Of a stretch of 64,000 bases of DNA, positions 1 through 64,000 are shown piece after piece. The position numbers and the translations under genes are program-made. This DNA is from Loktanella sp. M215 (lineage in GTDB: Bacteria; Pseudomonadota; Alphaproteobacteria; Rhodobacterales; Rhodobacteraceae): contig NZ_WMEA01000001.1 in the NCBI RefSeq assembly GCF_021735925.1, forward strand, positions 2,138,001 to 2,202,000, written 5' to 3'. Within the stretch, counting starts at the first letter, position 1. Each line of letters opens with the position of its first letter. The notes beneath the pieces are model-generated. The model was not told the DNA's origin. It did no database searches and worked only from the letters and a program-made list of their open reading frames with translations.

Positions 1-243
1 GGCACGATCGTCAATACCTACAAGGCGGATGGCACGCCCTATCAGTCGGAAAACATCGGCCGCCAGATCGTCATCGGCATGGCGCCCAAGGGCGACGGCA
101 CCTACGCGGGGCAGGTTTACCGTCCGTCGAACGGCAAGACCTACATCGGCAAGATGCAGGTCAGCGGCAATGCGCTGCGGCTGCAGGGCTGCGTGGCGGG
201 CGGGTTGTTCTGCGCCAGCCAGGATTGGGCGCGCGTCAAGTGA
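1..243 (+). CDS. DUF2147 domain protein, 3' end only
   Basis: Only the last 80 codons are present; the reading frame is open at the left edge. The residues show the pattern of the C-terminal half of DUF2147 proteins: an IGRQIVIGM stretch, a repeated glycine/tyrosine beta pattern, and a closing Cys-x(7)-Cys-x(3)-Trp run (GCVAGGLFCASQDW). Members are small secreted or periplasmic proteins of unknown biochemical role. No promoter or signal peptide can be seen because the 5' part lies outside the window. A perfect inverted repeat follows the stop codon. Confidence 0.8.
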   Translation, partial: GTIVNTYKADGTPYQSENIGRQIVIGMAPKGDGTYAGQVYRPSNGKTYIGKMQVSGNALRLQGCVAGGLFCASQDWARVK

Positions 244-250
244 TTGAAAC

Positions 251-285
251 GCAAACGTCCCGCGCCTGAGGCGCGGGACGTTTGC
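251..285. terminator. Perfect 16-bp inverted repeat between convergent genes
   Basis: The arms 251-266 and 270-285 are perfectly complementary around a 3-base loop (TGA). The hairpin begins 7 bases after the DUF2147 stop and lies between convergent genes, so it probably ends transcription from both sides. There is no clear T-tract, only TTTGCG at its right edge. Confidence 0.7.
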
Positions 286-313
286 GTGTGCGTCGAAAGT
301 CGGGAACGCGCCG

Positions 314-826
314 TCAGGCCTTGCGCAGGCCGGTCTGCACCAGCATGCCGCGGCGCTTGGCCTCGTAGTAGTAGCCCTGGCTGTACCATTTCACGGCGGT
401 CGCTTCGGACCCGTCCGACAGCAGCCAAGCCCCGCGCAGGTATTTGCCCGCGTATTTCAGGTTGGTTTCCGCATCCAGCAGGTCGTTGTTGTCACCCTTG
501 AAGCCCATACCGCGGGCGGTGGCGGGCAGGATCTGCATCAGACCGTAGTAGGGGCCGTTGCGGGCGGCGGGGTTGTGGCCGCTTTCGCGGATGATGACGC
601 GGTGCAGCAGGCTTTCGGGCACGTCGTAGAGGGCGGCGTATTTCTGGATCAGGGCCCGCAGTTCGCGCGTCTCGCCGGCGTGCATCGGGATCGTCAGGTC
701 GACGGCCGGGGCCTTGGGGGCCATCGCGGCGAAGGACATGGCCTCTGGCGGAGCGGTTACATTCATGCAGGCCGACAGGCCCACCAATGACATCATCACA
801 CACGTTCCGCGAAGCATCTGCCGCAT
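314..826 (-). CDS. Lytic transglycosylase (SLT) lipoprotein
   Basis: A 170-residue protein with an N-terminal signal sequence ending in a lipobox-like LSAC, so it is probably lipid-anchored on the periplasmic side. The SLT fold follows: the catalytic Glu sits in VIIRESGHNP, then the family motif GLMQILPATARG, then a Tyr-rich C-terminal part. Such enzymes cleave the MurNAc-GlcNAc bond in peptidoglycan. It is short for the family, a bare SLT domain. The ATG at 826 is preferred; an upstream in-frame GTG at 844 would add six residues. Confidence 0.85.
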   Translation of the reverse strand: MRQMLRGTCVMMSLVGLSACMNVTAPPEAMSFAAMAPKAPAVDLTIPMHAGETRELRALIQKYAALYDVPESLLHRVIIRESGHNPAARNGPYYGLMQILPATARGMGFKGDNNDLLDAETNLKYAGKYLRGAWLLSDGSEATAVKWYSQGYYYEAKRRGMLVQTGLRKA

Positions 827-940
827 TTTGCCGTCATCCGTCACTGTTGAACCTGTGACGGGCTTAGACTGCCGCAGCGTCTTGCGTAAACAAGGTGGAA
901 AAACGTCGGCGAGATGTCGCCAGTGGATGCGCGGACCCGC

Positions 941-1852
941 CTAGTCGAAGACCGACCAGCCGGTGGCGCGGGCCAGCATCTCGACCGATTCGGTGCCGAG
1001 CTTGGAATTGCCCTGCGCGTTCAGGCCCGGCGACCAGACGGCGATGCCCGCGCGGCCCGGTGCGACAACCATGATTCCGCCGCCCACGCCGCTTTTTCCC
1101 GGCAGACCAACGCGGTAGGCGAAATCGCCAGAGGCGTCGTAGTGCCCGCACAGCATCATCATCGCGTTGATTCGCCTGCGCCGCGCCGCCGAGACCAGAC
1201 CCGGCGCACCGGGGGCTCCGGTCAGGAACAGGGCGGAGCGGGCCAGCTGCACGCAGGTCATGTCAACAGCGCATTGATGAAAGTAGGCGCCCAGCGTCAT
1301 TTCCACCGGGTTCACCATATTGCCGTGGGCGGCCATGAAATAGGCCAGCGCCCGGTTCAGATCGCCGGTCGCCTGTTCAGACGCGGCAATTCTGTCGTTG
1401 ATGTGGATGTCGTCGTCGCCGGCCGCGGCGCGGATGAACAGCAGCAGTTCCGCCAGAAATTCGCGCGGCGCGTGACCGGCAAGGGCCGCGTCGGTCGTCA
1501 CGATGGCCCCGGCGTTGATGAAGGGATTGCGCGGGATTCCGAGTTCATGCTCCAGCTGCAGGATCGAATTGAAGGCTTGGCCCGAGGGTTCGCGGCCCAC
1601 GCGGGCCCAGATCTGGTCGCCGAGCCGCCCCAGTGCCAAGGCGAGGGTGAAGACCTTGCTGATGCTCTGGATCGAAAAGGGAACGCCCGCATCGCCGGTG
1701 GTAAAGACCTGCCCGTCGGGCAGGGCGACCGCCATGCCGAAGTGCCGCGGATCGACGCGAGCCAGTTGCGGGATGTAGCGCGCGACGGTGCCGCGGTCGG
1801 TCGCGCGCGCCATGGTGGCGCCGATGTCATCAAGGATCGCCGCGATGTCCAT
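941..1852 (-). CDS. glsA: Glutaminase (serine-dependent beta-lactamase fold)
   Basis: The 303-residue product matches the GlsA glutaminase family in length and motifs. It hydrolyses glutamine to glutamate and ammonia in the cytoplasm. The catalytic Ser-x-x-Lys is SISK at residues 63-66, and the region around INAGAIV and [11 protein letters not shown] is typical. The ATG at 1852 is preceded by GGAGAG at good distance. A longer in-frame reading upstream lacks family-like sequence. It is divergent from the hydrolase gene, with about 85 bases between the two starts. Confidence 0.9.
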
Positions 1853-1937
1853 AGCTCTCTCCACCGGATGTGTGATGGAACCCCGGCCCGCGCCGTGCGG
1901 TTGATCCCGCGACAGACAATGACCGAAAGGACAGACC

Positions 1938-2759
1938 ATGCCAATGATCGAAACCCGCGACGGAACAAGGCTTTACGTCAATGACTGGGGGCAGGGGCAG
2001 CCCGTTGTGCTTATCCATGGCTGGCCGCTGAACGCCGACAGCTGGGAATACCAGTCGGTGAAACTGGCCGAGGCGGGCTACCGCGTCGTGTCCTACGACC
2101 GCCGCGGCTTTGGCCGGTCGGACCAGCCCTTTGCCGGTTACGATTACGACACGCTGTCTGACGATCTGGCCGACGTGATCGCGGCGCTGGACCTGAAGGA
2201 TGCGGTGATCGCGGGCTTCTCGATGGGCGGCGGCGAGGTCAGCCGCTACATGTCGCGCCACGCGGGCAAGAACGTGGCGAAGGCCATGCTGATCTCGTCG
2301 GTGGCGCCCTACATGGAAAAGACCGACGACAACCCCGAGGGCGTCGATGCATCGGTCTTTTCCGACATGAAGGCGGGGCTGCGCGACGACCGTCAGGGGT
2401 TTTTGCAGGCGTTCTTCAAGGACTTCACTGGCGAAGGCACGGACAAGGGCGGTGTGTCAGACGCCGCGCGCCACTGGATGTGGGGCATGGCGATGATGGG
2501 CAGCCCTAAGGCCACGATCGACTGCGTCACGGCCTTCGGCACGACGGACTTCCGCCCGGACATGGCCCATTTCAAGGTGCCGACGCTGGTCGTACACGGC
2601 GATGCCGACAAGATCGTTCCGATCGAGGGTGCGGGCGCCAAGGCCGCCAAGATGATCTCAGGCGCCAGCTACAAGGTCTATGACGGCGCCCCCCACGCCC
2701 TGACCGCCACCCACAAGGACCAACTGGTCGACGACATGCTGGCCTTCCTCAAGGGCTGA
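1938..2759 (+). CDS. Alpha/beta hydrolase, non-haem chloroperoxidase/esterase type
   Basis: 273 residues of canonical alpha/beta hydrolase. The oxyanion-hole region is HGWPLN (27-32), the nucleophile Ser95 sits in GFSMGG, the acid is Asp224 in HGDADKIVP and the base is His253 in APHAL. This triad and the length match cofactor-free chloroperoxidase/arylesterase enzymes. These usually act as esterases or C-C hydrolases, and the true substrate cannot be read from sequence. A second in-frame ATG lies two codons in. No signal peptide is seen, so it is cytoplasmic. Confidence 0.85.
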
Positions 2760-2774
2760 GTGGCACGCTCGCCC

Positions 2775-2802
2775 CTTCTTCTGGTTAAAAATACTTCGGG
2801 GG
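2775..2802 (-). repeat. Recurrent intergenic motif, copy 1
   Basis: Read on the minus strand: C-rich/G-rich element, then GAAGTATTTTTAACCAGAAG. It is downstream of hisH in the same sense. It belongs to a set of six related intergenic elements in this window (see also 4879, 9728, 28637, 41927, 47325) with core GGAGTATTTGGAAAAAGC and a CGAGGA tail. Confidence 0.6.
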
Positions 2803-2803
2803 T

Positions 2804-2850
2804 CCGGGGGCAGCGCCCCCGGCGGATCGGATCGCGCAGCGATCCGATCC
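2804..2850. terminator. Two consecutive GC-rich hairpins between convergent genes
   Basis: Hairpin 1 (2804-2822) pairs CCGGGGGC with GCCCCCGG around AGC. Hairpin 2 (2824-2850) pairs GGATCGGATCGC with GCGATCCGATCC, 12 perfect base pairs around GCA. They fill the gap between the convergent hydrolase and hisH genes. Hairpin 2 directly abuts the hisH stop codon at 2851. Bidirectional termination or 3'-end protection is the likely role. Confidence 0.6.
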
Positions 2851-3489
2851 CTACGGTCGCCAGCCCAGGAAATTGGCGATCAGCCGCAAGCCTGCCGCTT
2901 GGCTCTTTTCCGGATGGAACTGAGTCCCGATGATGGTGTCGCGGCCCACGATGGCGGTGACGTCGCCGCCGTAGTCGACGTGTGCCAGCAGATCGGCGGG
3001 GTTTGCCACCTGCATGGCGTAGGAATGCACGAAATAGGCGTGATCGCCGGTCGAGAGCCCCGCCAGCACCGGGTGGGGCCGGTCGATCACCAGATCGTTC
3101 CACCCCATATGCGGGATCTTCAGCGCGGGGTCCGCGGGTGCGATCCGCGTGATGTCACCGTCGATCCAGCCGAATCCGGGGACGGACCGGTATTCGTGAC
3201 CGGTCGTCGCCAGCATCTGCATGCCGACGCAGATGCCAAGGAACGGCACGCCGCGCTGCTCCACCGCCTCCACAATCGCCTGCGCCAGATCGTTGCGGCC
3301 GAACAGGGCATCCCGGCAGTGCGGAAAGGCGCCGTCGCCGGGCAGCACGATGCGGTCGGCGCGTGCCACCACATCGGCATCGTCGGTGACGATCACCGGG
3401 CCGGCATCCGTTTCGCGCGCCATCCGCTCGAACGCCTTTTGCGCCGAATGCAGGTTGCCGCTGTCATAGTCGATCAGAACGGTGGTCAC
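2851..3489 (-). CDS. hisH: Imidazole glycerol phosphate synthase, glutamine amidotransferase subunit
   Basis: 212 residues. HisH releases ammonia from glutamine for HisF in histidine synthesis. The class I amidotransferase triad is visible: Cys87 in GICVGMQ, and His192/Glu194 in QFHPEKS. The start is GTG (GTGACCACC), overlapping the hisB stop codon by four bases, which indicates translational coupling. Its partner hisF and hisA are not downstream; the gene runs into a convergent region, so the rest of the pathway must lie elsewhere. Confidence 0.93.
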
Positions 3490-4076
3490 AGGCTGCCCTT
3501 GGTCGAGGGGATGGCGTCGGCCTTGCGCGGGTCGACCTCGACCGCGTCGCGCAATGACCGCGCGACGGCCTTGAAGGCCGCCTCTGTGATGTGGTGCGCG
3601 TTGAAGCCGTGCAGCCGGTCGATGTGCAGGGTGATGCCGCCGTGTGTCGACAGGGCCTGAAAGAATTCGCGCACCAGTTCGGTGTCGAAGCTGGGCCCGA
3701 TCTTGCCGTAAGGCAGGTCGAGGTTGCAAAGAAGGTAGGGTCGCCCCGACAGGTCCAGCGCACAGCGCACCTGCGCGTCGTCCATCGCGAGGTGGCAATC
3801 CGCATAGCGGCGGATGCCGCGCTTGTCGCCCAGCGCCGCGACCAATGCTTGCCCGATGGCGATGCCCGTATCCTCGACCGTGTGGTGATCGTCGATGTGC
3901 AGATCGCCCGTGGCGCGGATCGTCATGTCGATCAGGGCGTGCCGCGACAGCTGGTCCAGCATGTGATCAAAGAACCCGATCCCGGTCTTGTTGTCATAGA
4001 CCCCGGTGCCGTCCAGGTTCAGCGTCACGCTGATCTGTGTCTCGGCGGTCTTGCGGGTGATGGTGGCGGTGCGCAT
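3486..4076 (-). CDS. hisB: Imidazoleglycerol-phosphate dehydratase
   Basis: 196 residues, the size of monofunctional HisB. It dehydrates imidazole glycerol phosphate to imidazole acetol phosphate, a manganese-dependent step of histidine synthesis. Metal-binding histidine clusters are present: [28 protein letters not shown], and [22 protein letters not shown] near the end (FNAHH). The ATG at 4076 follows GGGGAG with suitable spacing. It forms a two-gene unit with hisH. Confidence 0.95.
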
Positions 4077-4195
4077 CGGCGTCTCCCCTTTGGCTGCTGG
4101 CCTTATAGGGGGGGCGTGCTGCTGCGCCAAGGCACCGATTGCGCCGCGTGCGCCACTGGTGCAAGTTCGGCGCAACCCACCCGAAAGGCCCCCCC

Positions 4196-4435
4196 ATGAC
4201 CACCTGCGTCTTCGTCCAGATCCGCTGCAAGCCCGGCACCACCTACGATGTGGCCGACGCCATCGCCCTGCGCGAAATCCATTCAGAGCTGTATTCCACC
4301 AGCGGCGATTTCGACCTGCTGATGAAGGCCTATGTGCCCGCCGACCGGGATGTGGGCCATTTCATCAACGAAAGCGTGGCCGGCATCGCGGGGATAGAGC
4401 GGACCCTGACGACCCTGACGTTCAAGGCATTCTGA
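4196..4435 (+). CDS. Stand-alone Lrp/AsnC ligand-binding (RAM) domain protein
   Basis: 79 residues matching only the C-terminal RAM domain of Lrp/AsnC regulators ([18 protein letters not shown], then [11 protein letters not shown]). The DNA-binding helix-turn-helix half is absent. Such single-domain proteins bind small molecules, often amino acids, and may form mixed oligomers with full-length Lrp proteins. ATG at 4196 is chosen because the domain begins there; upstream in-frame residues look non-coding. A terminator hairpin follows. Confidence 0.8.
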
Positions 4436-4454
4436 CAAGGCGTTCTGAAACGCG

Positions 4455-4483
4455 AAAGGGCCGCCCCGCAGCGCGACCCTTTT
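4455..4483 (+). terminator. Rho-independent-type terminator after the AsnC-domain gene
   Basis: AAAGGG pairs with CCCTTT around an inner CGC/GCG stem and loop, followed by TTCGTT on the plus strand. A near-identical hairpin recurs about 200 bases later as part of the tRNA repeat. There it lies downstream of the second tRNA on the minus strand, so it may work in both directions. Confidence 0.65.
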
Positions 4484-4493
4484 CGTTGACCGA

Positions 4494-4568
4494 TGGAGCG
4501 GGCGAAGAGATTCGAACTCTCGACCCTAACCTTGGCAAGGTTATGCTCTACCCCTGAGCTACGCCCGC
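4494..4568 (-). tRNA. tRNA-Gly (anticodon GCC)
   Basis: Read on the minus strand it begins GCGGGCGTAGCTCAGGGG and ends with CCA encoded. The acceptor stem GCGGGCG/CGCCCGC is perfect. The anticodon loop is CTTGCCAAG, giving GCC. The T arm has the GAGAGTTCGAATCTC sequence. Length with CCA is 75. Confidence 0.97.
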
Positions 4569-4643
4569 GCGCCGTCGGTAGGGGCGATCTACAAAACCGG
4601 CGCGGCGGCTGCAAGAGGCAATCCTGCAAAAAATCGCGACACC

Positions 4644-4796
4644 CTGAAACGCGAAAGGGCCGCCCCGCAGGGCGACCCTTTTCGTTTGACCGATGGAGCG
4701 GGCGAAGAGATTCGAACTCTCGACCCTAACCTTGGCAAGGTTATGCTCTACCCCTGAGCTACGCCCGCGCGCCAATCGGTAGCGGTGATCTATAAA
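4644..4796. repeat. Tandem 200-bp repeat carrying tRNA-Gly, right copy
   Basis: Right-hand copy of the duplication that starts at 4445. It includes the terminator-like hairpin (about 4654-4684), the tRNA and about 28 bases of 5' flank. Confidence 0.85.
4694..4768 (-). tRNA. tRNA-Gly (anticodon GCC), second copy
   Basis: Identical by eye to the copy at 4494-4568, including acceptor stem, GCC anticodon and encoded CCA. On the minus strand this copy is transcribed first. The terminator-like hairpin between the copies suggests either separate promoters or a partly read-through transcript. Confidence 0.97.
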
Positions 4797-4878
4797 CACT
4801 GACGCGTCGCCGCAAGGGAAAATCCGCAAGGATCAAGAGATTTTTCGCGGTCCCTATAACGGAGCCCCCGCCGCAAGG

Positions 4879-4905
4879 TCCTCGCTTTTTCTTAAATACT
4901 CCCGC
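4879..4905 (-). repeat. Recurrent intergenic motif, copy 2
   Basis: On the minus strand the core reads GGGAGTATTTAAGAAAAAGC followed by GAGGA. It lies downstream of pyc in the same sense, between pyc and the tRNA genes. A GC-rich hairpin (GGCCCCCC/GGGGGGCC, about 4917-4939) sits between it and the pyc stop codon. Confidence 0.6.
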
Positions 4906-4945
4906 GCGGCGCGCTTGGCCCCCCGGCACGGGGGGGCCAAATCAG

Positions 4946-7900
4946 TCACTCGAACTCGATCAGCAGGTCCTTGGCGTCGATCTGGCTGCCGGCGCTGACC
5001 AGCACTGCCTTGATCACCGCGTCGCGTTCGGCGTGGATGCCGGTTTCCATCTTCATCGCTTCGATCGTCAACAGCAGGTCGCCGGCTTTCACCTTCGCCC
5101 CGGCCTGCGCCGCCACGGTCGCCACGACGCCGGGCATCGGTGCGCCGATCTGGGCGGGGTTGCCGGGTTCGGCCTTGCGGTTCTTCACTTTGTCGGCAGA
5201 GGCGAGGCGGTTCAGCACGCGGATCGTGCGGGGCTGGCCGTTGAGTTCAAAGAAGACCTTCACCTCGCCGTCCTCGTTCATGTCGCTGACCGCCTGCATG
5301 CGGATTTCCAGCGTCTTGCCCGGGTCGATTTCCGTGCTGATCTCTTCGCCCGGTTCCATGCCGTAGAAGAAGGTCTTGGTCGGCAAGGCGCGGACGGGGC
5401 CATAAATCTCGTGGCGCGCGGCGTAGTCCGTGTAGACCTTGGGATACATCAGGTAGCCGTTCAAATCCTCGTCGTCGGGTGCGAAGCCGACTTTCTCGGC
5501 CAGCTCCGCACGGACTTTGTCCAGATCGACGGGCTTGAGGTGCTTGCCAGGGCGGTCGGTCGTGGGTTTTTCACCTTTCAGCACCTTTTTCTGGATGCCG
5601 TCCGGCCAGCCGCCCGGGGGCTGGCCCAGGCTGCCCCGCATCATGTCGATGACCGAATCGGGGAAGGAGACGTCGACGGCAGGGTCTTCGACCTGCGCGC
5701 GGGTCAGGCCCTGGCTGACCATCATCAGGGCCATGTCGCCCACGACTTTCGACGATGGCGTGACCTTGACGATGTCGCCGAACATGCGGTTCACGTCCGC
5801 ATAGGTCTGGGCGACCTCGTGCCAGCGTTCTTCCAGCCCGAGAGAGCGCGCCTGCGCCTTGAGGTTGGTGAACTGGCCGCCGGGCATTTCGTGCAGATAG
5901 ACTTCGGACGCGGGGGCCTGCTGGCCGGACTCGAACGCGAGGTAATGGGCGCGGACGTGTTCCCAGTAGTTCGAAATCTCGCGGATCGCCGCGATGTCGA
6001 GGCCGGTGTCGCGGTCGGTGCGGCGCAGCGCCTCGACGATGGACCCGAGCGTCGGTTGCGAGGTGTTGCCAGAGAAGCTGTCCATTGCCGCATCGACGCA
6101 ATCGACCCCGGCGGCGGAGGCGGCCAGCACGGTCGAGATCGCGGCGCCCGAGGTGTCGTGGGTGTGGAAGTGGATCGGCAGGCCGACTTCTTCCTTCAGC
6201 GCCTTGAACAGCTGGGCTGCGGCGGGAGCCTTCAGCAGACCGGCCATGTCTTTCAGGCCGAGGACGTGGGCGCCTGCGGCCTCAAGCTCTTTGGCCATGC
6301 CGACGTAGTATTTCAGGTCGTACTTGGACCGGTCAGGGTCAAGCATGTCGCCGGTATAGCAGATCGAGGCTTCGCAGACCTTGTCCGCCTTGATCACGGC
6401 GTCCATGGCGACGCGCATGTTTTCGACCCAGTTCAGCGAATCGAACACGCGGAACACGTCGACGCCAGAGGTCGCGGCCTGTGCCACGAAGCTTTGCACC
6501 ACGTTGTCGGGATAGTTCGTGTAGCCCACGCCGTTCGAGGCGCGCAGCAGCATCTGCGTCATGATGTTGGGCATCTTTTCGCGGATGTCGCGCAGGCGCT
6601 GCCACGGACATTCTTGCAGAAAGCGGTAGGCGACGTCGAAGGTGGCACCACCCCAGCATTCGACGCTGAACAGCTGGTGCATCTTGGCGGCGTAGGTGGG
6701 GGCGACCGCGATCATGTCGATGGACCGCATACGCGTCGCCAGCAGGGACTGGTGGCCGTCGCGCATCGTGGTGTCGGTGATCAGCAGCTGCGGCTGGTCC
6801 TTCATCCACTGGGCGACCGCTTTGGGGCCTTGCTCGTCAAGGATCTGGCGGGTGCCGGGGATCATCTGGTCCAGCGATTTCACCGGGGCGACGGGCAATT
6901 TCACCTCTGCCGCGGGGCGCGCACGGCCTGCGGTTTCCGGGTGACCGTTCACGGTGATGTCGGCCACGTAGGTCAGGATCTTGGTCGCGCGGTCGCGGCG
7001 GGCCTTGAAATCGAAGAGCTCTGGCGTCTGGTCGATGAATTTCGTGTGGTATTCGTTGTTCAGAAACGTCGGGTGTTTCAGCAGGTTTTCGACGAAGGCG
7101 ATGTTCGTCGACACCCCCCGGATGCGGAATTCGCGCAGGGCGCGGTCCATGCGGGCGATCGCCATTTCCGGCGTCGGCGCGCGGGCCGTGACCTTGGTCA
7201 GCAGCGAATCGTAGTAGCGCGTGATGACGGCGCCGGTGTAGGCGGTGCCGCCGTCAAGGCGGATGCCCGGACCGGTGGCCGAGCGGTACATCTGGATGCG
7301 GCCGTAGTCGGGGATGAAGTTGTTCTGCGGGTCCTCGGTCGTGACACGGCATTGCAGCGCATGGCCGTCGAGTTTCACGTCGTATTGAGAGGCGCAGCCC
7401 GTCGCCTCCATCAGGCTTTTGCCCTCGGCGATCAGGATCTGGGCGCGGACGATGTCGATGCCGGTGACTTCTTCGGTCACGGTGTGTTCGACCTGCACGC
7501 GGGGGTTCACCTCGATGAAGTAGAATTCACCCGTCTCCATATCCATCAGGAATTCGACGGTGCCGGCGCATTCGTAGTTCACGTGCTGGCAGATCTTCTT
7601 GCCGAGATTGCAGATCTTTTCGCGCTGTGCACCGGAGAGGTAGGGCGCGGGCGCGCGTTCGACGACCTTCTGGTTGCGGCGCTGGACGGAGCAGTCGCGT
7701 TCCCAGAGGTGATAGATGTTGCCCTGTTGATCGCCGAGGATCTGCACCTCGACGTGGCGGGCCTTGATGATCATCTTTTCCAGATAACCCTCGCCGTTGC
7801 CGAAGGCGGCTTCGGCCTCGCGGCGGCCCTCGCGGACCTTTTCCTCCAGTTCCTTTTCGGAATTGATCGGGCGCATGCCGCGGCCACCGCCGCCCCATGA

Positions 7901-8386
7901 GGCCTTGAGCATCAGGGGATAGCCGACCTCTGCCGCCTGCTTCTTGATCTTCTTCATGTCGTCGCCCAGCACGTCCGTGGCGGGGATGACGGGGACGCCG
8001 GCGGCGATGGCGACCTGACGGGCGGAGGCCTTGTCACCGAGTTCGCGCATCGTCTTGGCCTTGGGGCCGATGAAGACGATGCCGGCGGCGTCGCAGGCAT
8101 CGACGAAATCGGGGTTTTCCGACAGCAGGCCGTAGCCCGGATGGATCGCGTCGGCGCCGCAGGCCTTGGCGACGCGGATGATCTCGGCGATGCTCAGATA
8201 AGCCGCGACCGGACCCATCCCCTCGCCGATGCGGTAGGCCTCGTCGGCCTTGAAGCGGTGGAGCGAGAGCTTGTCCTCTTCCGCATAGACGGCGACCGTC
8301 TTCTTGCCCATTTCGTTGGCGGCGCGCATCACGCGGATCGCGATTTCACCACGGTTCGCAATCAGGATTTTCTTGAAGTCGGTCAT
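4946..8386 (-). CDS. pyc: Pyruvate carboxylase
   Basis: 1146 residues, the full single-chain enzyme that makes oxaloacetate from pyruvate, bicarbonate and ATP. Domain order: biotin carboxylase at about 1-450 (FKKILIANRGEIAIRV at the start; glycine loop GGGGRGM); carboxyltransferase at about 530-800 (DTTMRDGHQSLLATRMR); the PYC/OADA helper region at about 820-1030; and a C-terminal biotinyl domain with the biotin Lys at about 1112 in EAMKMETG. The second of two close ATGs (8386) is chosen because AAGGA lies six bases upstream of it; the first ATG directly abuts that site. It refills the TCA cycle on lactate, pyruvate or sugars. Confidence 0.97.
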   Translation of the reverse strand: MTDFKKILIANRGEIAIRVMRAANEMGKKTVAVYAEEDKLSLHRFKADEAYRIGEGMGPVAAYLSIAEIIRVAKACGADAIHPGYGLLSENPDFVDACDAAGIVFIGPKAKTMRELGDKASARQVAIAAGVPVIPATDVLGDDMKKIKKQAAEVGYPLMLKASWGGGGRGMRPINSEKELEEKVREGRREAEAAFGNGEGYLEKMIIKARHVEVQILGDQQGNIYHLWERDCSVQRRNQKVVERAPAPYLSGAQREKICNLGKKICQHVNYECAGTVEFLMDMETGEFYFIEVNPRVQVEHTVTEEVTGIDIVRAQILIAEGKSLMEATGCASQYDVKLDGHALQCRVTTEDPQNNFIPDYGRIQMYRSATGPGIRLDGGTAYTGAVITRYYDSLLTKVTARAPTPEMAIARMDRALREFRIRGVSTNIAFVENLLKHPTFLNNEYHTKFIDQTPELFDFKARRDRATKILTYVADITVNGHPETAGRARPAAEVKLPVAPVKSLDQMIPGTRQILDEQGPKAVAQWMKDQPQLLITDTTMRDGHQSLLATRMRSIDMIAVAPTYAAKMHQLFSVECWGGATFDVAYRFLQECPWQRLRDIREKMPNIMTQMLLRASNGVGYTNYPDNVVQSFVAQAATSGVDVFRVFDSLNWVENMRVAMDAVIKADKVCEASICYTGDMLDPDRSKYDLKYYVGMAKELEAAGAHVLGLKDMAGLLKAPAAAQLFKALKEEVGLPIHFHTHDTSGAAISTVLAASAAGVDCVDAAMDSFSGNTSQPTLGSIVEALRRTDRDTGLDIAAIREISNYWEHVRAHYLAFESGQQAPASEVYLHEMPGGQFTNLKAQARSLGLEERWHEVAQTYADVNRMFGDIVKVTPSSKVVGDMALMMVSQGLTRAQVEDPAVDVSFPDSVIDMMRGSLGQPPGGWPDGIQKKVLKGEKPTTDRPGKHLKPVDLDKVRAELAEKVGFAPDDEDLNGYLMYPKVYTDYAARHEIYGPVRALPTKTFFYGMEPGEEISTEIDPGKTLEIRMQAVSDMNEDGEVKVFFELNGQPRTIRVLNRLASADKVKNRKAEPGNPAQIGAPMPGVVATVAAQAGAKVKAGDLLLTIEAMKMETGIHAERDAVIKAVLVSAGSQIDAKDLLIEFE

Positions 8387-8524
8387 GGTCATTCCTTTTG
8401 CAGTTGCAGCATTGTTAAGCGCAGCTTTTGGGATGTCCAGTGACACAACTGCAGGGTTCATCCCAATGAAGGGGGTATTCCGGGCCTGGCGTCCGGAATG
8501 GTGGCCGGGCGCCCAGGCCGTTGC

Positions 8525-9658
8525 CTAGGAAATGAGCGTCTTGGGGACGTCCGAGAGGGTGCGGGCGCCGATCTGGCCCATGTTGGCGATCATGTCCTGC
8601 CGCAGGATGTCGACGACATGGGCCGCACCGCCGTCGCCGAGGGCACCGAGGCCATAGTGGAAGGCGCGGCCCAGCATGACGAAATCCGCGCCGAGCGCGA
8701 GAAGGCGCAGGATGTCGAGGCCGCCTTCGACGCCGGAATCGCAGATCACCGGCAGGGTCGTCGCCGCGCGGATCGCGGGCAGGACGCTGGCAGAGGCCGG
8801 AGCGGCGGCGAACTGGCGGCCGGCGTGGTTGCTGACCCAGATCGCGTCGATGCCTTCGTCGGTCAGTCGGGCGGCGTCGATGTCGTTCAGCACGCCCTTG
8901 ACCACCAGTTTGCCGTCCCAGCCGTCGCGCAGCGCGCGCAGGTAGTCCCAGTCGGGCGAGGTGCGTAGCAGGTAGCCCGCGTGCTGGGTCGAGGGGAGGG
9001 CGCCCATATTTTCGCTGTAGCTGTCGATCAGGCGCATCCGCGGCATGCCGGTCTTGCGGATCCCCGCGAGCCATGCCGGGCAGCGGGCGGCCTGGGCGGC
9101 GAGCCGCGGCGTCAGTTTGGGCGGGTTCGTCAGGCCGCCGCGCGTCTGGCGTTCGCGGCGCGAGGCGACGGGCACATCGACGGTCAGGACCAGCGTGTGA
9201 AAGCCGGCCTTTTTGGCGCGGGCCAGCATGTCGGCGCGGATGTCGGGGTCGCGGGGCGGGTAGATCTGGAACCAGCCCTGATCGCCGATATGGGGGGCGA
9301 GTGTTTCCGGCGTCTGGGTGGCGACGGTGGAGAGGCCATAGGGGATCCCCTCCGCCGCGGCGGTCTTTGCCAGCAGGCGTTCGGCGTCGGGCCAGATCAG
9401 GCCCGACATGCCGACGGGGGCGATGCCCAAGGGCAGGGGGTGGGACTGGCCCATCAGGGTGGTGGACAGGTCCGGCGTGAATTCGCCGTGCAGGATCGAC
9501 GGGCGCAGCAGCACCGCGTCGAGGGCTGCGCGGTTGCGGCGCAGGGCCGATTCGTCGCCCGTCGCGCTGTCGAGGTATTCCCAGACAAAATGGGGAATCC
9601 GCGTGCGGGCGCGGGATTTCAGGTCGGCGATGGCGGGGTAGCGGCTGTGCAAACTCAT
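8525..9658 (-). CDS. lldD: FMN-dependent alpha-hydroxy acid dehydrogenase, L-lactate dehydrogenase type
   Basis: 377 residues of the FMN alpha-hydroxy-acid family (LldD, glycolate oxidase, mandelate dehydrogenase). FMN and substrate motifs are visible: PVGMSGLIWPDAE, WFQIYPPRD, LTVDVPVASRRERQTRGG, and the active-site His in VSNHAGRQ with DSGVEGGLDILRLLALGAD. Oxidation of L-lactate to pyruvate is most likely, but glycolate or another 2-hydroxy acid is possible. It lies 138 bases upstream of pyc on the same strand. No strong ribosome site is seen before ATG 9658. Confidence 0.85.
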   Translation of the reverse strand: MSLHSRYPAIADLKSRARTRIPHFVWEYLDSATGDESALRRNRAALDAVLLRPSILHGEFTPDLSTTLMGQSHPLPLGIAPVGMSGLIWPDAERLLAKTAAAEGIPYGLSTVATQTPETLAPHIGDQGWFQIYPPRDPDIRADMLARAKKAGFHTLVLTVDVPVASRRERQTRGGLTNPPKLTPRLAAQAARCPAWLAGIRKTGMPRMRLIDSYSENMGALPSTQHAGYLLRTSPDWDYLRALRDGWDGKLVVKGVLNDIDAARLTDEGIDAIWVSNHAGRQFAAAPASASVLPAIRAATTLPVICDSGVEGGLDILRLLALGADFVMLGRAFHYGLGALGDGGAAHVVDILRQDMIANMGQIGARTLSDVPKTLIS

Positions 9659-9727
9659 GAAGGCGACGCTAGGGCGGGCCACAGGGTTTGGGAAGGGGGG
9701 GCGGTTTTTCCCGTGGAAAAACCGATG

Positions 9728-9760
9728 CCTCCGGCGGAAGTATTTGAAACCAGAAGAAGC
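9728..9760 (+). repeat. Recurrent intergenic motif, copy 3
   Basis: Plus-strand sequence: CCTCCGGCGG hairpin-like start, then AAGTATTTGAAACCAGAAG. It sits in the divergent gap between lldD and uvrD. It shares the CCAGAAGAAGC tail variant with copy 1. Confidence 0.6.
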
Positions 9761-9838
9761 GGGGATGTCGGACATAAGTTGTGAACGGATCGTGAACAAG
9801 GGGTTTCTTTGTCGGGTGTTCGGACGTATCTTGGGCGC

Positions 9839-12235
<2,397 letters not shown>

Positions 12236-12236
12236 G

Positions 12237-12296
12237 GGGACGGCGGGACGGCGCTGTTCGGCGCTGACGCGCCGAAGGCGCCCCGCCCGCCGTCCC
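12237..12296 (+). terminator. Long GC-rich inverted repeat after uvrD
   Basis: GGGACGGCGGG (12237-12247) pairs with CCCGCCGTCCC (12286-12296), 11 base pairs, enclosing inner GGCGC/GCGCC stems. It starts two bases after the uvrD stop codon. There is no T-tract. It probably ends or protects the uvrD transcript. Confidence 0.6.
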
Positions 12297-12602
12297 GCAG
12301 CCCGTCGGGTGCTGTGACAGATGTGCCAGCGTTTTGGCGGGGCCGGCTTTAGCGCAGGGCGCTGCACGCGTTGGGCTGGCCTTGGCCGAGGGATTTTGAC
12401 GGCCTGTCGTCAGGTGCGGCGGGGGTCTCAGGCGCCAGTGGGCACCTTGGCGTGGGGGGCCAGGAATACGAAGGTCGACGGGCCGCCGGTGACGGTGCCC
12501 CCTCTGGTGATGGCGCAGGCGGATCGGCAGGCCAGACCTTCGAAGTGATCCGGTGATCCAGAGGATGGGGGCGCATCGCGGGATGCGCCCTTTGTTGTGC
12601 GG
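12297..12602. other. Gap with a doubtful small ORF and a terminator
   Basis: About 300 bases between uvrD and the convergent lysE. A plus-strand reading from 12321 to 12548 (75 codons) ends in a proline- and valine-rich segment, PPVTVPPLVMAQADRQARPS. Only the last 40 or so codons look protein-like, perhaps from a GTG. A hairpin with a T-rich tail follows at 12569. I recognise no family. It may be a small gene or decayed coding DNA. Confidence 0.3.
12569..12590 (+). terminator. Rho-independent-type terminator
   Basis: GGGCGCATC pairs perfectly with GATGCGCCC (9 bp) around a 4-base loop, followed by TTTGTTG on the plus strand. The T-rich side favours plus-strand transcription, which would come from uvrD or from the small reading frame just upstream. 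Confidence 0.7.
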
Positions 12603-13202
12603 TCAGTGGACCAGCATCGGGTAGAGCGAGGCGATCAGCAGCACCGCCATTGTCACGTTGAAGATTCGCAGCCGCTGTGACGTGCCGAGAAAACGCCGGA
12701 CCTGCACGCCGAGGGCGGCCCAGACGGTTATGCTGGGCAAATTGGTGCAGAGGAAGACGCCTGCGACCAGCAGTGAGCCTGCGAAGACGGACCAGTCCTG
12801 CGGTGCGAAAGCGGTGATCGCGGTGATGCCCATGACCCAGGCCTTGGGATTGACCCATTGGAAGGCTGCGGCCTGCAGGAAGGTGAAGGGGCGACCCTCG
12901 ACCGCCCGCGCCTCTGGCGGGACGGCGGTCGCGATCTTCCAGGCGAGCCAGGTCATGTAGACGGTCGCGCCGATGGTCAGGAGGGTGTTGAGGATCGGAA
13001 ACGCCGCGAAGGCGCGCAAGAGCACGAGGCCGATCATCAGCACCATGAAGGCATGGCCGAGGCTGACGCCCAGCATGTGCGGGATCGTGCGGCGCATGCC
13101 GTAGTTGGCCCCGGACGCCATCAGCATCAGGTTGTTGGGGCCGGGGGTGATCGAGCTGGCGAAGGCGAACTGGATCAGCAGGAAGAGGGTGACGTGGGTC
13201 AT
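12603..13202 (-). CDS. LysE/RhtB family amino-acid exporter
   Basis: 199 residues, hydrophobic throughout, with five to six predicted membrane segments. The N-terminus carries the LysE signature SSITPGPNNLMLMASGANYG, followed by a G-x-x-x-G rich helix (MLGVSLGHAFMVL) and FQWVNPKAWVMG in the second half. The family exports lysine, homoserine, threonine or related compounds across the inner membrane; the substrate cannot be assigned. The ATG at 13202 gives the family length. It lies just downstream, on the same strand, of the hairpin array terminator. Confidence 0.9.
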   Translation of the reverse strand: MTHVTLFLLIQFAFASSITPGPNNLMLMASGANYGMRRTIPHMLGVSLGHAFMVLMIGLVLLRAFAAFPILNTLLTIGATVYMTWLAWKIATAVPPEARAVEGRPFTFLQAAAFQWVNPKAWVMGITAITAFAPQDWSVFAGSLLVAGVFLCTNLPSITVWAALGVQVRRFLGTSQRLRIFNVTMAVLLIASLYPMLVH

Positions 13203-13370
13203 GCGGCTGCAGTAGCGCCGATTGCCGCGCGGTTCACCCGGTAAATTGTACCGATGACAACGGCGCGGGGGTGCGGTCTGCGTGGGGAGATCCTGCGGGC
13301 GATGCGGTTCGGCGTTCGGGGGCCGGGCGATACGGTTGCGACAGTATGCGCCGCAGGGAACGCCGCCAAC

Positions 13371-13408
13371 AAAAAAGGCGATGCGCGGGAGGAGGTGCGC
13401 ATCGCCTT
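13371..13408 (-). terminator. Terminator of the hairpin array, carrying the CCTCCTCCC loop itself
   Basis: The last hairpin on the minus strand has a perfect 12-bp stem (13375-13386 with 13397-13408) around ACCTCCTCCC, followed by six T residues (13371-13376 on the plus strand are A, two of which also pair). It has the form of an intrinsic terminator whose loop is the array motif, so the final RNA can end on a functional loop. Confidence 0.85.
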
Positions 13409-13502
13409 CATTTGGATGTGGACCCTCGGGAGGAGGTAAGAGCCCGCATCTGGTGCCCGGACCGCAGGGAGGAGGTTGCGGCAGCGGGCGTATCCGGGTT
13501 GG

Positions 13503-13654
13503 CCGCGGGAGGAGGTGCAGCGCCCGTATCAGGTCAGTCGGTGGTGGCCGGGAGGAGGTAGCCACCACCGATCTGGGTTGGACGGTGCCGCAGGGAGGAG
13601 GTTGCGGGCCGTCCGGGTCGAAGGTCCGACGGTCAGCCCGGGAGGAGGTGGGCG
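13503..13654. repeat. Duplicated four-hairpin block, copy A
   Basis: This 152-bp stretch, covering hairpins at 13507, 13550, 13593 and 13640, recurs at an offset of 173 bases with about five substitutions by eye. One substitution (13560 A versus 13733 G) lets the copy B stem gain an extra pair at the loop edge. Spacing and gene-free content point to a recent tandem duplication within the RNA array. Confidence 0.9.
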
Positions 13655-13675
13655 TCGGTCGGACTATCCGGGCTA

Positions 13676-13827
13676 CCGCGGGAGGAGGTGCAGCGCCCGT
13701 ATCAGGTCAGTCGGTGGTGGCCGGGAGGAGGTGGCCACCACCGATCTGTGTTGGACTGCGCCGCAGGGAGGAGGTTGCGGGCCGTCCGGGTCGAAGGTCC
13801 GACGGTCGGCCCGGGAGGAGGTGGGCG
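13676..13827. repeat. Duplicated four-hairpin block, copy B
   Basis: Second copy of the block at 13503-13654, covering hairpins at 13680, 13723, 13766 and 13813. It is about 97% identical to copy A over 152 bases, without indels. Confidence 0.9.
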
Positions 13828-14192
13828 CCTGTCGAACCTGTCAGAACCAGCGCGGGAGGAGGTGCGCGGTTCCGATCTGAAACTCTTGTCGGTGGTGGCC
13901 GGGAGGAGGTGACCACCACCGATCGAGGGTGGACGGATCCGCAGGGAGGAGGTTGCGGGCCGTCCGGTCTGTGATCCGCAAGCCAACCAGGGAGGAGGTT
14001 GGCGGCCTGGGGACCGTATGGGCAACTGCGGGAGGAGGTGCAGGTTCCCATATTTCTTAATCTTGTTTAAGACGGTGACCCGGGGAGGAGGTCGGGTCAC
14101 CGTCTTGTCGTTCGCGCCCACCGCAGGGAGGAGGTTGCGGCGGCGCGGGTCAGGATCGGACCAGGGAGGAGGTTGGCCGATCCCGAAGTGAA

Positions 14193-14393
14193 TTACTTGC
14201 CGTAGGCCGCCTCGTGAGCGATCGAACGGATCATCGACCGGCTGATGCCCAGGTCGGCCAGATCGCGGTTGTCCAGCGCCTGAAGTTCGGTCATGGTCGT
14301 GCGGAACACTTTGCGCGCCGCCAGAGCGTCGGACAGGCGGGCCATCAGGCCAGTGGTGCGCGGTGCGGTGGTCGTCGTGTTTGCGTATGCCAT
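14193..14393 (-). CDS. DUF1127 small basic protein, CcaF1-like
   Basis: 66 residues. The N-terminus MAYANTTTTAP and the C-terminal DUF1127 helix (TELQALDNRDLADLGISRS, ending HEAAYGK) match the short arginine-rich DUF1127 proteins of Rhodobacterales. In R. sphaeroides the protein at this position (CcaF1) is an RNA-binding factor in maturation and turnover of the downstream CcsR small RNAs. Here too the gene lies 5' of the CCTCCTCCC hairpins on the same strand, with about 10-20 bases between, so the same role is inferred. The start MAYA is chosen by family likeness; an ATG two codons upstream is possible. I could not assign its promoter confidently; it should lie within 14394-14670. Confidence 0.9.
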   Translation of the reverse strand: MAYANTTTTAPRTTGLMARLSDALAARKVFRTTMTELQALDNRDLADLGISRSMIRSIAHEAAYGK

Positions 14394-14500
14394 TTTCATC
14401 TCGTCTTTCTTAAAGTCCGGTGCAGAGCGATGTGTTTGTCGTTCTGCTTGTGTCCATGATGTATGATAATGCTGCACCTGCACAACGGCTGTATCGACAA

Positions 14501-14515
14501 TGCTGCTATGCAGCA
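14501..14515. promoter_or_regulatory. Short inverted repeat in the divergent DUF1127/mrp gap
   Basis: TGCTGC-TAT-GCAGCA is a perfect 6-bp dyad in the 279-base gap between the divergent DUF1127 and mrp genes. It could be an operator or a leader hairpin. Nothing else in the gap was recognised with confidence. Confidence 0.3.
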
Positions 14516-14672
14516 GATGCAAGGTTACTCTGGGACAGTTATTAATCCGCCCAACAACCGGGCAACGGCCCTGCGTACACCATGGAAAATAGGGGCTTGC
14601 GCCGCTGGGTGTCGGGACACAGGGTGCGCGTCAACTGATGATCGCGACCGGGTTTGTGAAGGAAATATGTAT

Positions 14673-15746
14673 ATGCCAGCGTCAAAAGAGGAAATTCAGG
14701 CCTGTGTTGCAGCGATCGCTGTGCCCGGCGGCGGTACTTTGGGGTCGCGTGACATGGTGCGCGCGGTGCAGGTCGATGCGGCCAGCGTCCGCTTCGTGAT
14801 CGAGGCGCCGGATGCCGCGACGGCGGCGACGCTGGAGCCGGTGCGGCAGGCGGCTGTTGCTGCGGTGCAGCAAATGACGGACGGGCTGACGGTCTCGGCC
14901 GTGCTGACGGCGCATGGGGCGGCGCCTGCGGCCCCGGCGCCGCCCAGTCTGAAGGTGGGGCGGCATCCGACGCCGCAGGCGGGGCCCGCACCCGTTGTCG
15001 GGGTCGACCGGATTTTGGCCATCGGATCGGGCAAGGGCGGCGTCGGCAAATCGACGGTGTCGTCGAACCTGGCCGTGGCGCTGGCCAAAAAGGGCAGGCG
15101 GGTCGGTCTGCTGGATGCCGATATCTACGGTCCCAGCCAGCCGCGGATGATGGGGGTGAGCAAACGCCCCGCCAGTCCCGACGGCAAGACGATCATCCCG
15201 CTGCACGCCCACGGTGTCACCATGATGTCGATCGGGTTGATGGTGGACCCGGACAAGGCGGTGGTCTGGCGCGGGCCGATGCTGATGGGCGCCTTGCAGC
15301 AGATGCTGACGCAGGTGGCCTGGGGCGAGCTGGATGTGCTGATCATCGACCTGCCGCCGGGGACGGGGGACGTGCAGCTGACACTCTGTCAGAAGACGAG
15401 TGTCACCGGCGCCGTCATCGTGTCCACGCCGCAGGACGTGGCATTGCTGGATGCACGCAAGGCGATCGACATGTTCAAGACGCTGAACACGCCGCTGCTG
15501 GGCCTGATCGAGAACATGTCTACCTTCTATTGCCCCCATTGCGGAGAGGAGACGCAGATCTTTGGCCATGGCGGCGTCGCGCACGAGGCGGAGCGTCTGG
15601 GGGTGCCGTTCCTGGGCGCGCTGCCCATCGACCTCGACACGCGGCTGTCAGGGGATGCGGGGACGCCGGTGGCGCTGGGCGACGGGCCGGTGGCCGAGGC
15701 CTATGCCGCCCTCGCGCAGCGGTTCATCGACGGCGGGATGGCCTAA
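14673..15746 (+). CDS. mrp: Mrp/ApbC (NBP35-type) iron-sulfur carrier ATPase
   Basis: 357 residues. The N-terminal 80 residues form the DUF59/MIP18-like domain (VPGGGTLGSRDMVRAVQV). A deviant Walker A follows, GSGKGGVGKST at about 118-128, then DADIYGPSQPRMMG, IIDLPPGTGD and the CPHC motif that bridges an Fe-S cluster in the dimer. It carries or helps assemble Fe-S clusters in the cytoplasm. The ATG at 14673 is favoured over one at 14667, since AAGGA is about nine bases upstream of the former and only about three from the latter. It is divergent from the DUF1127 gene. Confidence 0.93.
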   Translation: MPASKEEIQACVAAIAVPGGGTLGSRDMVRAVQVDAASVRFVIEAPDAATAATLEPVRQAAVAAVQQMTDGLTVSAVLTAHGAAPAAPAPPSLKVGRHPTPQAGPAPVVGVDRILAIGSGKGGVGKSTVSSNLAVALAKKGRRVGLLDADIYGPSQPRMMGVSKRPASPDGKTIIPLHAHGVTMMSIGLMVDPDKAVVWRGPMLMGALQQMLTQVAWGELDVLIIDLPPGTGDVQLTLCQKTSVTGAVIVSTPQDVALLDARKAIDMFKTLNTPLLGLIENMSTFYCPHCGEETQIFGHGGVAHEAERLGVPFLGALPIDLDTRLSGDAGTPVALGDGPVAEAYAALAQRFIDGGMA

Positions 15747-15787
15747 GCGTCGAATCGGATTCTGCGTGAACCTTTGTGAATCGATGT

Positions 15788-15810
15788 CGGGTCGCCCTTG
15801 GGGCGGCCCG
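15788..15810 (+). terminator. Rho-independent-type terminator after mrp
   Basis: CGGGTCGCCC pairs with GGGCGGCCCG (10 bp with one G-T) around TTG, and ATTCTGTTTTC follows. It is about 40 bases downstream of the mrp stop. Confidence 0.75.
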
Positions 15811-15950
15811 ATTCTGTTTTCAAATGCCGAAAATTAGCGCATTAACCTTTACGTTAGGGGATTGACTGCGTCTGCGGCGACACGCTTTTGGACCGACTCG
15901 GAGGTGGGCCAAAACTTTTTTGGGGGCGCTGTGACCCGCGCCGTTCGTTT

Positions 15951-16019
15951 CAGATTTATACAATATATTGGGAAAACTATCCACAGGCATACTACATGCC
16001 ACCGCCGCCCTGTGGACAA
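15951..16019. promoter_or_regulatory. AT-rich tract with inverted DnaA-box-like pair upstream of the dcw leader
   Basis: An AT-rich run (TTTATACAATATATTGGG, 15955-15972) is followed by CTATCCACA at 15977-15985, one base from the DnaA box TTATCCACA. TGTGGACAA at 16011-16019, the reverse complement of TTGTCCACA, is also one base off. Between them lies the dyad GGCAT-ACTAC-ATGCC. This suggests DnaA control of the cell-division cluster or a DnaA-titration site. A TTAACC half-site resembling CtrA binding sequence lies upstream at about 15841-15846. None of this is proven. Confidence 0.4.
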
Positions 16020-16119
16020 GATCCGAATCACAGGGCCGTGAGAAGACCGGAGATTCCGTGAAGTTCACAGCAATCCCAATTTAGGCGTTGCCCGATCCCA
16101 ACCGGTCTGCCAAAACAGT

Positions 16120-16332
16120 CTCACGGTAACGACGGGCAGACAAACAAGGGGCATCACAAGAACCCCACCGGCAAAATGTCAGGTTTCATACAGGCCTCGT
16201 TTTTACCAACACAGCGATCCGGCGCGCGAGCGAGCAGACATCCCCCCAGGTGGCGCGCGCAGTCGGTCCAGCCCTTCACAGGGCAGAAGGCGGCGGGTTG
16301 AGTAGTGGCAGCTACCTCAATCCGCCGTTTTC
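16120..16332 (+). ncRNA. UpsM-like small RNA from the dcw 5' leader (5' end estimated)
   Basis: In R. sphaeroides the dcw operon begins with a long leader from which the roughly 200-nt RNA UpsM is released by partial termination just upstream of mraZ. The same arrangement is seen here: no protein-coding frame, a strong intrinsic terminator ending about 48 bases before the mraZ start, and genome position directly upstream of mraZ. The 3' end is set by the terminator. The 5' end is only an estimate from the known length. I saw no RNase P, tmRNA or 6S signature in this gap. Confidence 0.6.
16291..16331 (+). terminator. Strong terminator upstream of mraZ (UpsM 3' end)
   Basis: CGGCGGGTTGAG (from 16291) pairs with CTCAATCCGCCG (to 16327) over 12 positions, extended by TAG/CTA across a one-base bulge, then TTTTC follows. 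An intrinsic terminator placed inside the leader of an essential operon implies regulated or partial read-through. Confidence 0.85.
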
Positions 16333-16379
16333 ACATCTAGCACAGAATTCCGGGGGACGGGCAGTCAGAAGGTCACAGG

Positions 16380-16871
16380 TTGAACCTCTCGTTCACGAGC
16401 ACGTATCAGTCGAAAGTTGACGCCAAGGGTCGTATGTCGATCCCGGCGAAATTTCGACGCGTGATCGAGGCGGGCGACCCGGCCTGGGCCCCCGACCAGC
16501 CGATGACCGCCAAGATCCTGTACGGCAAGCATCTGGGCGAAAGCCTGCAGGTGCTGACGATGGAGGCGTTCGACGCCAAGATCGCGCGCGTCATGGCGAT
16601 GCCTGACTCTGACCCCAACAAGAACAAGCTGCGCAAGCTGTTCATGGGCTTTTCCGAAGACCTGACCATCGACAAGGACGGCCGCGTCGTCCTTGCCCTG
16701 CGGTTGCGCGAAAAGCTGGGACTGGTGGAGGGCGAATTGTCCTTCATGGGTCTGGGCGAGTATTTCCAGATCTGGAAGGTCGAGAACTTCGAGACGGAGG
16801 TCGATGCGCCTCTGGACGAATGGCTGGCCGAGATGGGCGACGATTTCGATCCCATGAGTCTTGTCCCGTAA
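16380..16871 (+). CDS. mraZ: MraZ transcriptional regulator, TTG start
   Basis: 163 residues with two SpoVT/AbrB-like MraZ repeats: DAKGRMSIPAKFRRV at 15-29 and IDKDGRVVLALRLREKLGL at about 97-115. MraZ binds repeated G-rich boxes upstream of the dcw operon and represses it. The start is TTG at 16380, placed by AGAAGG seven bases upstream and by the conserved N-terminal sequence FTSTYQSKVDAKGR; no ATG fits. It is the first gene of the dcw cluster, nine bases before rsmH. Confidence 0.93.
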   Translation: MNLSFTSTYQSKVDAKGRMSIPAKFRRVIEAGDPAWAPDQPMTAKILYGKHLGESLQVLTMEAFDAKIARVMAMPDSDPNKNKLRKLFMGFSEDLTIDKDGRVVLALRLREKLGLVEGELSFMGLGEYFQIWKVENFETEVDAPLDEWLAEMGDDFDPMSLVP

Positions 16872-16880
16872 GGATCGCCG

Positions 16881-17846
16881 ATGACCGATGCCCCCCACAT
16901 CCCCGTCCTGATCGATGCGATCATCACGGCATGCGCCCCGATTCACGGCACGTGGCTTGACGGCACATTCGGCGCCGGCGGCTATACGAGGCGCCTGCTG
17001 GAGGCGGGGGCGGAGCGGGTGATCGCCGTGGACCGCGATCCGCTGGCGTTCGAAATGGCGGCGGATTGGATCGGCGACTACGGCGACCGGATCGTGCCAG
17101 TGGCGGGCGAGTTTTCCAAGCTGGATCAGTATGGCAGCGACCTGGATGGCGTGGTGTTGGATCTGGGTGTCAGTTCGATGCAGCTTGATCTGGCGGAACG
17201 CGGATTTTCGTTCATGCGGGACGGGCCGCTGGACATGCGGATGAGCCAGAGTGGCCCGTCCGCAGCCGACCTTGTCAACACGAGGGACGAGGCGGAACTG
17301 GCCGATATCATTTATCTTTACGGCGAGGAGCGGGCGTCGCGCCGGATCGCCAAGGCCATCGTCGCGGCGCGGCCTGTGACCACCACGGCGCAGCTTGCGC
17401 GGATCGTGGAATCCTGCCTGCCGCGCGCCAAGCCGAACCAGAGCCACCCGGCGACACGGACGTTTCAGGCGCTGCGGATCGCGGTGAACGACGAATACGG
17501 AGAGCTCGCGTCGGGGATGGAAGCGGCAGAGCGCGCGCTGGCGCCCGGCGGGCAGCTGGCGGTCGTGACCTTCCATTCGGTCGAGGACCGGATGGCCAAG
17601 CGATTCATCCAGACGCGCAGCGCCACGACGCCCAATGCGAATCGCTATGCGCCAGTGCTCGAATCGATCACTCCGGCCTTTACACAGCGGACTCGCAAGG
17701 CGATTGTGGCGTCAAAAGAAGAAGTAGCAGTCAATCCACGTTCCAGATCCGCGAAGCTGCGCGTGGCGATCCGCACGGATGCGCCCGCCCAGCCGATGGA
17801 CCGCAAGGACATGGGGATGCCGATGATGAGGGGCGACGGCGCATGA
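16881..17846 (+). CDS. rsmH: 16S rRNA (cytosine-1402-N4) methyltransferase
   Basis: 321 residues. The N-terminus [12 protein letters not shown] and the SAM-binding loop [15 protein letters not shown] (about 28-42) are diagnostic, as are [18 protein letters not shown] and the late [14 protein letters not shown]. It methylates C1402 in the ribosomal P site. It follows mraZ by nine bases and overlaps ftsL by ATGA. Confidence 0.95.
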
Positions 17847-18205
17847 TGCGGGCGGTGATGTACGTTGTGGCGGCGTTGACCGTCATGGGGCTGGCCTTCT
17901 GGGCCTATCAGGAAAACTATCGCACGCAGCAGTCGATCAGTCAGGTCCGGCATCTGCACGCGCAGATCGGTGACGCCCATGAACGGCTGGGCATGTTGCG
18001 GGCGGAATGGGCCTACCTCAACCGGCCCGACCGGCTGATCGATCTGGCCGAGATCAACTTTGACCGGCTTGGCCTGTTGCCGCTGTCGCCGGAAGCCTTC
18101 GGTGACGTCGAGGCCATCGTCTATCCGCTGCCGGACATCCTGCCGATCACGAACCCCGTCGACATCAACTCGATCCCGCCGTCCGGCGAGGAGGACCCCC
18201 TATGA
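17843..18205 (+). CDS. ftsL: Cell division protein FtsL
   Basis: 120 residues with one N-terminal membrane helix (about 4-20) and then a coiled-coil-like periplasmic stretch ([24 protein letters not shown]). The [11 protein letters not shown] element is typical of alphaproteobacterial FtsL. It links FtsQ/FtsB to FtsW/FtsI in the divisome. It is in the conserved place between rsmH and ftsI, with four-base overlaps on both sides, so translation is coupled. Confidence 0.9.
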
Positions 18206-19986
18206 TCCGCACGCCCCTGCGCCCGCTGGCCCGCATCCTCAAGGCGCGCGAAAAGGGCGAGGACCCGAGCGCCATCGCCGCCGAGAACCTGCGTCTGCGT
18301 CACGAGGCCATCGCCGACAAGTCGCGGGCGCGCGCCGAAGGCCGGCTGCTGGTGCTGGGGGCATTCTTTGCCGTGGCCTTCGTCGCAATCGGGCTGCGAA
18401 TGGGGACGATCGCCAATTCGATGCCCGAAGAGCCGCGCACCGCAGCCACCGGCAACCCGATCATCGGCCAGCGGGCGGATATCGTGGACCGGAACGGGCG
18501 TATTCTGGCGACCAATCTGGAAACGCACAGCCTTTACGCCCAGCCGCAGCACATGATCGACCCGATTCGTGCCGCCAAGGAGTTGAAGGCGATCTTTCCG
18601 GAACTGAACGAAGAGCGGATGATCAAGGATTTCACCGGCAAGCGGAAATTCGTCTGGATCCGCAGGCAGTTGAGCCCGGAGCAGATGCAGCTGGTGCATG
18701 ACATCGGCAGCCCCGGCCTGCTGTTCGGCCCGCGCGAGATGCGGCTGTATCCCAACGGTCCCATCGCGTCGCACGTGCTGGGCGGGGCAAGCTATGGTCG
18801 CGAGGATGTGGCGAGCGCCGAGGTGATCGGCGTGGCTGGCATCGAGCGTCGTTTCGACAGCCTGCTGCGCGATCCTGCCAACGAGGGCAAGCCGCTGGAA
18901 CTGTCGCTTGATCTCACCGTGCAGGCGGCGACCGAAGAGGTGCTGGACGGCGGCATGAAGCTGATGAACGCCAAGGGTGCCGCGGCGGTCCTGATGGACG
19001 TGCATACGGGTGAGATCATCGCACTGGCCTCGCTGCCGGATTTCGACCCGAACAACCGCCCACAAGTGCTGCTGAAGGGCGACCAGTCCGACAGCCCGCT
19101 GTTCAACCGCGCGGTGCAGGGCGTTTACGAGCTGGGATCGACCTTCAAGATTTTTGCCGTGGCGCAGGCGATGGAACTCGGGCTGGTGAACCCGCAGACC
19201 ATCATCGACACCAAGGGGCCGCTGACCTGGGGCCGGTTTCGCATCCGCGACAGCCACAGCATGCCGGCGACCCTGACGGTCGAGGACGTGATCGCTGAAT
19301 CCTCGAACGTCGGCACCGGCCGGATCGCGATGCTGGTCGGCGGCGACCGGCAGAGCAAGTTTCTGGCCAGCCTTGGCCTGACGGAACCGACGCAGGTCGA
19401 ACTGTCCGAGGCGCCCTCTGGTCAGCCGCTGGTGCCCAAGAACTGGTCCGAAATCTCGACCATGACGATTTCCTTTGGGCACGGTATTTCGGATTCACCA
19501 CTGCATCTGGCGTCGGCCTATGCGTCGCTGCTGAATGGCGGGACGCGGGTGCTGCCGACCCTGCTGAAGACGAATGTCGTGCAGCACGGTGCGCGGGTGG
19601 TCAGCGAAGATACCAGCGCCAAGGCGCGCCACATGCTGCGCCGGGTCGTGGAAGAAGGCACGGCGTCAATGGGGGATGTGCCGGGTTACGAGGTGGGCGG
19701 CAAGACCGGCACCGCCGACAAGCCCCGCACCGACGGGCGCGGCTATTACGATGACAAGGTCATCGCGACCTTCGCCTCGATCTTTCCGGCCGATGATCCG
19801 AAGTATGTGCTGATCGTCACGCTGGACGAACCGAGCGAGAATTCCGGTGAAAAACCCCGTCGCACGGCGGGCTGGACGGCGGTGCCGGTGGCGGCGGAAA
19901 TGATCCGCCGGGTGGCGCCGCTGCTGGGCCTGCGACCGCAGCTTGAATCCACCGACGTGGCAAGTGTAACACTCACCTCTAACTGA
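18202..19986 (+). CDS. ftsI: Peptidoglycan transpeptidase FtsI (PBP3)
   Basis: 594 residues: a cytoplasmic lead, one membrane helix at about 48-70, the PBP dimer domain, then the transpeptidase domain. Catalytic motifs are complete: STFK at 313-316, SSN at 367-369 and KTGTA from 501. It cross-links septal peptidoglycan together with FtsW. The start overlaps ftsL by ATGA. Confidence 0.96.
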   Translation: MIRTPLRPLARILKAREKGEDPSAIAAENLRLRHEAIADKSRARAEGRLLVLGAFFAVAFVAIGLRMGTIANSMPEEPRTAATGNPIIGQRADIVDRNGRILATNLETHSLYAQPQHMIDPIRAAKELKAIFPELNEERMIKDFTGKRKFVWIRRQLSPEQMQLVHDIGSPGLLFGPREMRLYPNGPIASHVLGGASYGREDVASAEVIGVAGIERRFDSLLRDPANEGKPLELSLDLTVQAATEEVLDGGMKLMNAKGAAAVLMDVHTGEIIALASLPDFDPNNRPQVLLKGDQSDSPLFNRAVQGVYELGSTFKIFAVAQAMELGLVNPQTIIDTKGPLTWGRFRIRDSHSMPATLTVEDVIAESSNVGTGRIAMLVGGDRQSKFLASLGLTEPTQVELSEAPSGQPLVPKNWSEISTMTISFGHGISDSPLHLASAYASLLNGGTRVLPTLLKTNVVQHGARVVSEDTSAKARHMLRRVVEEGTASMGDVPGYEVGGKTGTADKPRTDGRGYYDDKVIATFASIFPADDPKYVLIVTLDEPSENSGEKPRRTAGWTAVPVAAEMIRRVAPLLGLRPQLESTDVASVTLTSN

Positions 19987-20004
19987 ACGGGTGAGGGCCA
20001 CGAC

Positions 20005-21492
20005 ATGGCACAGACCAAGACGCTGGCGCAACTGGGGCTGACCGCACAGGGCGGACGGCGGGCCGATATTACCGGTGTGACGACCGACAGCCGTGCGGTG
20101 CGGCGCGGGCAGCTGTTCGCGGCGCTGCCCGGCACCCGCGTCCACGGTGCGGCCTTCATCGGCATGGCGCTGGAAAAGGGCGCTGGTGCTGTCCTGACCG
20201 ATGCTGTCGGTGCACAACTGGCCGCCGCGGCGCTGGCCGGATCCGACGCGGCGCTGATCGTTGCCGAAGACCCGCGGGCCGCGCTGGCGCAGACCGCGTC
20301 GCTGTGGTTCGGCGCGCACCCCGAGGTCATGGTCGCGGTGACGGGGACGAACGGCAAGACCTCTGTGTCCACTTTCACCCGCCAGATCTGGGAGACGCTG
20401 GGCTATATCGGCATCAACCTTGGCACGACGGGTGTCGAAGGCGCGTGGTCGGCACCTTTGGGCCATACGACGCCCGATCCCGTCACCCTGCACCGGGTGC
20501 TGGCCGAGGCGGAGGCTGCGGGTGTCACCCATGCGGCGATGGAGGCGTCCAGCCACGGGCTGGATCAGCGGCGGCTGGACGGCGTGATGCTGCACGCGGC
20601 GGGGTTCACGAATTTCACGCAGGACCATCTGGATTATCACAAGACGTTCGAGGCCTATTTCGAGGCGAAGATGACGCTGTTCACCCGCGTCCTGACCGAA
20701 GACGGCGTGGCGGTGGTGAACCTTGACGATCCGCGCGGCGAGGAGGTGGCGAGCCTGTGCACCACTCGCGGGATCGAGGTGATCGGCGTGGGCCGTCATC
20801 CGGACGCGCGGCTGCGCATTCTGGGCCAACGGTTCGACGATACCGGGCAGGACCTGCGGTTTTCCTGGCAGGACCGGCCGCATACGGCGCGGCTGAACCT
20901 GATCGGCGGATTTCAGGCGGATAACGTGGCACTCGCCTGCGGTCTTTGCATCGCGGCGGGGGCGATCCCGGGCGATGTCTTTGACACGCTGGACCAGCTG
21001 ACGACCGTGCGGGGCCGGATGCAACTGGTGGCGCGGCGCGATAACGGGGCCACTGTCTTTGTCGATTTTGCCCATACGCCGGATGCGGTGCGGATCGCGT
21101 TGCAGGCGTTGAAGCCGCATGTGATGGGCCGCACGGTGGTCATTCTGGGCGCCGGCGGCGACCGCGATGCGGGCAAGCGGCCCCTGATGGGCAAGGCCGC
21201 GGCTGAAAATGCGGATCTGGTCATCGTGACCGACGACAATCCACGCTCTGAACGGCCGGCTGACATTCGCGCCGCCGTGCTGGCGGGGGCCAAAGGCGGC
21301 GCCGAGGTGATCGAGGTCGGTGACCGGGCCGAGGCGATCCTGCGCGGCATCGACGCGCTGGGGCCGGGCGACGCGCTGCTGATCGCGGGCAAGGGGCACG
21401 AGACGGGGCAGATCGTGGGCGACACGGTGCTGCCGTTCGACGATGCAGAGCAGGCCAGCGTGGCCGTGGCGGCGCTGGAGGGCAAGATATGA
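20005..21492 (+). CDS. murE: UDP-MurNAc-tripeptide synthetase (meso-DAP adding)
   Basis: 495 residues of Mur ligase. The N-terminal domain carries VTTDSRAVRRGQLF, the ATP loop TGTNGKTS is at 113-120, and the C-terminal DNPR motif (TDDNPRSE) marks enzymes that add meso-diaminopimelate rather than lysine. It adds the third amino acid to the peptidoglycan stem. It lies 18 bases after ftsI and overlaps murF by four bases. Confidence 0.96.
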   Translation: MAQTKTLAQLGLTAQGGRRADITGVTTDSRAVRRGQLFAALPGTRVHGAAFIGMALEKGAGAVLTDAVGAQLAAAALAGSDAALIVAEDPRAALAQTASLWFGAHPEVMVAVTGTNGKTSVSTFTRQIWETLGYIGINLGTTGVEGAWSAPLGHTTPDPVTLHRVLAEAEAAGVTHAAMEASSHGLDQRRLDGVMLHAAGFTNFTQDHLDYHKTFEAYFEAKMTLFTRVLTEDGVAVVNLDDPRGEEVASLCTTRGIEVIGVGRHPDARLRILGQRFDDTGQDLRFSWQDRPHTARLNLIGGFQADNVALACGLCIAAGAIPGDVFDTLDQLTTVRGRMQLVARRDNGATVFVDFAHTPDAVRIALQALKPHVMGRTVVILGAGGDRDAGKRPLMGKAAAENADLVIVTDDNPRSERPADIRAAVLAGAKGGAEVIEVGDRAEAILRGIDALGPGDALLIAGKGHETGQIVGDTVLPFDDAEQASVAVAALEGKI

Positions 21493-22907
21493 TCCCGCTG
21501 TGGACCGCTGCCGATGCCGCGCGCGCGACGGGGGGCGAGGCGGTGGGCGACTGGGCCGCGACGGGCGTGTCGATCGACACGCGGACCCTGCGGCCGGGTG
21601 ATCTGTTCGTGGCGCTGGCGGCAGCGCGTGACGGGCATGACTTTGTCGCCCAAGCGCTGGCCAAGGGGGCGGCGGCGGCCTTGGTCAGCCACCGGCCCGA
21701 AGGCGTGGCCGGGGATGCACCGCTGCTGATCGTGCCGGATGTGCTGCGCGGGCTGGAGGCGCTGGGCGTTGCCGCCCGTGCGCGCACCGCGGCGCGCGTG
21801 ATCGCGGTGACGGGATCGGTCGGCAAGACATCCACCAAGGAAATGCTGCGCGCCGCACTTGATCCGCAGGGCCGGACCCACGCCGCAGAGGCGTCCTATA
21901 ACAATCACTGGGGCGTGCCGCTGACGCTGGCGCGGATGCCGGCGGACACTGAATATGCCGTGATCGAGGTCGGCATGAGCAACCCCGGCGAGATCGCGCC
22001 GCTGGCAAAGCTGGCCCGGCCCCATGTGGCGATGGTGACCACCGTCGCCGCCGCCCATCTGGAGTCCTTTGGCAGTCTTGCGGGGATCGCTGCCGAAAAA
22101 GCTACGATCATGGACGGGCTGGAACCGGGCGGCGTTGCGGTGCTGAACGCGGACCTGCCGACCTCTGGCGTGTTGCTGGATCATGCGGCGGCGGGCGGGC
22201 ACAGGGTCGTGACCTTTGGCGCGCAGGGCGACTGGGCCTTGGGCGACGTGCGGATCACCGACAGTGCCACGGTCATCGCGGCGCGGCATGACGGCACGGA
22301 TTATCTGTTCAAGCTGGCGGTGCCGGGGCGGCATTTCGCGCTGAACGCGCTGGCGGTGCTGGCGGGATGCGAGGCGCTGGGTGCGGACCCGGTGCAGGCG
22401 GCGCAGGATATCTGCCAGTGGTCGCCGCCGCAGGGCCGCGGCACGCGCGAGGTCATCGTGCTGGACCAGGGCATCGCCGAGGAAACGCTGGACCTGATCG
22501 ACGACGCCTTCAACGCCAACCCGACCTCTATGGCGGCGTCGCTGGAGGTGCTGGCCGCAAGCCACCCGCGCGACGGCATCGGCCGGGTGGTCAAGGGGCG
22601 GCGGATCGCCATTCTGGGCGACATGCTGGAACTGGGCGCGGACGAGATGCAGATGCATGCCGATCTGGCCGAGAACCTGCATCTGGCGCGCGCCCATGTC
22701 GTCCATTGCGCGGGGCCGCGGATGCGGGCGCTGTTCGACGCACTGCCCGGCGATCTGCGCGGTCAATGGGCACCCGAGGCGGACGATCTGGCGGGGCAGG
22801 TGGCCAAACTGGTCGATGCCGGCGATGTCGTGCTGGTCAAAGGGTCCAAGGGCAGCAAGATCAGCCGCGTTGTTGACGCGATCCGCAAACTCGGGCATCG
22901 CAGCTAG
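21489..22907 (+). CDS. murF: UDP-MurNAc-tripeptide D-alanyl-D-alanine ligase
   Basis: 472 residues. The N-terminal domain has SIDTRTLRPGDLFVAL, the P-loop VTGSVGKTSTKEM starts at about 107, and the central domain has SYNNHWGVPLTL and EVGMSNPGEI. It adds D-Ala-D-Ala to complete the pentapeptide. The start ATGA overlaps murE. The last domain contains DDAFNANPTSM, a typical MurF motif. Confidence 0.96.
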   Translation: MIPLWTAADAARATGGEAVGDWAATGVSIDTRTLRPGDLFVALAAARDGHDFVAQALAKGAAAALVSHRPEGVAGDAPLLIVPDVLRGLEALGVAARARTAARVIAVTGSVGKTSTKEMLRAALDPQGRTHAAEASYNNHWGVPLTLARMPADTEYAVIEVGMSNPGEIAPLAKLARPHVAMVTTVAAAHLESFGSLAGIAAEKATIMDGLEPGGVAVLNADLPTSGVLLDHAAAGGHRVVTFGAQGDWALGDVRITDSATVIAARHDGTDYLFKLAVPGRHFALNALAVLAGCEALGADPVQAAQDICQWSPPQGRGTREVIVLDQGIAEETLDLIDDAFNANPTSMAASLEVLAASHPRDGIGRVVKGRRIAILGDMLELGADEMQMHADLAENLHLARAHVVHCAGPRMRALFDALPGDLRGQWAPEADDLAGQVAKLVDAGDVVLVKGSKGSKISRVVDAIRKLGHRS

Positions 22908-22931
22908 AACCACAAGGCAGGGACCACCCAG

Positions 22932-24014
22932 ATGTTGTATTGGCTGACAGAGCTGTCGGATGGCGGCGATTTCTTCAACCTGTTCCGCTATATCACCTTT
23001 CGCGCCGGTGGGGCCTTCATGACCGCGCTGGTGTTCGGGTTCATTTTCGGGTTGCCGCTGATCAACGTGCTGCGCCGGACCCAAGGCAAGGGCCAGCCCA
23101 TCCGCACCGACGGACCGGAGGGGCATTTCGCCAAGGCCGGCACGCCGACCATGGGTGGCCTGCTGATCGTGGGCGCGCTGACGACGTCGACCGTGCTGTG
23201 GGCGCGGCTGGACAATGCATATATCTGGATGGTGCTGTTCGTGACGCTGGCCTTTGCGGCCATCGGCTTTGCCGACGATTACGCGAAGGTGAGCAAGCAG
23301 AATACCAATGGTGTGTCGGGCCGGGTGCGGATCATCCTTGGCCTGCTGATCGCGGGGATCGCCGGTTTCTGGGCGGCGCAGTATCACCCGGTCGAGCTGA
23401 CGAACCAGCTGGCGGTGCCCGTGTTCAAGGATACGCTGATCAACCTCGGCATCCTGTTCGTGCCATTCTCGATCCTGGTGATCGTGGGGGCGGCGAATGC
23501 GGTCAACCTGACCGACGGCCTGGACGGGCTTGCGATCATGCCGGTGATGATTGCGGCGGGCACCTTCGGGATCATCGCCTATTTCGTGGGGCGCGTGGAC
23601 TTTTCCGAAAGCCTTGGGCTGCATTATGTCCCGGACTCGGGCGAGATTCTGGTGTTCTGTGCCGGGTTGATCGGCGGCGGGCTGGGGTTCTTGTGGTACA
23701 ACGCGCCGCCTGCCGCCGTTTTCATGGGCGACACCGGGTCGCTGGCCCTAGGCGGTGCACTGGGGGCCATCGCGGTCGCCACCAAGCACGAGATCGTGCT
23801 GGCCATCGTGGGCGGGTTGTTCGTGGTCGAGGCGCTGTCGGTCATCATTCAGGTGCTGTATTTCAAGCGTACCGGCAAGCGGGTGTTCCTGATGGCCCCG
23901 ATCCACCACCACTATGAAAAGAAGGGCTGGGCCGAGCCGCAGATCGTGATCCGCTTCTGGATCATCAGCCTGATCCTTGCGATGATCGGTCTGGCCACGC
24001 TGAAAGTGCGCTGA
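22932..24014 (+). CDS. mraY: Phospho-N-acetylmuramoyl-pentapeptide transferase
   Basis: 360 residues with about ten membrane helices. MraY motifs are visible: [16 protein letters not shown] with its Asp pair, [13 protein letters not shown] and [11 protein letters not shown]. It transfers phospho-MurNAc-pentapeptide to undecaprenyl phosphate to make lipid I at the inner membrane. It starts 24 bases after murF. Confidence 0.97.
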
Positions 24015-24082
24015 GGCGTTTACCCTTCGTTAGGGCGGCGCGTCGTAGGATCGCGCTGTTTCGATGCGGACGGAGTGGTGCG

Positions 24083-24523
24083 ATGATCAACAAGCGGCTG
24101 GGGGCGCATCTTGTGACTCCAAGGTACGAGGACGCGGGGCTGTTCGGCACGGAGTTGTGCCGCCTCGACGTGAAGCTGTTGCCGGGCGCGCGGCGCAACG
24201 ACCGTCACGACTTTATCTTTACGGGTATCATCGACCGGGGTTACCGGGTGCCGGTGTTCTTTGCCGGCCGGCGTGCAGCGGATGCGCAAGCGCTTGTCGT
24301 GGCGACGGACCGGATCAGACGGCAGCGGGTCGCGGCGGGCGGACCGGCGCCGGACGCTGAACCCCAAGCGCTGGCCCTGCGGATCGACGGCGCCTGGCGC
24401 AAGCTGGTGCATCAGGACGCCCAAGGGTTCGCGCAGGTGACACACCAGTTCATCGCGGCGATGTGGTCGATCGGGGCGGGTGACGGCGGCGCACGCCGGT
24501 ACGGGACACCGCCGGTGCTGTAG
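24083..24523 (+). CDS. Unknown protein inserted between mraY and murD
   Basis: 146 residues that I do not recognise. The sequence is soluble, with no signal peptide and no membrane segment. It is rich in Arg/Ala, with an [24 protein letters not shown] central segment (beta-strand-like) and a C-terminal half holding [22 protein letters not shown] 24083 has GGAG about eight bases upstream. It lies in line with dcw genes, 68 bases after mraY and 64 before murD, so it is likely co-transcribed. No function is proposed. Confidence 0.65.
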
Positions 24524-24587
24524 GCAGCCCCCTTGCATACCGCAGGCACGCCGGGGCAATGTCCGGCAAAATGCCGGGGGATGCAGG

Positions 24588-25982
24588 ATGATACCAGTTC
24601 AGGGATACGAGGGACGCAGCGTCGCGGTGCTGGGGCTGGGCCGGTCGGGGCTTGCCACGGCCCATGCGCTGGCCGCAGGTGGTGCGATCCCGGTGGTCTG
24701 GGATGACAGCCCGCGAGGGCGCGAAGTCGCCGAGGCCGCGGGGTGGACGGTCCGCGATCTGACCAAGCCCGGCGGTTTTGACGGGATCGCGGCGCTGATC
24801 GTCTCGCCCGGTATTCCGCACCTTTACCCCGCCCCGAACCCGGTAATCGCCGCGGCCTGGGACGCGGGCGTGCCGGTGGACAACGACATCGGGTTGTTCT
24901 TCCGCTCCTACGCCACCGACGAGTGGGACGGGTTCGACAGCCCGCCGCGGGTGATCGCGGTGACGGGGTCGAACGGCAAGTCCACGACGGCGGCGCTGAT
25001 TCATCACGTGCTGGTGGAAAACGGCCGCCCCGCACAACTGGCGGGCAATATCGGGCGCGGTGTGCTGGATCTGGACCCTGCCCACGACGGAGAGGTCGTG
25101 GTGCTGGAGCTGTCGAGCTATCAGACCGACCTTGCGCGGCACATGACGCCGGACGTGGCGGTGCTGACCAACATCAGCCCGGATCATCTGGACCGGCACA
25201 GCGGTCTGGGCGGCTATTTCGCGGCCAAGCGGCGGCTGTTCGCGGAAGGTGGACCGGATCGCGCGGTGATCGGCGTGGACGAGGACGAAGGACGCTATCT
25301 GGCGAACCAGTTGGTCGAGGATCTGTCCGACGACCGGCTGATCCGCATCAGCGTGACGCGCAAGCTGACGGACGGCTGGTGCGTCTTTGCCCGCAAGGGG
25401 TTCCTCAGCGAATATCGCCGGGGCAAGCAGGTGGGTGCCATCGACCTGCGCGAGATCAAGGGGCTGCCCGGGGCGCACAATCACCAGAACGCTTGTGCCG
25501 CCTATGCGGCCGTGCGGACGCTGGGGATCGGACCCAAGGGGATCGAGGCGGCGCTGCACAGCTATCCGGGCCTGCCGCACCGCAGCCAGCTGGTGGCCGA
25601 GCGGGGCGGCGTGCGCTTCGTGAACGACAGCAAGGCCACGAACGTGGATGCGGCGGCGAAGGCCCTGCAGGCCTTTCCGGCGATCCGCTGGATCTGCGGC
25701 GGCTTGCAGAAAGAGGGCGGTCTGGACGGGCTGATCCCGCATCTGGGGGCGGTGAAGACGGCCTATGTCATCGGGCGCGAGGCAGAGGCCTTTGCCCGCC
25801 AGCTGCCGGGGATCGAGACCGAGGTCTGCGGCACGATGGATGTGGCCGTCGCGCGGGCCAGTGCCGATGCCGAGCCTGGCGAGGTGGTGCTGCTGGCCCC
25901 GGCCTGTGCGTCGTTTGACCAATACGACAGTTTCGCCGCGCGTGGCGACGATTTCACGGCGCTGGTGCTGGCGGGGGGCTGA
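24588..25982 (+). CDS. murD: UDP-N-acetylmuramoylalanine-D-glutamate ligase
   Basis: 464 residues. The N-terminal dinucleotide-like loop is [14 protein letters not shown], the P-loop [13 protein letters not shown], then [10 protein letters not shown], and [22 protein letters not shown] near the end is the MurD C-terminal signature. It adds D-glutamate to UDP-MurNAc-Ala. ATG 24588 is chosen by family N-terminus; upstream in-frame residues do not resemble MurD. It is followed by a convergent gene. Confidence 0.95.
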
Positions 25983-26045
25983 GGGCCGGGCCTGCGGTAC
26001 GGCAGCCTCCGGCGGGCGTTCATGGGGCCAGGCGAATGGGGCGCG

Positions 26046-27221
26046 TCAGGAGGCTGCGGCGATGGCGGTGCCGGCGGCCCAGCCGGATGACCAGGCCCAT
26101 TGGAAATTATAGCCGCCCAGCCAGCCGGTGACGTCGACCGCCTCTCCGATGGCGTAGAGGCCGGGGACGGTCTTGGCCTCCAGCGTGCGGGCGTTGAGGG
26201 CGGCGGTGTCGATGCCGCCCAGCGTGACCTCGGCGGTGCGGTAGCCTTCGGTGCCGCTCGGGGTCAGCTGCCAGTGGTGCAGGCTTTCAGCCAGATCGCG
26301 CAGGGTGGCGTCTGGCAGGGCGGCCATGGGGTCCGTGGGCCAGTCGGGCGACAGGTATTGCACCAGCCGGGCAGGCAGGTGGCGCGACAGGATCGTTGTC
26401 AGGCTCTTGCGGCCTTCGTTGCGTTTGGCGGCGATGAGGGCGTCGGCGAGAGGGGCGTCGGGCGACAGGTCGAGCGTGATCGCTTCGCCTTCGGTCCAGT
26501 AGGAGGAGGCCTGCAGAATGGCGGGGCCGGAGAGGCCGCGGTGGGTGAAGAGCGTCGCCTCCTCGAAGCTGTGGCCTCCGGTGGTGGCGCGGCTCGGCAG
26601 GGCGGTGCCGGCGAGCGGCTTGAAGCGGTCGTTGGCAAAGGTGAAGGGCACGAGGCCCGGACGCGGCGTGATCAGGCCCAGCCCGAACTGCGCGGCGATC
26701 CGGTAGGCGAGGTCCGTGGCGCCCATCGCCGGGATCGACTTGGCCCCGGTGGCGAGGACGAGGTGCGTCGCAGTCACGACGTGGCTGCGGCCGTCGCGGG
26801 TGAGTGTGACGCGGAAGGTGCCGTCATGGCGGATCTCTCCGACGGTGGTGTCGAGCCAGAGGTCGGCGCCGGCGCGCGCCATCTCGTCGCGGAGCATCTG
26901 CACGATCTGCTTGGCCGAGCCGTCGCAAAAGAGCTGGCCCAGCTTCTTTTCGTGGTACGCGATGCGGTGTGACGCGACCAGCGCGATGAAATCATGCTGC
27001 GTATATCGAGACAGCGCCGATTTCGCGAAATGGGGATTTTTGCTGATGAAGCGGTCAGGGGCGCAGGCGAGATTGGTGAAATTGCAGCGCCCGCCGCCCG
27101 AGATGCGGATCTTTTCCCCCGGCGCCTTGGCATGGTCGATGACGAGCGTCGCGGGCCCGGCGTGGGCCGCGGCCATCATGCCGGCGGCGCCGGCGCCGAG
27201 GATCAGGGTGTTCACATGCAT
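26046..27221 (-). CDS. HI0933-family flavoprotein (NAD(P)/FAD-dependent oxidoreductase)
   Basis: 391 residues. An FAD-binding GxGxxG fold opens the protein (LILGAGAAGMMAA), followed by the family motif GEKIRISGGGRCNFTN. It closes with GLYAIGEAVDVTGWLGGYNFQWAWSSG, typical of HI0933/BaiN proteins. The redox reaction of this family is poorly defined. It lies on the opposite strand inside the dcw cluster, facing murD and divergent from ftsW, so ftsW needs its own promoter. ATG 27221 is preferred to a GTG nine bases upstream. Confidence 0.85.
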   Translation of the reverse strand: MHVNTLILGAGAAGMMAAAHAGPATLVIDHAKAPGEKIRISGGGRCNFTNLACAPDRFISKNPHFAKSALSRYTQHDFIALVASHRIAYHEKKLGQLFCDGSAKQIVQMLRDEMARAGADLWLDTTVGEIRHDGTFRVTLTRDGRSHVVTATHLVLATGAKSIPAMGATDLAYRIAAQFGLGLITPRPGLVPFTFANDRFKPLAGTALPSRATTGGHSFEEATLFTHRGLSGPAILQASSYWTEGEAITLDLSPDAPLADALIAAKRNEGRKSLTTILSRHLPARLVQYLSPDWPTDPMAALPDATLRDLAESLHHWQLTPSGTEGYRTAEVTLGGIDTAALNARTLEAKTVPGLYAIGEAVDVTGWLGGYNFQWAWSSGWAAGTAIAAAS

Positions 27222-27401
27222 CCACGCCACGTGGCGCAGGTCGTCTGGTGTTGCAAGGGGGTGGGCGGTGTGGTGCCGAAAAATCCGCCCTTGCGGGGCG
27301 TCCGCGCGATTTGAAGTGGAAATGATTCGCGAGGCGCGTTACCATGGGCGGATAGATCCGTGGCAAACGCGGGCGCAGAGGCAAATCAGGCGGACTTTTC
27401 G

Positions 27402-28571
27402 ATGACCGAAATGGTGTATGGCGCGCCACGCGTCGTGACAGGCGATCCCGTTCTGCCGCGCTGGTGGCGGACGATCGACAAGTGGAGCATGTGCTGCATT
27501 CTGGCGCTGTTCGGCATCGGGCTGCTGCTGGGGCTGGCGTCCTCGCCCCCCTTGGCCGCGAAGAACGGTCTGAACCCGTTTTATTATGTCACGCGGCAGG
27601 CGTTCTTTGGCGGCATGGCAATGATCGCGATGTTCGGCGTGTCGATGATGACGCCGGTCATGGTGCGGCGTCTGGCGGTGATCGGGTTTGCGCTGGCGTT
27701 TCTGGCGCTGGCGCTGCTGCCGGTGTTCGGGACCGATTTCGGCAAGGGGGCCGTGCGCTGGTATTCCTTCGGCTTCGCCTCCGTGCAGCCGAGCGAGTTT
27801 CTGAAGCCCGGTTTCGTCGTCATGGCGGCCTGGCTGATGGCGGCGGGCTTAAGCGTGGGCGGGCCGCCGGGTCGGTTCTATTCCTTCGTGCTGACGGTCG
27901 TGATCGTGGCGTTCCTCGCGCTGCAGCCGGATTTCGGGCAGGCGTGCCTCGTGCTGTTTTCCTGGGGTGTGATGTATTTCGTGGCCGGCGCGCCGATGGT
28001 GCTGCTGGCGGGGCTGGCGGGGGCGGTCGTGGCTGTGGGCACCTTTGCCTATTCCGCGTCCGAGCACTTTGCCCGCCGCATCGACGGCTTCCTGAGCCCC
28101 GATGTCGATCCGCGCACGCAGCTGGGCTATGCCACCAACGCGATCCGCGAGGGCGGGTTCTTTGGCGTGGGTGTCGGCGAGGGGCAGGTGAAATGGTCGC
28201 TGCCGGACGCGCATACGGATTTCATCATTGCCGTCGCGGCCGAGGAATACGGGCTGGTCTGCGTGATGGCGATCATCACGCTTTACGGCGTCATCGTGGT
28301 GCGGTCGCTGATGCGGCTGATGAAGGAGCGCGATCCGTTCATCCGGCTGGCGGGGACGGGTCTGGCCTGTGCCTTTGGCGTGCAGGCGATGATCAACATG
28401 GGTGTGGCCGTGCGGCTGTTGCCGGCCAAGGGCATGACGCTGCCCTTCGTGAGTTACGGCGGGTCGAGCCTGATCGCGGGCGGCATCGCCGTGGGCATGT
28501 TGCTGGCGCTGACGCGGACGCGCCCGCAAGGCGAGATCGGGGATATCCTGATGCGGCGTGTGGGGCGGTGA
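27402..28571 (+). CDS. ftsW: Septal peptidoglycan polymerase FtsW
   Basis: 389 residues, a SEDS-family protein with about ten membrane helices. Conserved SEDS pieces are present: [42 protein letters not shown] and [14 protein letters not shown] at the end. It polymerises lipid II with FtsI. ATG 27402 (MTEMVYG) is chosen by family likeness; an in-frame GTG at 27360 would add 14 residues. Its 180-base upstream gap separates it from the divergent flavoprotein gene and must hold a promoter. Confidence 0.95.
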
Positions 28572-28636
28572 TGTTTCCGCGCGCAGCGATCGTGGCGGCG
28601 TGGAGGGGGGCCAGCCCCCCGGCCAGCGGCCGCCCC

Positions 28637-28663
28637 CCGGAGTATTTGGGGAAAAAGCGAGGA
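28637..28663 (+). repeat. Recurrent intergenic motif, copy 4 (forms the murG ribosome site)
   Basis: Plus-strand sequence CCGGAGTATTTGGGGAAAAA then GCGAGGA, ending five bases before the murG ATG. The GAGGA tail is positioned as the Shine-Dalgarno of murG. Upstream lies a GGGGGGCC/GGCCCCCC-type hairpin region. Confidence 0.6.
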
Positions 28664-28668
28664 TCGTC

Positions 28669-29757
28669 ATGCCGCTGTTGATGATGGCGGCCGGGGGGAC
28701 CGGCGGGCACATGTTTCCGGCACAGGCGCTGGCCGAGGCGATGCTGGCGCTGGGGTGGCGGGTGAAGCTGAGCACCGATCTGCGGGGCGCGCGCTATGTC
28801 GGTGGGTTTCCCGAAGCGGTCGAGGTCGTGCAGGTTGATAGCGGGACCTTCGCGCGGGGCGGGGCGCTGGCGAAGCTCGCCGTGCCGGGACGGATCGCGG
28901 GGGGCGCGCTGAGTGCCGTGCTGGCGATGCGGCGGGACCGGCCCGATGTGGTGGTGGGCTTTGGCGGTTATCCGGCCATTCCGGCGATGACGGCGGCGAC
29001 GCTGCTGCGCGTGCCGCGGATGATCCACGAACAGAACGGTGTGCTGGGGCGGGTGAACAAGGTCTTTGCCAGGCGGGTGGACGTGATCGCCTGCGGGACT
29101 TGGCCCACGGTCTTGCCGGAGGGTGTGCAGGGGAGCCACGTCGGCAATCCGGTGCGGCAGGCCATTCTGGACCGGGCGGGCGCGCCCTATATTCCACCGG
29201 GCGATTATCCGATGTCGGTACTGGTGGTCGGCGGCTCTCAGGGCGCGCGGATCCTGTCGGATGTGGTGCCTGCGGGGATCGCCGCCTTGCCGGAGCATCT
29301 GCGGCGCAACATCCGGGTGTTTCAGCAGGCGCGGGCCGAGGATGTGGACCGGGTGGATGCGTTTTATGCGGCGCGCGGGATTGCGGCCGATATCCGGACG
29401 TTCTTCGATGACATGCCGACGCGGCTGGCCGAGGCGCAGCTGGTCATCGCGCGGTCGGGGGCGAGCACGATCGCGGATCTGTGTGTCATCGGGCGGCCTG
29501 CGGTGCTGGTCCCCTTTGCCGCTGCCGCCGCCGATCACCAGACCGCGAACGCGCGCCAAATGGTCGATGCGGGGGCCGCGATCCTGATGCCGGAGAGCAA
29601 GTTCAACGCGGAAAGTCTGGCGGAACATATGGAAACGGTGCTGACGCACCCGTCGGGGGCGCTGCAGATGTCGCGCGCCGCCTTGTCGTGCGGGACACCG
29701 GACGCTACAGCGCGGCTGGTCGCGCTGGTGGAACAACTGGCGGGAAGGACGCAATGA
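28669..29757 (+). CDS. murG: UDP-GlcNAc:lipid I GlcNAc transferase
   Basis: 362 residues, GT28 family. The N-terminal G-loop is [12 protein letters not shown], then [39 protein letters not shown] and [22 protein letters not shown]. It makes lipid II on the cytoplasmic face of the inner membrane. The start follows GAGGA contributed by a recurrent intergenic motif. It overlaps murC by ATGA. Confidence 0.96.
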
Positions 29758-31172
29758 TGGACGGGGATTTCAAGATGATGGCACCGACGAAACTGCCGCT
29801 GGACGTGGGCGCGATCCACTTCGTGGGGATCGGCGGGATCGGCATGTCCGGCATTGCCGAGGTGCTGATCAACCACGGCTATACGGTGCAGGGGTCGGAT
29901 CTGAAGGCCACGCCGATCACCGAGCGGCTGGAAAGTCTTGGGGCGACGGTGTTCATCGGGCAGCGGGCCGAGAACCTGGAGGGGGCGGAGGTCATCGTGA
30001 TCTCCTCCGCCATCAAGACCGGCAACCCGGAGCTGGATACGGCGCGGGCGCGCGGCCTGCCGGTCGTGCGGCGGGCCGAGATGCTGGCCGAATTGATGCG
30101 TCTGAAATCCAACGTGGCCATTGCGGGGACGCACGGCAAGACGACGACGACCACGATGGTCGCGGCCTTGCTGGACGAGGGCGGGCTTGATCCGACGGTC
30201 ATCAACGGCGGGATCATCCATGCCTATGGGTCCAACGCGCGGATGGGGCAGGGCGAGTGGATGGTGGTGGAGGCCGACGAGAGCGACGGCACCTTCAACC
30301 GTCTGCCCGCGACCATCGCCGTCGTGACCAATATCGATCCCGAGCACATGGATCACTGGGGCACGATCGAGAACCTGCGGCAGGGGTTTTTGGATTTCGT
30401 GTCGAACATTCCGTTCTACGGGCTGGCGGTGTGCTGCACCGACAACCCGGAAGTGCAGGCGCTGGTGGGGCGGATCACGGACCGCCGCGTCGTGACCTTC
30501 GGTTTCAACGCTCAGGCGGATGTGCGGGCGGTCAATCTGACCTACGAGAAGGGTGTGGCGCATTTCGATGTGGCCCTGCAGGCCGAGGGCGACATGATCG
30601 AGGGCTGCACCCTGCCGATGCCGGGGGATCACAACGTCAGCAACGCGCTGAGTGCCGTGGCCGTCGCCCGGCATCTGGGGATGAAGAAGGACGAGATCCG
30701 CCGCGCGCTGAAGGCCTTTGGCGGGGTCAACCGCCGCTTTACCCGCGTGGGCGAAGTGGGTGGCGTGACGATCATCGACGATTACGGTCACCACCCGGTG
30801 GAGATCGCCGCCGTGCTGAAAGCCGCGCGTCAGGCGACGGAGGGCCGTGTCATCGCGGTGCATCAGCCGCACCGCTATTCACGGCTGAGCCATCACTTCG
30901 AGGAGTTCTGCGCCTGTTTCAACGACGCCGACGTCGTGGGCATCGCGGAGGTCTATGCCGCGGGCGAGCAGCCGATTGCAGGGGCGGACCGGGATTCGCT
31001 GGTCGCGGGGCTGATCCGGCACGGGCACCGGCATGCGCGGGCCGTGGCATCGGAAGACGATCTGGAGCGTCTGGTGCGCGAGCAGGCGGGGCCGGGCGAC
31101 ATGGTGGTCTGTCTGGGGGCCGGCACGATCAGCGCCTGGGCCTACGGGTTGCGCGACAGGCTGGACAAGTGA
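29754..31172 (+). CDS. murC: UDP-N-acetylmuramate-alanine ligase
   Basis: 472 residues. The first motif is [17 protein letters not shown], the ATP loop [13 protein letters not shown], then [22 protein letters not shown] and the C-terminal [18 protein letters not shown]. It adds L-alanine to UDP-MurNAc. The ATG overlapping the murG stop (ATGATGG) has GGAAGGA upstream and is preferred, though starts seven or eight codons in are possible. Confidence 0.96.
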
Positions 31173-31435
31173 TCTGGTCCGGGGTCATTGCCGCCCTTTG
31201 GGTGCTGGCCGCGACTGTCACGGCGTTCCTGCCGTTGCGGCGGCAGTTCGTGCCGGGCGTGGCGCTGCTGGTCGCTGCACCGGTGCTGATCGTGTGGCTG
31301 GGTGTCGATTTCGGCTGGCCGGTCGCGGTGGTCGGGCTGCTGGCCTTTGCGTCGATGTTTCGTAATCCGCTGCGCTATTTGATCGCGCGGGCGCGGGGGC
31401 AGAACCCGGCGCTGCCGCCGGAGATCTACGAATGA
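31169..31435 (+). CDS. DUF2484 small membrane protein, first copy
   Basis: 88 residues with three hydrophobic segments ([46 protein letters not shown]) and a basic tail. It resembles the DUF2484 proteins found between murC and murB in Rhodobacterales; their role is unknown. The start is GTG overlapping the murC stop codon by four bases (GTGA). It in turn overlaps the next gene by ATGA, so translation is coupled through the chain. Confidence 0.85.
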
Positions 31436-31692
31436 GCGCGCCGCTGCTGCTGGCGCTGGTCTGGCTGGTCGCGGTGAACGTGGGCGGCCTGCTGCCCACC
31501 AAGGATTACCACTGGCGGTTTGCCTACGTGATGATCGCGCTGGGCATTCCGCTGCTGGGCTGGGTGACCTGGACGCAGGGGCCGATCGTGGGTCTGCTGT
31601 TTCTGGCGGCGGGGGCGAGCGTTCTGCGCTGGCCGCTGATCTATCTGATGCGGTGGTTGCGCGGGGCGAAGCGGTCGGAGCCTGTGGAATGA
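31432..31692 (+). CDS. DUF2484 small membrane protein, second copy
   Basis: 86 residues, three hydrophobic segments, ending [14 protein letters not shown] plus a charged tail. It shares the layout of the preceding gene: [12 protein letters not shown], then a central IALGIP helix, then a paired arginine end with RxPLxYL. The two look like diverged tandem duplicates. It overlaps both neighbours by four bases. Possible work as a pair in the inner membrane with Mur enzymes is inference from position only. Confidence 0.85.
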
Positions 31693-32621
31693 TCCTGCCC
31701 TCCGTCCGCGGGACGCTGACCATGGACCGGCCACTGGCCGATCTGACGTGGCTGCGCGTCGGCGGTCCGGCGGACGTGTTGTTCCAGCCTGCGGATGTGG
31801 ATGATCTGCGGGATTTTCTGACAGCGCTCGATCCGAGCGTGCCTGTGTTCCCGATGGGGGTCGGTAGCAACCTGATCGTGCGGGATGGCGGTGTGCGCGG
31901 CGTGGTGATCCGGCTGGGGCGCGGGTTCAACGGGATCGCCGTCGACGGGACGACGGTCACCGCGGGTGCGGCGGCACTGGATGCCCATGTGGCGCGCCGC
32001 GCGGCAGAGGCGGGGGTGGACCTGACGTTCCTGCGCACCATTCCCGGCAGCATCGGCGGGGCGGTGCGGATGAATGCGGGCTGTTACGGCGCCTATGTCG
32101 CGGACGTCTTTCAGGCGGCGCAGGCGGTGCTGCGCGATGGATCGCCGGTGACGCTTGCGGGCGATGATCTGGCCTTTGCCTACCGGTCGTCATCGCTGCC
32201 GGAGGGGACCGTGCTGATCGGTGCCACGCTGACCGGGCCCGCGGGCGATCCGGAGGCGCTGGCGCAGCGGATGGCGGATCAGCTGGCCAAGCGTGACCAG
32301 ACGCAGCCGACGAAGGATCGCACGGCGGGCAGCACGTTCCGCAATCCTGTGGGCCATTCCAGCACCGGACGGGCTGACGACAGCCATGATCTGAAGGCGT
32401 GGAAGGTGATCGAGGATGCGGGGATGCGGGGCGCAACCTTGGGTGGTGCGGTGATGAACCCGATGCACGCCAATTTTTTGACCAATGCGGGCGGCGCCAG
32501 TGCCGCCGATCTGGAAGATTTGGGCGAGCGCGTGCGGAAAGTGGTTTACGATTCGCAAGCGATCACGCTAGAGTGGGAAATTATGCGGGTGGGCGAACGC
32601 ATCCCCCGCGATGATGCATAA
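31689..32621 (+). CDS. murB: UDP-N-acetylenolpyruvoylglucosamine reductase
   Basis: 310 residues, FAD-dependent. The FAD domain has [20 protein letters not shown] and [19 protein letters not shown]; the catalytic Ser is in AGSTFRNP and the closing Glu in ITLEWEI. The segment [20 protein letters not shown] after the Ser matches the alphaproteobacterial form. It reduces enolpyruvyl-UDP-GlcNAc to UDP-MurNAc. The start overlaps the second DUF2484 gene. Confidence 0.95.
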
Positions 32622-32701
32622 AAGCCCCACCAAGGGGTCCCCCGGACAGGGGGCTTATAATGACAGACGGGTCGCAAAGACCCGCGAAGAGGCGGTCGGG
32701 T

Positions 32702-33616
32702 ATGTCGAGCAGGACAAGCCCCAAGGTTGCAGTGTTGATGGGCGGTCCGTCCGCAGAGCGTGAAGTCTCACTCTCGACGGGTCACGAATGTGCACAGGCC
32801 TTGCGGGACGAGGGATACGATGTGGTGGAGCTGGACGCGGGTGCTGACCTTGCGGCGCGGCTGGCCGATATCGCACCCGACGTCGTCTTTAACGCATTGC
32901 ACGGCCGCTGGGGCGAGGACGGTTGCGTTCAGGGCCTGCTGGAGTGGATGCGCATTCCCTACACCCATTCGGGCGTGCTCGCCTCGGCCCTCGCACTGGA
33001 CAAGCAGCGGACCAAGGCAGCGTACCGCGCGGCGGGGCTGCCGGTGGTCGAAAGCGTGATCGCCAGCGCAGACGACGTGCGGTCGCGCCATGTGATGCCG
33101 CCGCCTTACGTGGTGAAGCCGAACAATGAAGGGTCCAGCGTCGGCATCTATCTGGTGCACGACGGCGCCAACGGCCCGCCGCAGCTGTCCGCCGAGATGC
33201 CGGACAGCGTGATGGTGGAAACCTATGCGCCGGGGCGCGAGATGACGGTGACGGTGATGGGCGATCGCGCCTTGACGGTTACGGATATCCTGACCGACGG
33301 CTGGTATGACTACGACGCGAAATACAAGCCCGGCGGGTCGCGGCACGTGGTGCCGGCAGAGATTCCTGCGGACATTTTCGAGGCCTGCATGGACTACGCC
33401 GTGCGCGCGCATGACGCGCTGGGATGTCGTGGGATCAGCCGCACCGACTTTCGCTGGGACGAAGCGCGCGGGATGGACGGTCTGATCCTGCTGGAGACGA
33501 ATACCCAGCCGGGCATGACGCCGACATCGCTCTCGCCGGAACAGGCGGCGCATGCGGGATTGAGCTTCGGCGCGCTGTGTCGCTGGCTGGTGGAGGATGC
33601 CTCATGCGGACGATGA
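32702..33616 (+). CDS. ddl: D-alanine-D-alanine ligase
   Basis: 304 residues, ATP-grasp fold. Motifs: [19 protein letters not shown] at the start, [36 protein letters not shown] and [15 protein letters not shown], which holds the metal-binding acidic and Asn residues. It supplies D-Ala-D-Ala for MurF. ATG 32702 matches the family N-terminus. An in-frame ATG at 32660, preceded by AGGGGG, would add 14 basic residues and cannot be excluded. A GC-rich hairpin lies between murB and ddl (about 32627-32657). Confidence 0.95.
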
Positions 33617-34494
33617 CAGCACCGGCACGCCCGCGCACCCGTCCGGTGCGCGATCCGGCCCCCAGCAAATGGGGCTATCGCTGGCAGCGCTGGATGCTGA
33701 CGCCGGGCGTGCGGACGGGTCTGCGCGTCGGTGTGCCGCTGCTGGTGGTGGGTCTGATGGTTACGGCCTGGGCCGCGAATGACACGAACCGCGCGATGAT
33801 CGTGGCGCAGTACACGCAGGCCAAGGCCGCGATCCAGCACCGCCCCGCCTTCATGGTGACGGGTCTGGCGATCACCGGCGCTGACGAGGAACTGGCCGAT
33901 GTCGTGACCGAACTGGTGTCGGTGGTCTTTCCCGTTTCGTCCTTCGATCTGGATCTGGAGGCGATGCGCAAAAAGGTGGCCGAGATGCCGGCGGTCAAGG
34001 ATGTCTTTGTCCGCGTCGGCGACGGTGGTGCGCTGGAGATCGGGATCACGCCGCGCCAGCCCGTCGCCCTGTGGCGCACCGCGGCGGGTCTGCGGTTGAT
34101 CGATGCGGACGGCGTCTTTGCCGGTGATGTGGCACAGCGGGCGGAGCGCCGCGACCTGCCGCTGATCGCGGGGGATGGGGCAGAGGATGACCTGACCGAA
34201 GCGCTGGCCCTGTTCCGTACGGCGGCCCCGGTGGCCGAACGCGTGCGCGGTCTGGTGCGGATCGGCGAGCGGCGCTGGGACATGGTGCTGGACCGGGGCC
34301 AGCGGATCATGCTGCCGACGGAAAAACCGACGGTGGCCTTGGACCGGGTGATGCAGATGGAAGCGACGCAGGATCTGCTGGCGCGCGATGTCTCGGTCGT
34401 GGACATGCGCAATCCGGGCCGGCCGACGGTGAGACTACAACATGATGCAGTTGCGGCGACACGCAACGCAGGGGCGACAGGGGCGAACAACTGA
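33604..34494 (+). CDS. ftsQ: Cell division protein FtsQ
   Basis: 296 residues: a basic cytoplasmic lead rich in Arg/Pro, one membrane helix at about 42-60 ([16 protein letters not shown]), a POTRA domain ([15 protein letters not shown]) and a beta domain ending in [12 protein letters not shown]. It recruits divisome partners in the periplasm. ATG 33604 has GGAGG seven bases upstream, better than the ATGA overlap start at 33613. It overlaps ddl by 13 bases. Confidence 0.93.
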
Positions 34495-35828
34495 TGCGGG
34501 ACCTTTACGAAACACAACGTGCGATGCGCAACGTGCGCAAGGCGGCGATGCAGCGTGGCGTGATCGCGATCCTGGACGTGGGCACGTCCAAGATCGCCTG
34601 CCTGGTGCTGCGTTTCGACGGACCGGGCCGGATGCCGCAGATGGACGGGATCGGCGCGCTGGCGGGGCAGTCGCAGTTCCGCGTGATCGGCGCCGCCACC
34701 ACCCGGTCGCGCGGCGTCCGCTTTGGCGAGATCGACGCGATGCAGGAGACCGAGCGCGCGATCCGCACCGCCGTACAGGCCGCGCAGAAGATGGCAGAGG
34801 TCCGCGTCGATCATGTCATCGCCTGTTTCAGCGGGGCCAACCCGCGGTCCTATGGCCTTGACGGGGCTGTCGATGTCGCCGACGGCATGGTCAGCGAGGC
34901 CGATATCGGCCGGGTGCTGGCGTCCTGCGAGACACCGGATTTCGGCCACGACCGCGACGTGCTGCACGCGCATCCGGTGAACTTTGCCCTCGATCACCGC
35001 AGCGGCATGGCCGATCCGCGGGGGCAGGTGGGCAACCGTCTGGCGACCGACCTGCATCTGCTGACCGTCGATGCCACCGCGATCCGCAACATCTTTTTCT
35101 GCATCAAGCGCTGCGATCTGGAACTGGCGGGTCTGGCGTCCTCTGCCTACACCGCAGGCTTTTCCACGCTGGTCGAGGACGAACAGGAGCTGGGTGCCGC
35201 CTGCATCGACATGGGCGGCGGGTCCACCGGCATCTCTGTCTTCATGAAGAAGCACATGATCTATTCCGACGCGGTGCGGATGGGTGGCGATCACGTGACC
35301 GGCGATATCAGCATGGGCCTTCAGGTGCCTATGCAGGTGGCAGAGCGGATCAAGACCTTTTACGGCGGCGTCGTGGCGACCGGCATGGACGACCGCGAGA
35401 AGATCGAGATCGGCGGCGATACCGGCGACTGGGAGCGTGACCGGCGGACCGTCAGCCGTGCCGAGCTGATCGGCATCATGCGTCCGCGGATCGAGGAAAT
35501 TCTGGAAGAGGTCCGCGCCCGGCTGGACGCCGCAGGGTTCGAACATTTGCCCAGCCAGCAGATCGTGCTGACGGGCGGCGGCAGCCAGATCCCCGGCCTT
35601 GACGGGTTGGCGGCCAAGATCCTGGGTCAGCAGGTGCGTCTGGGCCGTCCGATGCGCGTGCAGGGTCTGCCGCAGGCGGCAACCGGGCCTGCGTTTTCCG
35701 GTGCCGTGGGCTGCGCGCTGTTTGCCGCGCACCCGCAGGACGAATGGTGGGATTTCGACATCCCCGCCGAGACTTATCCGGCGCGTTCGCTGAAACGGGC
35801 CGTCAAGTGGTTCAAGGACAACTGGTAG
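34494..35828 (+). CDS. ftsA: Cell division protein FtsA
   Basis: 444 residues of actin-like fold: phosphate loop LDVGTSKIACLVLRF (about 25-39), SHS2-type 1C domain, DMGGGSTGISVF (phosphate 2) and VLTGGGSQIPGLDGLAAKILGQ (adenosine). The C-terminal amphipathic segment (LKRAVKWFKDNW) would bind the membrane. It tethers FtsZ. The start overlaps the ftsQ stop by one base (TGATG). It is the last gene before a terminator that separates it from ftsZ. Confidence 0.95.
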   Translation: MRDLYETQRAMRNVRKAAMQRGVIAILDVGTSKIACLVLRFDGPGRMPQMDGIGALAGQSQFRVIGAATTRSRGVRFGEIDAMQETERAIRTAVQAAQKMAEVRVDHVIACFSGANPRSYGLDGAVDVADGMVSEADIGRVLASCETPDFGHDRDVLHAHPVNFALDHRSGMADPRGQVGNRLATDLHLLTVDATAIRNIFFCIKRCDLELAGLASSAYTAGFSTLVEDEQELGAACIDMGGGSTGISVFMKKHMIYSDAVRMGGDHVTGDISMGLQVPMQVAERIKTFYGGVVATGMDDREKIEIGGDTGDWERDRRTVSRAELIGIMRPRIEEILEEVRARLDAAGFEHLPSQQIVLTGGGSQIPGLDGLAAKILGQQVRLGRPMRVQGLPQAATGPAFSGAVGCALFAAHPQDEWWDFDIPAETYPARSLKRAVKWFKDNW

Positions 35829-36357
35829 GGCGCATCCGCGGCCAGAGCATGGCCGAGGTCTGGCAATGTGGTGGTGTCGTCGGCGCGGCCGGACGTGACG
35901 TTCGGTCCGCCGGATGCGGGTCTGGTCGCCGCACAGCTGACTGCTCGCGCATGCGTGACATGAAAAAGGGCCTTTCGGGGCCCTTTTGTCGTTCGGGACA
36001 CGCTTTTTCGCATGACGCGATGATTCGGGCCTGTTACAATTACCGGAATGACCCGACAGAGGTCGAAGGACAGCGATAGGCGGGGCGGCCGGGCAGGCAT
36101 CCCAATCCGACACAGAGCGCGGCTGCAGGGTCAGCCGGAATACGCCGACTTCGGCGTCTTGCCTTGGCGAGTTTCTTCGCTGGGCCGCTACATCTAGTTC
36201 AGTCGGCGAAATATCTCTGATCTGACTGCAGAGCCTACCATATTTTGTTGCTTTTGTGACAATATCGGGTGACGAAACACCAATGACGCGTTAATATCAG
36301 CCCAAATACCGATTTGCCCGGTGGGACGGGCCCCTCATACAGACAGGCGGACTGAGC
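35829..36357. promoter_or_regulatory. 529-base ftsA-ftsZ gap: terminator and ftsZ promoter region
   Basis: No convincing coding frame. A terminator hairpin lies at 35964-35987. A second small dyad (CGCCGACTTCGGCG) is near 36137-36150. The last 150 bases before ftsZ are AT-rich (CATATTTTGTTGCTTTTGTG and GCGTTAATATC) and probably carry the ftsZ promoter and its cell-cycle control. I could not fix a -35/-10 pair. Confidence 0.5.
35964..35987 (+). terminator. Terminator between ftsA and ftsZ
   Basis: AAAAGGGCC pairs with GGCCCTTTT (9 bp) around a 6-base loop, followed by GTCGTTC. It is 136 bases beyond the ftsA stop and implies that ftsZ is transcribed mainly from its own promoter. Confidence 0.8.
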
Positions 36358-38067
36358 ATGACATTGAACCTCTCCCTTCCCGGACACGACGACCTGAAGC
36401 CGCGCATCACCGTGTTCGGTGTGGGCGGGGCTGGCGGCAACGCGGTCAACAACATGATCGAGAAGGAACTGGACGGGGTCGAGTTCTGTGTCGCGAACAC
36501 CGACGCGCAGGCGCTGCAGCAGTCCAAGTCCACCGCCAAGATCCAGATGGGCGTGAAGGTGACCGAGGGTCTGGGTGCCGGTGCGCGCGCGACCGTGGGT
36601 GCCGCCGCCGCCGAGGAGAGCATCGAGCAGATCGTCGATCAGCTGGCCGGCGCGCACATGTGCTTTATCACCGCAGGCATGGGTGGCGGCACCGGCACCG
36701 GTGCTGCCCCGATCATCGCGCAGGCCGCACGCGAGCTGGGCGTGCTGACCGTCGGCGTCGTGACCAAGCCCTTCCAGTTCGAAGGTAACAAGCGGATGCG
36801 TCAGGCCGAGGAGGGCGTCGAGGCCCTGCAGAAGGTCGTCGATACGCTGATCATCATTCCGAACCAGAACCTGTTCCGTCTGGCGACCGAAAACACCACC
36901 TTTACCGAAGCCTTCGCGCTGGCCGACGACGTGCTGTATCAGGGCGTCAAGGGCGTGACCGACCTGATGGTCCGTCCGGGCCTGATCAACCTCGACTTTG
37001 CCGACGTTCGCGCCGTGATGGACGAGATGGGCAAGGCCATGATGGGCACCGGCGAGGCCGAGGGCGAGGACCGCGCCAAGCAGGCGGCGCAGAAGGCCAT
37101 TGCCAACCCGCTGCTGGACGAGATCAGCCTGAAGGGGGCCAAGGGCGTTCTGATCAACATCACAGGCGGTTACGACCTGACCCTGTTCGAACTGGACGAG
37201 GCCGCGAACGAGATCCGCGAGATGGTCGACCCGGATGCGAACATCATCGTGGGCTCGACCCTGGATACCAGCATGGAAGGCAAGATGCGCGTCAGCGTCG
37301 TGGCCACCGGTATCGATGCGCTGGCCAAGACCGGCGATGTGCCCGTCCCGCGCCGGTCGATGTCGATGACCCAGCCGATCCGCAACCCCGAGCCCGCACA
37401 GCGCCGCGAGGAACCTGCCGCAGCCCGTGCGCCGCAGCCCGAGTACCGCGAAGCACCGCGCCAGCAGCCCACCGCCCGTGAAGAGCGTCAGCCCGCACCG
37501 CGTCAGGACGAGCGTCAGCAGCCTGCCGCACGCCAGCCCGCTCCGCGTCAGGAAGAGCGTCAGTCCGCCCCGCGCCACGAGGAGCGGTCCCTGTTCGAGA
37601 GCATGGAAGATGACCGTCGCCAGCAGCCGCAGGACGACTACGCCGACATGCAGGACACCGGATACGAAGACGACGACGCGCTGCCGCCGCCCGCCTACCG
37701 TCCCCGTCCCGAGCCGGAAATCGAAGCGTCTGAAAGCTTTGTCGCACCCCGCGCGCCGGCACCCGGCACCCCGACGCCAGAGGCGATGGCCCGTCTGCAG
37801 GCGGCTGTCGGCCGTCAACCGCGGACCGGTGGTGTGCCGCGCGTGACCGAACAGGCGCCCCGTGCTGCCGAGGGTGAAAAGCCCCGCTTCGGCATCAACT
37901 CTTTGATCAACCGCATGACCGGTCAGGGCGAGGCACCGGCGCAGCCGGCACCGCGCCAGCAACCGCAGGTCAGCGCCCTGCGCGACCAGCCGCGTGCCGA
38001 CCCGCAGGCCGATGCCGATCAGGAGCGGATCGAGATTCCCGCCTTCCTGCGTCGCCAGGCCAACTGA
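36358..38067 (+). CDS. ftsZ: Cell division GTPase FtsZ with long variable linker
   Basis: 569 residues; the GTPase body spans about 1-320. GTP motifs: [23 protein letters not shown], the tubulin signature [10 protein letters not shown], and the T7 loop region [11 protein letters not shown]. The linker (about 330-555) is long, charged and rich in Gln, Arg and Pro, with near-repeats [16 protein letters not shown] and APRHEERS. The C-terminal peptide [11 protein letters not shown] matches the FtsA/ZipA-binding tail. The extended linker is typical of alphaproteobacteria. Gene ends before a strong terminator. Confidence 0.97.
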
Positions 38068-38097
38068 TCGCGCCCTACGGCGTAACAAAAACGCGAC

Positions 38098-38125
38098 AAG
38101 GCCGCCCCCATGGGGCGGCCTTTTT
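38098..38125 (+). terminator. Rho-independent terminator after ftsZ
   Basis: AAGGCCGCCCC pairs with GGGGCGGCCTT (11 bp) around CAT, followed by TTTCGTTT. It isolates ftsZ from lpxC. Confidence 0.9.
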
Positions 38126-38271
38126 CGTTTGTGAAACATGGACTTGCCGCAGCTGCGAAGGGATGTTTCAGATCGTTGCAATGTGTGAATTGCGGGCGCG
38201 CCGCCCTGCCTCTATCTGATGCGTTAACAAAGCAAGACTGAAACAAGATCAAGATCGAGGCGTTGAAGCCC

Positions 38272-39189
38272 ATGCAAACGACACTGCGTTCCATTCTGAC
38301 CTTCGACGGCCGCGGCCTGCATTCCGGTGCGCCCGCCCGGCTGACGCTGCGTCCGGCGGCCGCCAACACCGGCATCGTCTTCGTCCGCACGGACGCGGCG
38401 GGGCAGGGCGCGCGGATTGCGGCGCTGTGGCACAATGTCGAAGTCTCGCCGCTGAACACGCGGCTGACGCAGGGTGATGTCAGTATTTCGACCATCGAAC
38501 ATCTGATGGCGGCGCTGTCGGGCTGTGGCGTCCATAACGTGATTGTCGACATCGACGGCCCCGAAGTGCCGATCATGGACGGCAGTGCCGCGGCCTTTGT
38601 CCGTGGCATCGTGTCCACCGGCCTGACCCAGATGGCAGCCCCCCTGCGCGCGATCGAGATCTTGGACGAGGTCCATGTCGATCACAACGGCGCGTGGGCC
38701 AGCCTGCGCCCCGCGACCAGCCTGCAGATCGATTTCGAGATCGACTTTCCCGATGCCGCCATCGGCCACCAGCACAAGACGCTGAACATGGCGAACGGCA
38801 GCTTCGTGCGTAACCTCAGCGACAGCCGGACCTTCTGCCGCAACGTGGACGTGGACGACATGCGCAGTCATGGGCTGGCGCTAGGCGGGACGATGGAAAA
38901 CGCGGTGGTCGTCGATGGTGCGCGGGTGCTGACGCCGGGCGGGTTGCGTCACGCGGACGAACCCGTGCGGCACAAGATGCTGGACGCGCTGGGCGACCTT
39001 TACACCGCCGGGCTGCCGATTCTGGGCCGCTACACCGGTTACAAGGCTGGTCACAACCTGACCAACGCCTTGCTGCGTGCGCTGTTCGCGCACCCGGACG
39101 CATGGCGCCCCGTGACCTGCGACGCGCAGATTGCCGCGCGCCTGCCGGGCGTCGGTGTGTCGGTCGCAGACCTGCACGCCGTCGCCTGA
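38272..39189 (+). CDS. lpxC: UDP-3-O-acyl-N-acetylglucosamine deacetylase
   Basis: 305 residues, zinc-dependent first committed enzyme of lipid A synthesis. The active-site motif STIEHLMAALSGCGVHN holds Glu76 and zinc ligand His77; the later HKMLDALGDLYTAG holds the other zinc ligands His and Asp; NALLRALFA follows. An N-terminal GLHSG element is typical. ATG 38272 is used rather than a TTG nine bases upstream. It probably has its own promoter in the 150-base gap after ftsZ. Confidence 0.96.
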   Translation: MQTTLRSILTFDGRGLHSGAPARLTLRPAAANTGIVFVRTDAAGQGARIAALWHNVEVSPLNTRLTQGDVSISTIEHLMAALSGCGVHNVIVDIDGPEVPIMDGSAAAFVRGIVSTGLTQMAAPLRAIEILDEVHVDHNGAWASLRPATSLQIDFEIDFPDAAIGHQHKTLNMANGSFVRNLSDSRTFCRNVDVDDMRSHGLALGGTMENAVVVDGARVLTPGGLRHADEPVRHKMLDALGDLYTAGLPILGRYTGYKAGHNLTNALLRALFAHPDAWRPVTCDAQIAARLPGVGVSVADLHAVA

Positions 39190-39324
39190 CACCGGACGGT
39201 CGCGATTGACGCACAACTGATGCAACCCGGTCAAAAGGCATTTTGCCCCCGTTTGTTTTCTGCTAGACCGACGAACAACCGGGGATGCCACATCCCCAAC
39301 AGGCAGAATTTGCGGGGACTTTCC

Positions 39325-40176
39325 ATGTCAGGCAGCTTGATCGGCACGGGTGCGCGGGCACGGTTTGGTGTTGTCCTCGCCCTTGCGCTGCTGGCCGGGT
39401 GCGGCAGCACGATCAGCAAGACGCCGGGCGCGCTGGACGCCTACAGCGCTGAAGAGATCTATAAAAAGGGCGAGATCGAGGTCGAGACCGGCGATCCCGC
39501 CGATGCTGCCTACTACTTTGGCGAGATCGAGCGGCTGTATCCCTATTCCGAATGGGCGCAGCGGGCGCTGATCATGCAGGCCTACAGCTATCACAAGGAC
39601 CGAGATTATCCCAACAGCCGGGCTGCGGCACAGCGTTACCTCGACTTCTATCCGGCCGAAAGCGATGCGGCTTATGCCCAGTACCTGCTGGCGCTGTCCT
39701 ATTACGACCAGATCGACGACGTGGGCCGGGATCAGGGTCTGACCTTTCAGGCGCTGCAGGCGCTGCGCGCGGTGATCGAGCAATATCCCGACAGCGAATA
39801 CGCCAGCGCGTCGATCCTGAAGTTCGATCTGGCCTTCGATCACCTTGCCGGCAAGGAGATGGAGGTCGGGCGCTACTACCTCAAGCGCAAGAACTATGCC
39901 TCTGCGGTGAACCGGTTCCGGGTCGTCGTCGAACAGTTCCAGACCACCCAGCAGACGCCCGAGGCGCTGCACCGTCTGGTCGAGGCCTACCTGTCGCTGG
40001 GCCTGACGGACGAGGCGCAGACCGCCGGTGCGATCCTTGGCGCGAACTTCCCGTCGACCGTCTGGTATCAGGACAGTTATGCGCTGCTGACCGGGCAGGG
40101 CCTGACGATGGAAGCGCGCGGCGACAGCTGGCTGACGTCGATCTACCGTCAGGTCGTGCGCGGCGAATGGTTGTAA
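39325..40176 (+). CDS. bamD: Outer-membrane assembly lipoprotein BamD
   Basis: 283 residues. A signal peptide ends in lipobox LLAGC (Cys26). The mature part has TPR-like repeats: SAEEIYKKGEIEVETGDPADAAYYFGEI, PYSEWAQRALIMQAYSYHKDRDYPNSRAAAQRYLDFYP. It works in the BAM complex to insert beta-barrel proteins. The ATG at 39325 gives a proper signal peptide. It lies 135 bases after lpxC and 34 before recN. Confidence 0.93.
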   Translation: MSGSLIGTGARARFGVVLALALLAGCGSTISKTPGALDAYSAEEIYKKGEIEVETGDPADAAYYFGEIERLYPYSEWAQRALIMQAYSYHKDRDYPNSRAAAQRYLDFYPAESDAAYAQYLLALSYYDQIDDVGRDQGLTFQALQALRAVIEQYPDSEYASASILKFDLAFDHLAGKEMEVGRYYLKRKNYASAVNRFRVVVEQFQTTQQTPEALHRLVEAYLSLGLTDEAQTAGAILGANFPSTVWYQDSYALLTGQGLTMEARGDSWLTSIYRQVVRGEWL

Positions 40177-40210
40177 TCACAGGCGGGACACGCCCCCGGC
40201 GGATGACCTG

Positions 40211-41866
40211 ATGCTGCGCGCTCTCGAGATTCATGACATGCTGATCATCGACCGGCTGGCGCTTGCGTTCCAGCCGGGGCTGAACGTGCTGACCGGAGAG
40301 ACCGGGGCGGGCAAGTCGATCCTGCTGGACTCGCTCGGGTTCGTTCTGGGCTGGCGGGGCCGGGCCGAACTGGTGCGGCAGGGCGCCGATCAGGGCGAGG
40401 TGACGGCAGAGTTCGACCTGCCCGCAGACCACGCCGCCCGCGCGGTGCTGGAGGAAGCGGGGCTGCCGGTGGGCGACACGCTGCTGCTGCGCCGGGTCAA
40501 CACGCGCGAGGGGCGCAAGACGGCCTGGGTCAACGACCGCCGCGTCAGCGGAGAGATCCTGCGCGCCCTGTCGGACACGCTGGTCGAACTGCACGGCCAG
40601 CACGACGATCGCGGCCTGCTGAACCCGCGCGGCCACCGCGACATGCTGGACACCTACGCCGGTCTCGGTCCGCAGATCGACGCGGTGCGTAGCCTCTGGA
40701 CAGCACTCGGTCGCGCCCGCAAGGCGCTTTACGCGGCCGAAGCGCGGGTGGCCGAGGTGCGGCAGGAAGAGGACTATCTGCGCCACGCGACCGCTGAACT
40801 CGACGCGCTGGACCCGCAGGCGGGGGAAGAGGCTGCGCTGGACTCCGCCCGCCGGACCATGCAGGCGGCAGAGCGGATCCGCTCTGACGTGGCTCGCGCC
40901 GGAGAGGCGCTGGGCGTGCAGGGGGCAGAGGGGCAGCTGTCCGATGCGACCCGCTGGCTGGGCGGCGCCGCCGACCGGGCCGAAGGACGCCTTGACGCGC
41001 CGCTGGCCGCGATCGAGCGGGCGCTGCTGGAACTCGACGCTGCCCAGCGCGGGGTCGAGGATGCGCTGGACGCGCTGACCTTCAACCCGCTGGAACTGGA
41101 ACAGACCGAGGAGCGCCTGTTCGCCCTGCGCGGTCTGGCGCGCAAGCACAACGTGGCCGCCGACGAGCTTGGGCCCTTCGCGGACGACCTGCGCGCGCGG
41201 CTTGCCCTGCTCGATAATTCCGAAAAGGGTCTGGCGGACCTGCAACGCGCCGAAGCCGCCGCATTGACCGCCTTCGAGGCCGCAGCGGACGCCCTGTCAG
41301 CCGCCCGCAGCGCCGCTGCCACCCGCCTCGATGCGGCGATGGCAGCGGAACTCGCGCCGCTGAAAATGGAACGCGCGGTCTTTGCCACCGAGGTGACCGC
41401 CGGCCCCGCCGGGCCGGAGGGGCGCGACGACGTGTCCTTTACCGTCGCGACCAACCCGGGCGCACCGCCCGGGCCGCTGAACAAGATCGCCTCTGGCGGC
41501 GAGCTGTCGCGCTTTTTGCTGGCGCTGAAGGTCTGCCTGTCACAGGCGGGTGCCGGCGGCATCACGATGATCTTCGACGAGATCGACCGGGGCGTGGGCG
41601 GCGCGACCGCCGATGCGGTGGGCCGCAGGCTCGCGGCCCTGGCGCAAGGCGGTCAGGTGCTTGTCGTCACCCATTCGCCACAGGTCGCGGCCTTGGGCGG
41701 CCACCATTGGCGCGTGGAAAAGCGACAGACGGCAGACGACACGACCTCCACCGTGGTCCCGCTCGATCCTGCCGCCCGCATCGACGAGATCGCGCGGATG
41801 CTGTCCGGCGACCAGATCACCGACGCCGCTCGCGCCGCCGCCCGTGCCCTGATGCCGGCGCCCTGA
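40211..41866 (+). CDS. recN: DNA repair protein RecN
   Basis: 551 residues, SMC-like ATPase for double-strand break repair. Walker A is GETGAGKS at 29-36; a coiled-coil middle (about 150-370) is rich in Ala, Glu and Arg; the ABC signature ASGGELSRFLLALK and Walker B TMIFDEIDRGVGGATA follow, with VVTHSPQVAALG as the switch. Immediately downstream is a recurrent intergenic motif on the opposite sense. Confidence 0.95.
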   Translation: MLRALEIHDMLIIDRLALAFQPGLNVLTGETGAGKSILLDSLGFVLGWRGRAELVRQGADQGEVTAEFDLPADHAARAVLEEAGLPVGDTLLLRRVNTREGRKTAWVNDRRVSGEILRALSDTLVELHGQHDDRGLLNPRGHRDMLDTYAGLGPQIDAVRSLWTALGRARKALYAAEARVAEVRQEEDYLRHATAELDALDPQAGEEAALDSARRTMQAAERIRSDVARAGEALGVQGAEGQLSDATRWLGGAADRAEGRLDAPLAAIERALLELDAAQRGVEDALDALTFNPLELEQTEERLFALRGLARKHNVAADELGPFADDLRARLALLDNSEKGLADLQRAEAAALTAFEAAADALSAARSAAATRLDAAMAAELAPLKMERAVFATEVTAGPAGPEGRDDVSFTVATNPGAPPGPLNKIASGGELSRFLLALKVCLSQAGAGGITMIFDEIDRGVGGATADAVGRRLAALAQGGQVLVVTHSPQVAALGGHHWRVEKRQTADDTTSTVVPLDPAARIDEIARMLSGDQITDAARAAARALMPAP

Positions 41867-41926
41867 GGCCCGACACCTTTCCCATTCATCTGCGCCGGAA
41901 AGATCCGGCCGCCTGCCCGATTCCGG

Positions 41927-41959
41927 TCCTCGCTTTTTTCCAAATACTCCCGCCGGAGG
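41927..41959 (-). repeat. Recurrent intergenic motif, copy 5
   Basis: On the minus strand: CCTCCGGCGGGAGTATTTGG, then AAAAAAGCGAGGA. This is the fullest copy. It lies between convergent recN and the FAD oxidase gene, downstream of the oxidase in the same sense. Confidence 0.65.
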
Positions 41960-42013
41960 CCTGGCGAAGCCAGATTTCTCCCGGGCCACAGAGCGCTGGC
42001 CCAGCCGCCTCTG

Positions 42014-43384
42014 TCAGCCCCGCACGACCTTGCCCGGGTTCATGATCCCGTCGGGGTCCAGCGCCGCCTTGATCTGCCGCATCACGTCCCAGCCCGGACC
42101 GTGTTCATCGGCCATGTAGCCCAGTTTGCCCATGCCGACGCCGTGCTCTCCCGTGCAGGTGCCGCCAAAGGCCAGGGCGCGCAGGGCCATGCGGTGCGAC
42201 AGATCCTCGGCCGCGGTGCGGTCTGCGGCACTGTCGGGGTCGATCAGCAGGATCGCGTGGAAATTGCCGTCGCCGACGTGGCCAAGGATTGGCCCGGTGA
42301 TCGGGCTGGCGGCGATGTCGGCCTGCGTCTCCGCGACCGCCTGTGCCAGGCGCGACAGGGGCACGCAGACGTCCGTTACGATGGCGCGGTGGCCCGGCTT
42401 GCTGGCGAGGATCGCGTAATAGGCATCGTGGCGCATCTTCCACAACCGGTTGCGGTCCTCGGTGCGGGTCGCGCGGTCGAACCCGGTGCCGCCGTGGCTT
42501 GCCGCGATCTCGCCGAAGGTCGCAGCATCTTCGGCGACACCGGCGTCAGAGCCGTGAAATTCAAGCAGAAGATGCGGTTGCAGGCTGAAGCTCATGCCGG
42601 AATGGGCGTTCACCGCGGCGACGGAGGCGGTGTCGAGCAGTTCGATCCGCGCCATGGCGACGCCCATCTGGATCGTCTCGGTCACGGCGGCGACGGCGTC
42701 ATCGACCGTGGGAAAGGCGCAGACGGCGGCCGCGGTGGCCTGCGGCTGACCGCGCAGGCGCAGGGTCAGTTCTGTGATGATCCCGAGCGTGCCCTCGGCC
42801 CCGACGAAGAGCCCCGTCAGGTCATACCCGGCGCTTGACTTGCGCGCGCGCGATCCGGTGCGGATGATCCGCCCGTCGGGCAGCACGACCTGCAGCGCCA
42901 TGACGTTGTCGCGCATCGTGCCGTAGCGCACCGCCGTCGTGCCCGACGCGCGGGTCGCGGCCATGCCGCCAAGCGATGCATCGGCCCCCGGATCGACGGG
43001 AAAGAACAGGCCTGTGTCGCGCAACGCCGTATTCAGCGCGACCCGCGTCAGCCCCGGCTGCACGACGCAGTCCATGTCGGCGGCGTTCACCGCTAGCAGC
43101 CGGTTCATGCGCGACAGGTCCAGCACCACGCCGCCATGGATGGCCAGCGCGTGCCCCTCCAGCGACGTCCCGGTGCCCCATGCGGTGATCGGGCAGGCGT
43201 GGGCGGCGCAGGTGCGCACGATTGCTGCGACCTGTGCGGTGTCCACAGGATAGACCACCGCATCGGGCGGGCAGTCGGCAAAGTGGCTTTCGGACCGGCC
43301 ATGCAGGTCCAGATCGGACTTGGACCGTGTCAGCCCATCCCCTAGAAGGGTGGCGAGGGCGGCGATGGCGGTCTGAATGGTCAT
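42014..43384 (-). CDS. FAD-linked oxidase, D-lactate dehydrogenase (cytochrome) type
   Basis: 456 residues: a PCMH-type FAD domain (TAWGTGTSLEGHA, VDPGADASLGGMAATRASGT, GLFVGAEGTLGIITELTLRL), then the FAD-oxidase C-terminal domain with metal and active-site residues in LGHVGDGNFHAILLIDP and GTCTGEHGVGMGKL. It most resembles D-lactate dehydrogenases feeding electrons to cytochrome c or quinone; D-2-hydroxyglutarate or glycolate subunit enzymes are alternatives. ATG 43384 is chosen over an upstream extension. It is divergent from the ClC gene. Confidence 0.85.
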   Translation of the reverse strand: MTIQTAIAALATLLGDGLTRSKSDLDLHGRSESHFADCPPDAVVYPVDTAQVAAIVRTCAAHACPITAWGTGTSLEGHALAIHGGVVLDLSRMNRLLAVNAADMDCVVQPGLTRVALNTALRDTGLFFPVDPGADASLGGMAATRASGTTAVRYGTMRDNVMALQVVLPDGRIIRTGSRARKSSAGYDLTGLFVGAEGTLGIITELTLRLRGQPQATAAAVCAFPTVDDAVAAVTETIQMGVAMARIELLDTASVAAVNAHSGMSFSLQPHLLLEFHGSDAGVAEDAATFGEIAASHGGTGFDRATRTEDRNRLWKMRHDAYYAILASKPGHRAIVTDVCVPLSRLAQAVAETQADIAASPITGPILGHVGDGNFHAILLIDPDSAADRTAAEDLSHRMALRALAFGGTCTGEHGVGMGKLGYMADEHGPGWDVMRQIKAALDPDGIMNPGKVVRG

Positions 43385-43456
43385 GGCGCGGTCCTGTGCT
43401 GGTGTCTGTCGCAGCCTAACGCCAGCGGACCCGTCAGGACCAGAGAGGGAGAGCAC

Positions 43457-45145
43457 ATGAAAGCGATGCAGCCGCGCTGGATCGGCCCGACCCTGACCCG
43501 CAGCCGCAACGACCTGCGGCGCGGCTGGCTGGTGTTGAAGCTGCGCGGCCCGTCACAGGTCCAGTTCTGGTTCATCGCACTCGTCCTCGGCATCGCGTCC
43601 GGGGCGGCGGCGGTGGCGTTCAAGCTGGGCATCGACCTGATCCAGCGCACGGTCTACGGTAGCGACGACCCCACCCACCTGCACAGCTTCGTGGCCGGTC
43701 TGCACTGGTACCAGATCCTGATCATCCCCATCGTCGGCGGGCTGATCGTGGGGCTGGTCCTGAACCGCTTTACCGAGGACGGGCGCGTGCGGTCCGTCGC
43801 CGACGTGATTGAGGGGGCCGCGCTTTATGAAGGCAGGGTCGAGGTCCGCAGAGGCCTCGCATCCGCCTTTGCCAGCCTGCTGACCCTGTCCACGGGCGGG
43901 TCGAGCGGGCGGGAGGGGCCGGTCGTGCACCTGGCCAGCGTCATTTCCACCGCGATCTGCCGGCTGATCCGCGCCGACGGCATCACCGGGCGCGACCTGC
44001 TGGGGTGCGCCGTGGCCGCCGCCGTGTCCGCCAGCTTTAACGCGCCGATCGCGGGTGCGCTTTTCGCGCTGGAGGTCGTGCTGCGGCACTTTGCCGTGCA
44101 TGCCTTTGCCCCCATCGTGATTGCGAGTGTCGCTGGCACGGTCGTGAACCGGTTGTGGTTCGGCGATATCACTGAATTCATCCTGCCGCGCGACACGGTG
44201 CTGGGCTTCTATGTCGAGCTGCCGGCGTTTCTGATTCTGGGGTTGGTCTGCGGGCTGGTCGCCGTCGTGCTGATGCGCGCGATCTTCTGGGCGGACAATC
44301 TGGGCAGCCGCATCCAGTTCGGGCTAAAGATCCCCGCCAGCCTGCGCCCCGCGGGGGCGGGCGTACTGCTGGGTGGCATTGCGATCTACTTTCCCCATAT
44401 CATCGGTGTCGGCTACGAGACGACGAGTGCCGCCCTGACCGGCAACCTGATCCTGTCACAGGCGCTGATCTTCGTCGTGCTGAAGGTCGTGGCCGTCGCG
44501 ATCACCATGGGCGGGCGCATGGGCGGCGGCGTCTTTTCGCCCTCGCTGATGATCGGCGCGATGACCGGCCTTGCCTACGGCATCATCGCGACGGGCCTGT
44601 TTCCGACGGTGTCTGGCAGCGGCACGCTTTATGCTTTGGCCGGGATGGGGGCGGTGGCTGCGGCGGTGTTGGGTGCGCCGATTTCCACGACGCTGATCGT
44701 GTTCGAACTGACGGGCGACTGGCAGACGGGACTGGCCGTCATGGTCGCCGTGTCGATGTCGACGGCGCTGGCATCACGGCTGGTGGACCGGTCGTTCTTC
44801 CTGACGCAACTGGAACGCCGTGGCGTGCATCTGGCGGCGGGGCCGCAGGCCTATCTGCTGGGAACGTTCCGCGTGGGATCCGTCATGCGGGCGACGTCCG
44901 ACCCGCGTGCCGCGGCGGACAAGGCCTGCTGGGAGATGATCGAAGGCGGCACCTATATCGACGCGAACGCCACGCTGGAACAGGCGATGCCGATTTTCGA
45001 CAAGGGCGCGCAGCCCTTCATTCCGGTGGTCACCATCGGTGAAAAGGGCAGCGCGCCCGTCCTGCAGGGCGCGCTGTTTCAGGTCGATGCCCTAAGGGCC
45101 ATGAATCGCGCGCTGGCCGCGCGCGCCGCCGAGGAACATTCCTGA
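43457..45145 (+). CDS. ClC-family chloride channel/transporter
   Basis: 562 residues with about ten to twelve membrane segments. Selectivity and gate motifs are clear: STGGSSGREGP (gating Glu), GGRMGGGVFSPSLMIG, and LGAPISTTLIVFELTGDW. A C-terminal cytoplasmic part of about 120 residues resembles a CBS-like region. ClC proteins either conduct chloride or exchange it for protons; which applies cannot be decided from motifs read here. Confidence 0.93.
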   Translation: MKAMQPRWIGPTLTRSRNDLRRGWLVLKLRGPSQVQFWFIALVLGIASGAAAVAFKLGIDLIQRTVYGSDDPTHLHSFVAGLHWYQILIIPIVGGLIVGLVLNRFTEDGRVRSVADVIEGAALYEGRVEVRRGLASAFASLLTLSTGGSSGREGPVVHLASVISTAICRLIRADGITGRDLLGCAVAAAVSASFNAPIAGALFALEVVLRHFAVHAFAPIVIASVAGTVVNRLWFGDITEFILPRDTVLGFYVELPAFLILGLVCGLVAVVLMRAIFWADNLGSRIQFGLKIPASLRPAGAGVLLGGIAIYFPHIIGVGYETTSAALTGNLILSQALIFVVLKVVAVAITMGGRMGGGVFSPSLMIGAMTGLAYGIIATGLFPTVSGSGTLYALAGMGAVAAAVLGAPISTTLIVFELTGDWQTGLAVMVAVSMSTALASRLVDRSFFLTQLERRGVHLAAGPQAYLLGTFRVGSVMRATSDPRAAADKACWEMIEGGTYIDANATLEQAMPIFDKGAQPFIPVVTIGEKGSAPVLQGALFQVDALRAMNRALAARAAEEHS

Positions 45146-45152
45146 GGCGGTG

Positions 45153-45494
45153 TCAGACCTGCTCGACCGCCACGCGGTCGGTGTAAAAGGCCAAGTGTCC
45201 CGCGATCTGGGCCACGTCGGCCTTCGGGTCCTCGTAGGACCAGACGGCATCGGTGAGCGTGCCGCTTTTCGTGACGATGGAATAATAGCTGGCGCGGCCC
45301 TTGTGGGGGCAGGTGCTGGTGCGGTCGCTGGGGTCCAGGAACGTCATCGCGATGTCATTGCGCGGGAAATAGATGACCGGATCGTGTCCACCCTCGATCA
45401 GTTCCAGCGCATGCGTGGTCTCGCCAATGACGGCGCCGCCGGCGCGGACGACCCAGGTGCCCGTTGCGGGTCGAATGGTGATGTGATCGGCCAT
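45153..45494 (-). CDS. DUF427 domain protein
   Basis: 113 residues, the size of a single DUF427 domain: VRAGGAVIGETTHALELIEGGHDPVIYFPRNDI, then TSTCPHKGRASYYSI and AVWSYEDPKADVAQIAGHLAFYTDRV. The CPHKGRASY element is the family hallmark. Function is not established. It converges with the ClC gene, seven bases apart. Confidence 0.9.
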   Translation of the reverse strand: MADHITIRPATGTWVVRAGGAVIGETTHALELIEGGHDPVIYFPRNDIAMTFLDPSDRTSTCPHKGRASYYSIVTKSGTLTDAVWSYEDPKADVAQIAGHLAFYTDRVAVEQV

Positions 45495-45538
45495 GGGCAG
45501 ATATTCCTTCGTTCATTCAGGGGATTGAAAGGCGCCGC

Positions 45539-47314
45539 TTACAGCGGCGCGCAGGCCTGTTGCAGCCAGTCACGCGCTGCCCCCTCCAGCAGCGGCGCGA
45601 TCTGCTGCAGTGTATCCGCGTGATAGGCGTCGATCCAGTCCCTTTCGGCCTTGGACAACAGGCCGGTGTCAATCAGGCGGCGGTCCAGCGGCACATGGGT
45701 CAGCGTGTCAAAGGCCAGCATGTCGCGCCCGTCTGGGCCATCCGGTGCCTGCACGGTGACGATCAGGTTTTCGATCCGGATGCCGTAGGCGCCTTCGCGG
45801 TAATAGCCCGGTTCGTTCGACAGGATCATGCCCGGTTCCAGCGGCGTGGTGGACCGCCGCGACAGGCCCTGCGGGCCTTCGTGGACAGAGAGATAACTGC
45901 CGACGCCGTGGCCGGTGCCGTGGTCGTAATCCAGACCCGCCACCCAGAGCGGGAAGCGCGCCAGCGCATCCAGATGCTGGCCCGCGACGCCGCGCGGGAA
46001 TTGCGCGCGGCTGATCGCGATCATGCCCTGCAGGACGCGGGTATAGCGGTCGCGATGCTCTGCCGAGGGGTCGCCCACGATGACCGTGCGCGTGATATCG
46101 GTGGTGCCGTCGACATATTGCCCGCCGCTGTCGATAAGCAGCAATTCGTCGCGCCTGACGGGGCGGTCGGTGTCGCGGGTGACGCGGTAATGCACGATCG
46201 CACCGTGTTCGCCCGCGCCGCAGATGGTCTCGAAGCTGATGTCGCGCAGGGCGTTGGTCTCGCGCCGGAACCCTTCCAGCGCGGTCACGACGTCGATTTC
46301 CGTCAGGCCGCCCTTCGGGGCTTCGGCGTCCAGCCAGGCGAGGAAGCGCACCATCGCCGCCCCGTCGCGCAGGTGGGCGGCGCGGGCGCCCGCGATCTCC
46401 ACCTCGGTCTTGCGGGCCTTGGGCAGGATGCAGGGATCGGGGGTCTCGATGACCGCGGCGCTGATCAGGTCACGCACCGCCTGCGGGCAGGATTTGGGAT
46501 CGATCCGCACCGGGCCGGGCAGGGCGGCCACCGCCGCGGCAAAGGCGTCCGGGTCATGCAGCGTCACCGTGGGGTCCAGATGATCGGCCAGATCCGCCAG
46601 CTTGGCGGCGGGTGCGAACAGGTCGACTCGGCCGTCATGGTGCAGGATGGCAAAGGCCTGCGGCACCGGGTTGCGCGCGATGTCCGCGCCACGGATGTTC
46701 AAGAGCCAGGCGATGCTGTCGGGCAGGGTGATGACCCAGGCCCCGGTATCCACGCCCGTCGTCAGACGCGCGCGCTTGTCGGCAGAGGCCTCTCCGGTCA
46801 GGTCCAGCGGCTGCGCAAAGAATGGTGCCACAGGCCGGCCCGGCCGGTCGGTCCAGATCCGGTCGATCAGGTTATCCGTCGGGCGCAGGGCTATGCCAGC
46901 CGCCGTCATCTTGTCCGTCAGGCCGGCGATCTCGTCGACCGTGTGCAGCCATGGATCAAAGGCGAGGGTCGCGCCCTCGGCCAGATGCTCTGACAGCCAG
47001 TCCGCCAGCGTGGTGTCTGGCCAATGCACCGGCGTAAACACATCCGCCACCTGACTGCGTACCTGCACGCGGTAGCGCCCGTCGATGAAGACGCCCGCCC
47101 TGTCGGCCAGCACGGCGGCAAATCCCGCCGATCCCGTGAACCCGGTCAGCCAGGCCAGCCGCTCGTCACAGGGGGCCACGTATTCGCCCTGATGCCGGTC
47201 CGCACGCGGCACAAGAAACCCGTCCACCCCTTCGGCCCGCATCACGTCGCGCAGCGCCGCCAGCCGGTCCGGCCCTTGGCCCGGGTTGCTCGTCGCATCA
47301 AAGCTCTGAAACAT
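45539..47314 (-). CDS. pepP: Xaa-Pro aminopeptidase (M24B), long form
   Basis: 591 residues, the three-domain XPNPEP1-like form, not the 440-residue E. coli type. Metal ligands: Asp pair in LLIDSGGQYVDGTTDITRT, His in HGTGHGVGSYLSVHE, Glu in LSNEPGYY and in IRIENL. It removes an N-terminal residue preceding proline, in the cytoplasm with manganese or similar metal. The start at 47314 has AGGAG five bases upstream, contributed by the tail of a recurrent motif copy. It lies downstream of cobT on the same strand. Confidence 0.94.
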   Translation of the reverse strand: MFQSFDATSNPGQGPDRLAALRDVMRAEGVDGFLVPRADRHQGEYVAPCDERLAWLTGFTGSAGFAAVLADRAGVFIDGRYRVQVRSQVADVFTPVHWPDTTLADWLSEHLAEGATLAFDPWLHTVDEIAGLTDKMTAAGIALRPTDNLIDRIWTDRPGRPVAPFFAQPLDLTGEASADKRARLTTGVDTGAWVITLPDSIAWLLNIRGADIARNPVPQAFAILHHDGRVDLFAPAAKLADLADHLDPTVTLHDPDAFAAAVAALPGPVRIDPKSCPQAVRDLISAAVIETPDPCILPKARKTEVEIAGARAAHLRDGAAMVRFLAWLDAEAPKGGLTEIDVVTALEGFRRETNALRDISFETICGAGEHGAIVHYRVTRDTDRPVRRDELLLIDSGGQYVDGTTDITRTVIVGDPSAEHRDRYTRVLQGMIAISRAQFPRGVAGQHLDALARFPLWVAGLDYDHGTGHGVGSYLSVHEGPQGLSRRSTTPLEPGMILSNEPGYYREGAYGIRIENLIVTVQAPDGPDGRDMLAFDTLTHVPLDRRLIDTGLLSKAERDWIDAYHADTLQQIAPLLEGAARDWLQQACAPL

Positions 47315-47324
47315 GCGGCTCCTG

Positions 47325-47352
47325 TCCTCGCTTTTTTCAAAATACGCCCGCC
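47325..47352 (-). repeat. Recurrent intergenic motif, copy 6
   Basis: On the minus strand: GGCGGGCGTATTTTGAAAAA then AGCGAGGA, leading within about ten bases to the pepP start. Like copy 4, its tail sits at the ribosome site of the next gene. Confidence 0.6.
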
Positions 47353-47358
47353 TCGGTG

Positions 47359-47413
47359 ATTTGGCGAAGCCAAATGCACCTTTGAGGCATCGGGTCTCGC
47401 CCGGCGAGGCCCG
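47359..47413 (-). terminator. Two hairpins between cobT and pepP
   Basis: ATTTGGC-GAA-GCCAAAT (47359-47375) is a 7-bp hairpin. CGGGTCTCGCC and GGCGAGGCCCG (47391-47413) form an 11-bp dyad around a single C, two bases after the cobT stop. They probably end the cobT message or set its 3' end. Confidence 0.55.
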
Positions 47414-47414
47414 A

Positions 47415-49289
47415 TCACATCATCTTGCGCATGCCCAGGACGCGCGCCCGCTTGCGCGGATCGCTGTCGAAGAGGCTCGCCAGTTGCTCGGTCATTGCCC
47501 CCGCCAACTGCTCTACATCCGTGATCGTCACGGCGCGGTTGTAATAGCGGGTGACATCGTGGCCGATGCCGATGGCGGCGAGTTCGACACCGCGGCGCTT
47601 TTCGATCATCGCGATCACGTCGCGCAGGTGCTTTTCCAGATAGTTGGCGGGGTTCACCGACAGCGTGCTGTCGTCGACCGGTGCGCCGTCCGAGATCACC
47701 ATCAGCACCTTGCGCTGCTCGGGCCGGTTCACCATCCGGCGGTAGGCCCATTCCAGCGCCTCGCCGTCGATGTTTTCCTTCAACAGGCCTTCCTTCATCA
47801 TCAGGCCAAGGTTCGGCCGGGTCCGCCGCCAGGGTGCGTCGGCGGATTTATAGACGATATGGCGCAGGTCGTTCAGGCGGCCCGGCGTTGGTGTGCGGCC
47901 GTCCTTCAACCAGGCCTCGCGGCTTTGTCCGCCCTTCCAGGCCTTGGTGGTGAAACCGAGGATTTCCACCTTCACGTCGCAGCGTTCCAGCGTGCGGGCC
48001 ATGACGTCGGCACAGATCGCGGCGATGGAGATGGGGCGGCCCCGCATGGAGCCGGAGTTGTCCAGCAGCAGCGTCACCACGGTATCGCGGAATTCGGTGT
48101 CTTTTTCGACCTTGAAGGATAGCGGCGTCGTGGGGCTGGCCACGACCCGTGCCAGACGCCCTGCGTCGAGGATGCCTTCCTCGCGGTCGAATTCCCAGCT
48201 GCGGCTTTGCTTGGCCTGCAGGCGGCGCTGCAGCTTGTTGGCCAGACGCGAGACAGCACCCTTCAGGGGCTCCAGCTGCTGGTCGAGGTAGGCGCGCAGG
48301 CGTTCGAGTTCCGCAGGCTCCGCCAGATCGGCGGCACCGATTTCCTCGTCGAACTGGGTGGTGAAGACCTTGTAGTCGGGGTCGGCGTCAGAGGCGGGGG
48401 CCGGTTGCGGCGGGTCCATCGGGGCCTCGCCTTCGGGCATCTCGGTCTCTTCGCCCATCTCGGCGTCGGCGGAATCGTCCATGCTGACCTGCGCCTGCGA
48501 CGCATCCTGCTGGTCTTCCTGCGTCTGCTCGGGGCTGGCCTCGGCCTCTTCGCCTTCGCTGTCCTCGCCGGTGCTGTCGGGCTGCTCCTCGTCCTCGTTG
48601 CCGCTTTCGGCTTCGTCATCCTGATCGTCGTCGGGGGCGTCGGGGTCGTCGCCCAGCTGGTCGCCGTAGCCCAGATCCTTGATGATCTGGCGGGTGAAGC
48701 GGGCAAAGGATTTCTGGTCGGTCAGCGTGTCTTTCAGGCTTTCAAGCGTGCCGCCCGCCTGTTCCTCGATAAAGCCGCGCCACAGGTTCATGACGTTGTC
48801 GGCACCTGCCGGCAGGTCGCGGCCCGTCGCCAGATGGCGGATCAGATAGCCCGCGGCGACGGCCAGCGGCGCATCCGCGGAGGACTTGATCTGATCGTAA
48901 CCCTTGCGCTGCGCCTCGTTGCCGATCTTGGCGTCGATGTTGCCGGCGGTGCCGGGCATGTATTGCGCACCGACCGCCTCGATCCTTGCCGTTTCCATCG
49001 CGTCATAGATGTCGCGCGCCATCTGCCCCGGCGGGGCATAGCGGGCGGCGGTGGCGGCATCGTGGAACTTGTGCCGCAACGCGAAGGCGTCGGCGGTGCC
49101 ACGTGCCAGCAGCACCTCTTGCCGCGACATCCGGCGGCTGACTTGCGGCAGGCGGATGCTGTCGCCCGTCTGGCCCGCCGGATCGACGGAATAGCTGACG
49201 GTCAGGTCCGGATCGTCGGCCATGACCTTCGTGGCCTCGGCGAGGGCCTTCTTGAACGGATCGGCGGGGTTGTCGGATGGTTTGTTCAT
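47415..49289 (-). CDS. cobT: Cobaltochelatase subunit CobT
   Basis: 624 residues. CobT works with CobS and CobN to insert cobalt into hydrogenobyrinic acid diamide in the aerobic B12 route. The middle (about 215-315) is extremely acidic ([15 protein letters not shown]), then a C-terminal von Willebrand A domain with the metal-site motif DNSGSMRG and later [13 protein letters not shown]. This arrangement is classical CobT. Its CobS partner lies about 1.2 kb upstream, beyond an FMN reductase on the other strand. Confidence 0.95.
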
Positions 49290-49458
49290 GGCATCGGTAA
49301 ATCACTGTGTGGACACCGGGGCAAGGTGGGGCGCGCGGTTGCGGTGTCCAGCGCCGCCCCATGCGTGAGATTGCGCACAGACTGTGTGCTGCTGCGTCAA
49401 TTGCGCGCCGCGGCGTGCGGGCGCATGTCTGGGGCGATCAGAACACAGGAGTTTCATC

Positions 49459-50043
49459 ATGGCCACGCTGCCCAAGATCGCCGTCATCATCGGGTCCACC
49501 CGCGACGCCCGTTTCGCCGACAAACCCGCCGCCTGGATGCTGAAGCAGGCGCAGGCCCGCGACGACATGACCGCCGAACTGGTGGATCTGCGCGATTTCA
49601 ACCTGCCGCTGTTCAACGAGATGGGCGGCAACAAGTTCGTCCCCAGCCAGGATCCGGCCGCCATCGCATGGCAGAAGAAGATCGCGGAATTCGACGGCTA
49701 CATCTTCGTGACGGCCGAATACAACCATTCGATCACCGGTGCGCTGAACAACGCGCTGGATCAGGCCTATGTGGAATGGAACCGCAAGCCGATGGGTGTC
49801 ATCGGCTACGGTGGTCTGGGGGCTGCGCGCGCGGTCGAGCACCTGCGCAACATCGCGGTCGAGCTGGAAATGGTCCCCGTGCGCGGTGCTGTCCATATCG
49901 CCGGCGGCGATTTCATGGCCGTGCATCCGCTGGGCGCCAACGGTCCGATCGAAGGGATCGAGGATCACCTGCTGGGCGGCGCGAAAGAGTTGCTGAACGA
50001 TATCGTCTGGTGGGCGAACGCCACGATGGCCCCCAAGGGCTGA
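49459..50043 (+). CDS. NADPH-dependent FMN reductase
   Basis: 194 residues, flavodoxin-like fold. The FMN loop is IIGSTRDARFADKPA at about 9-23; TAEYNHSITGALNNALDQ and VIGYGGLGAARAVEHLR are family motifs. It reduces FMN or quinones with NAD(P)H in the cytoplasm. The ATG at 49459 follows CAGGAG. It is divergent from cobT, and lies between cobT and cobS; supplying reduced flavin for cobalt reduction is conceivable but not shown. A strong terminator follows. Confidence 0.88.
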   Translation: MATLPKIAVIIGSTRDARFADKPAAWMLKQAQARDDMTAELVDLRDFNLPLFNEMGGNKFVPSQDPAAIAWQKKIAEFDGYIFVTAEYNHSITGALNNALDQAYVEWNRKPMGVIGYGGLGAARAVEHLRNIAVELEMVPVRGAVHIAGGDFMAVHPLGANGPIEGIEDHLLGGAKELLNDIVWWANATMAPKG

Positions 50044-50065
50044 AGCTTTCGAAACGTAGTGACAG

Positions 50066-50093
50066 AAACGGCGGCACCGCGTGCCGCCGTTTT
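50066..50093 (+). terminator. Rho-independent terminator after the FMN reductase
   Basis: AAACGGCGGCAC pairs with GTGCCGCCGTTT (12 perfect base pairs) around CGC, followed by TGCG. It lies 22 bases after the stop codon. Confidence 0.85.
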
Positions 50094-50171
50094 GCGTATC
50101 CCCGGTCAGTGGGAAAGGCAGGCCTTGGGCGCGCTGGGCGTCATGCACCCTGTCATGAGTTCAGGCTGCCG

Positions 50172-50492
50172 TCAGCAGTCGAGGCTGACCGGGAAGCGTC
50201 CCGCAAAGCGGAGTGCGGCCGTGGCGGGCAGGACGGCGTCCCGGTCGTTTGCTGCGATCTCGTAAAGCACTGCCGCGGCCTTGGCGGTGCAGCGCCGGGG
50301 GGCGTCGCGCAGGGCGGCGGACTCGATCCCTGCAATCGTGGGAAGAGGGGTGACGGCCGTCACCAGCGCCAGTTTGCCGCTGGACGCCAGTGTCACGTCA
50401 TAGGCCCCCAGCTCTGCCGGTGGCGCGCAGGAAAGGAGCGCCAAGAGGCCCGCGGCTGCGCCAAGCGTTCCGATCCGTCCCATCAGCCGCAT
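50172..50492 (-). CDS. Small putative lipoprotein
   Basis: 106 residues with a clear signal sequence (MGRIGTLGAAAGLLALLSCAPP) whose lipobox LLSC predicts lipid attachment. The mature part has two more cysteines: one in the RRCTAKAAAVLYEIA stretch and one as the final residue. No family was recognised. It ends 128 bases after the convergent FMN reductase and starts just downstream of cobS, so it may share that transcript. Confidence 0.6.
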   Translation of the reverse strand: MRLMGRIGTLGAAAGLLALLSCAPPAELGAYDVTLASSGKLALVTAVTPLPTIAGIESAALRDAPRRCTAKAAAVLYEIAANDRDAVLPATAALRFAGRFPVSLDC

Positions 50493-50538
50493 GACCTCTC
50501 CTTCGGGCGTTCAGATTGACGCCAACACTCTGGCCGCG

Positions 50539-51525
50539 TCAGGCCAGGCTCATGCTCGCGGCGCTTTCGGGCAGTTCCTCGTCGAAGCAGCGCTGGTAGA
50601 ACTCTGCCACGGTCTGGCGTTCGAGTTCGTCGCATTTGTTCAGGAACGACAGGCGGAAGGCGTAGCCCACGTCCTTGAAGATCCGCGCGTTTTCGGCCCA
50701 GGCCAGGACGGTGCGCGGCGACATCACCGTGGACAGGTCGCCGTTCATGAAGGCGGTCCGGGTCAGGTCGGCCACGGTCACCATCTGGCTGACGACGCGG
50801 CGGCCCTTGTCGGAATTGTAGGTCGGCGATTTCGACAGCACGATCGCGGCTTCGGCGTCGTGGGACAGGTAGTTCAGCGTGGCGACAAGGCTCCAGCGGT
50901 CCATCTGCGCCTGGTTGATCTGCTGGGTGCCGTGATACAGGCCCGTCGTGTCGCCCAGACCGACCGTGTTGGCGGTGGCGAAGAGGCGGAAATACTTGTG
51001 CGGCGTCAGGATCACGTTCTGGTCCATCAGGGTCAGCTTGCCGTCGGTTTCCAGCACGCGCTGGATCACGAACATGACGTCGGCGCGGCCCGCGTCATAT
51101 TCGTCGAAGACGATGGCGACGGGGTTGCGCAGGGCCCAGGGCAGGATGCCTTCGTGGAATTCGGTGACCTGCACGCCGTCGCGCAGCTTGATCGCGTCCT
51201 TGCCGATCAGGTCGATCCGGCTGATGTGTGAATCGAGGTTCACCCGGACGGCAGGCCAGTTCAACCGGGCCGCGACCTGTTCGATGTGCGTCGATTTGCC
51301 CGTGCCGTGATAGCCCTGAATCATCACGCGGCGGTTGTAGCCAAAGCCTGCGAGGATCGCGAGCGTCGTGTCGGGATCGAACTTGTAGGTGCTGTCCACC
51401 TCTGGCACGCGATCGGTGCGGTCGGCAAAGCCCCTGATCTTCATGTCGCTGTCGATGCCGAAAACATCGCGGACAGAGATGTCCTCGGTCGGCGTTGCGT
51501 TGATATCGGTCATGCCGTCGGCCAT
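50539..51525 (-). CDS. cobS: Cobaltochelatase subunit CobS (AAA+ ATPase)
   Basis: 328 residues. Walker [10 protein letters not shown] is at 71-79 and the Walker B-like [17 protein letters not shown] follows, then [29 protein letters not shown], a strongly conserved CobS stretch. With CobT it forms the ATPase that drives cobalt insertion by CobN. Start 51525 or an ATG four codons inside are both possible. It is divergent from the ECF sigma gene. Confidence 0.95.
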
Positions 51526-51572
51526 GGGATTGCTGCCTTTGCTGTCGCGGATCGCGTTCGTTCACTGCGGGA

Positions 51573-51654
51573 TGCAACATATCGCGGGATTTGCCAAGGG
51601 GAAGGGGTGCAACACTCATGCTCCCTTTGCAGGGATGGCCCCCGGATATGTTGC
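51573..51654. promoter_or_regulatory. Divergent cobS/sigma promoter region with repeated GCAACA
   Basis: GCAACA occurs three times: TGCAACAT at 51573-51580, TGCAACAC at 51608-51615, and inverted as ATGTTGC at 51648-51654. Such repeats could be binding sites of a regulator or an element of an ECF-type promoter. A GTGAGT hexamer is repeated just before the sigma-factor start (about 51690-51706). Confidence 0.3.
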
Positions 51655-51706
51655 CTTTTTGTGCGGATGAGCCAAAGTAAGGGCACCTGGTGAGTGTGAG
51701 TGTGAG

Positions 51707-52258
51707 ATGACGACGACCTCTGACATCGAAGACATGATCGCGCGGATGGCCATTGGCGACCGTGCGGCCTTCGAAGGACTTTATGCGGCAACCTCGGCGA
51801 AACTCTTCGGCGTCTGCCTGCGTGTGTTGGGTAATCGGGCCGAAGCCGAGGACGCGCTGCAGGAAGCCTTCGTCAAGATCTGGCGGAACGCGGATCGCTA
51901 CCGGGTCAACGGTCTGTCGCCGATGACCTGGCTGATTACGGTGACGCGCAACCACTCGGTGGACCGGGTGAGGGCGCGACGTGCGAAAATGGGTGCGGGT
52001 CTGGACGAAGCGGCGGATGTCGCGGACGCCCGCCCCGGACCCGAAGCGCTGGCCATCGCGTCGTCGGACCGGGTCCGGATCGTCGATTGCATGGGTCAGC
52101 TTGATCCAGACAAGGCCGGTGCCGTGCGCCGCGCCTATCTGGAGGGCGAGACCTACCAGGAGCTGGCAGATCATTATGATGTGCCGCTCAACACAGTAAG
52201 AACATGGCTGCGCCGCAGCCTGTTGAAGTTGAGAGAGTGTCTGTCCCATGACGGATGA
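51707..52258 (+). CDS. ECF sigma factor (SigK/RpoE-like)
   Basis: 183 residues. Region 2 contains AAFEGLYAATSAKLFGVCLRVLGN followed by AEAEDALQEAFVKIW and PMTWLITVTRNHSVDRVRARR. Region 4 holds the helix-turn-helix TYQELADHYDVPLNTVRTWLRRSLLKLRE. It overlaps the following anti-sigma gene by 11 bases, a common pairing. The cognate promoters and inducing signal are unknown; the downstream exported MsrB suggests oxidative damage, which is inference. Confidence 0.93.
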   Translation: MTTTSDIEDMIARMAIGDRAAFEGLYAATSAKLFGVCLRVLGNRAEAEDALQEAFVKIWRNADRYRVNGLSPMTWLITVTRNHSVDRVRARRAKMGAGLDEAADVADARPGPEALAIASSDRVRIVDCMGQLDPDKAGAVRRAYLEGETYQELADHYDVPLNTVRTWLRRSLLKLRECLSHDG

Positions 52259-52964
52259 GTTTGATCGCGACGAAGAACGCGCCCTGACGGCGGAACATGT
52301 CCTCGGTCTGCTGACCGAAGACGAAACCGCGGCCTACGAGGAGGTGCTGGGCGTCGACCCGGACCTGCGGGCCGAATATGCCTTCTGGGCGGACCGCATG
52401 GTGGCCCTGACGGACGACATCGCGCCGGTGACGCCGCCGCCGCACGTGTTGGCGCGGATCAAGGAGACGCTGTTTCACGAGCCTGCGGGCGCTGGGGCGA
52501 AGGCGTCTGCCCGGTCGTGGTTGCAACGGATGGGGCTGCTGCCGGCGATGGCGGGCGGTCTGGTCGCGGCGCTGGTCGTGCTGTGGGTCTTTACCACCGT
52601 GATGCCACCGTCGGGGGGCAATGTTTCCACGCCGACCTATGTCGCACAGATCGCATCGGCGGACGAAAGCCTTGTCGTGCAGGCCAGCTACGACGCGGCT
52701 GCGGGCAATCTGACGCTCGACCGCTCTGCCGGGCAGGCCCGCGATGGCCGTGCGCTGGAGCTGTGGCTGATTGCCGGTGACAATCCACCGGTCTCGTTGG
52801 GCGTATTGCCGCAGGATCAGGTCGCGACCCTTCCTGTGAGTGCGGAACTGGCGCTGCAGCTTGCCGGTGGCACGCTGGCCATATCCGACGAACCTGCGGG
52901 CGGGTCGACCACGGGCGCGCCGACGGGCGATGTGCTGGCCGTCGGGCAGGTGATCGAAGCCTGA
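52248..52964 (+). CDS. Anti-sigma factor of the RskA type
   Basis: 238 residues: an N-terminal zinc-lacking anti-sigma domain (EHVLGLLTEDETAAYEEVLGVDPDLRAEYAFWADRM), one membrane helix at about 102-123 (MAGGLVAALVVLWVFTTV), and a periplasmic RskA domain (YDAAAGNLTLDRS, LELWLIAGDNPPVSLGVLP). It would hold the upstream sigma factor at the membrane until a signal destroys it. It ends before a terminator. Confidence 0.9.
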   Translation: MTDEFDRDEERALTAEHVLGLLTEDETAAYEEVLGVDPDLRAEYAFWADRMVALTDDIAPVTPPPHVLARIKETLFHEPAGAGAKASARSWLQRMGLLPAMAGGLVAALVVLWVFTTVMPPSGGNVSTPTYVAQIASADESLVVQASYDAAAGNLTLDRSAGQARDGRALELWLIAGDNPPVSLGVLPQDQVATLPVSAELALQLAGGTLAISDEPAGGSTTGAPTGDVLAVGQVIEA

Positions 52965-52987
52965 CGCCGCTTCGATGGCTTGGATGG

Positions 52988-53017
52988 GGGCGTGCCGGCG
53001 ACGGCGCGCCCTTTTTT
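52988..53017 (+). terminator. Rho-independent terminator after the anti-sigma gene
   Basis: GGGCGTGCCG pairs with CGGCGCGCCC (one G-T pair) around a GCGA tetraloop, followed by TTTTTT. It separates the sigma/anti-sigma unit from msrB. Confidence 0.9.
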
Positions 53018-53125
53018 CATCCGGGCGTTGACACATCCCGTCACATCACCGTGCGGCAACGATCCTGCGGGCGCGTTCAGGCCGGGCCTCTGTTATTGTG
53101 GTTGCAACAATTCAAGGAGACCGCC

Positions 53126-53584
53126 ATGCACCGCCGAAGCTTTCTGATCGCCACACTGGCTGCCAGCGTCGCCCCCCTGGCACTGCGTGCCGAAACGTTC
53201 GAGGTCACGCGCACCGAGGCGGCGTGGCGCGCGATGCTGACCGATGCGCAATATGCCGTCATGCGGCGGGAATCGACCGAACGCGCCGGGTCCAGCCCGC
53301 TGGACAAGAATTATGCGCCGGGCACCTACCTGTGCCGGGGCTGCGATCTGCCGCTGTATCCCTCTGACACCAAGTTCGACAGCGGCACCGGCTGGCCAAG
53401 CTTTTACGCGTCTCTGCCGGACGCGGTCGGCACCAAGATCGACAAGTCCCTGTTCACGTCGCGCACTGAAGTGCACTGCCGCCGCTGCGGCAGCCATCTG
53501 GGCCATATCTTTGACGACGGACCCAAACCCACGGGCAAGCGGCACTGTCTGAACGGTGTCAGCTTAAAGTTCCAATCGGCGTAA
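53126..53584 (+). CDS. msrB: Exported peptide methionine-R-sulfoxide reductase
   Basis: 152 residues. The N-terminus MHRRSFLIATLAASVAPLALRA is a twin-arginine signal peptide, so the folded enzyme would go to the periplasm. Two CxxC pairs bind zinc (Cys70/73 and Cys118/121), the MsrB motif GTGWPSFY is at about 87-94, and the catalytic Cys141 is in RHCLNGVSLKF. It repairs oxidised methionine in secreted proteins. The start has AAGGAG at good spacing. It follows the sigma/anti-sigma pair on the same strand. Confidence 0.92.
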   Translation: MHRRSFLIATLAASVAPLALRAETFEVTRTEAAWRAMLTDAQYAVMRRESTERAGSSPLDKNYAPGTYLCRGCDLPLYPSDTKFDSGTGWPSFYASLPDAVGTKIDKSLFTSRTEVHCRRCGSHLGHIFDDGPKPTGKRHCLNGVSLKFQSA

Positions 53585-53687
53585 CGCCCGCGCGGAAACG
53601 ATGTGTTCAGGCGCCACGTGCTTAACGGTGGTTTGAAAGTCCGGTAAGGCTGAAGGGTAACGGCGCATTCACAGGACCATTTGCCGC

Positions 53688-54245
53688 ATGAAAGAGACCT
53701 TCATCCATCCCCTGCGCCCGACGGCAGGCGAGCGGCGCTTGTGCGCGGCGGCGGTGGTCGTTGGGCTGTGCGGTGGTGTGCTGAGCTTTTTCATCGTGGC
53801 GCAGATGGGCGGGACCAAGACGGTCTTTCGCAGCCTGACGCAGGCCGATCTGTGGTTCGTGGCCTCCGGCATCCTTGGTGCGCTGGGCGGGCTTTATCTG
53901 GGGCGTCAGTGGCTGGGCTATGCCGGGGCGACGGGGATGATCCGCGCGTTGCGCGGGATTATCGCTGTCAGCTTTGTCGGCACGCTGATCGGCGGGACGC
54001 TGGCCTTGCCGTTCTACGGCACGATGTTCGGGCCGCTGATGTTCGTGCTGACGCTGGTGGACCATCCGGGGCTGGCGGCGCTGTGGCTGGCGACGCTGAT
54101 CGCCTGCCATCTGCTGTTCAAGGTCTGGCGCAAGGAACGCGCCCAGCGGGCAGAGTCTGCCGTGGCGGCGAGGCGCCCCACCTATTTTGGACCTCGCACG
54201 CAGAGTAACTGGCTGACGCCCCGGCTGGACAAAAAGCGGCGCTAG
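53688..54245 (+). CDS. Integral membrane protein of unknown function
   Basis: 185 residues with about four hydrophobic segments: AAAVVVGLCGGVLSFFIVAQ, LWFVASGILGALGGLYLG, GIIAVSFVGTLIGGTLALPF, and LAALWLATLIACHLLF. A basic cytoplasmic tail (FKVWRKERAQRAESAVAARR) follows. No family was recognised. It converges with the DnaJ-like gene eight bases downstream. Confidence 0.75.
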   Translation: MKETFIHPLRPTAGERRLCAAAVVVGLCGGVLSFFIVAQMGGTKTVFRSLTQADLWFVASGILGALGGLYLGRQWLGYAGATGMIRALRGIIAVSFVGTLIGGTLALPFYGTMFGPLMFVLTLVDHPGLAALWLATLIACHLLFKVWRKERAQRAESAVAARRPTYFGPRTQSNWLTPRLDKKRR

Positions 54246-54253
54246 GTGCGCTG

Positions 54254-54892
54254 TCAGTCCTTTTCACGGAAGTTGCGGCTGGCCTTGATCTGGTCCCAGG
54301 CCCAGACGACCTCTGCCAGCTGTTCTTCCTGGCTGCGGTCGCCGCCGTTCATGTCCGGGTGCAGCACCTTGATCAGCGCCTTGTAGCACTTGCGGATGCC
54401 GGCCTTGGACATGCTGTCCTTGGCGTCGAGGATTTCGACCGCGCGCCGTTCGGTCGGGGGCAGCTTGCGCGTGCCGCCGCCGTTCTTGCCGGGGTTGCGG
54501 GTCGCGTTTTCGCCCAGCACCTCGTGCGGGTCGGACACGCCAAGGCGCGCCCAGGCGAGTTCCTCGACCGTGCGCTTCATCGGCTTGGTGGGGCGTTCCC
54601 ACGTGGCGCGGTCCTTTTCCATCTGGGCCATCAGCTCTGCCTCTGATGTGCCGTCGAAGAAGTTCCACTTGAGGTTATATTCGCGGACGTGGTCCTTGCA
54701 GAACCACCAGAAGTCGTCGATCGAATCCGGCGATTTCGGCGCGCGGTACTGGCCTGCTTCCTCGCAGCCTTCGTGATCGCAGATGCGGGTGGAGGTTTCG
54801 GACGCGCCCGACATACCCCGACGCCCGCGGGGGTTTTTCTTCTTGCTGCTCGACACCGACATGTCGAAACCGAAGGGGTCTTTTTTATTCAT
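54254..54892 (-). CDS. DnaJ-domain protein, CobS/BolA-associated type
   Basis: 212 residues. A zinc-finger-like cluster near the N-terminus (ICDHEGCEEAGQYRAP with FWWFCKDHVREYNLKWNFFDG) precedes a C-terminal J domain whose HPD is in KVLHPDMNGGDRS. J-domain proteins stimulate DnaK; the client here is unknown. The pattern of bolA, this J protein, cobS and cobT in order is frequent in alphaproteobacteria and is loosened here by inserted genes. It is divergent from bolA. Confidence 0.9.
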   Translation of the reverse strand: MNKKDPFGFDMSVSSSKKKNPRGRRGMSGASETSTRICDHEGCEEAGQYRAPKSPDSIDDFWWFCKDHVREYNLKWNFFDGTSEAELMAQMEKDRATWERPTKPMKRTVEELAWARLGVSDPHEVLGENATRNPGKNGGGTRKLPPTERRAVEILDAKDSMSKAGIRKCYKALIKVLHPDMNGGDRSQEEQLAEVVWAWDQIKASRNFREKD

Positions 54893-54967
54893 GGGATCGT
54901 CCCTTTCCGACTCGGAGCATGCACTCTAAACCCATGGGCGGCAGATAGAAGAGGCAGGACGAAAATT

Positions 54968-55222
54968 ATGGCACTTGACGCGGACATTCGGGACGCCTTG
55001 ACGCGCGGTTTATCGCCGGAGCATCTGGAGGTGATCAACGAAAGCCACCTGCACGCCGGTCACAGCGGCGATGACGGGTCCGGCGAAAGCCACTGGCAGG
55101 TTGTGATCGGGGCGGCCTCGCTGGACGGCAAGTCGCGGCTGGCCAAGCACCGGGCGGTGCATGACGCGCTGGGGCCGGACATCATCGACCGCCTGCATGC
55201 GCTGGCGATCACGTTTCGCTGA
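54968..55222 (+). CDS. bolA: BolA family protein
   Basis: 84 residues. The BolA fold is seen in HLEVINESHLHAGH, then SHWQVVIGAASLDGKSRLAKHRAVHDALG. BolA works with monothiol glutaredoxins in iron regulation and Fe-S traffic and also affects cell shape. ATG 54968 is used; in-frame residues upstream belong to the antisense of the DnaJ-like gene. It abuts the convergent DUF4177 gene with no gap. Confidence 0.9.
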   Translation: MALDADIRDALTRGLSPEHLEVINESHLHAGHSGDDGSGESHWQVVIGAASLDGKSRLAKHRAVHDALGPDIIDRLHALAITFR

Positions 55223-55720
55223 TCAGCGGCGGTCGTCTTCCGTAACGGTCGGTCCGGGCACGGTTTCGTCACCGGAGGCGGTGACGGAGGGGGCCGCGAC
55301 GACGGGTGCTGTGACGGGCGGTGCTGCTGCCGTCAGCGGCGGGGCGCTGAAGACCGGGTGAGGTCTGGCGGTCGCGGGGTCTGCCGCGGGTGCGTCATCG
55401 GGACGCTCTGGCGTGACGGGGGACTCCTGCGTCGCACGCTTGTCTTCGATCATCGGCATATCGGGCGCGTGATCGGCGGCGGTCGTCGCGTGAAGACGGC
55501 GGAATACCATCATGTTCTGAAAGACGGTCGCCTTGCCCATCAGACCTTCACGCTCTTCCGCGGGCAGGGTTTCGGTGCGCTGATATTCCCAGCCCTGGGC
55601 GGCGTGGGTGTTCATCACGTTCGTCAGGGCGATGGCAAAGCGGTCTTCTGCAGCCTTCACGCCCTTGACGCGCTCTCCGCGCCGGGGTGCCGGAACAACC
55701 TTGTATTCATAGTGTGTCAT
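55223..55720 (-). CDS. DUF4177 domain protein with disordered tail
   Basis: 165 residues. The first 75 carry the DUF4177 pattern MTHYEYKVVPAP, then NTHAAQGWEYQRTETLPAEER. The remainder is a Pro/Ala/Thr-rich low-complexity tail likely to be unstructured. Function unknown. The in-frame extension upstream is proline-rich and non-family, so the start is set at 55720. The stop codon abuts bolA's. Confidence 0.8.
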   Translation of the reverse strand: MTHYEYKVVPAPRRGERVKGVKAAEDRFAIALTNVMNTHAAQGWEYQRTETLPAEEREGLMGKATVFQNMMVFRRLHATTAADHAPDMPMIEDKRATQESPVTPERPDDAPAADPATARPHPVFSAPPLTAAAPPVTAPVVAAPSVTASGDETVPGPTVTEDDRR

Positions 55721-55813
55721 GGGACCCCCTGCAGCTGACGGGGTGTCCTTAGCAGCCGGGTCCGGGTTCGCCAAGGGCGTGCGGCGGTGTCAGACGGGAC
55801 ACCGCCGATCCGG

Positions 55814-57328
55814 TCAGAGACCCAGTTTTGCGGCCACCAGCGCGTTGACGGCCGCCGGGTTGGCCTTGCCGCCGGTGGATTTCATCACCTGACCCACGAA
55901 CCATCCCGCCAGCTTGGGGTTGGCCTTGGCCTTTTCGACCTGTGCGGGATTGGCGGCGATGATCTCGTCCACCGCAGCCTCGATCGCGCCGGTGTCGGTG
56001 ACCTGTTTCATGCCTTCGGTCTCGACGATTTCCGCGGGGTCGCGGTCTTGGGTATAGGCGATGTCAAAGACGTCCTTGGCGATCTTGCCGCTGATCGTCT
56101 CGGCCTTGATCAGCGCCACGATCTGCGCGAGGCGGGCGGCGGGGATCGGGCTGTCGGCGATGCCCTTGTCGCCGTCTTTCTTCAGGCGCCCGAAAAGTTC
56201 GTTGATGACCCAGTTCGCCGCCAGCTTGCCGTCGCCGCCCTTGGCCACATCCTCGAAATACGCGGCATTTGAGACGTCCGCCGTCAGGACGGAGGCGTCG
56301 TAATCCGACAGGCCGAAGTCGCTGATGAAACGGGCCTTTTTCGCGTCGGGCAGTTCGGGCAGGGAGGCTTTGATATCGTCAACCCAAGCCTGTTCGATTT
56401 CCAAAGGCAGCAGGTCGGGGTCGGGGAAGTAGCGGTAATCGTGCGCCTCTTCCTTGGACCGCATTGACCGCGTTTCGTTCTTGTCCGGATCATAGAGGCG
56501 CGTTTCCTGCGTCACGCTGCCACCATCTTCGATGATCGCGATCTGGCGGCGGGCCTCGACCTCGATCGCCATCTGGATGAACCGCATGGAGTTCATGTTC
56601 TTGATCTCGCACCGCGTGCCGAGGTGGCCGAAGTCCTGCGTCGCCTGATATTTCTCGTAATCGCCGGGGCGGCAGACGCTGACGTTCACGTCGGCGCGCA
56701 GGTTGCCGTTCTGCATGTTGCCGTCGCAGGTGCCGAGGTAGCGCATGATCTGGCGCAGCTTGGCGACGTAGGCGGCCGCTTCTTCGGGTCCGCGGATATC
56801 GGGGCGGCTGACGATCTCCATCAACGCCACACCGGTGCGGTTTAGGTCGACGAATGACATGGTCGGGTCCATGTCGTGGATCGACTTGCCGGCGTCCTGT
56901 TCAAGGTGAATACGCTCGATCCGGACCAGACGCGCGGTGCCGTCGCCGAGTTCGACCAAGACTTCGCCTTCGCCCACGATGGGATGGTAGAGTTGGCTGA
57001 TCTGGTAGCCCTGCGGCAGGTCGGGGTAGAAGTAGTTCTTGCGGTCAAAGGCCGACATCAGGTTGATCTGCGCCTTCAGGCCCAATCCGGTGCGGACGGC
57101 CTGTGCGACGCAGGCTTCGTTGATGACGGGCAGCATGCCGGGCATGCCGGCGTCCACGAAGGCCACGTTGCTGTTGGGTTCGGCCCCAAAGAGCGTCGAG
57201 GCACCCGAGAAGAGCTTGGCCTTGGTGGCCACCTGCGCGTGGACTTCCAGACCGATGACGAGTTCCCAGTCGTGCTTGGCGCCCGCGATGACTTTCGGGG
57301 CAGGGGCGGCGTATTCAAGGTCGAGCAT
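55814..57328 (-). CDS. gatB: Asp/Glu-tRNA amidotransferase subunit B
   Basis: 504 residues. Signature GatB pieces: [66 protein letters not shown] and [12 protein letters not shown]. It transfers ammonia to Glu-tRNA-Gln, and to Asp-tRNA-Asn where used. The C-terminal YqeY-like tail ends [17 protein letters not shown]. The start follows GAGGA by five bases. gatA and gatC are not in the window next to it. Confidence 0.96.
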
Positions 57329-57442
57329 GGCGGTCCTCATCAGCTGTTGCGCCCTTCTAGGCCAGCCCCGTGATTGGAACAAGTGCCGGGGGGTGCCCGT
57401 TGAGACGGCAGAACGAAGCGAACCCCGCAAAGGAGAGCACCA

Positions 57443-58003
57443 ATGACTGCTATTACTGAATCCAAGATCCTCATCATGGCGACCGACGGCTTTGAAGAGG
57501 TCGAACTTACGACGCCGCTGAAGAAGCTGCGTGAGGCCGGTGCGACCGTCCATGTCGCCACGCTCGACGGTGACAAGATCAAGGCCTGGGATCAGGATCA
57601 CTGGTCCATCGACGTACCGGGTGATCTGAAGATTGCCGACGTCAAGGTCGAGGATTACGATGCGATCGTCCTGCCGGGCGGCCAGATCAACCCCGACCTG
57701 CTGCGCGTCGAGAAAGACGCGATCGACGTCATCAAGGGCTTTGTGCAGCACGGCAAGATCGTCGCCGCCATCTGCCACGCGCCGTGGCTGCTGATCGAGG
57801 CGGACGTCGTGAAAGGTCGCGAGATGACATCGTACAAGTCGATCCGCACGGACCTGAAGAACGCCGGTGCCACTGTGGTCGACAAGCCCGTCGCGATTTC
57901 CAACGGGATCATCACCAGCCGGAACCCGGACGATCTGGAGGCCTTTGTCGCCAAGATCATCGAGGAAGTCCGCGAAGGCGATCACAAGCGCAACGCCGCC
58001 TGA
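57443..58003 (+). CDS. DJ-1/PfpI family protein
   Basis: 186 residues. The nucleophile Cys111-His112 is in [10 protein letters not shown], with a conserved Glu at 18-19 (FEEVEL) and [14 protein letters not shown]. It belongs with the YhbO/PfpI stress proteins that act as deglycases or glyoxalases and protect against carbonyl stress; protease activity is doubtful. It is divergent from gatB, and ends in a strong terminator. Confidence 0.9.
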
Positions 58004-58027
58004 TCCACCCACAACCGCAAGATGATC

Positions 58028-58056
58028 AGGGGCGTCCGCAAGGGCGCCCCTTTTTT
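58028..58056 (+). terminator. Rho-independent terminator after the DJ-1/PfpI gene
   Basis: GGGGCGTCC pairs with GGGCGCCCC (one T-G pair) closed by a GCAA tetraloop, with six T residues after it. It is 24 bases after the stop codon. Confidence 0.92.
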
Positions 58057-58124
58057 GCGGATTACCGCCGATGGCGGGACCGGTGGGTTGATCACCGACG
58101 CGTGAGTCTCTTTATTCGTCCTTC

Positions 58125-58967
58125 ATGCGCATCAAGCACATCATTCTGGGGGGAGTGATTGCAGGGTTGTGCACCACATCCGTGGCTGCCGATCTGCAAC
58201 ATCGCCCCGTATCCCGAGAGGATCTTGCCACCGCACAGGTGGTCGAAGCGGCCGCGCGCCTTGGCTCATTTCGCCCCGTCGCGCGCCCCGACCACATGAT
58301 CCGGTATCCCGTCCAAGTCATCAAGGGGGCGCCCAGCGTGCGTCCGCAGGTCCGTCCGACCTTTGTGCCGCATACCCGCTGGGGCAAGGGACCGGTGGCG
58401 AAGGCCTGGGCGCGGGCGACGATGTCGGCGGTCGCGGCACAGGGACTCGATTCGATTGTGCCGCGCGATATCGACGCCTGGTGCCCCGCCTACGCCGAAA
58501 ACAGCCCGACGCTGCGCCGCGCCTTTTGGGTCGGCATGATGTCGGCGCTGTCCAAGCACGAAAGCACATACAACCCCAAGGCGGTGGGCGGCGGCGGGTT
58601 GTGGTATGGGTTGTTGCAGATCCTGCCGGCCACGGCGCGGGGCTACGGCTGTCGCGCCACCACCGGCACGGCCCTGCAGAACCCGATCGACAACCTGTCC
58701 TGTGCCGCCCGGATCATGGCGCGCACGGTCAAGCGCGACCGCGCGGTGGCGCTGCACGACGGGCGCTGGCGGGGGGTGGCTGCGGATTGGGGTCCGATGA
58801 GCAACCGCGCCAAGATTGCAGAGATGTCCGACTGGACCCGCAAGCAGGATTACTGCGTCGTGCGCGAACGTCCGCGCCCCGTGCTGCGCCCCGCGACGGT
58901 CGTGGCCGCCGGAGAGGCCGCCGCCTCGGCTAGGGTTTCAACAATGGGCGCCGGGTCATTCGAATGA
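58125..58967 (+). CDS. Secreted lytic transglycosylase (SLT domain)
   Basis: 280 residues. A signal peptide (IILGGVIAGLCTTSVAA) leads to a proline/arginine-rich spacer, then an SLT-like domain: catalytic Glu in ALSKHESTYNPKA, then LLQILPATARGYGC, NPIDNLSCAARIMART. Cys pairs in the domain could form disulfides. It cleaves peptidoglycan in the periplasm. Its last 38 bases overlap the convergent acyltransferase gene, so the two stop regions are interlocked. Confidence 0.85.
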   Translation: MRIKHIILGGVIAGLCTTSVAADLQHRPVSREDLATAQVVEAAARLGSFRPVARPDHMIRYPVQVIKGAPSVRPQVRPTFVPHTRWGKGPVAKAWARATMSAVAAQGLDSIVPRDIDAWCPAYAENSPTLRRAFWVGMMSALSKHESTYNPKAVGGGGLWYGLLQILPATARGYGCRATTGTALQNPIDNLSCAARIMARTVKRDRAVALHDGRWRGVAADWGPMSNRAKIAEMSDWTRKQDYCVVRERPRPVLRPATVVAAGEAAASARVSTMGAGSFE

Positions 58968-59790
58968 TGTTGACCGTGGGGGCGTCGATGCCGCCCAGCG
59001 CGAGGGTCGCCTTTTTCAGCATCTCGATTCCCTCTTCAGAGGATTTCGGCAGGGCAGAGGCCTGAATAGGCTCTCCGACCGTGATGCGATAGGGCTGGCG
59101 GTCCTTGTTCAGCGTCTCGTGGAACAGGGTCACGTCGCGCAGGGTCGGGTGTATCATGTCGAAGAGGTAGAACAGCGCCGAGTTGCGCGCCTGCACGTTG
59201 ATCGGGATCACCGGCAGGTCGAACTTGCGCGCGAGCATGGCCGCTGACGCCATCCAGGGGCGTTCGTGCAGCTTGAAGCCGCGGCGTTTGGCCAGACGGC
59301 CAGAGGGGAAGATGACGCCAAGACGCCCGGCCTCGGTCGCTTCGCGCACGTAGTCGAGCGTGTTGCGGGTCTTTTCGCGGGTCCGCCGGTCCAAGCGCCA
59401 TTCGACGGGGCAGATCATGTCCTGCATCTGCGGCATGACGCGCAGGATGTCGGAATTGGCGAAGAAATAGACGTCGGGCCGTGTCCGGGCGATGACGTGG
59501 TGCAGGATGATGCCGTCGGCGATCCCGGTCGGGTGGTTCGCCACGACCAGTGCGGGACCGTGCAGCGGCAGGTTGGACAGACCCGACACCTCCACATGCT
59601 TGGCCAGCAGATCGCCCATCTTGCCCATGATCTGGGAGGAGGGCGCGTCACGCAGACCGGAGGCGATATCCACCGTCTTGTCGTAGGCGAGGGCCAGATG
59701 CATCAGCCCGCGCAAGTATTTCATGCCCGGCCAAGACCGGTACATCCAGGGTGCGCGTTCGACGATCAGCGGATCTATGCGGTCTTTCAT
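58930..59790 (-). CDS. PlsC-like lysophospholipid acyltransferase
   Basis: 286 residues of acyltransferase fold. The expected HxxxxD motif appears as NHPTGIADG (His86, Asp92), one residue longer than the usual spacing. The later GVIFPSGRLAKRRGFKLHE corresponds to the EGTR-type block. This variant set resembles the haemolysin/ornithine-lipid-type acyltransferases rather than PlsC itself. Substrate unknown; probably membrane-associated. It is tail-to-tail overlapped with the transglycosylase gene. Confidence 0.8.
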   Translation of the reverse strand: MKDRIDPLIVERAPWMYRSWPGMKYLRGLMHLALAYDKTVDIASGLRDAPSSQIMGKMGDLLAKHVEVSGLSNLPLHGPALVVANHPTGIADGIILHHVIARTRPDVYFFANSDILRVMPQMQDMICPVEWRLDRRTREKTRNTLDYVREATEAGRLGVIFPSGRLAKRRGFKLHERPWMASAAMLARKFDLPVIPINVQARNSALFYLFDMIHPTLRDVTLFHETLNKDRQPYRITVGEPIQASALPKSSEEGIEMLKKATLALGGIDAPTVNIIRMTRRPLLKP

Positions 59791-59861
59791 AAACTCTTAA
59801 TGCCCGGAAACGGTAACGGTTCCATGTCATCTACGGAGTCTTAACCACCGCGCCAAGAGAG

Positions 59862-62414
59862 TCACTGCAAAAGGCGGGTCACCATCTCTGTCGTATCGCG
59901 CGACAGGCCTTCGGTGCGTGCAATGCGTTGTAATGCTTGCCGCATCAGCGTCTGCCGGTCGGCATCATACCGCTTAAGGCTGTCGAAGGCCGTCACCATC
60001 CGTGCTGTCGTCTGCGGATTGAGGGGGTCAAGCCGGATCAGCCAGTCCGCCAGAAGCGCGTAGGCGGCGCCGTCCGCGCAGTGGAATCCCGCCGGATGCG
60101 CGGCCAGCGCGCCCATCACGCTGCGAAAGCGGTTGGGGTTCTTCCACTGAAAATCCGGGTGCTGCGTCAGGCGGGTCGCCGTGTCGACGGCTGCCGCGGG
60201 GGCGGCCATGGTGATCTGGATGCCGAACCACTTGTTCAGCACCAAGCGGTCGTCCTTCCACTGGTCGTAGAAGCGGGCGACTGCGGCCTCGCCGCGGCCC
60301 GCGTGCAGCACGGCAGCGAGGGCTGCAAGTTGCTGGGTCATGTTGTCGGCGGCGTCGAACTGCGCCTGTGCGGCGGCCCCGTCGTCCAGTTCCGACAGCA
60401 GCATCAGGATCGCATTGCCAAGCGCGCGTTGCCCGCCCTGCCGGGCGTCGGGGGCAAACGGGCTTTGGACCTGCATGTCGGCGTAAAGGCGTGGCAGGAT
60501 ATCGGACAGCGCCTGCGCCGTCTGTTTGCGGACGGCCTGTCGCACCCGGTGGATCTGCACCGGATCCGGAGTTTCGCCCGCCGCAGCCAAGGCGATGGCC
60601 AGATCGGTTTCTGACGGCAGATGAGAGATCAGGGCGCGCAAGGCGGGGTCCAGCGTGCTGTCGGTCAGCGTCGCGCGCAAGCCGTCGAGGTAGCCCGCAT
60701 CCGGCGCGCCGCCGCCCGCGTGGATCAGGTCCAGCAGCATGTCGCGGGCCAAATTGCGGCCTGCGTCCCAGCGATTGAACGGATCGGTGTCATGGGCGAG
60801 CAGGAACGCACGCTCGCCCGCGGGCGGCGTGCGATCGACGATGACGGGGGCCGAGAAGTCGCGCAGAATCGACGGGATCGGGCGCGCGGCGAGGCCGTCG
60901 AAGGTAAAGGTCTGGGTGGCCTGCGTCAGCTCCAGCAGTGTGGTCGGCAGCACCTCGGCCCCGGTGTCGTCCAGCAGGCCCAAGGCCACGGGGATGTGCA
61001 GCGGCATCTTGTCGGGCTGGCCGGGCGTGGGTGGCGTTTTCTGCGTGATGTGAAGGCTGTAGGTGCCGTTCTTGAAGTCGTCGGTCACGGTCAGGCGCGG
61101 TGTGCCGGCCTGCGCATACCAGCGCTTGAATTGGGTCAGATCGCGGCCCGTAGCGTCGGTAAAACAGGCCAGCCAATCCTCGATCGTGGCGGCCTGCCCG
61201 TCGTGCCGGTCGAAATAGAGGTCGAGTGCGGCGCGGTAGCCGTCGTCGCCCACCAGCCGTTTCAGCATGCCGACCAGTTCAGCGCCCTTTTCGTAGACGG
61301 TGACGGTGTAGAAGTTGTTGATCTCGACAAAACTCTCTGGCCTTACCGGGTGCGACAGGGGGCCTGCGTCCTCCTGGAACTGGCGGTTGCGCATGACGAG
61401 GGCATCCTCGATCCGCTTGACGGCGTGGCCGTGCAGGTCGCCGGTGAAGGACTGGTCGCGAAAGACGGTCAGACCTTCCTTGAGGCAGAGCTGGAACCAG
61501 TCGCGGCAGGTGATCCGGTTGCCGGTCCAATTGTGGAAATACTCGTGAGCGATGATCGCCTCGACCCGCTGAAAATCGGTGTCGGTCGATGTCGCCTGAT
61601 TGGCCAGAACGGCGCTTGAGTTGAAAATGTTCAAGCCCTTGTTTTCCATTGCGCCCATATTGAAGTCATCGACGGCGACGATGTTGAAAACGTCTAGGTC
61701 ATAGGCGCGGCCATAGGTCTGTTCGTCCCAGATCATCGACCGGATCAAGGCCCCCATGCCAAAGGCGCATTTGTCCAGATCGGGGGCGCGGACCCAGATG
61801 TTCAGGTCGACGTCGCGACCTTCCATCGTGGTGAAGGTATCGTGGTGCGCTGCAAGGTCGCCCGCCACCAGCGCGAAGAGGTAGGCGGGTTTGGGCCAGG
61901 GGTCGTGCCATTCGGCCCAGCCGTCGCCCGACGCCGTGGGATTGCCGTTCGATAGCAGCACCGGCAGATCGCTTTCGATGCGGACGGTGAAGACGCCCAT
62001 GACGTCGGGGCGGTCGGGGTAGTAGGTGATCTTGCGGAAACCCTCCGCCTCGCACTGGGTGCAGTACATGCCGTTCGACATGTAAAGCCCTTCGAGGGCC
62101 GTGTTGTCGGCGGGTGCGATCTCGACTTCTGCCTCCCAGACGAAGGGCGCGTCGGGGACGTCGCAGGTCAGGCCCGTGGCGGTGACCTGCGGTGTGACGG
62201 GCGTGCCGTCCACGGCTGCGCTGATCAGACGCAGGCTCTCTCCGTGCAGGAAAAAAGGCTGCCGGGGGCTGTCCGGGTTGGGTTTGAAGGCGATCCGGGA
62301 CAGCACGCGCGTGGTCTGTGGTGCAAGGCGAAATGTCAGGTCCACACTTTCCACCAGCCATCCGGGGGCCATATAGTCGGCAAGATGAATGGCTTGCGGC
62401 GCTGCGTCTTTCAT
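59862..62414 (-). CDS. pepN: Aminopeptidase N (M1 family)
   Basis: 850 residues, matching the E. coli PepN-type length. The exopeptidase motif GAMENKG and zinc site HEYFHNWTGNR, with the second-shell Glu further on (CLKEGLTVFRDQSF), are complete. A C-terminal helical domain ends in RDTTEMVTRLLQ. It removes N-terminal residues from peptides in the cytoplasm. It is well separated from neighbours. Confidence 0.96.
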   Translation of the reverse strand: MKDAAPQAIHLADYMAPGWLVESVDLTFRLAPQTTRVLSRIAFKPNPDSPRQPFFLHGESLRLISAAVDGTPVTPQVTATGLTCDVPDAPFVWEAEVEIAPADNTALEGLYMSNGMYCTQCEAEGFRKITYYPDRPDVMGVFTVRIESDLPVLLSNGNPTASGDGWAEWHDPWPKPAYLFALVAGDLAAHHDTFTTMEGRDVDLNIWVRAPDLDKCAFGMGALIRSMIWDEQTYGRAYDLDVFNIVAVDDFNMGAMENKGLNIFNSSAVLANQATSTDTDFQRVEAIIAHEYFHNWTGNRITCRDWFQLCLKEGLTVFRDQSFTGDLHGHAVKRIEDALVMRNRQFQEDAGPLSHPVRPESFVEINNFYTVTVYEKGAELVGMLKRLVGDDGYRAALDLYFDRHDGQAATIEDWLACFTDATGRDLTQFKRWYAQAGTPRLTVTDDFKNGTYSLHITQKTPPTPGQPDKMPLHIPVALGLLDDTGAEVLPTTLLELTQATQTFTFDGLAARPIPSILRDFSAPVIVDRTPPAGERAFLLAHDTDPFNRWDAGRNLARDMLLDLIHAGGGAPDAGYLDGLRATLTDSTLDPALRALISHLPSETDLAIALAAAGETPDPVQIHRVRQAVRKQTAQALSDILPRLYADMQVQSPFAPDARQGGQRALGNAILMLLSELDDGAAAQAQFDAADNMTQQLAALAAVLHAGRGEAAVARFYDQWKDDRLVLNKWFGIQITMAAPAAAVDTATRLTQHPDFQWKNPNRFRSVMGALAAHPAGFHCADGAAYALLADWLIRLDPLNPQTTARMVTAFDSLKRYDADRQTLMRQALQRIARTEGLSRDTTEMVTRLLQ

Positions 62415-62513
62415 GGGATCGACCTTCCGGGGTGAAACTGTGTGGTTGCGGCGACGTTATGAATTCGAACCCGCCGCGGCAAGCGGCGGCAGACAGACAG
62501 GACGGAGTACAAC

Positions 62514-62717
62514 ATGTCAGCACCCAAGACGGATCTGGACAAGCAGGAAAAACGTCACCGCGGGCCGCTGCGCGGCATGGCGGTGGTCGTGGGGTTCGCG
62601 CTGCTGCTTCTGGTCGGACTGCTGTTCTGGACAAGCTCGAACGGGAATACGCCCGAAGGCGCCGACACCCAGATCGACGCACGCACCGGCGCCGAAGTGC
62701 CTGCCGACAGCAACTGA
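62514..62717 (+). CDS. Small single-helix membrane protein
   Basis: 67 residues: a charged start (SAPKTDLDKQEKRHRGPLRG), one hydrophobic helix (MAVVVGFALLLLVGLLFW) and a polar acidic tail. The orientation is probably N-in. An AGGACGGAG site precedes the ATG. No family was recognised. It sits three bases upstream of the DUF2256 gene and may be co-transcribed with it. Confidence 0.7.
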   Translation: MSAPKTDLDKQEKRHRGPLRGMAVVVGFALLLLVGLLFWTSSNGNTPEGADTQIDARTGAEVPADSN

Positions 62718-62720
62718 GCC

Positions 62721-62879
62721 ATGCCGCGCATGCGCAAGAAGGCGGATCTGCCGGTCAAGGTCTGCGCAAACTGCGGTCGCCCCTTCACGTGGCGCAAGGC
62801 CTGGGCAAAGGTCTGGGACGAGGTGCGCTATTGCTCTGACCGGTGCAGGGGGGCACGCAAGCCGTCAGCCGGGGGCTGA
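62721..62879 (+). CDS. DUF2256 zinc-ribbon-like protein
   Basis: 52 residues. Two Cys pairs, [13 protein letters not shown] and [11 protein letters not shown], form the CxxC...CxxxC pattern of DUF2256, which suggests a zinc-binding motif. The length matches the family. Function unknown. It follows the small membrane gene by three bases, and a 90-base gap with a palindrome separates it from malate synthase. Confidence 0.85.
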
Positions 62880-62889
62880 ACAGCGGATT

Positions 62890-62906
62890 GGTCAGAATTT
62901 CTGACC
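62890..62906. promoter_or_regulatory. Perfect palindrome upstream of glcB, candidate operator
   Basis: GGTCAGAA-T-TTCTGACC is an 8-bp perfect inverted repeat with a one-base centre. It lies about 62 bases before the glcB start, and a TATCAT that could serve as -10 lies at 62923-62928. A TGGTC half-site style resembles operators of FadR/GntR-type regulators, but no regulator gene is in view. Confidence 0.45.
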
Positions 62907-62968
62907 GCGTCTGGACCTTGGTTATCATATCCTGTAGCGAGCGTTCAACACACGCAAAGGATATCGTC

Positions 62969-64000
62969 ATGGTCGAACGCTTGAACAGGGCCGGTCTGCA
63001 AGTCGCACCCGTGCTCGTTGATTTTATCGAGACTGCAGCCCTGCCCGGAACGGGCCTGTCGGCCGAGGCCTTCTGGGACGGGTTTGCAGCCTTGGTAGCC
63101 GAGATGGGACCGCGCAACCGCGATCTGCTGGCCAAGCGTGAAGACCTGCAGGCCCGCATTGATGCCTGGCACCGCGATCACCGGGACGGCGCGTTCGATC
63201 CTGCGGCCTACCGCGCGTTTCTGGAAGAGATTGGTTATCTGGTTCCCGAGGGGCCGGATTTCAGCGTGGGCACGCAGCATGTCGACCCCGAGATTGCCAG
63301 CATCCCCGGACCGCAACTGGTCGTGCCGATCATGAACGCGCGGTTCGCGCTGAACGCCGCGAATGCGCGCTGGGGCAGCCTTTATGACGCGCTTTACGGC
63401 ACCGATGCGCTGGGCGATCTGCCCCGTGGCAAGGGCTATGACGCCGACCGCGGCGCGCGCGCGATCGCCTGGGGGCGGGCGCATCTGGACCGCGTGGCGC
63501 CGTTGGCGCACGGATCCTGGGCCGATATCGATGCCTTGAGCGTCGAGGACGGGATGCTGACGCCGCAACTGGCGGATCAGGGGCAGTTCGCGGGCTATAC
63601 CGGGTCGGGTAACGCGCTGACAATCATGTTGCGCGTCAACGGCTTGCTGATCGAAATTGAAGTTGATCCAAAGTCCGAGATCGGCGCACAGGATAAGGCC
63701 GGCATCAGCGACATCCGGTTCGAATCCGCGATTTCTGCCATCATGGATTGCGAGGATTCCGTCGCCGCCGTGGACGCCGAAGACAAGGTGCTGGCCTATG
63801 GCAACTGGCTGGGCCTGATGCGTGGCGACCTTGAAGAGCAGGTCACAAAGGGTGGCGAGACCTTCACCCGCGCGCTGCACGGCGACCGCGTCTTTACTGC
63901 GCCCGACGGCGACGACATCACCTTCAAGGGCCGGTCCCTGATGCTGATCCGCAACGTGGGCCACTTGATGACCAATCCCGCCGTGCTGGACGCCGAAGGC
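62969..64000 (+). CDS. glcB: Malate synthase G, 5' part
   Basis: The first 344 codons are present; the gene runs off the right edge. The N-terminus [21 protein letters not shown] and the blocks [33 protein letters not shown], then [32 protein letters not shown], match malate synthase G. The enzyme joins glyoxylate and acetyl-CoA to malate (glyoxylate bypass). AAAGGA precedes the ATG. Active-site residues further along are outside the window. Confidence 0.95.

Follow-up and report, generated by a model that had tools for sequence, protein, structure and literature searches.

A 19-hairpin cuckoo-type RNA array behind a DUF1127 gene in Loktanella sp. M215 and a conserved VtlR-like box ahead of such arrays

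Background

The small RNAs known as alpha-r14 or cuckoo in rhizobia (NfeR1, SmelA075 and SmelA099; Rfam RF02344) are composed of adjacent hairpins that share one loop motif on variable stems, the same plan as the array described here. In the available portions of the literature the rhizobial members have two to four hairpins, and they often occur without a recognised DUF1127 gene in front. The family itself was proposed as hairpin modules in varying number, as stated in the accessible part of PMC3927594. NfeR1 possesses a sigma70-type promoter, and the accessible text describes silencing of ntrB via its anti-Shine-Dalgarno (anti-SD) loops. The closest relative in gene order is the CcaF1-CcsR1-4 operon of Rhodobacter sphaeroides (RSP_6037), in which a DUF1127 gene is likewise followed by CCUCCUCCC loops in the 3' UTR and an end terminator. 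According to the sections available, the CcsR RNAs derive from the ccaF1 3' UTR through RNase E, act on flhR and interact with Hfq; the CcaF1 protein binds RNA and affects their maturation, and raised CcaF1 interferes with it. The operon is read from an RpoHI/RpoHII promoter, and RpoH is the only control named for CcsR-type loci in those sections.

The LsrB/VtlR regulon of rhizobia, Brucella and Agrobacterium, with its AbcR RNAs and DUF1127 genes, represents a further point of comparison. The accessible parts of the corresponding papers place an LsrB form, TGCA-N6-GCAT, at the NfeR1 promoter (PMC10746234), give a VtlR site that reads TGCATGGCTGCATTG on the other strand (PMC12595884), and describe LsrB as unique to Rhizobiales (PMC11975290). 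Additional background, also available in part, is found in PMC8625941, PMC10253847, PMC7143759, PMC7486931, PMC12501420, PMC8307010, PMC7074977 and PMC12218461.

Results

Anatomy and identity of the array

In the window, meaning the whole 64,000-nt stretch of Loktanella sp. M215 DNA that was analysed, the motif CCTCCTCCC occurs 20 times, compared to 0.93 expected from shuffling. All but one of these exact copies (19/20) belong to the minus strand and fall within 13387-14172, with start-to-start spacings of 38-53 nt. A preliminary description had claimed 19 tandem copies behind a DUF1127 gene, each in its own hairpin, and both statements hold. The array spans 13371-14186, directly 3' of the gene, and the minimum-energy fold of the minus strand places each of the 19 motifs in the loop of a separate hairpin, with a 10-nt loop ACCUCCUCCC and a stem of 9-16 pairs (Table 1). 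The linkers between hairpins measure 0-8 nt, with the sole exception of the 16 AU-rich nucleotides that separate hairpin 3 from hairpin 4. This locus accounts for all 18 motif pairs found genome-wide and is the only exact-motif array in the assembly. Six U come after hairpin 19, as in a Rho-independent terminator; the last hairpin carries the exact motif in eight of nine congeners and one mismatch in G002.

The DUF1127 gene ends 21 nt ahead of the first motif and stands ahead of the array in all nine congeners. Its product scores 42.6 bits against Pfam PF06568 (cut-off 23.3) in a scan that began at the in-frame ATG at 14399, the next ATG, at 14393, being the genus-conserved start. The RF02344 covariance model exceeds its gathering score of 58.8 at both ends of the array, with 70 bits at hairpins 17-19 and 63.4 bits at hairpins 1-3. 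Therefore the array is of a known kind (cuckoo, alpha-r14 or CcsR type), and the DUF1127 and CcsR/cuckoo identity first proposed is borne out. As in alpha-r14, CCUCCUCCC is present in 19 of 19 loops while the stems vary. Its 19 hairpins in one run stand against two to four adjacent hairpins in the rhizobial alpha-r14 members, and against four RNAs, the first with two stem-loops, in the accessible account of CcsR1-4. Because the family was proposed with a varying number of modules, the array was counted as a variant of alpha-r14 and not as an exclusion from it.

Table 1. Features of the array and its upstream region (window positions)
Feature	Position	Strand	Basis
LsrB-type motif TGCA-N6-GCAT	14508..14521	-	Read from sequence; form as in the available part of PMC10746234
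VtlR-like box TGCATAGCAGCATTG	14498..14512	-	2 of 15 positions mismatched to the published VtlR site, opposite strand
Palindrome TGCTGCATAGCAGCA	14501-14515		Overlaps VtlR-like box
Promoter-like stretch, TTGTGC then CATACAT	14459..14485	-	Genus-conserved, read by eye
DUF1127 gene, 66 aa, CcaF1-like	14193..14393	-	Pfam and congener alignment
Hairpins 1-3	14069..14186	-	Fold; Rfam ar14 match 14067-14191, 63.4 bits (gathering 58.8)
AU-rich 16-nt linker, hairpins 3/4	14053..14068	-	Fold; possible cleavage place
Hairpins 4-8	13841..14052	-	Fold
Hairpins 9-12, first copy of 173-nt four-hairpin block	13669..13839	-	92% identity to next block
Hairpins 13-16, second copy of 173-nt block	13495..13668	-	Fold and block comparison
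Hairpins 17-18	13415..13489	-	Fold; with hairpin 19 inside Rfam ar14 match 13371-13495, 70 bits
Hairpin 19 and six U, terminator-like, motif in loop	13371..13408	-	Sequence and fold

Selection on hairpin structure

A fold of the array had been proposed as a check in the preliminary description. Over 13371-14190 (820 nt, minus strand) the predicted energy is -393.4 kcal/mol versus -294.3 (sd 5.6) for 20 dinucleotide shuffles, a z of -17.7. When arms were swapped between hairpins, the four loop-proximal pairs fell from 100% to 48-58%. Canonical 10-nt loops decreased from 17 to 4 of the 19 hairpins in the window array, from 88 to 16 of the 102 distinct hairpins of the genus, and from 261 to 47 of 648 distinct hairpins pooled beyond the genus. 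Since these fractions differ between the genus and the wider pool, the exact 10-nt register is typical of Loktanella and less so elsewhere.

Stems were compared between the window and four congeners (G001, G002, G004 and G008) over 49 hairpins matched at a minimum of 75% identity. Among 603 stem pairs, 550 were unchanged, 41 altered yet pairing and 12 broken; 41 of the 53 altered pairs therefore keep pairing, 10 of them via changes on both sides. Changes were seen at 66 of 1206 stem positions and 105 of 509 unpaired positions outside the motif, both rates being depressed by the similarity-based choice of matched hairpins. The loops of the nine Loktanella arrays comprise 128 exact motifs and 3 with one mismatch (131 hairpins), and six two-mismatch sites are listed in addition to that count. 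Constant loops, varying stems that pair in place and not when swapped, and compensatory changes agree with the selection on structure claimed earlier. Sequence comparison and predicted folds thus support selection for RNA structure in the array hairpins.

Array length and growth

The exact loops in the nine Loktanella genomes (G000-G008) number 19, 23, 14, 11, 15, 11, 10, 11 and 14, the 23 belonging to Loktanella atrilutea (G001), and 26 loops stand behind a DUF1127 gene in another genus (G153). In the family census, exact motifs separated by 26-56 nt were summed over all places of a genome, and at least one motif pair was found in 307 of 395 family genomes, although the reversed control pattern also matches some census genomes, up to 8 times. 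Across 394 of the 395 genomes, the median is 4 pairs per positive genome, 19 genomes have at least 10, and three have at least 18 (the window's, G274 and G153); the sums for G024, G041 and G088 include places outside the main array. Loop counts grade smoothly down to one pair across the family. A DUF1127 gene was seen in front in 7 of 10 large-array genomes, all except G041, G024 and G274. The gene was recognised by regular expression, so that any absence of it is soft. A class draw of 289 genomes, which samples each family thinly, contained two with three consecutive motifs, both from the same family as the window. A motif-stretch listing over wider records gave at least 120 stretches, and three- or four-loop arrays were common in named rhizobial records among the matches listed. 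The size of the array had been called unusual, with a loop count in related genomes as the proposed check. It can be seen that the array is extreme, among the top three of the family, but not singular, as a congener with 23 loops and another genus with 26 exceed it.

The segments holding hairpins 9-12 and 13-16 share 92% identity and repeat at a period of 173 nt, and hairpins 9-20 of L. atrilutea consist of three rounds of matches to this four-hairpin block. By eye, the repeat unit comprises three hairpins (~140 nt) in G153, G052 and G247 and two hairpins (89 nt) in G330. Since the units differ between genera, long arrays seem to have grown by tandem duplication of whole hairpin blocks more than once, as far as sequence comparison indicates.

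Several other motif runs were also observed. The 26-loop array (G153:C1, ~334949-336119) is mostly made of copies of its three-hairpin unit, with the box as well as the DUF1127 gene ahead. Among the matches listed, gut Firmicutes metagenome-assembled genomes (titles Lachnospiraceae and Hungatella) contain motif runs at 36-nt spacing, a multiple of three, which points to coding repeats with no relation to the family. One Rhodobacteraceae metagenome-assembled genome, among the matches listed, has motifs in direct tandem at 9-nt steps within hairpin-like spacing.

A conserved box ahead of the arrays

An alignment of nine congeners displays a common block about 100 nt ahead of the DUF1127 gene. 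The promoter-like stretch of the window (Table 1), conserved in the genus, was identified by eye. A set of 59 distinct array promoters was assembled from loci with at least three motifs, a DUF1127 match and at least 300 nt upstream, with duplicates removed; the commonest form, read by eye from the alignment, is CATGCATTTGCTGCATRGCAGCATTG, a gap, and ATTGTGCANNYGCAGCATT. Record titles or family membership assigned 30 of the 59 to Rhodobacterales, and all 30 contain a VtlR-like box within 3 mismatches (1, 2 and 3 mismatches to the VtlR site in 7, 16 and 7 promoters). Only 2 of 300 dinucleotide shuffles reached 3 mismatches, and none had fewer. The other 29 promoters match less well; at 2 mismatches, 2 do so in forward and 8 in reverse orientation.

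In the M215 genome the form TGCATRGCNGCATTG is found exactly at the array only, and with one mismatch at 7 further places, compared to 2 for the reversed pattern. Among the four DUF1127 loci of this genome the array locus has 2 box mismatches and the other three have 4-5. A box shared by TTGC and CTGCN3GCAG was also tried and dropped, as its enrichment over the reversed pattern went no further than 63 versus 48. The newer part, relative to the known family, is regulatory, namely the strongly conserved VtlR-like box ahead of the arrays. In a literature search with incomplete coverage of the core papers, and hence as weak negatives, neither a VtlR-type box ahead of Rhodobacterales DUF1127 arrays nor a paper on arrays this long was found. 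The box points to a candidate regulator of CcsR-type loci that can be put to the test.

A LysR gene with a SorX/SorY-like RNA behind it

Ensifer LsrB, taken from beside the alpha-r15 RNA, was used as query and matched in 12 of 13 genomes searched. Each of the nine Loktanella genomes has one gene at E <= 1e-40, with 37-38% identity. In M215 this gene occupies G000:C1:2473447-2474385 on the minus strand (locus 2472800-2475000). Its product shares 47 of 62 residues with Ensifer LsrB in the DNA-binding part and 59 of 230 in the rest, 37% overall, and is read from sequence as a related regulator with a diverged sensor part. A VtlR-like box lies 19 nt past the stop of the gene, and a SorX/SorY-like RNA comes next.

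Such an RNA is located just 3' of the LysR gene in all nine Loktanella genomes (SorX E 3e-9 to 6e-8; above gathering in 2 and below it in 7), in the place that abcR takes behind lsrB in rhizobia. Loktanella shares with the LsrB/VtlR regulon a LysR gene that has a CU-rich RNA of anti-SD type behind it, and a VtlR-like box ahead of a DUF1127 gene. It differs in the poorly matching effector part of the LysR protein and in an adjoining RNA that matches SorX/SorY and not alpha-r15. The box, at 2 mismatches or fewer, lies 102-104 nt ahead of CCTCCCTG of the SorX/SorY-like RNA in 6 of 9 Loktanella genomes; it is poor in G007 (4 mismatches) and missing in G003 and G005. In two Ensifer loci the box pattern was not found between lsrB and the alpha-r15 RNA, and the best matches (3 mismatches) lie before lsrB. 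The conserved box is probably the site of action of a LysR regulator of LsrB/VtlR type. The box also suggests that the rhizobial circuit of regulator, anti-SD RNA and DUF1127 gene may predate the Rhizobiales.

Discussion

Proposed function

With a probability of roughly 0.7, the locus is a DUF1127-CcsR-type stress operon with an expanded array, which would provide many anti-SD loops per transcript and set their dose by its length. A single promoter would yield a transcript encoding the DUF1127 protein and carrying a 3' UTR of 19 stem-loops, the terminator hairpin being the last. The loop ACCUCCUCCC has ACCUCCU in common with the 3' end of 16S rRNA and would pair with Shine-Dalgarno (SD) sequences. 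By analogy with CcsR1-4 and NfeR1, RNase E may cut this transcript, under the influence of the DUF1127 protein, into short RNAs that would block ribosome-binding sites. More hairpins mean more anti-SD loops per transcript, and block duplication would therefore alter the dose. The idea of dedicated targets, each perfectly complementary to the 9-nt motif, was rejected, as only two such complements lie 3-9 nt ahead of an ATG in the whole genome; with so few, ordinary shorter SD matches are the likely partners. A complementary SD run of at least 4 occurs in 24 of 36 window ORFs versus 11 of 36 shuffled, a weak difference because starts were picked by SD strength.

Some observations count against this model. 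Linkers this short offer few single-stranded positions for cleavage. Perfect 9-nt complements ahead of an ATG are as rare as stated above, and the SD comparison of window ORFs is weak. As raised CcaF1 hinders CcsR maturation in the available account, a bigger operon need not give more mature RNA, and rhizobial members with two to four hairpins indicate that large numbers are not required for function.

A wider proposal is put forward tentatively, as possible and no stronger. Recurrent independent duplications of two to four hairpins would make the loop count of Rhodobacteraceae DUF1127-cuckoo arrays an evolvable dose of a broad translation brake, and a LysR regulator of a type (LsrB/VtlR) hitherto attributed to Rhizobiales would drive this brake together with the SorX/SorY-like RNA behind its own gene. 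With up to 26 anti-SD hairpin copies per stretch, these arrays amount to a titration series supplied by nature. Whether small-RNA dose follows array length can be examined by comparing congeners, whose exact loops number 10, 11, 14, 15, 19 and 23.

Alternative explanations

Neutral expansion and protein sponging are serious rivals to dose control by the longer array. Under the former, two or three hairpins would do the work and the remaining duplicates would be kept alike by recombination, in keeping with the 92%-identical blocks, the range of 10 to 23 loops among congeners and the differently sized blocks duplicated in other genera. This is considered unlikely, as the diverged hairpins outside the blocks also retain loop and pairing and merely 3 degenerate loops are found in nine arrays. 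The array could also serve mainly as a platform or sponge for a protein, either the DUF1127 protein or Hfq, and feed back on the operon, with mRNA pairing secondary. Titration suits tandem repeats, and RNA binding by CcaF1, its effect on CcsR maturation and the Hfq interaction of CcsR RNAs, all from partly available sources, point the same way. However, 128 of the 131 genus hairpins keep an exact loop while stems vary, the motif complements the SD sequence, and NfeR1 loops act on ntrB in the accessible account, which makes a primary sponge role quite improbable.

Another alternative concerns the conserved palindrome, which might be a PhaR site, so that the operon would follow polyhydroxybutyrate storage and not a LsrB/VtlR-type regulator. 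The sequence CTGCATAGCAG agrees with the PhaR consensus of R. sphaeroides, CTGCNNNGCAG, given in the accessible part of PMC12542648, CTGCN3GCAG occurs in 24 of 57 promoters versus 0.34 expected from base shuffles, and two such palindromes precede a phasin gene of the M215 genome (PF09361, 26.6 bits; around G000:C1:236386-236400). Yet 23 of the 30 Rhodobacterales promoters contain CTGCATRGCAG exactly, whereas all 30 have the one-sided core GCATRGC, and the centre of the palindrome is CATRG and not free. Control by PhaR is accordingly regarded as doubtful. A coding repeat or CRISPR-like array was rejected and has a negligible probability. A 230-codon plus-strand frame does run across 13282-13974, but 17 of 18 motif spacings are not multiples of three, the inter-motif DNA is self-complementary, which spacers are not, and the fold score given above is strong.

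Neighbouring genes

Divergent from the array, at 14463-19986 of the window, a Mrp/NUBPL-type ATPase gene comes first (Pfam), and beyond it are frames resembling, by eye, mraZ, rsmH and ftsI of the cell-division cluster. Two tRNA genes are located at 4497-4568 and 4697-4768, 200 bases apart, and their equal scores indicate that they are probably identical copies.
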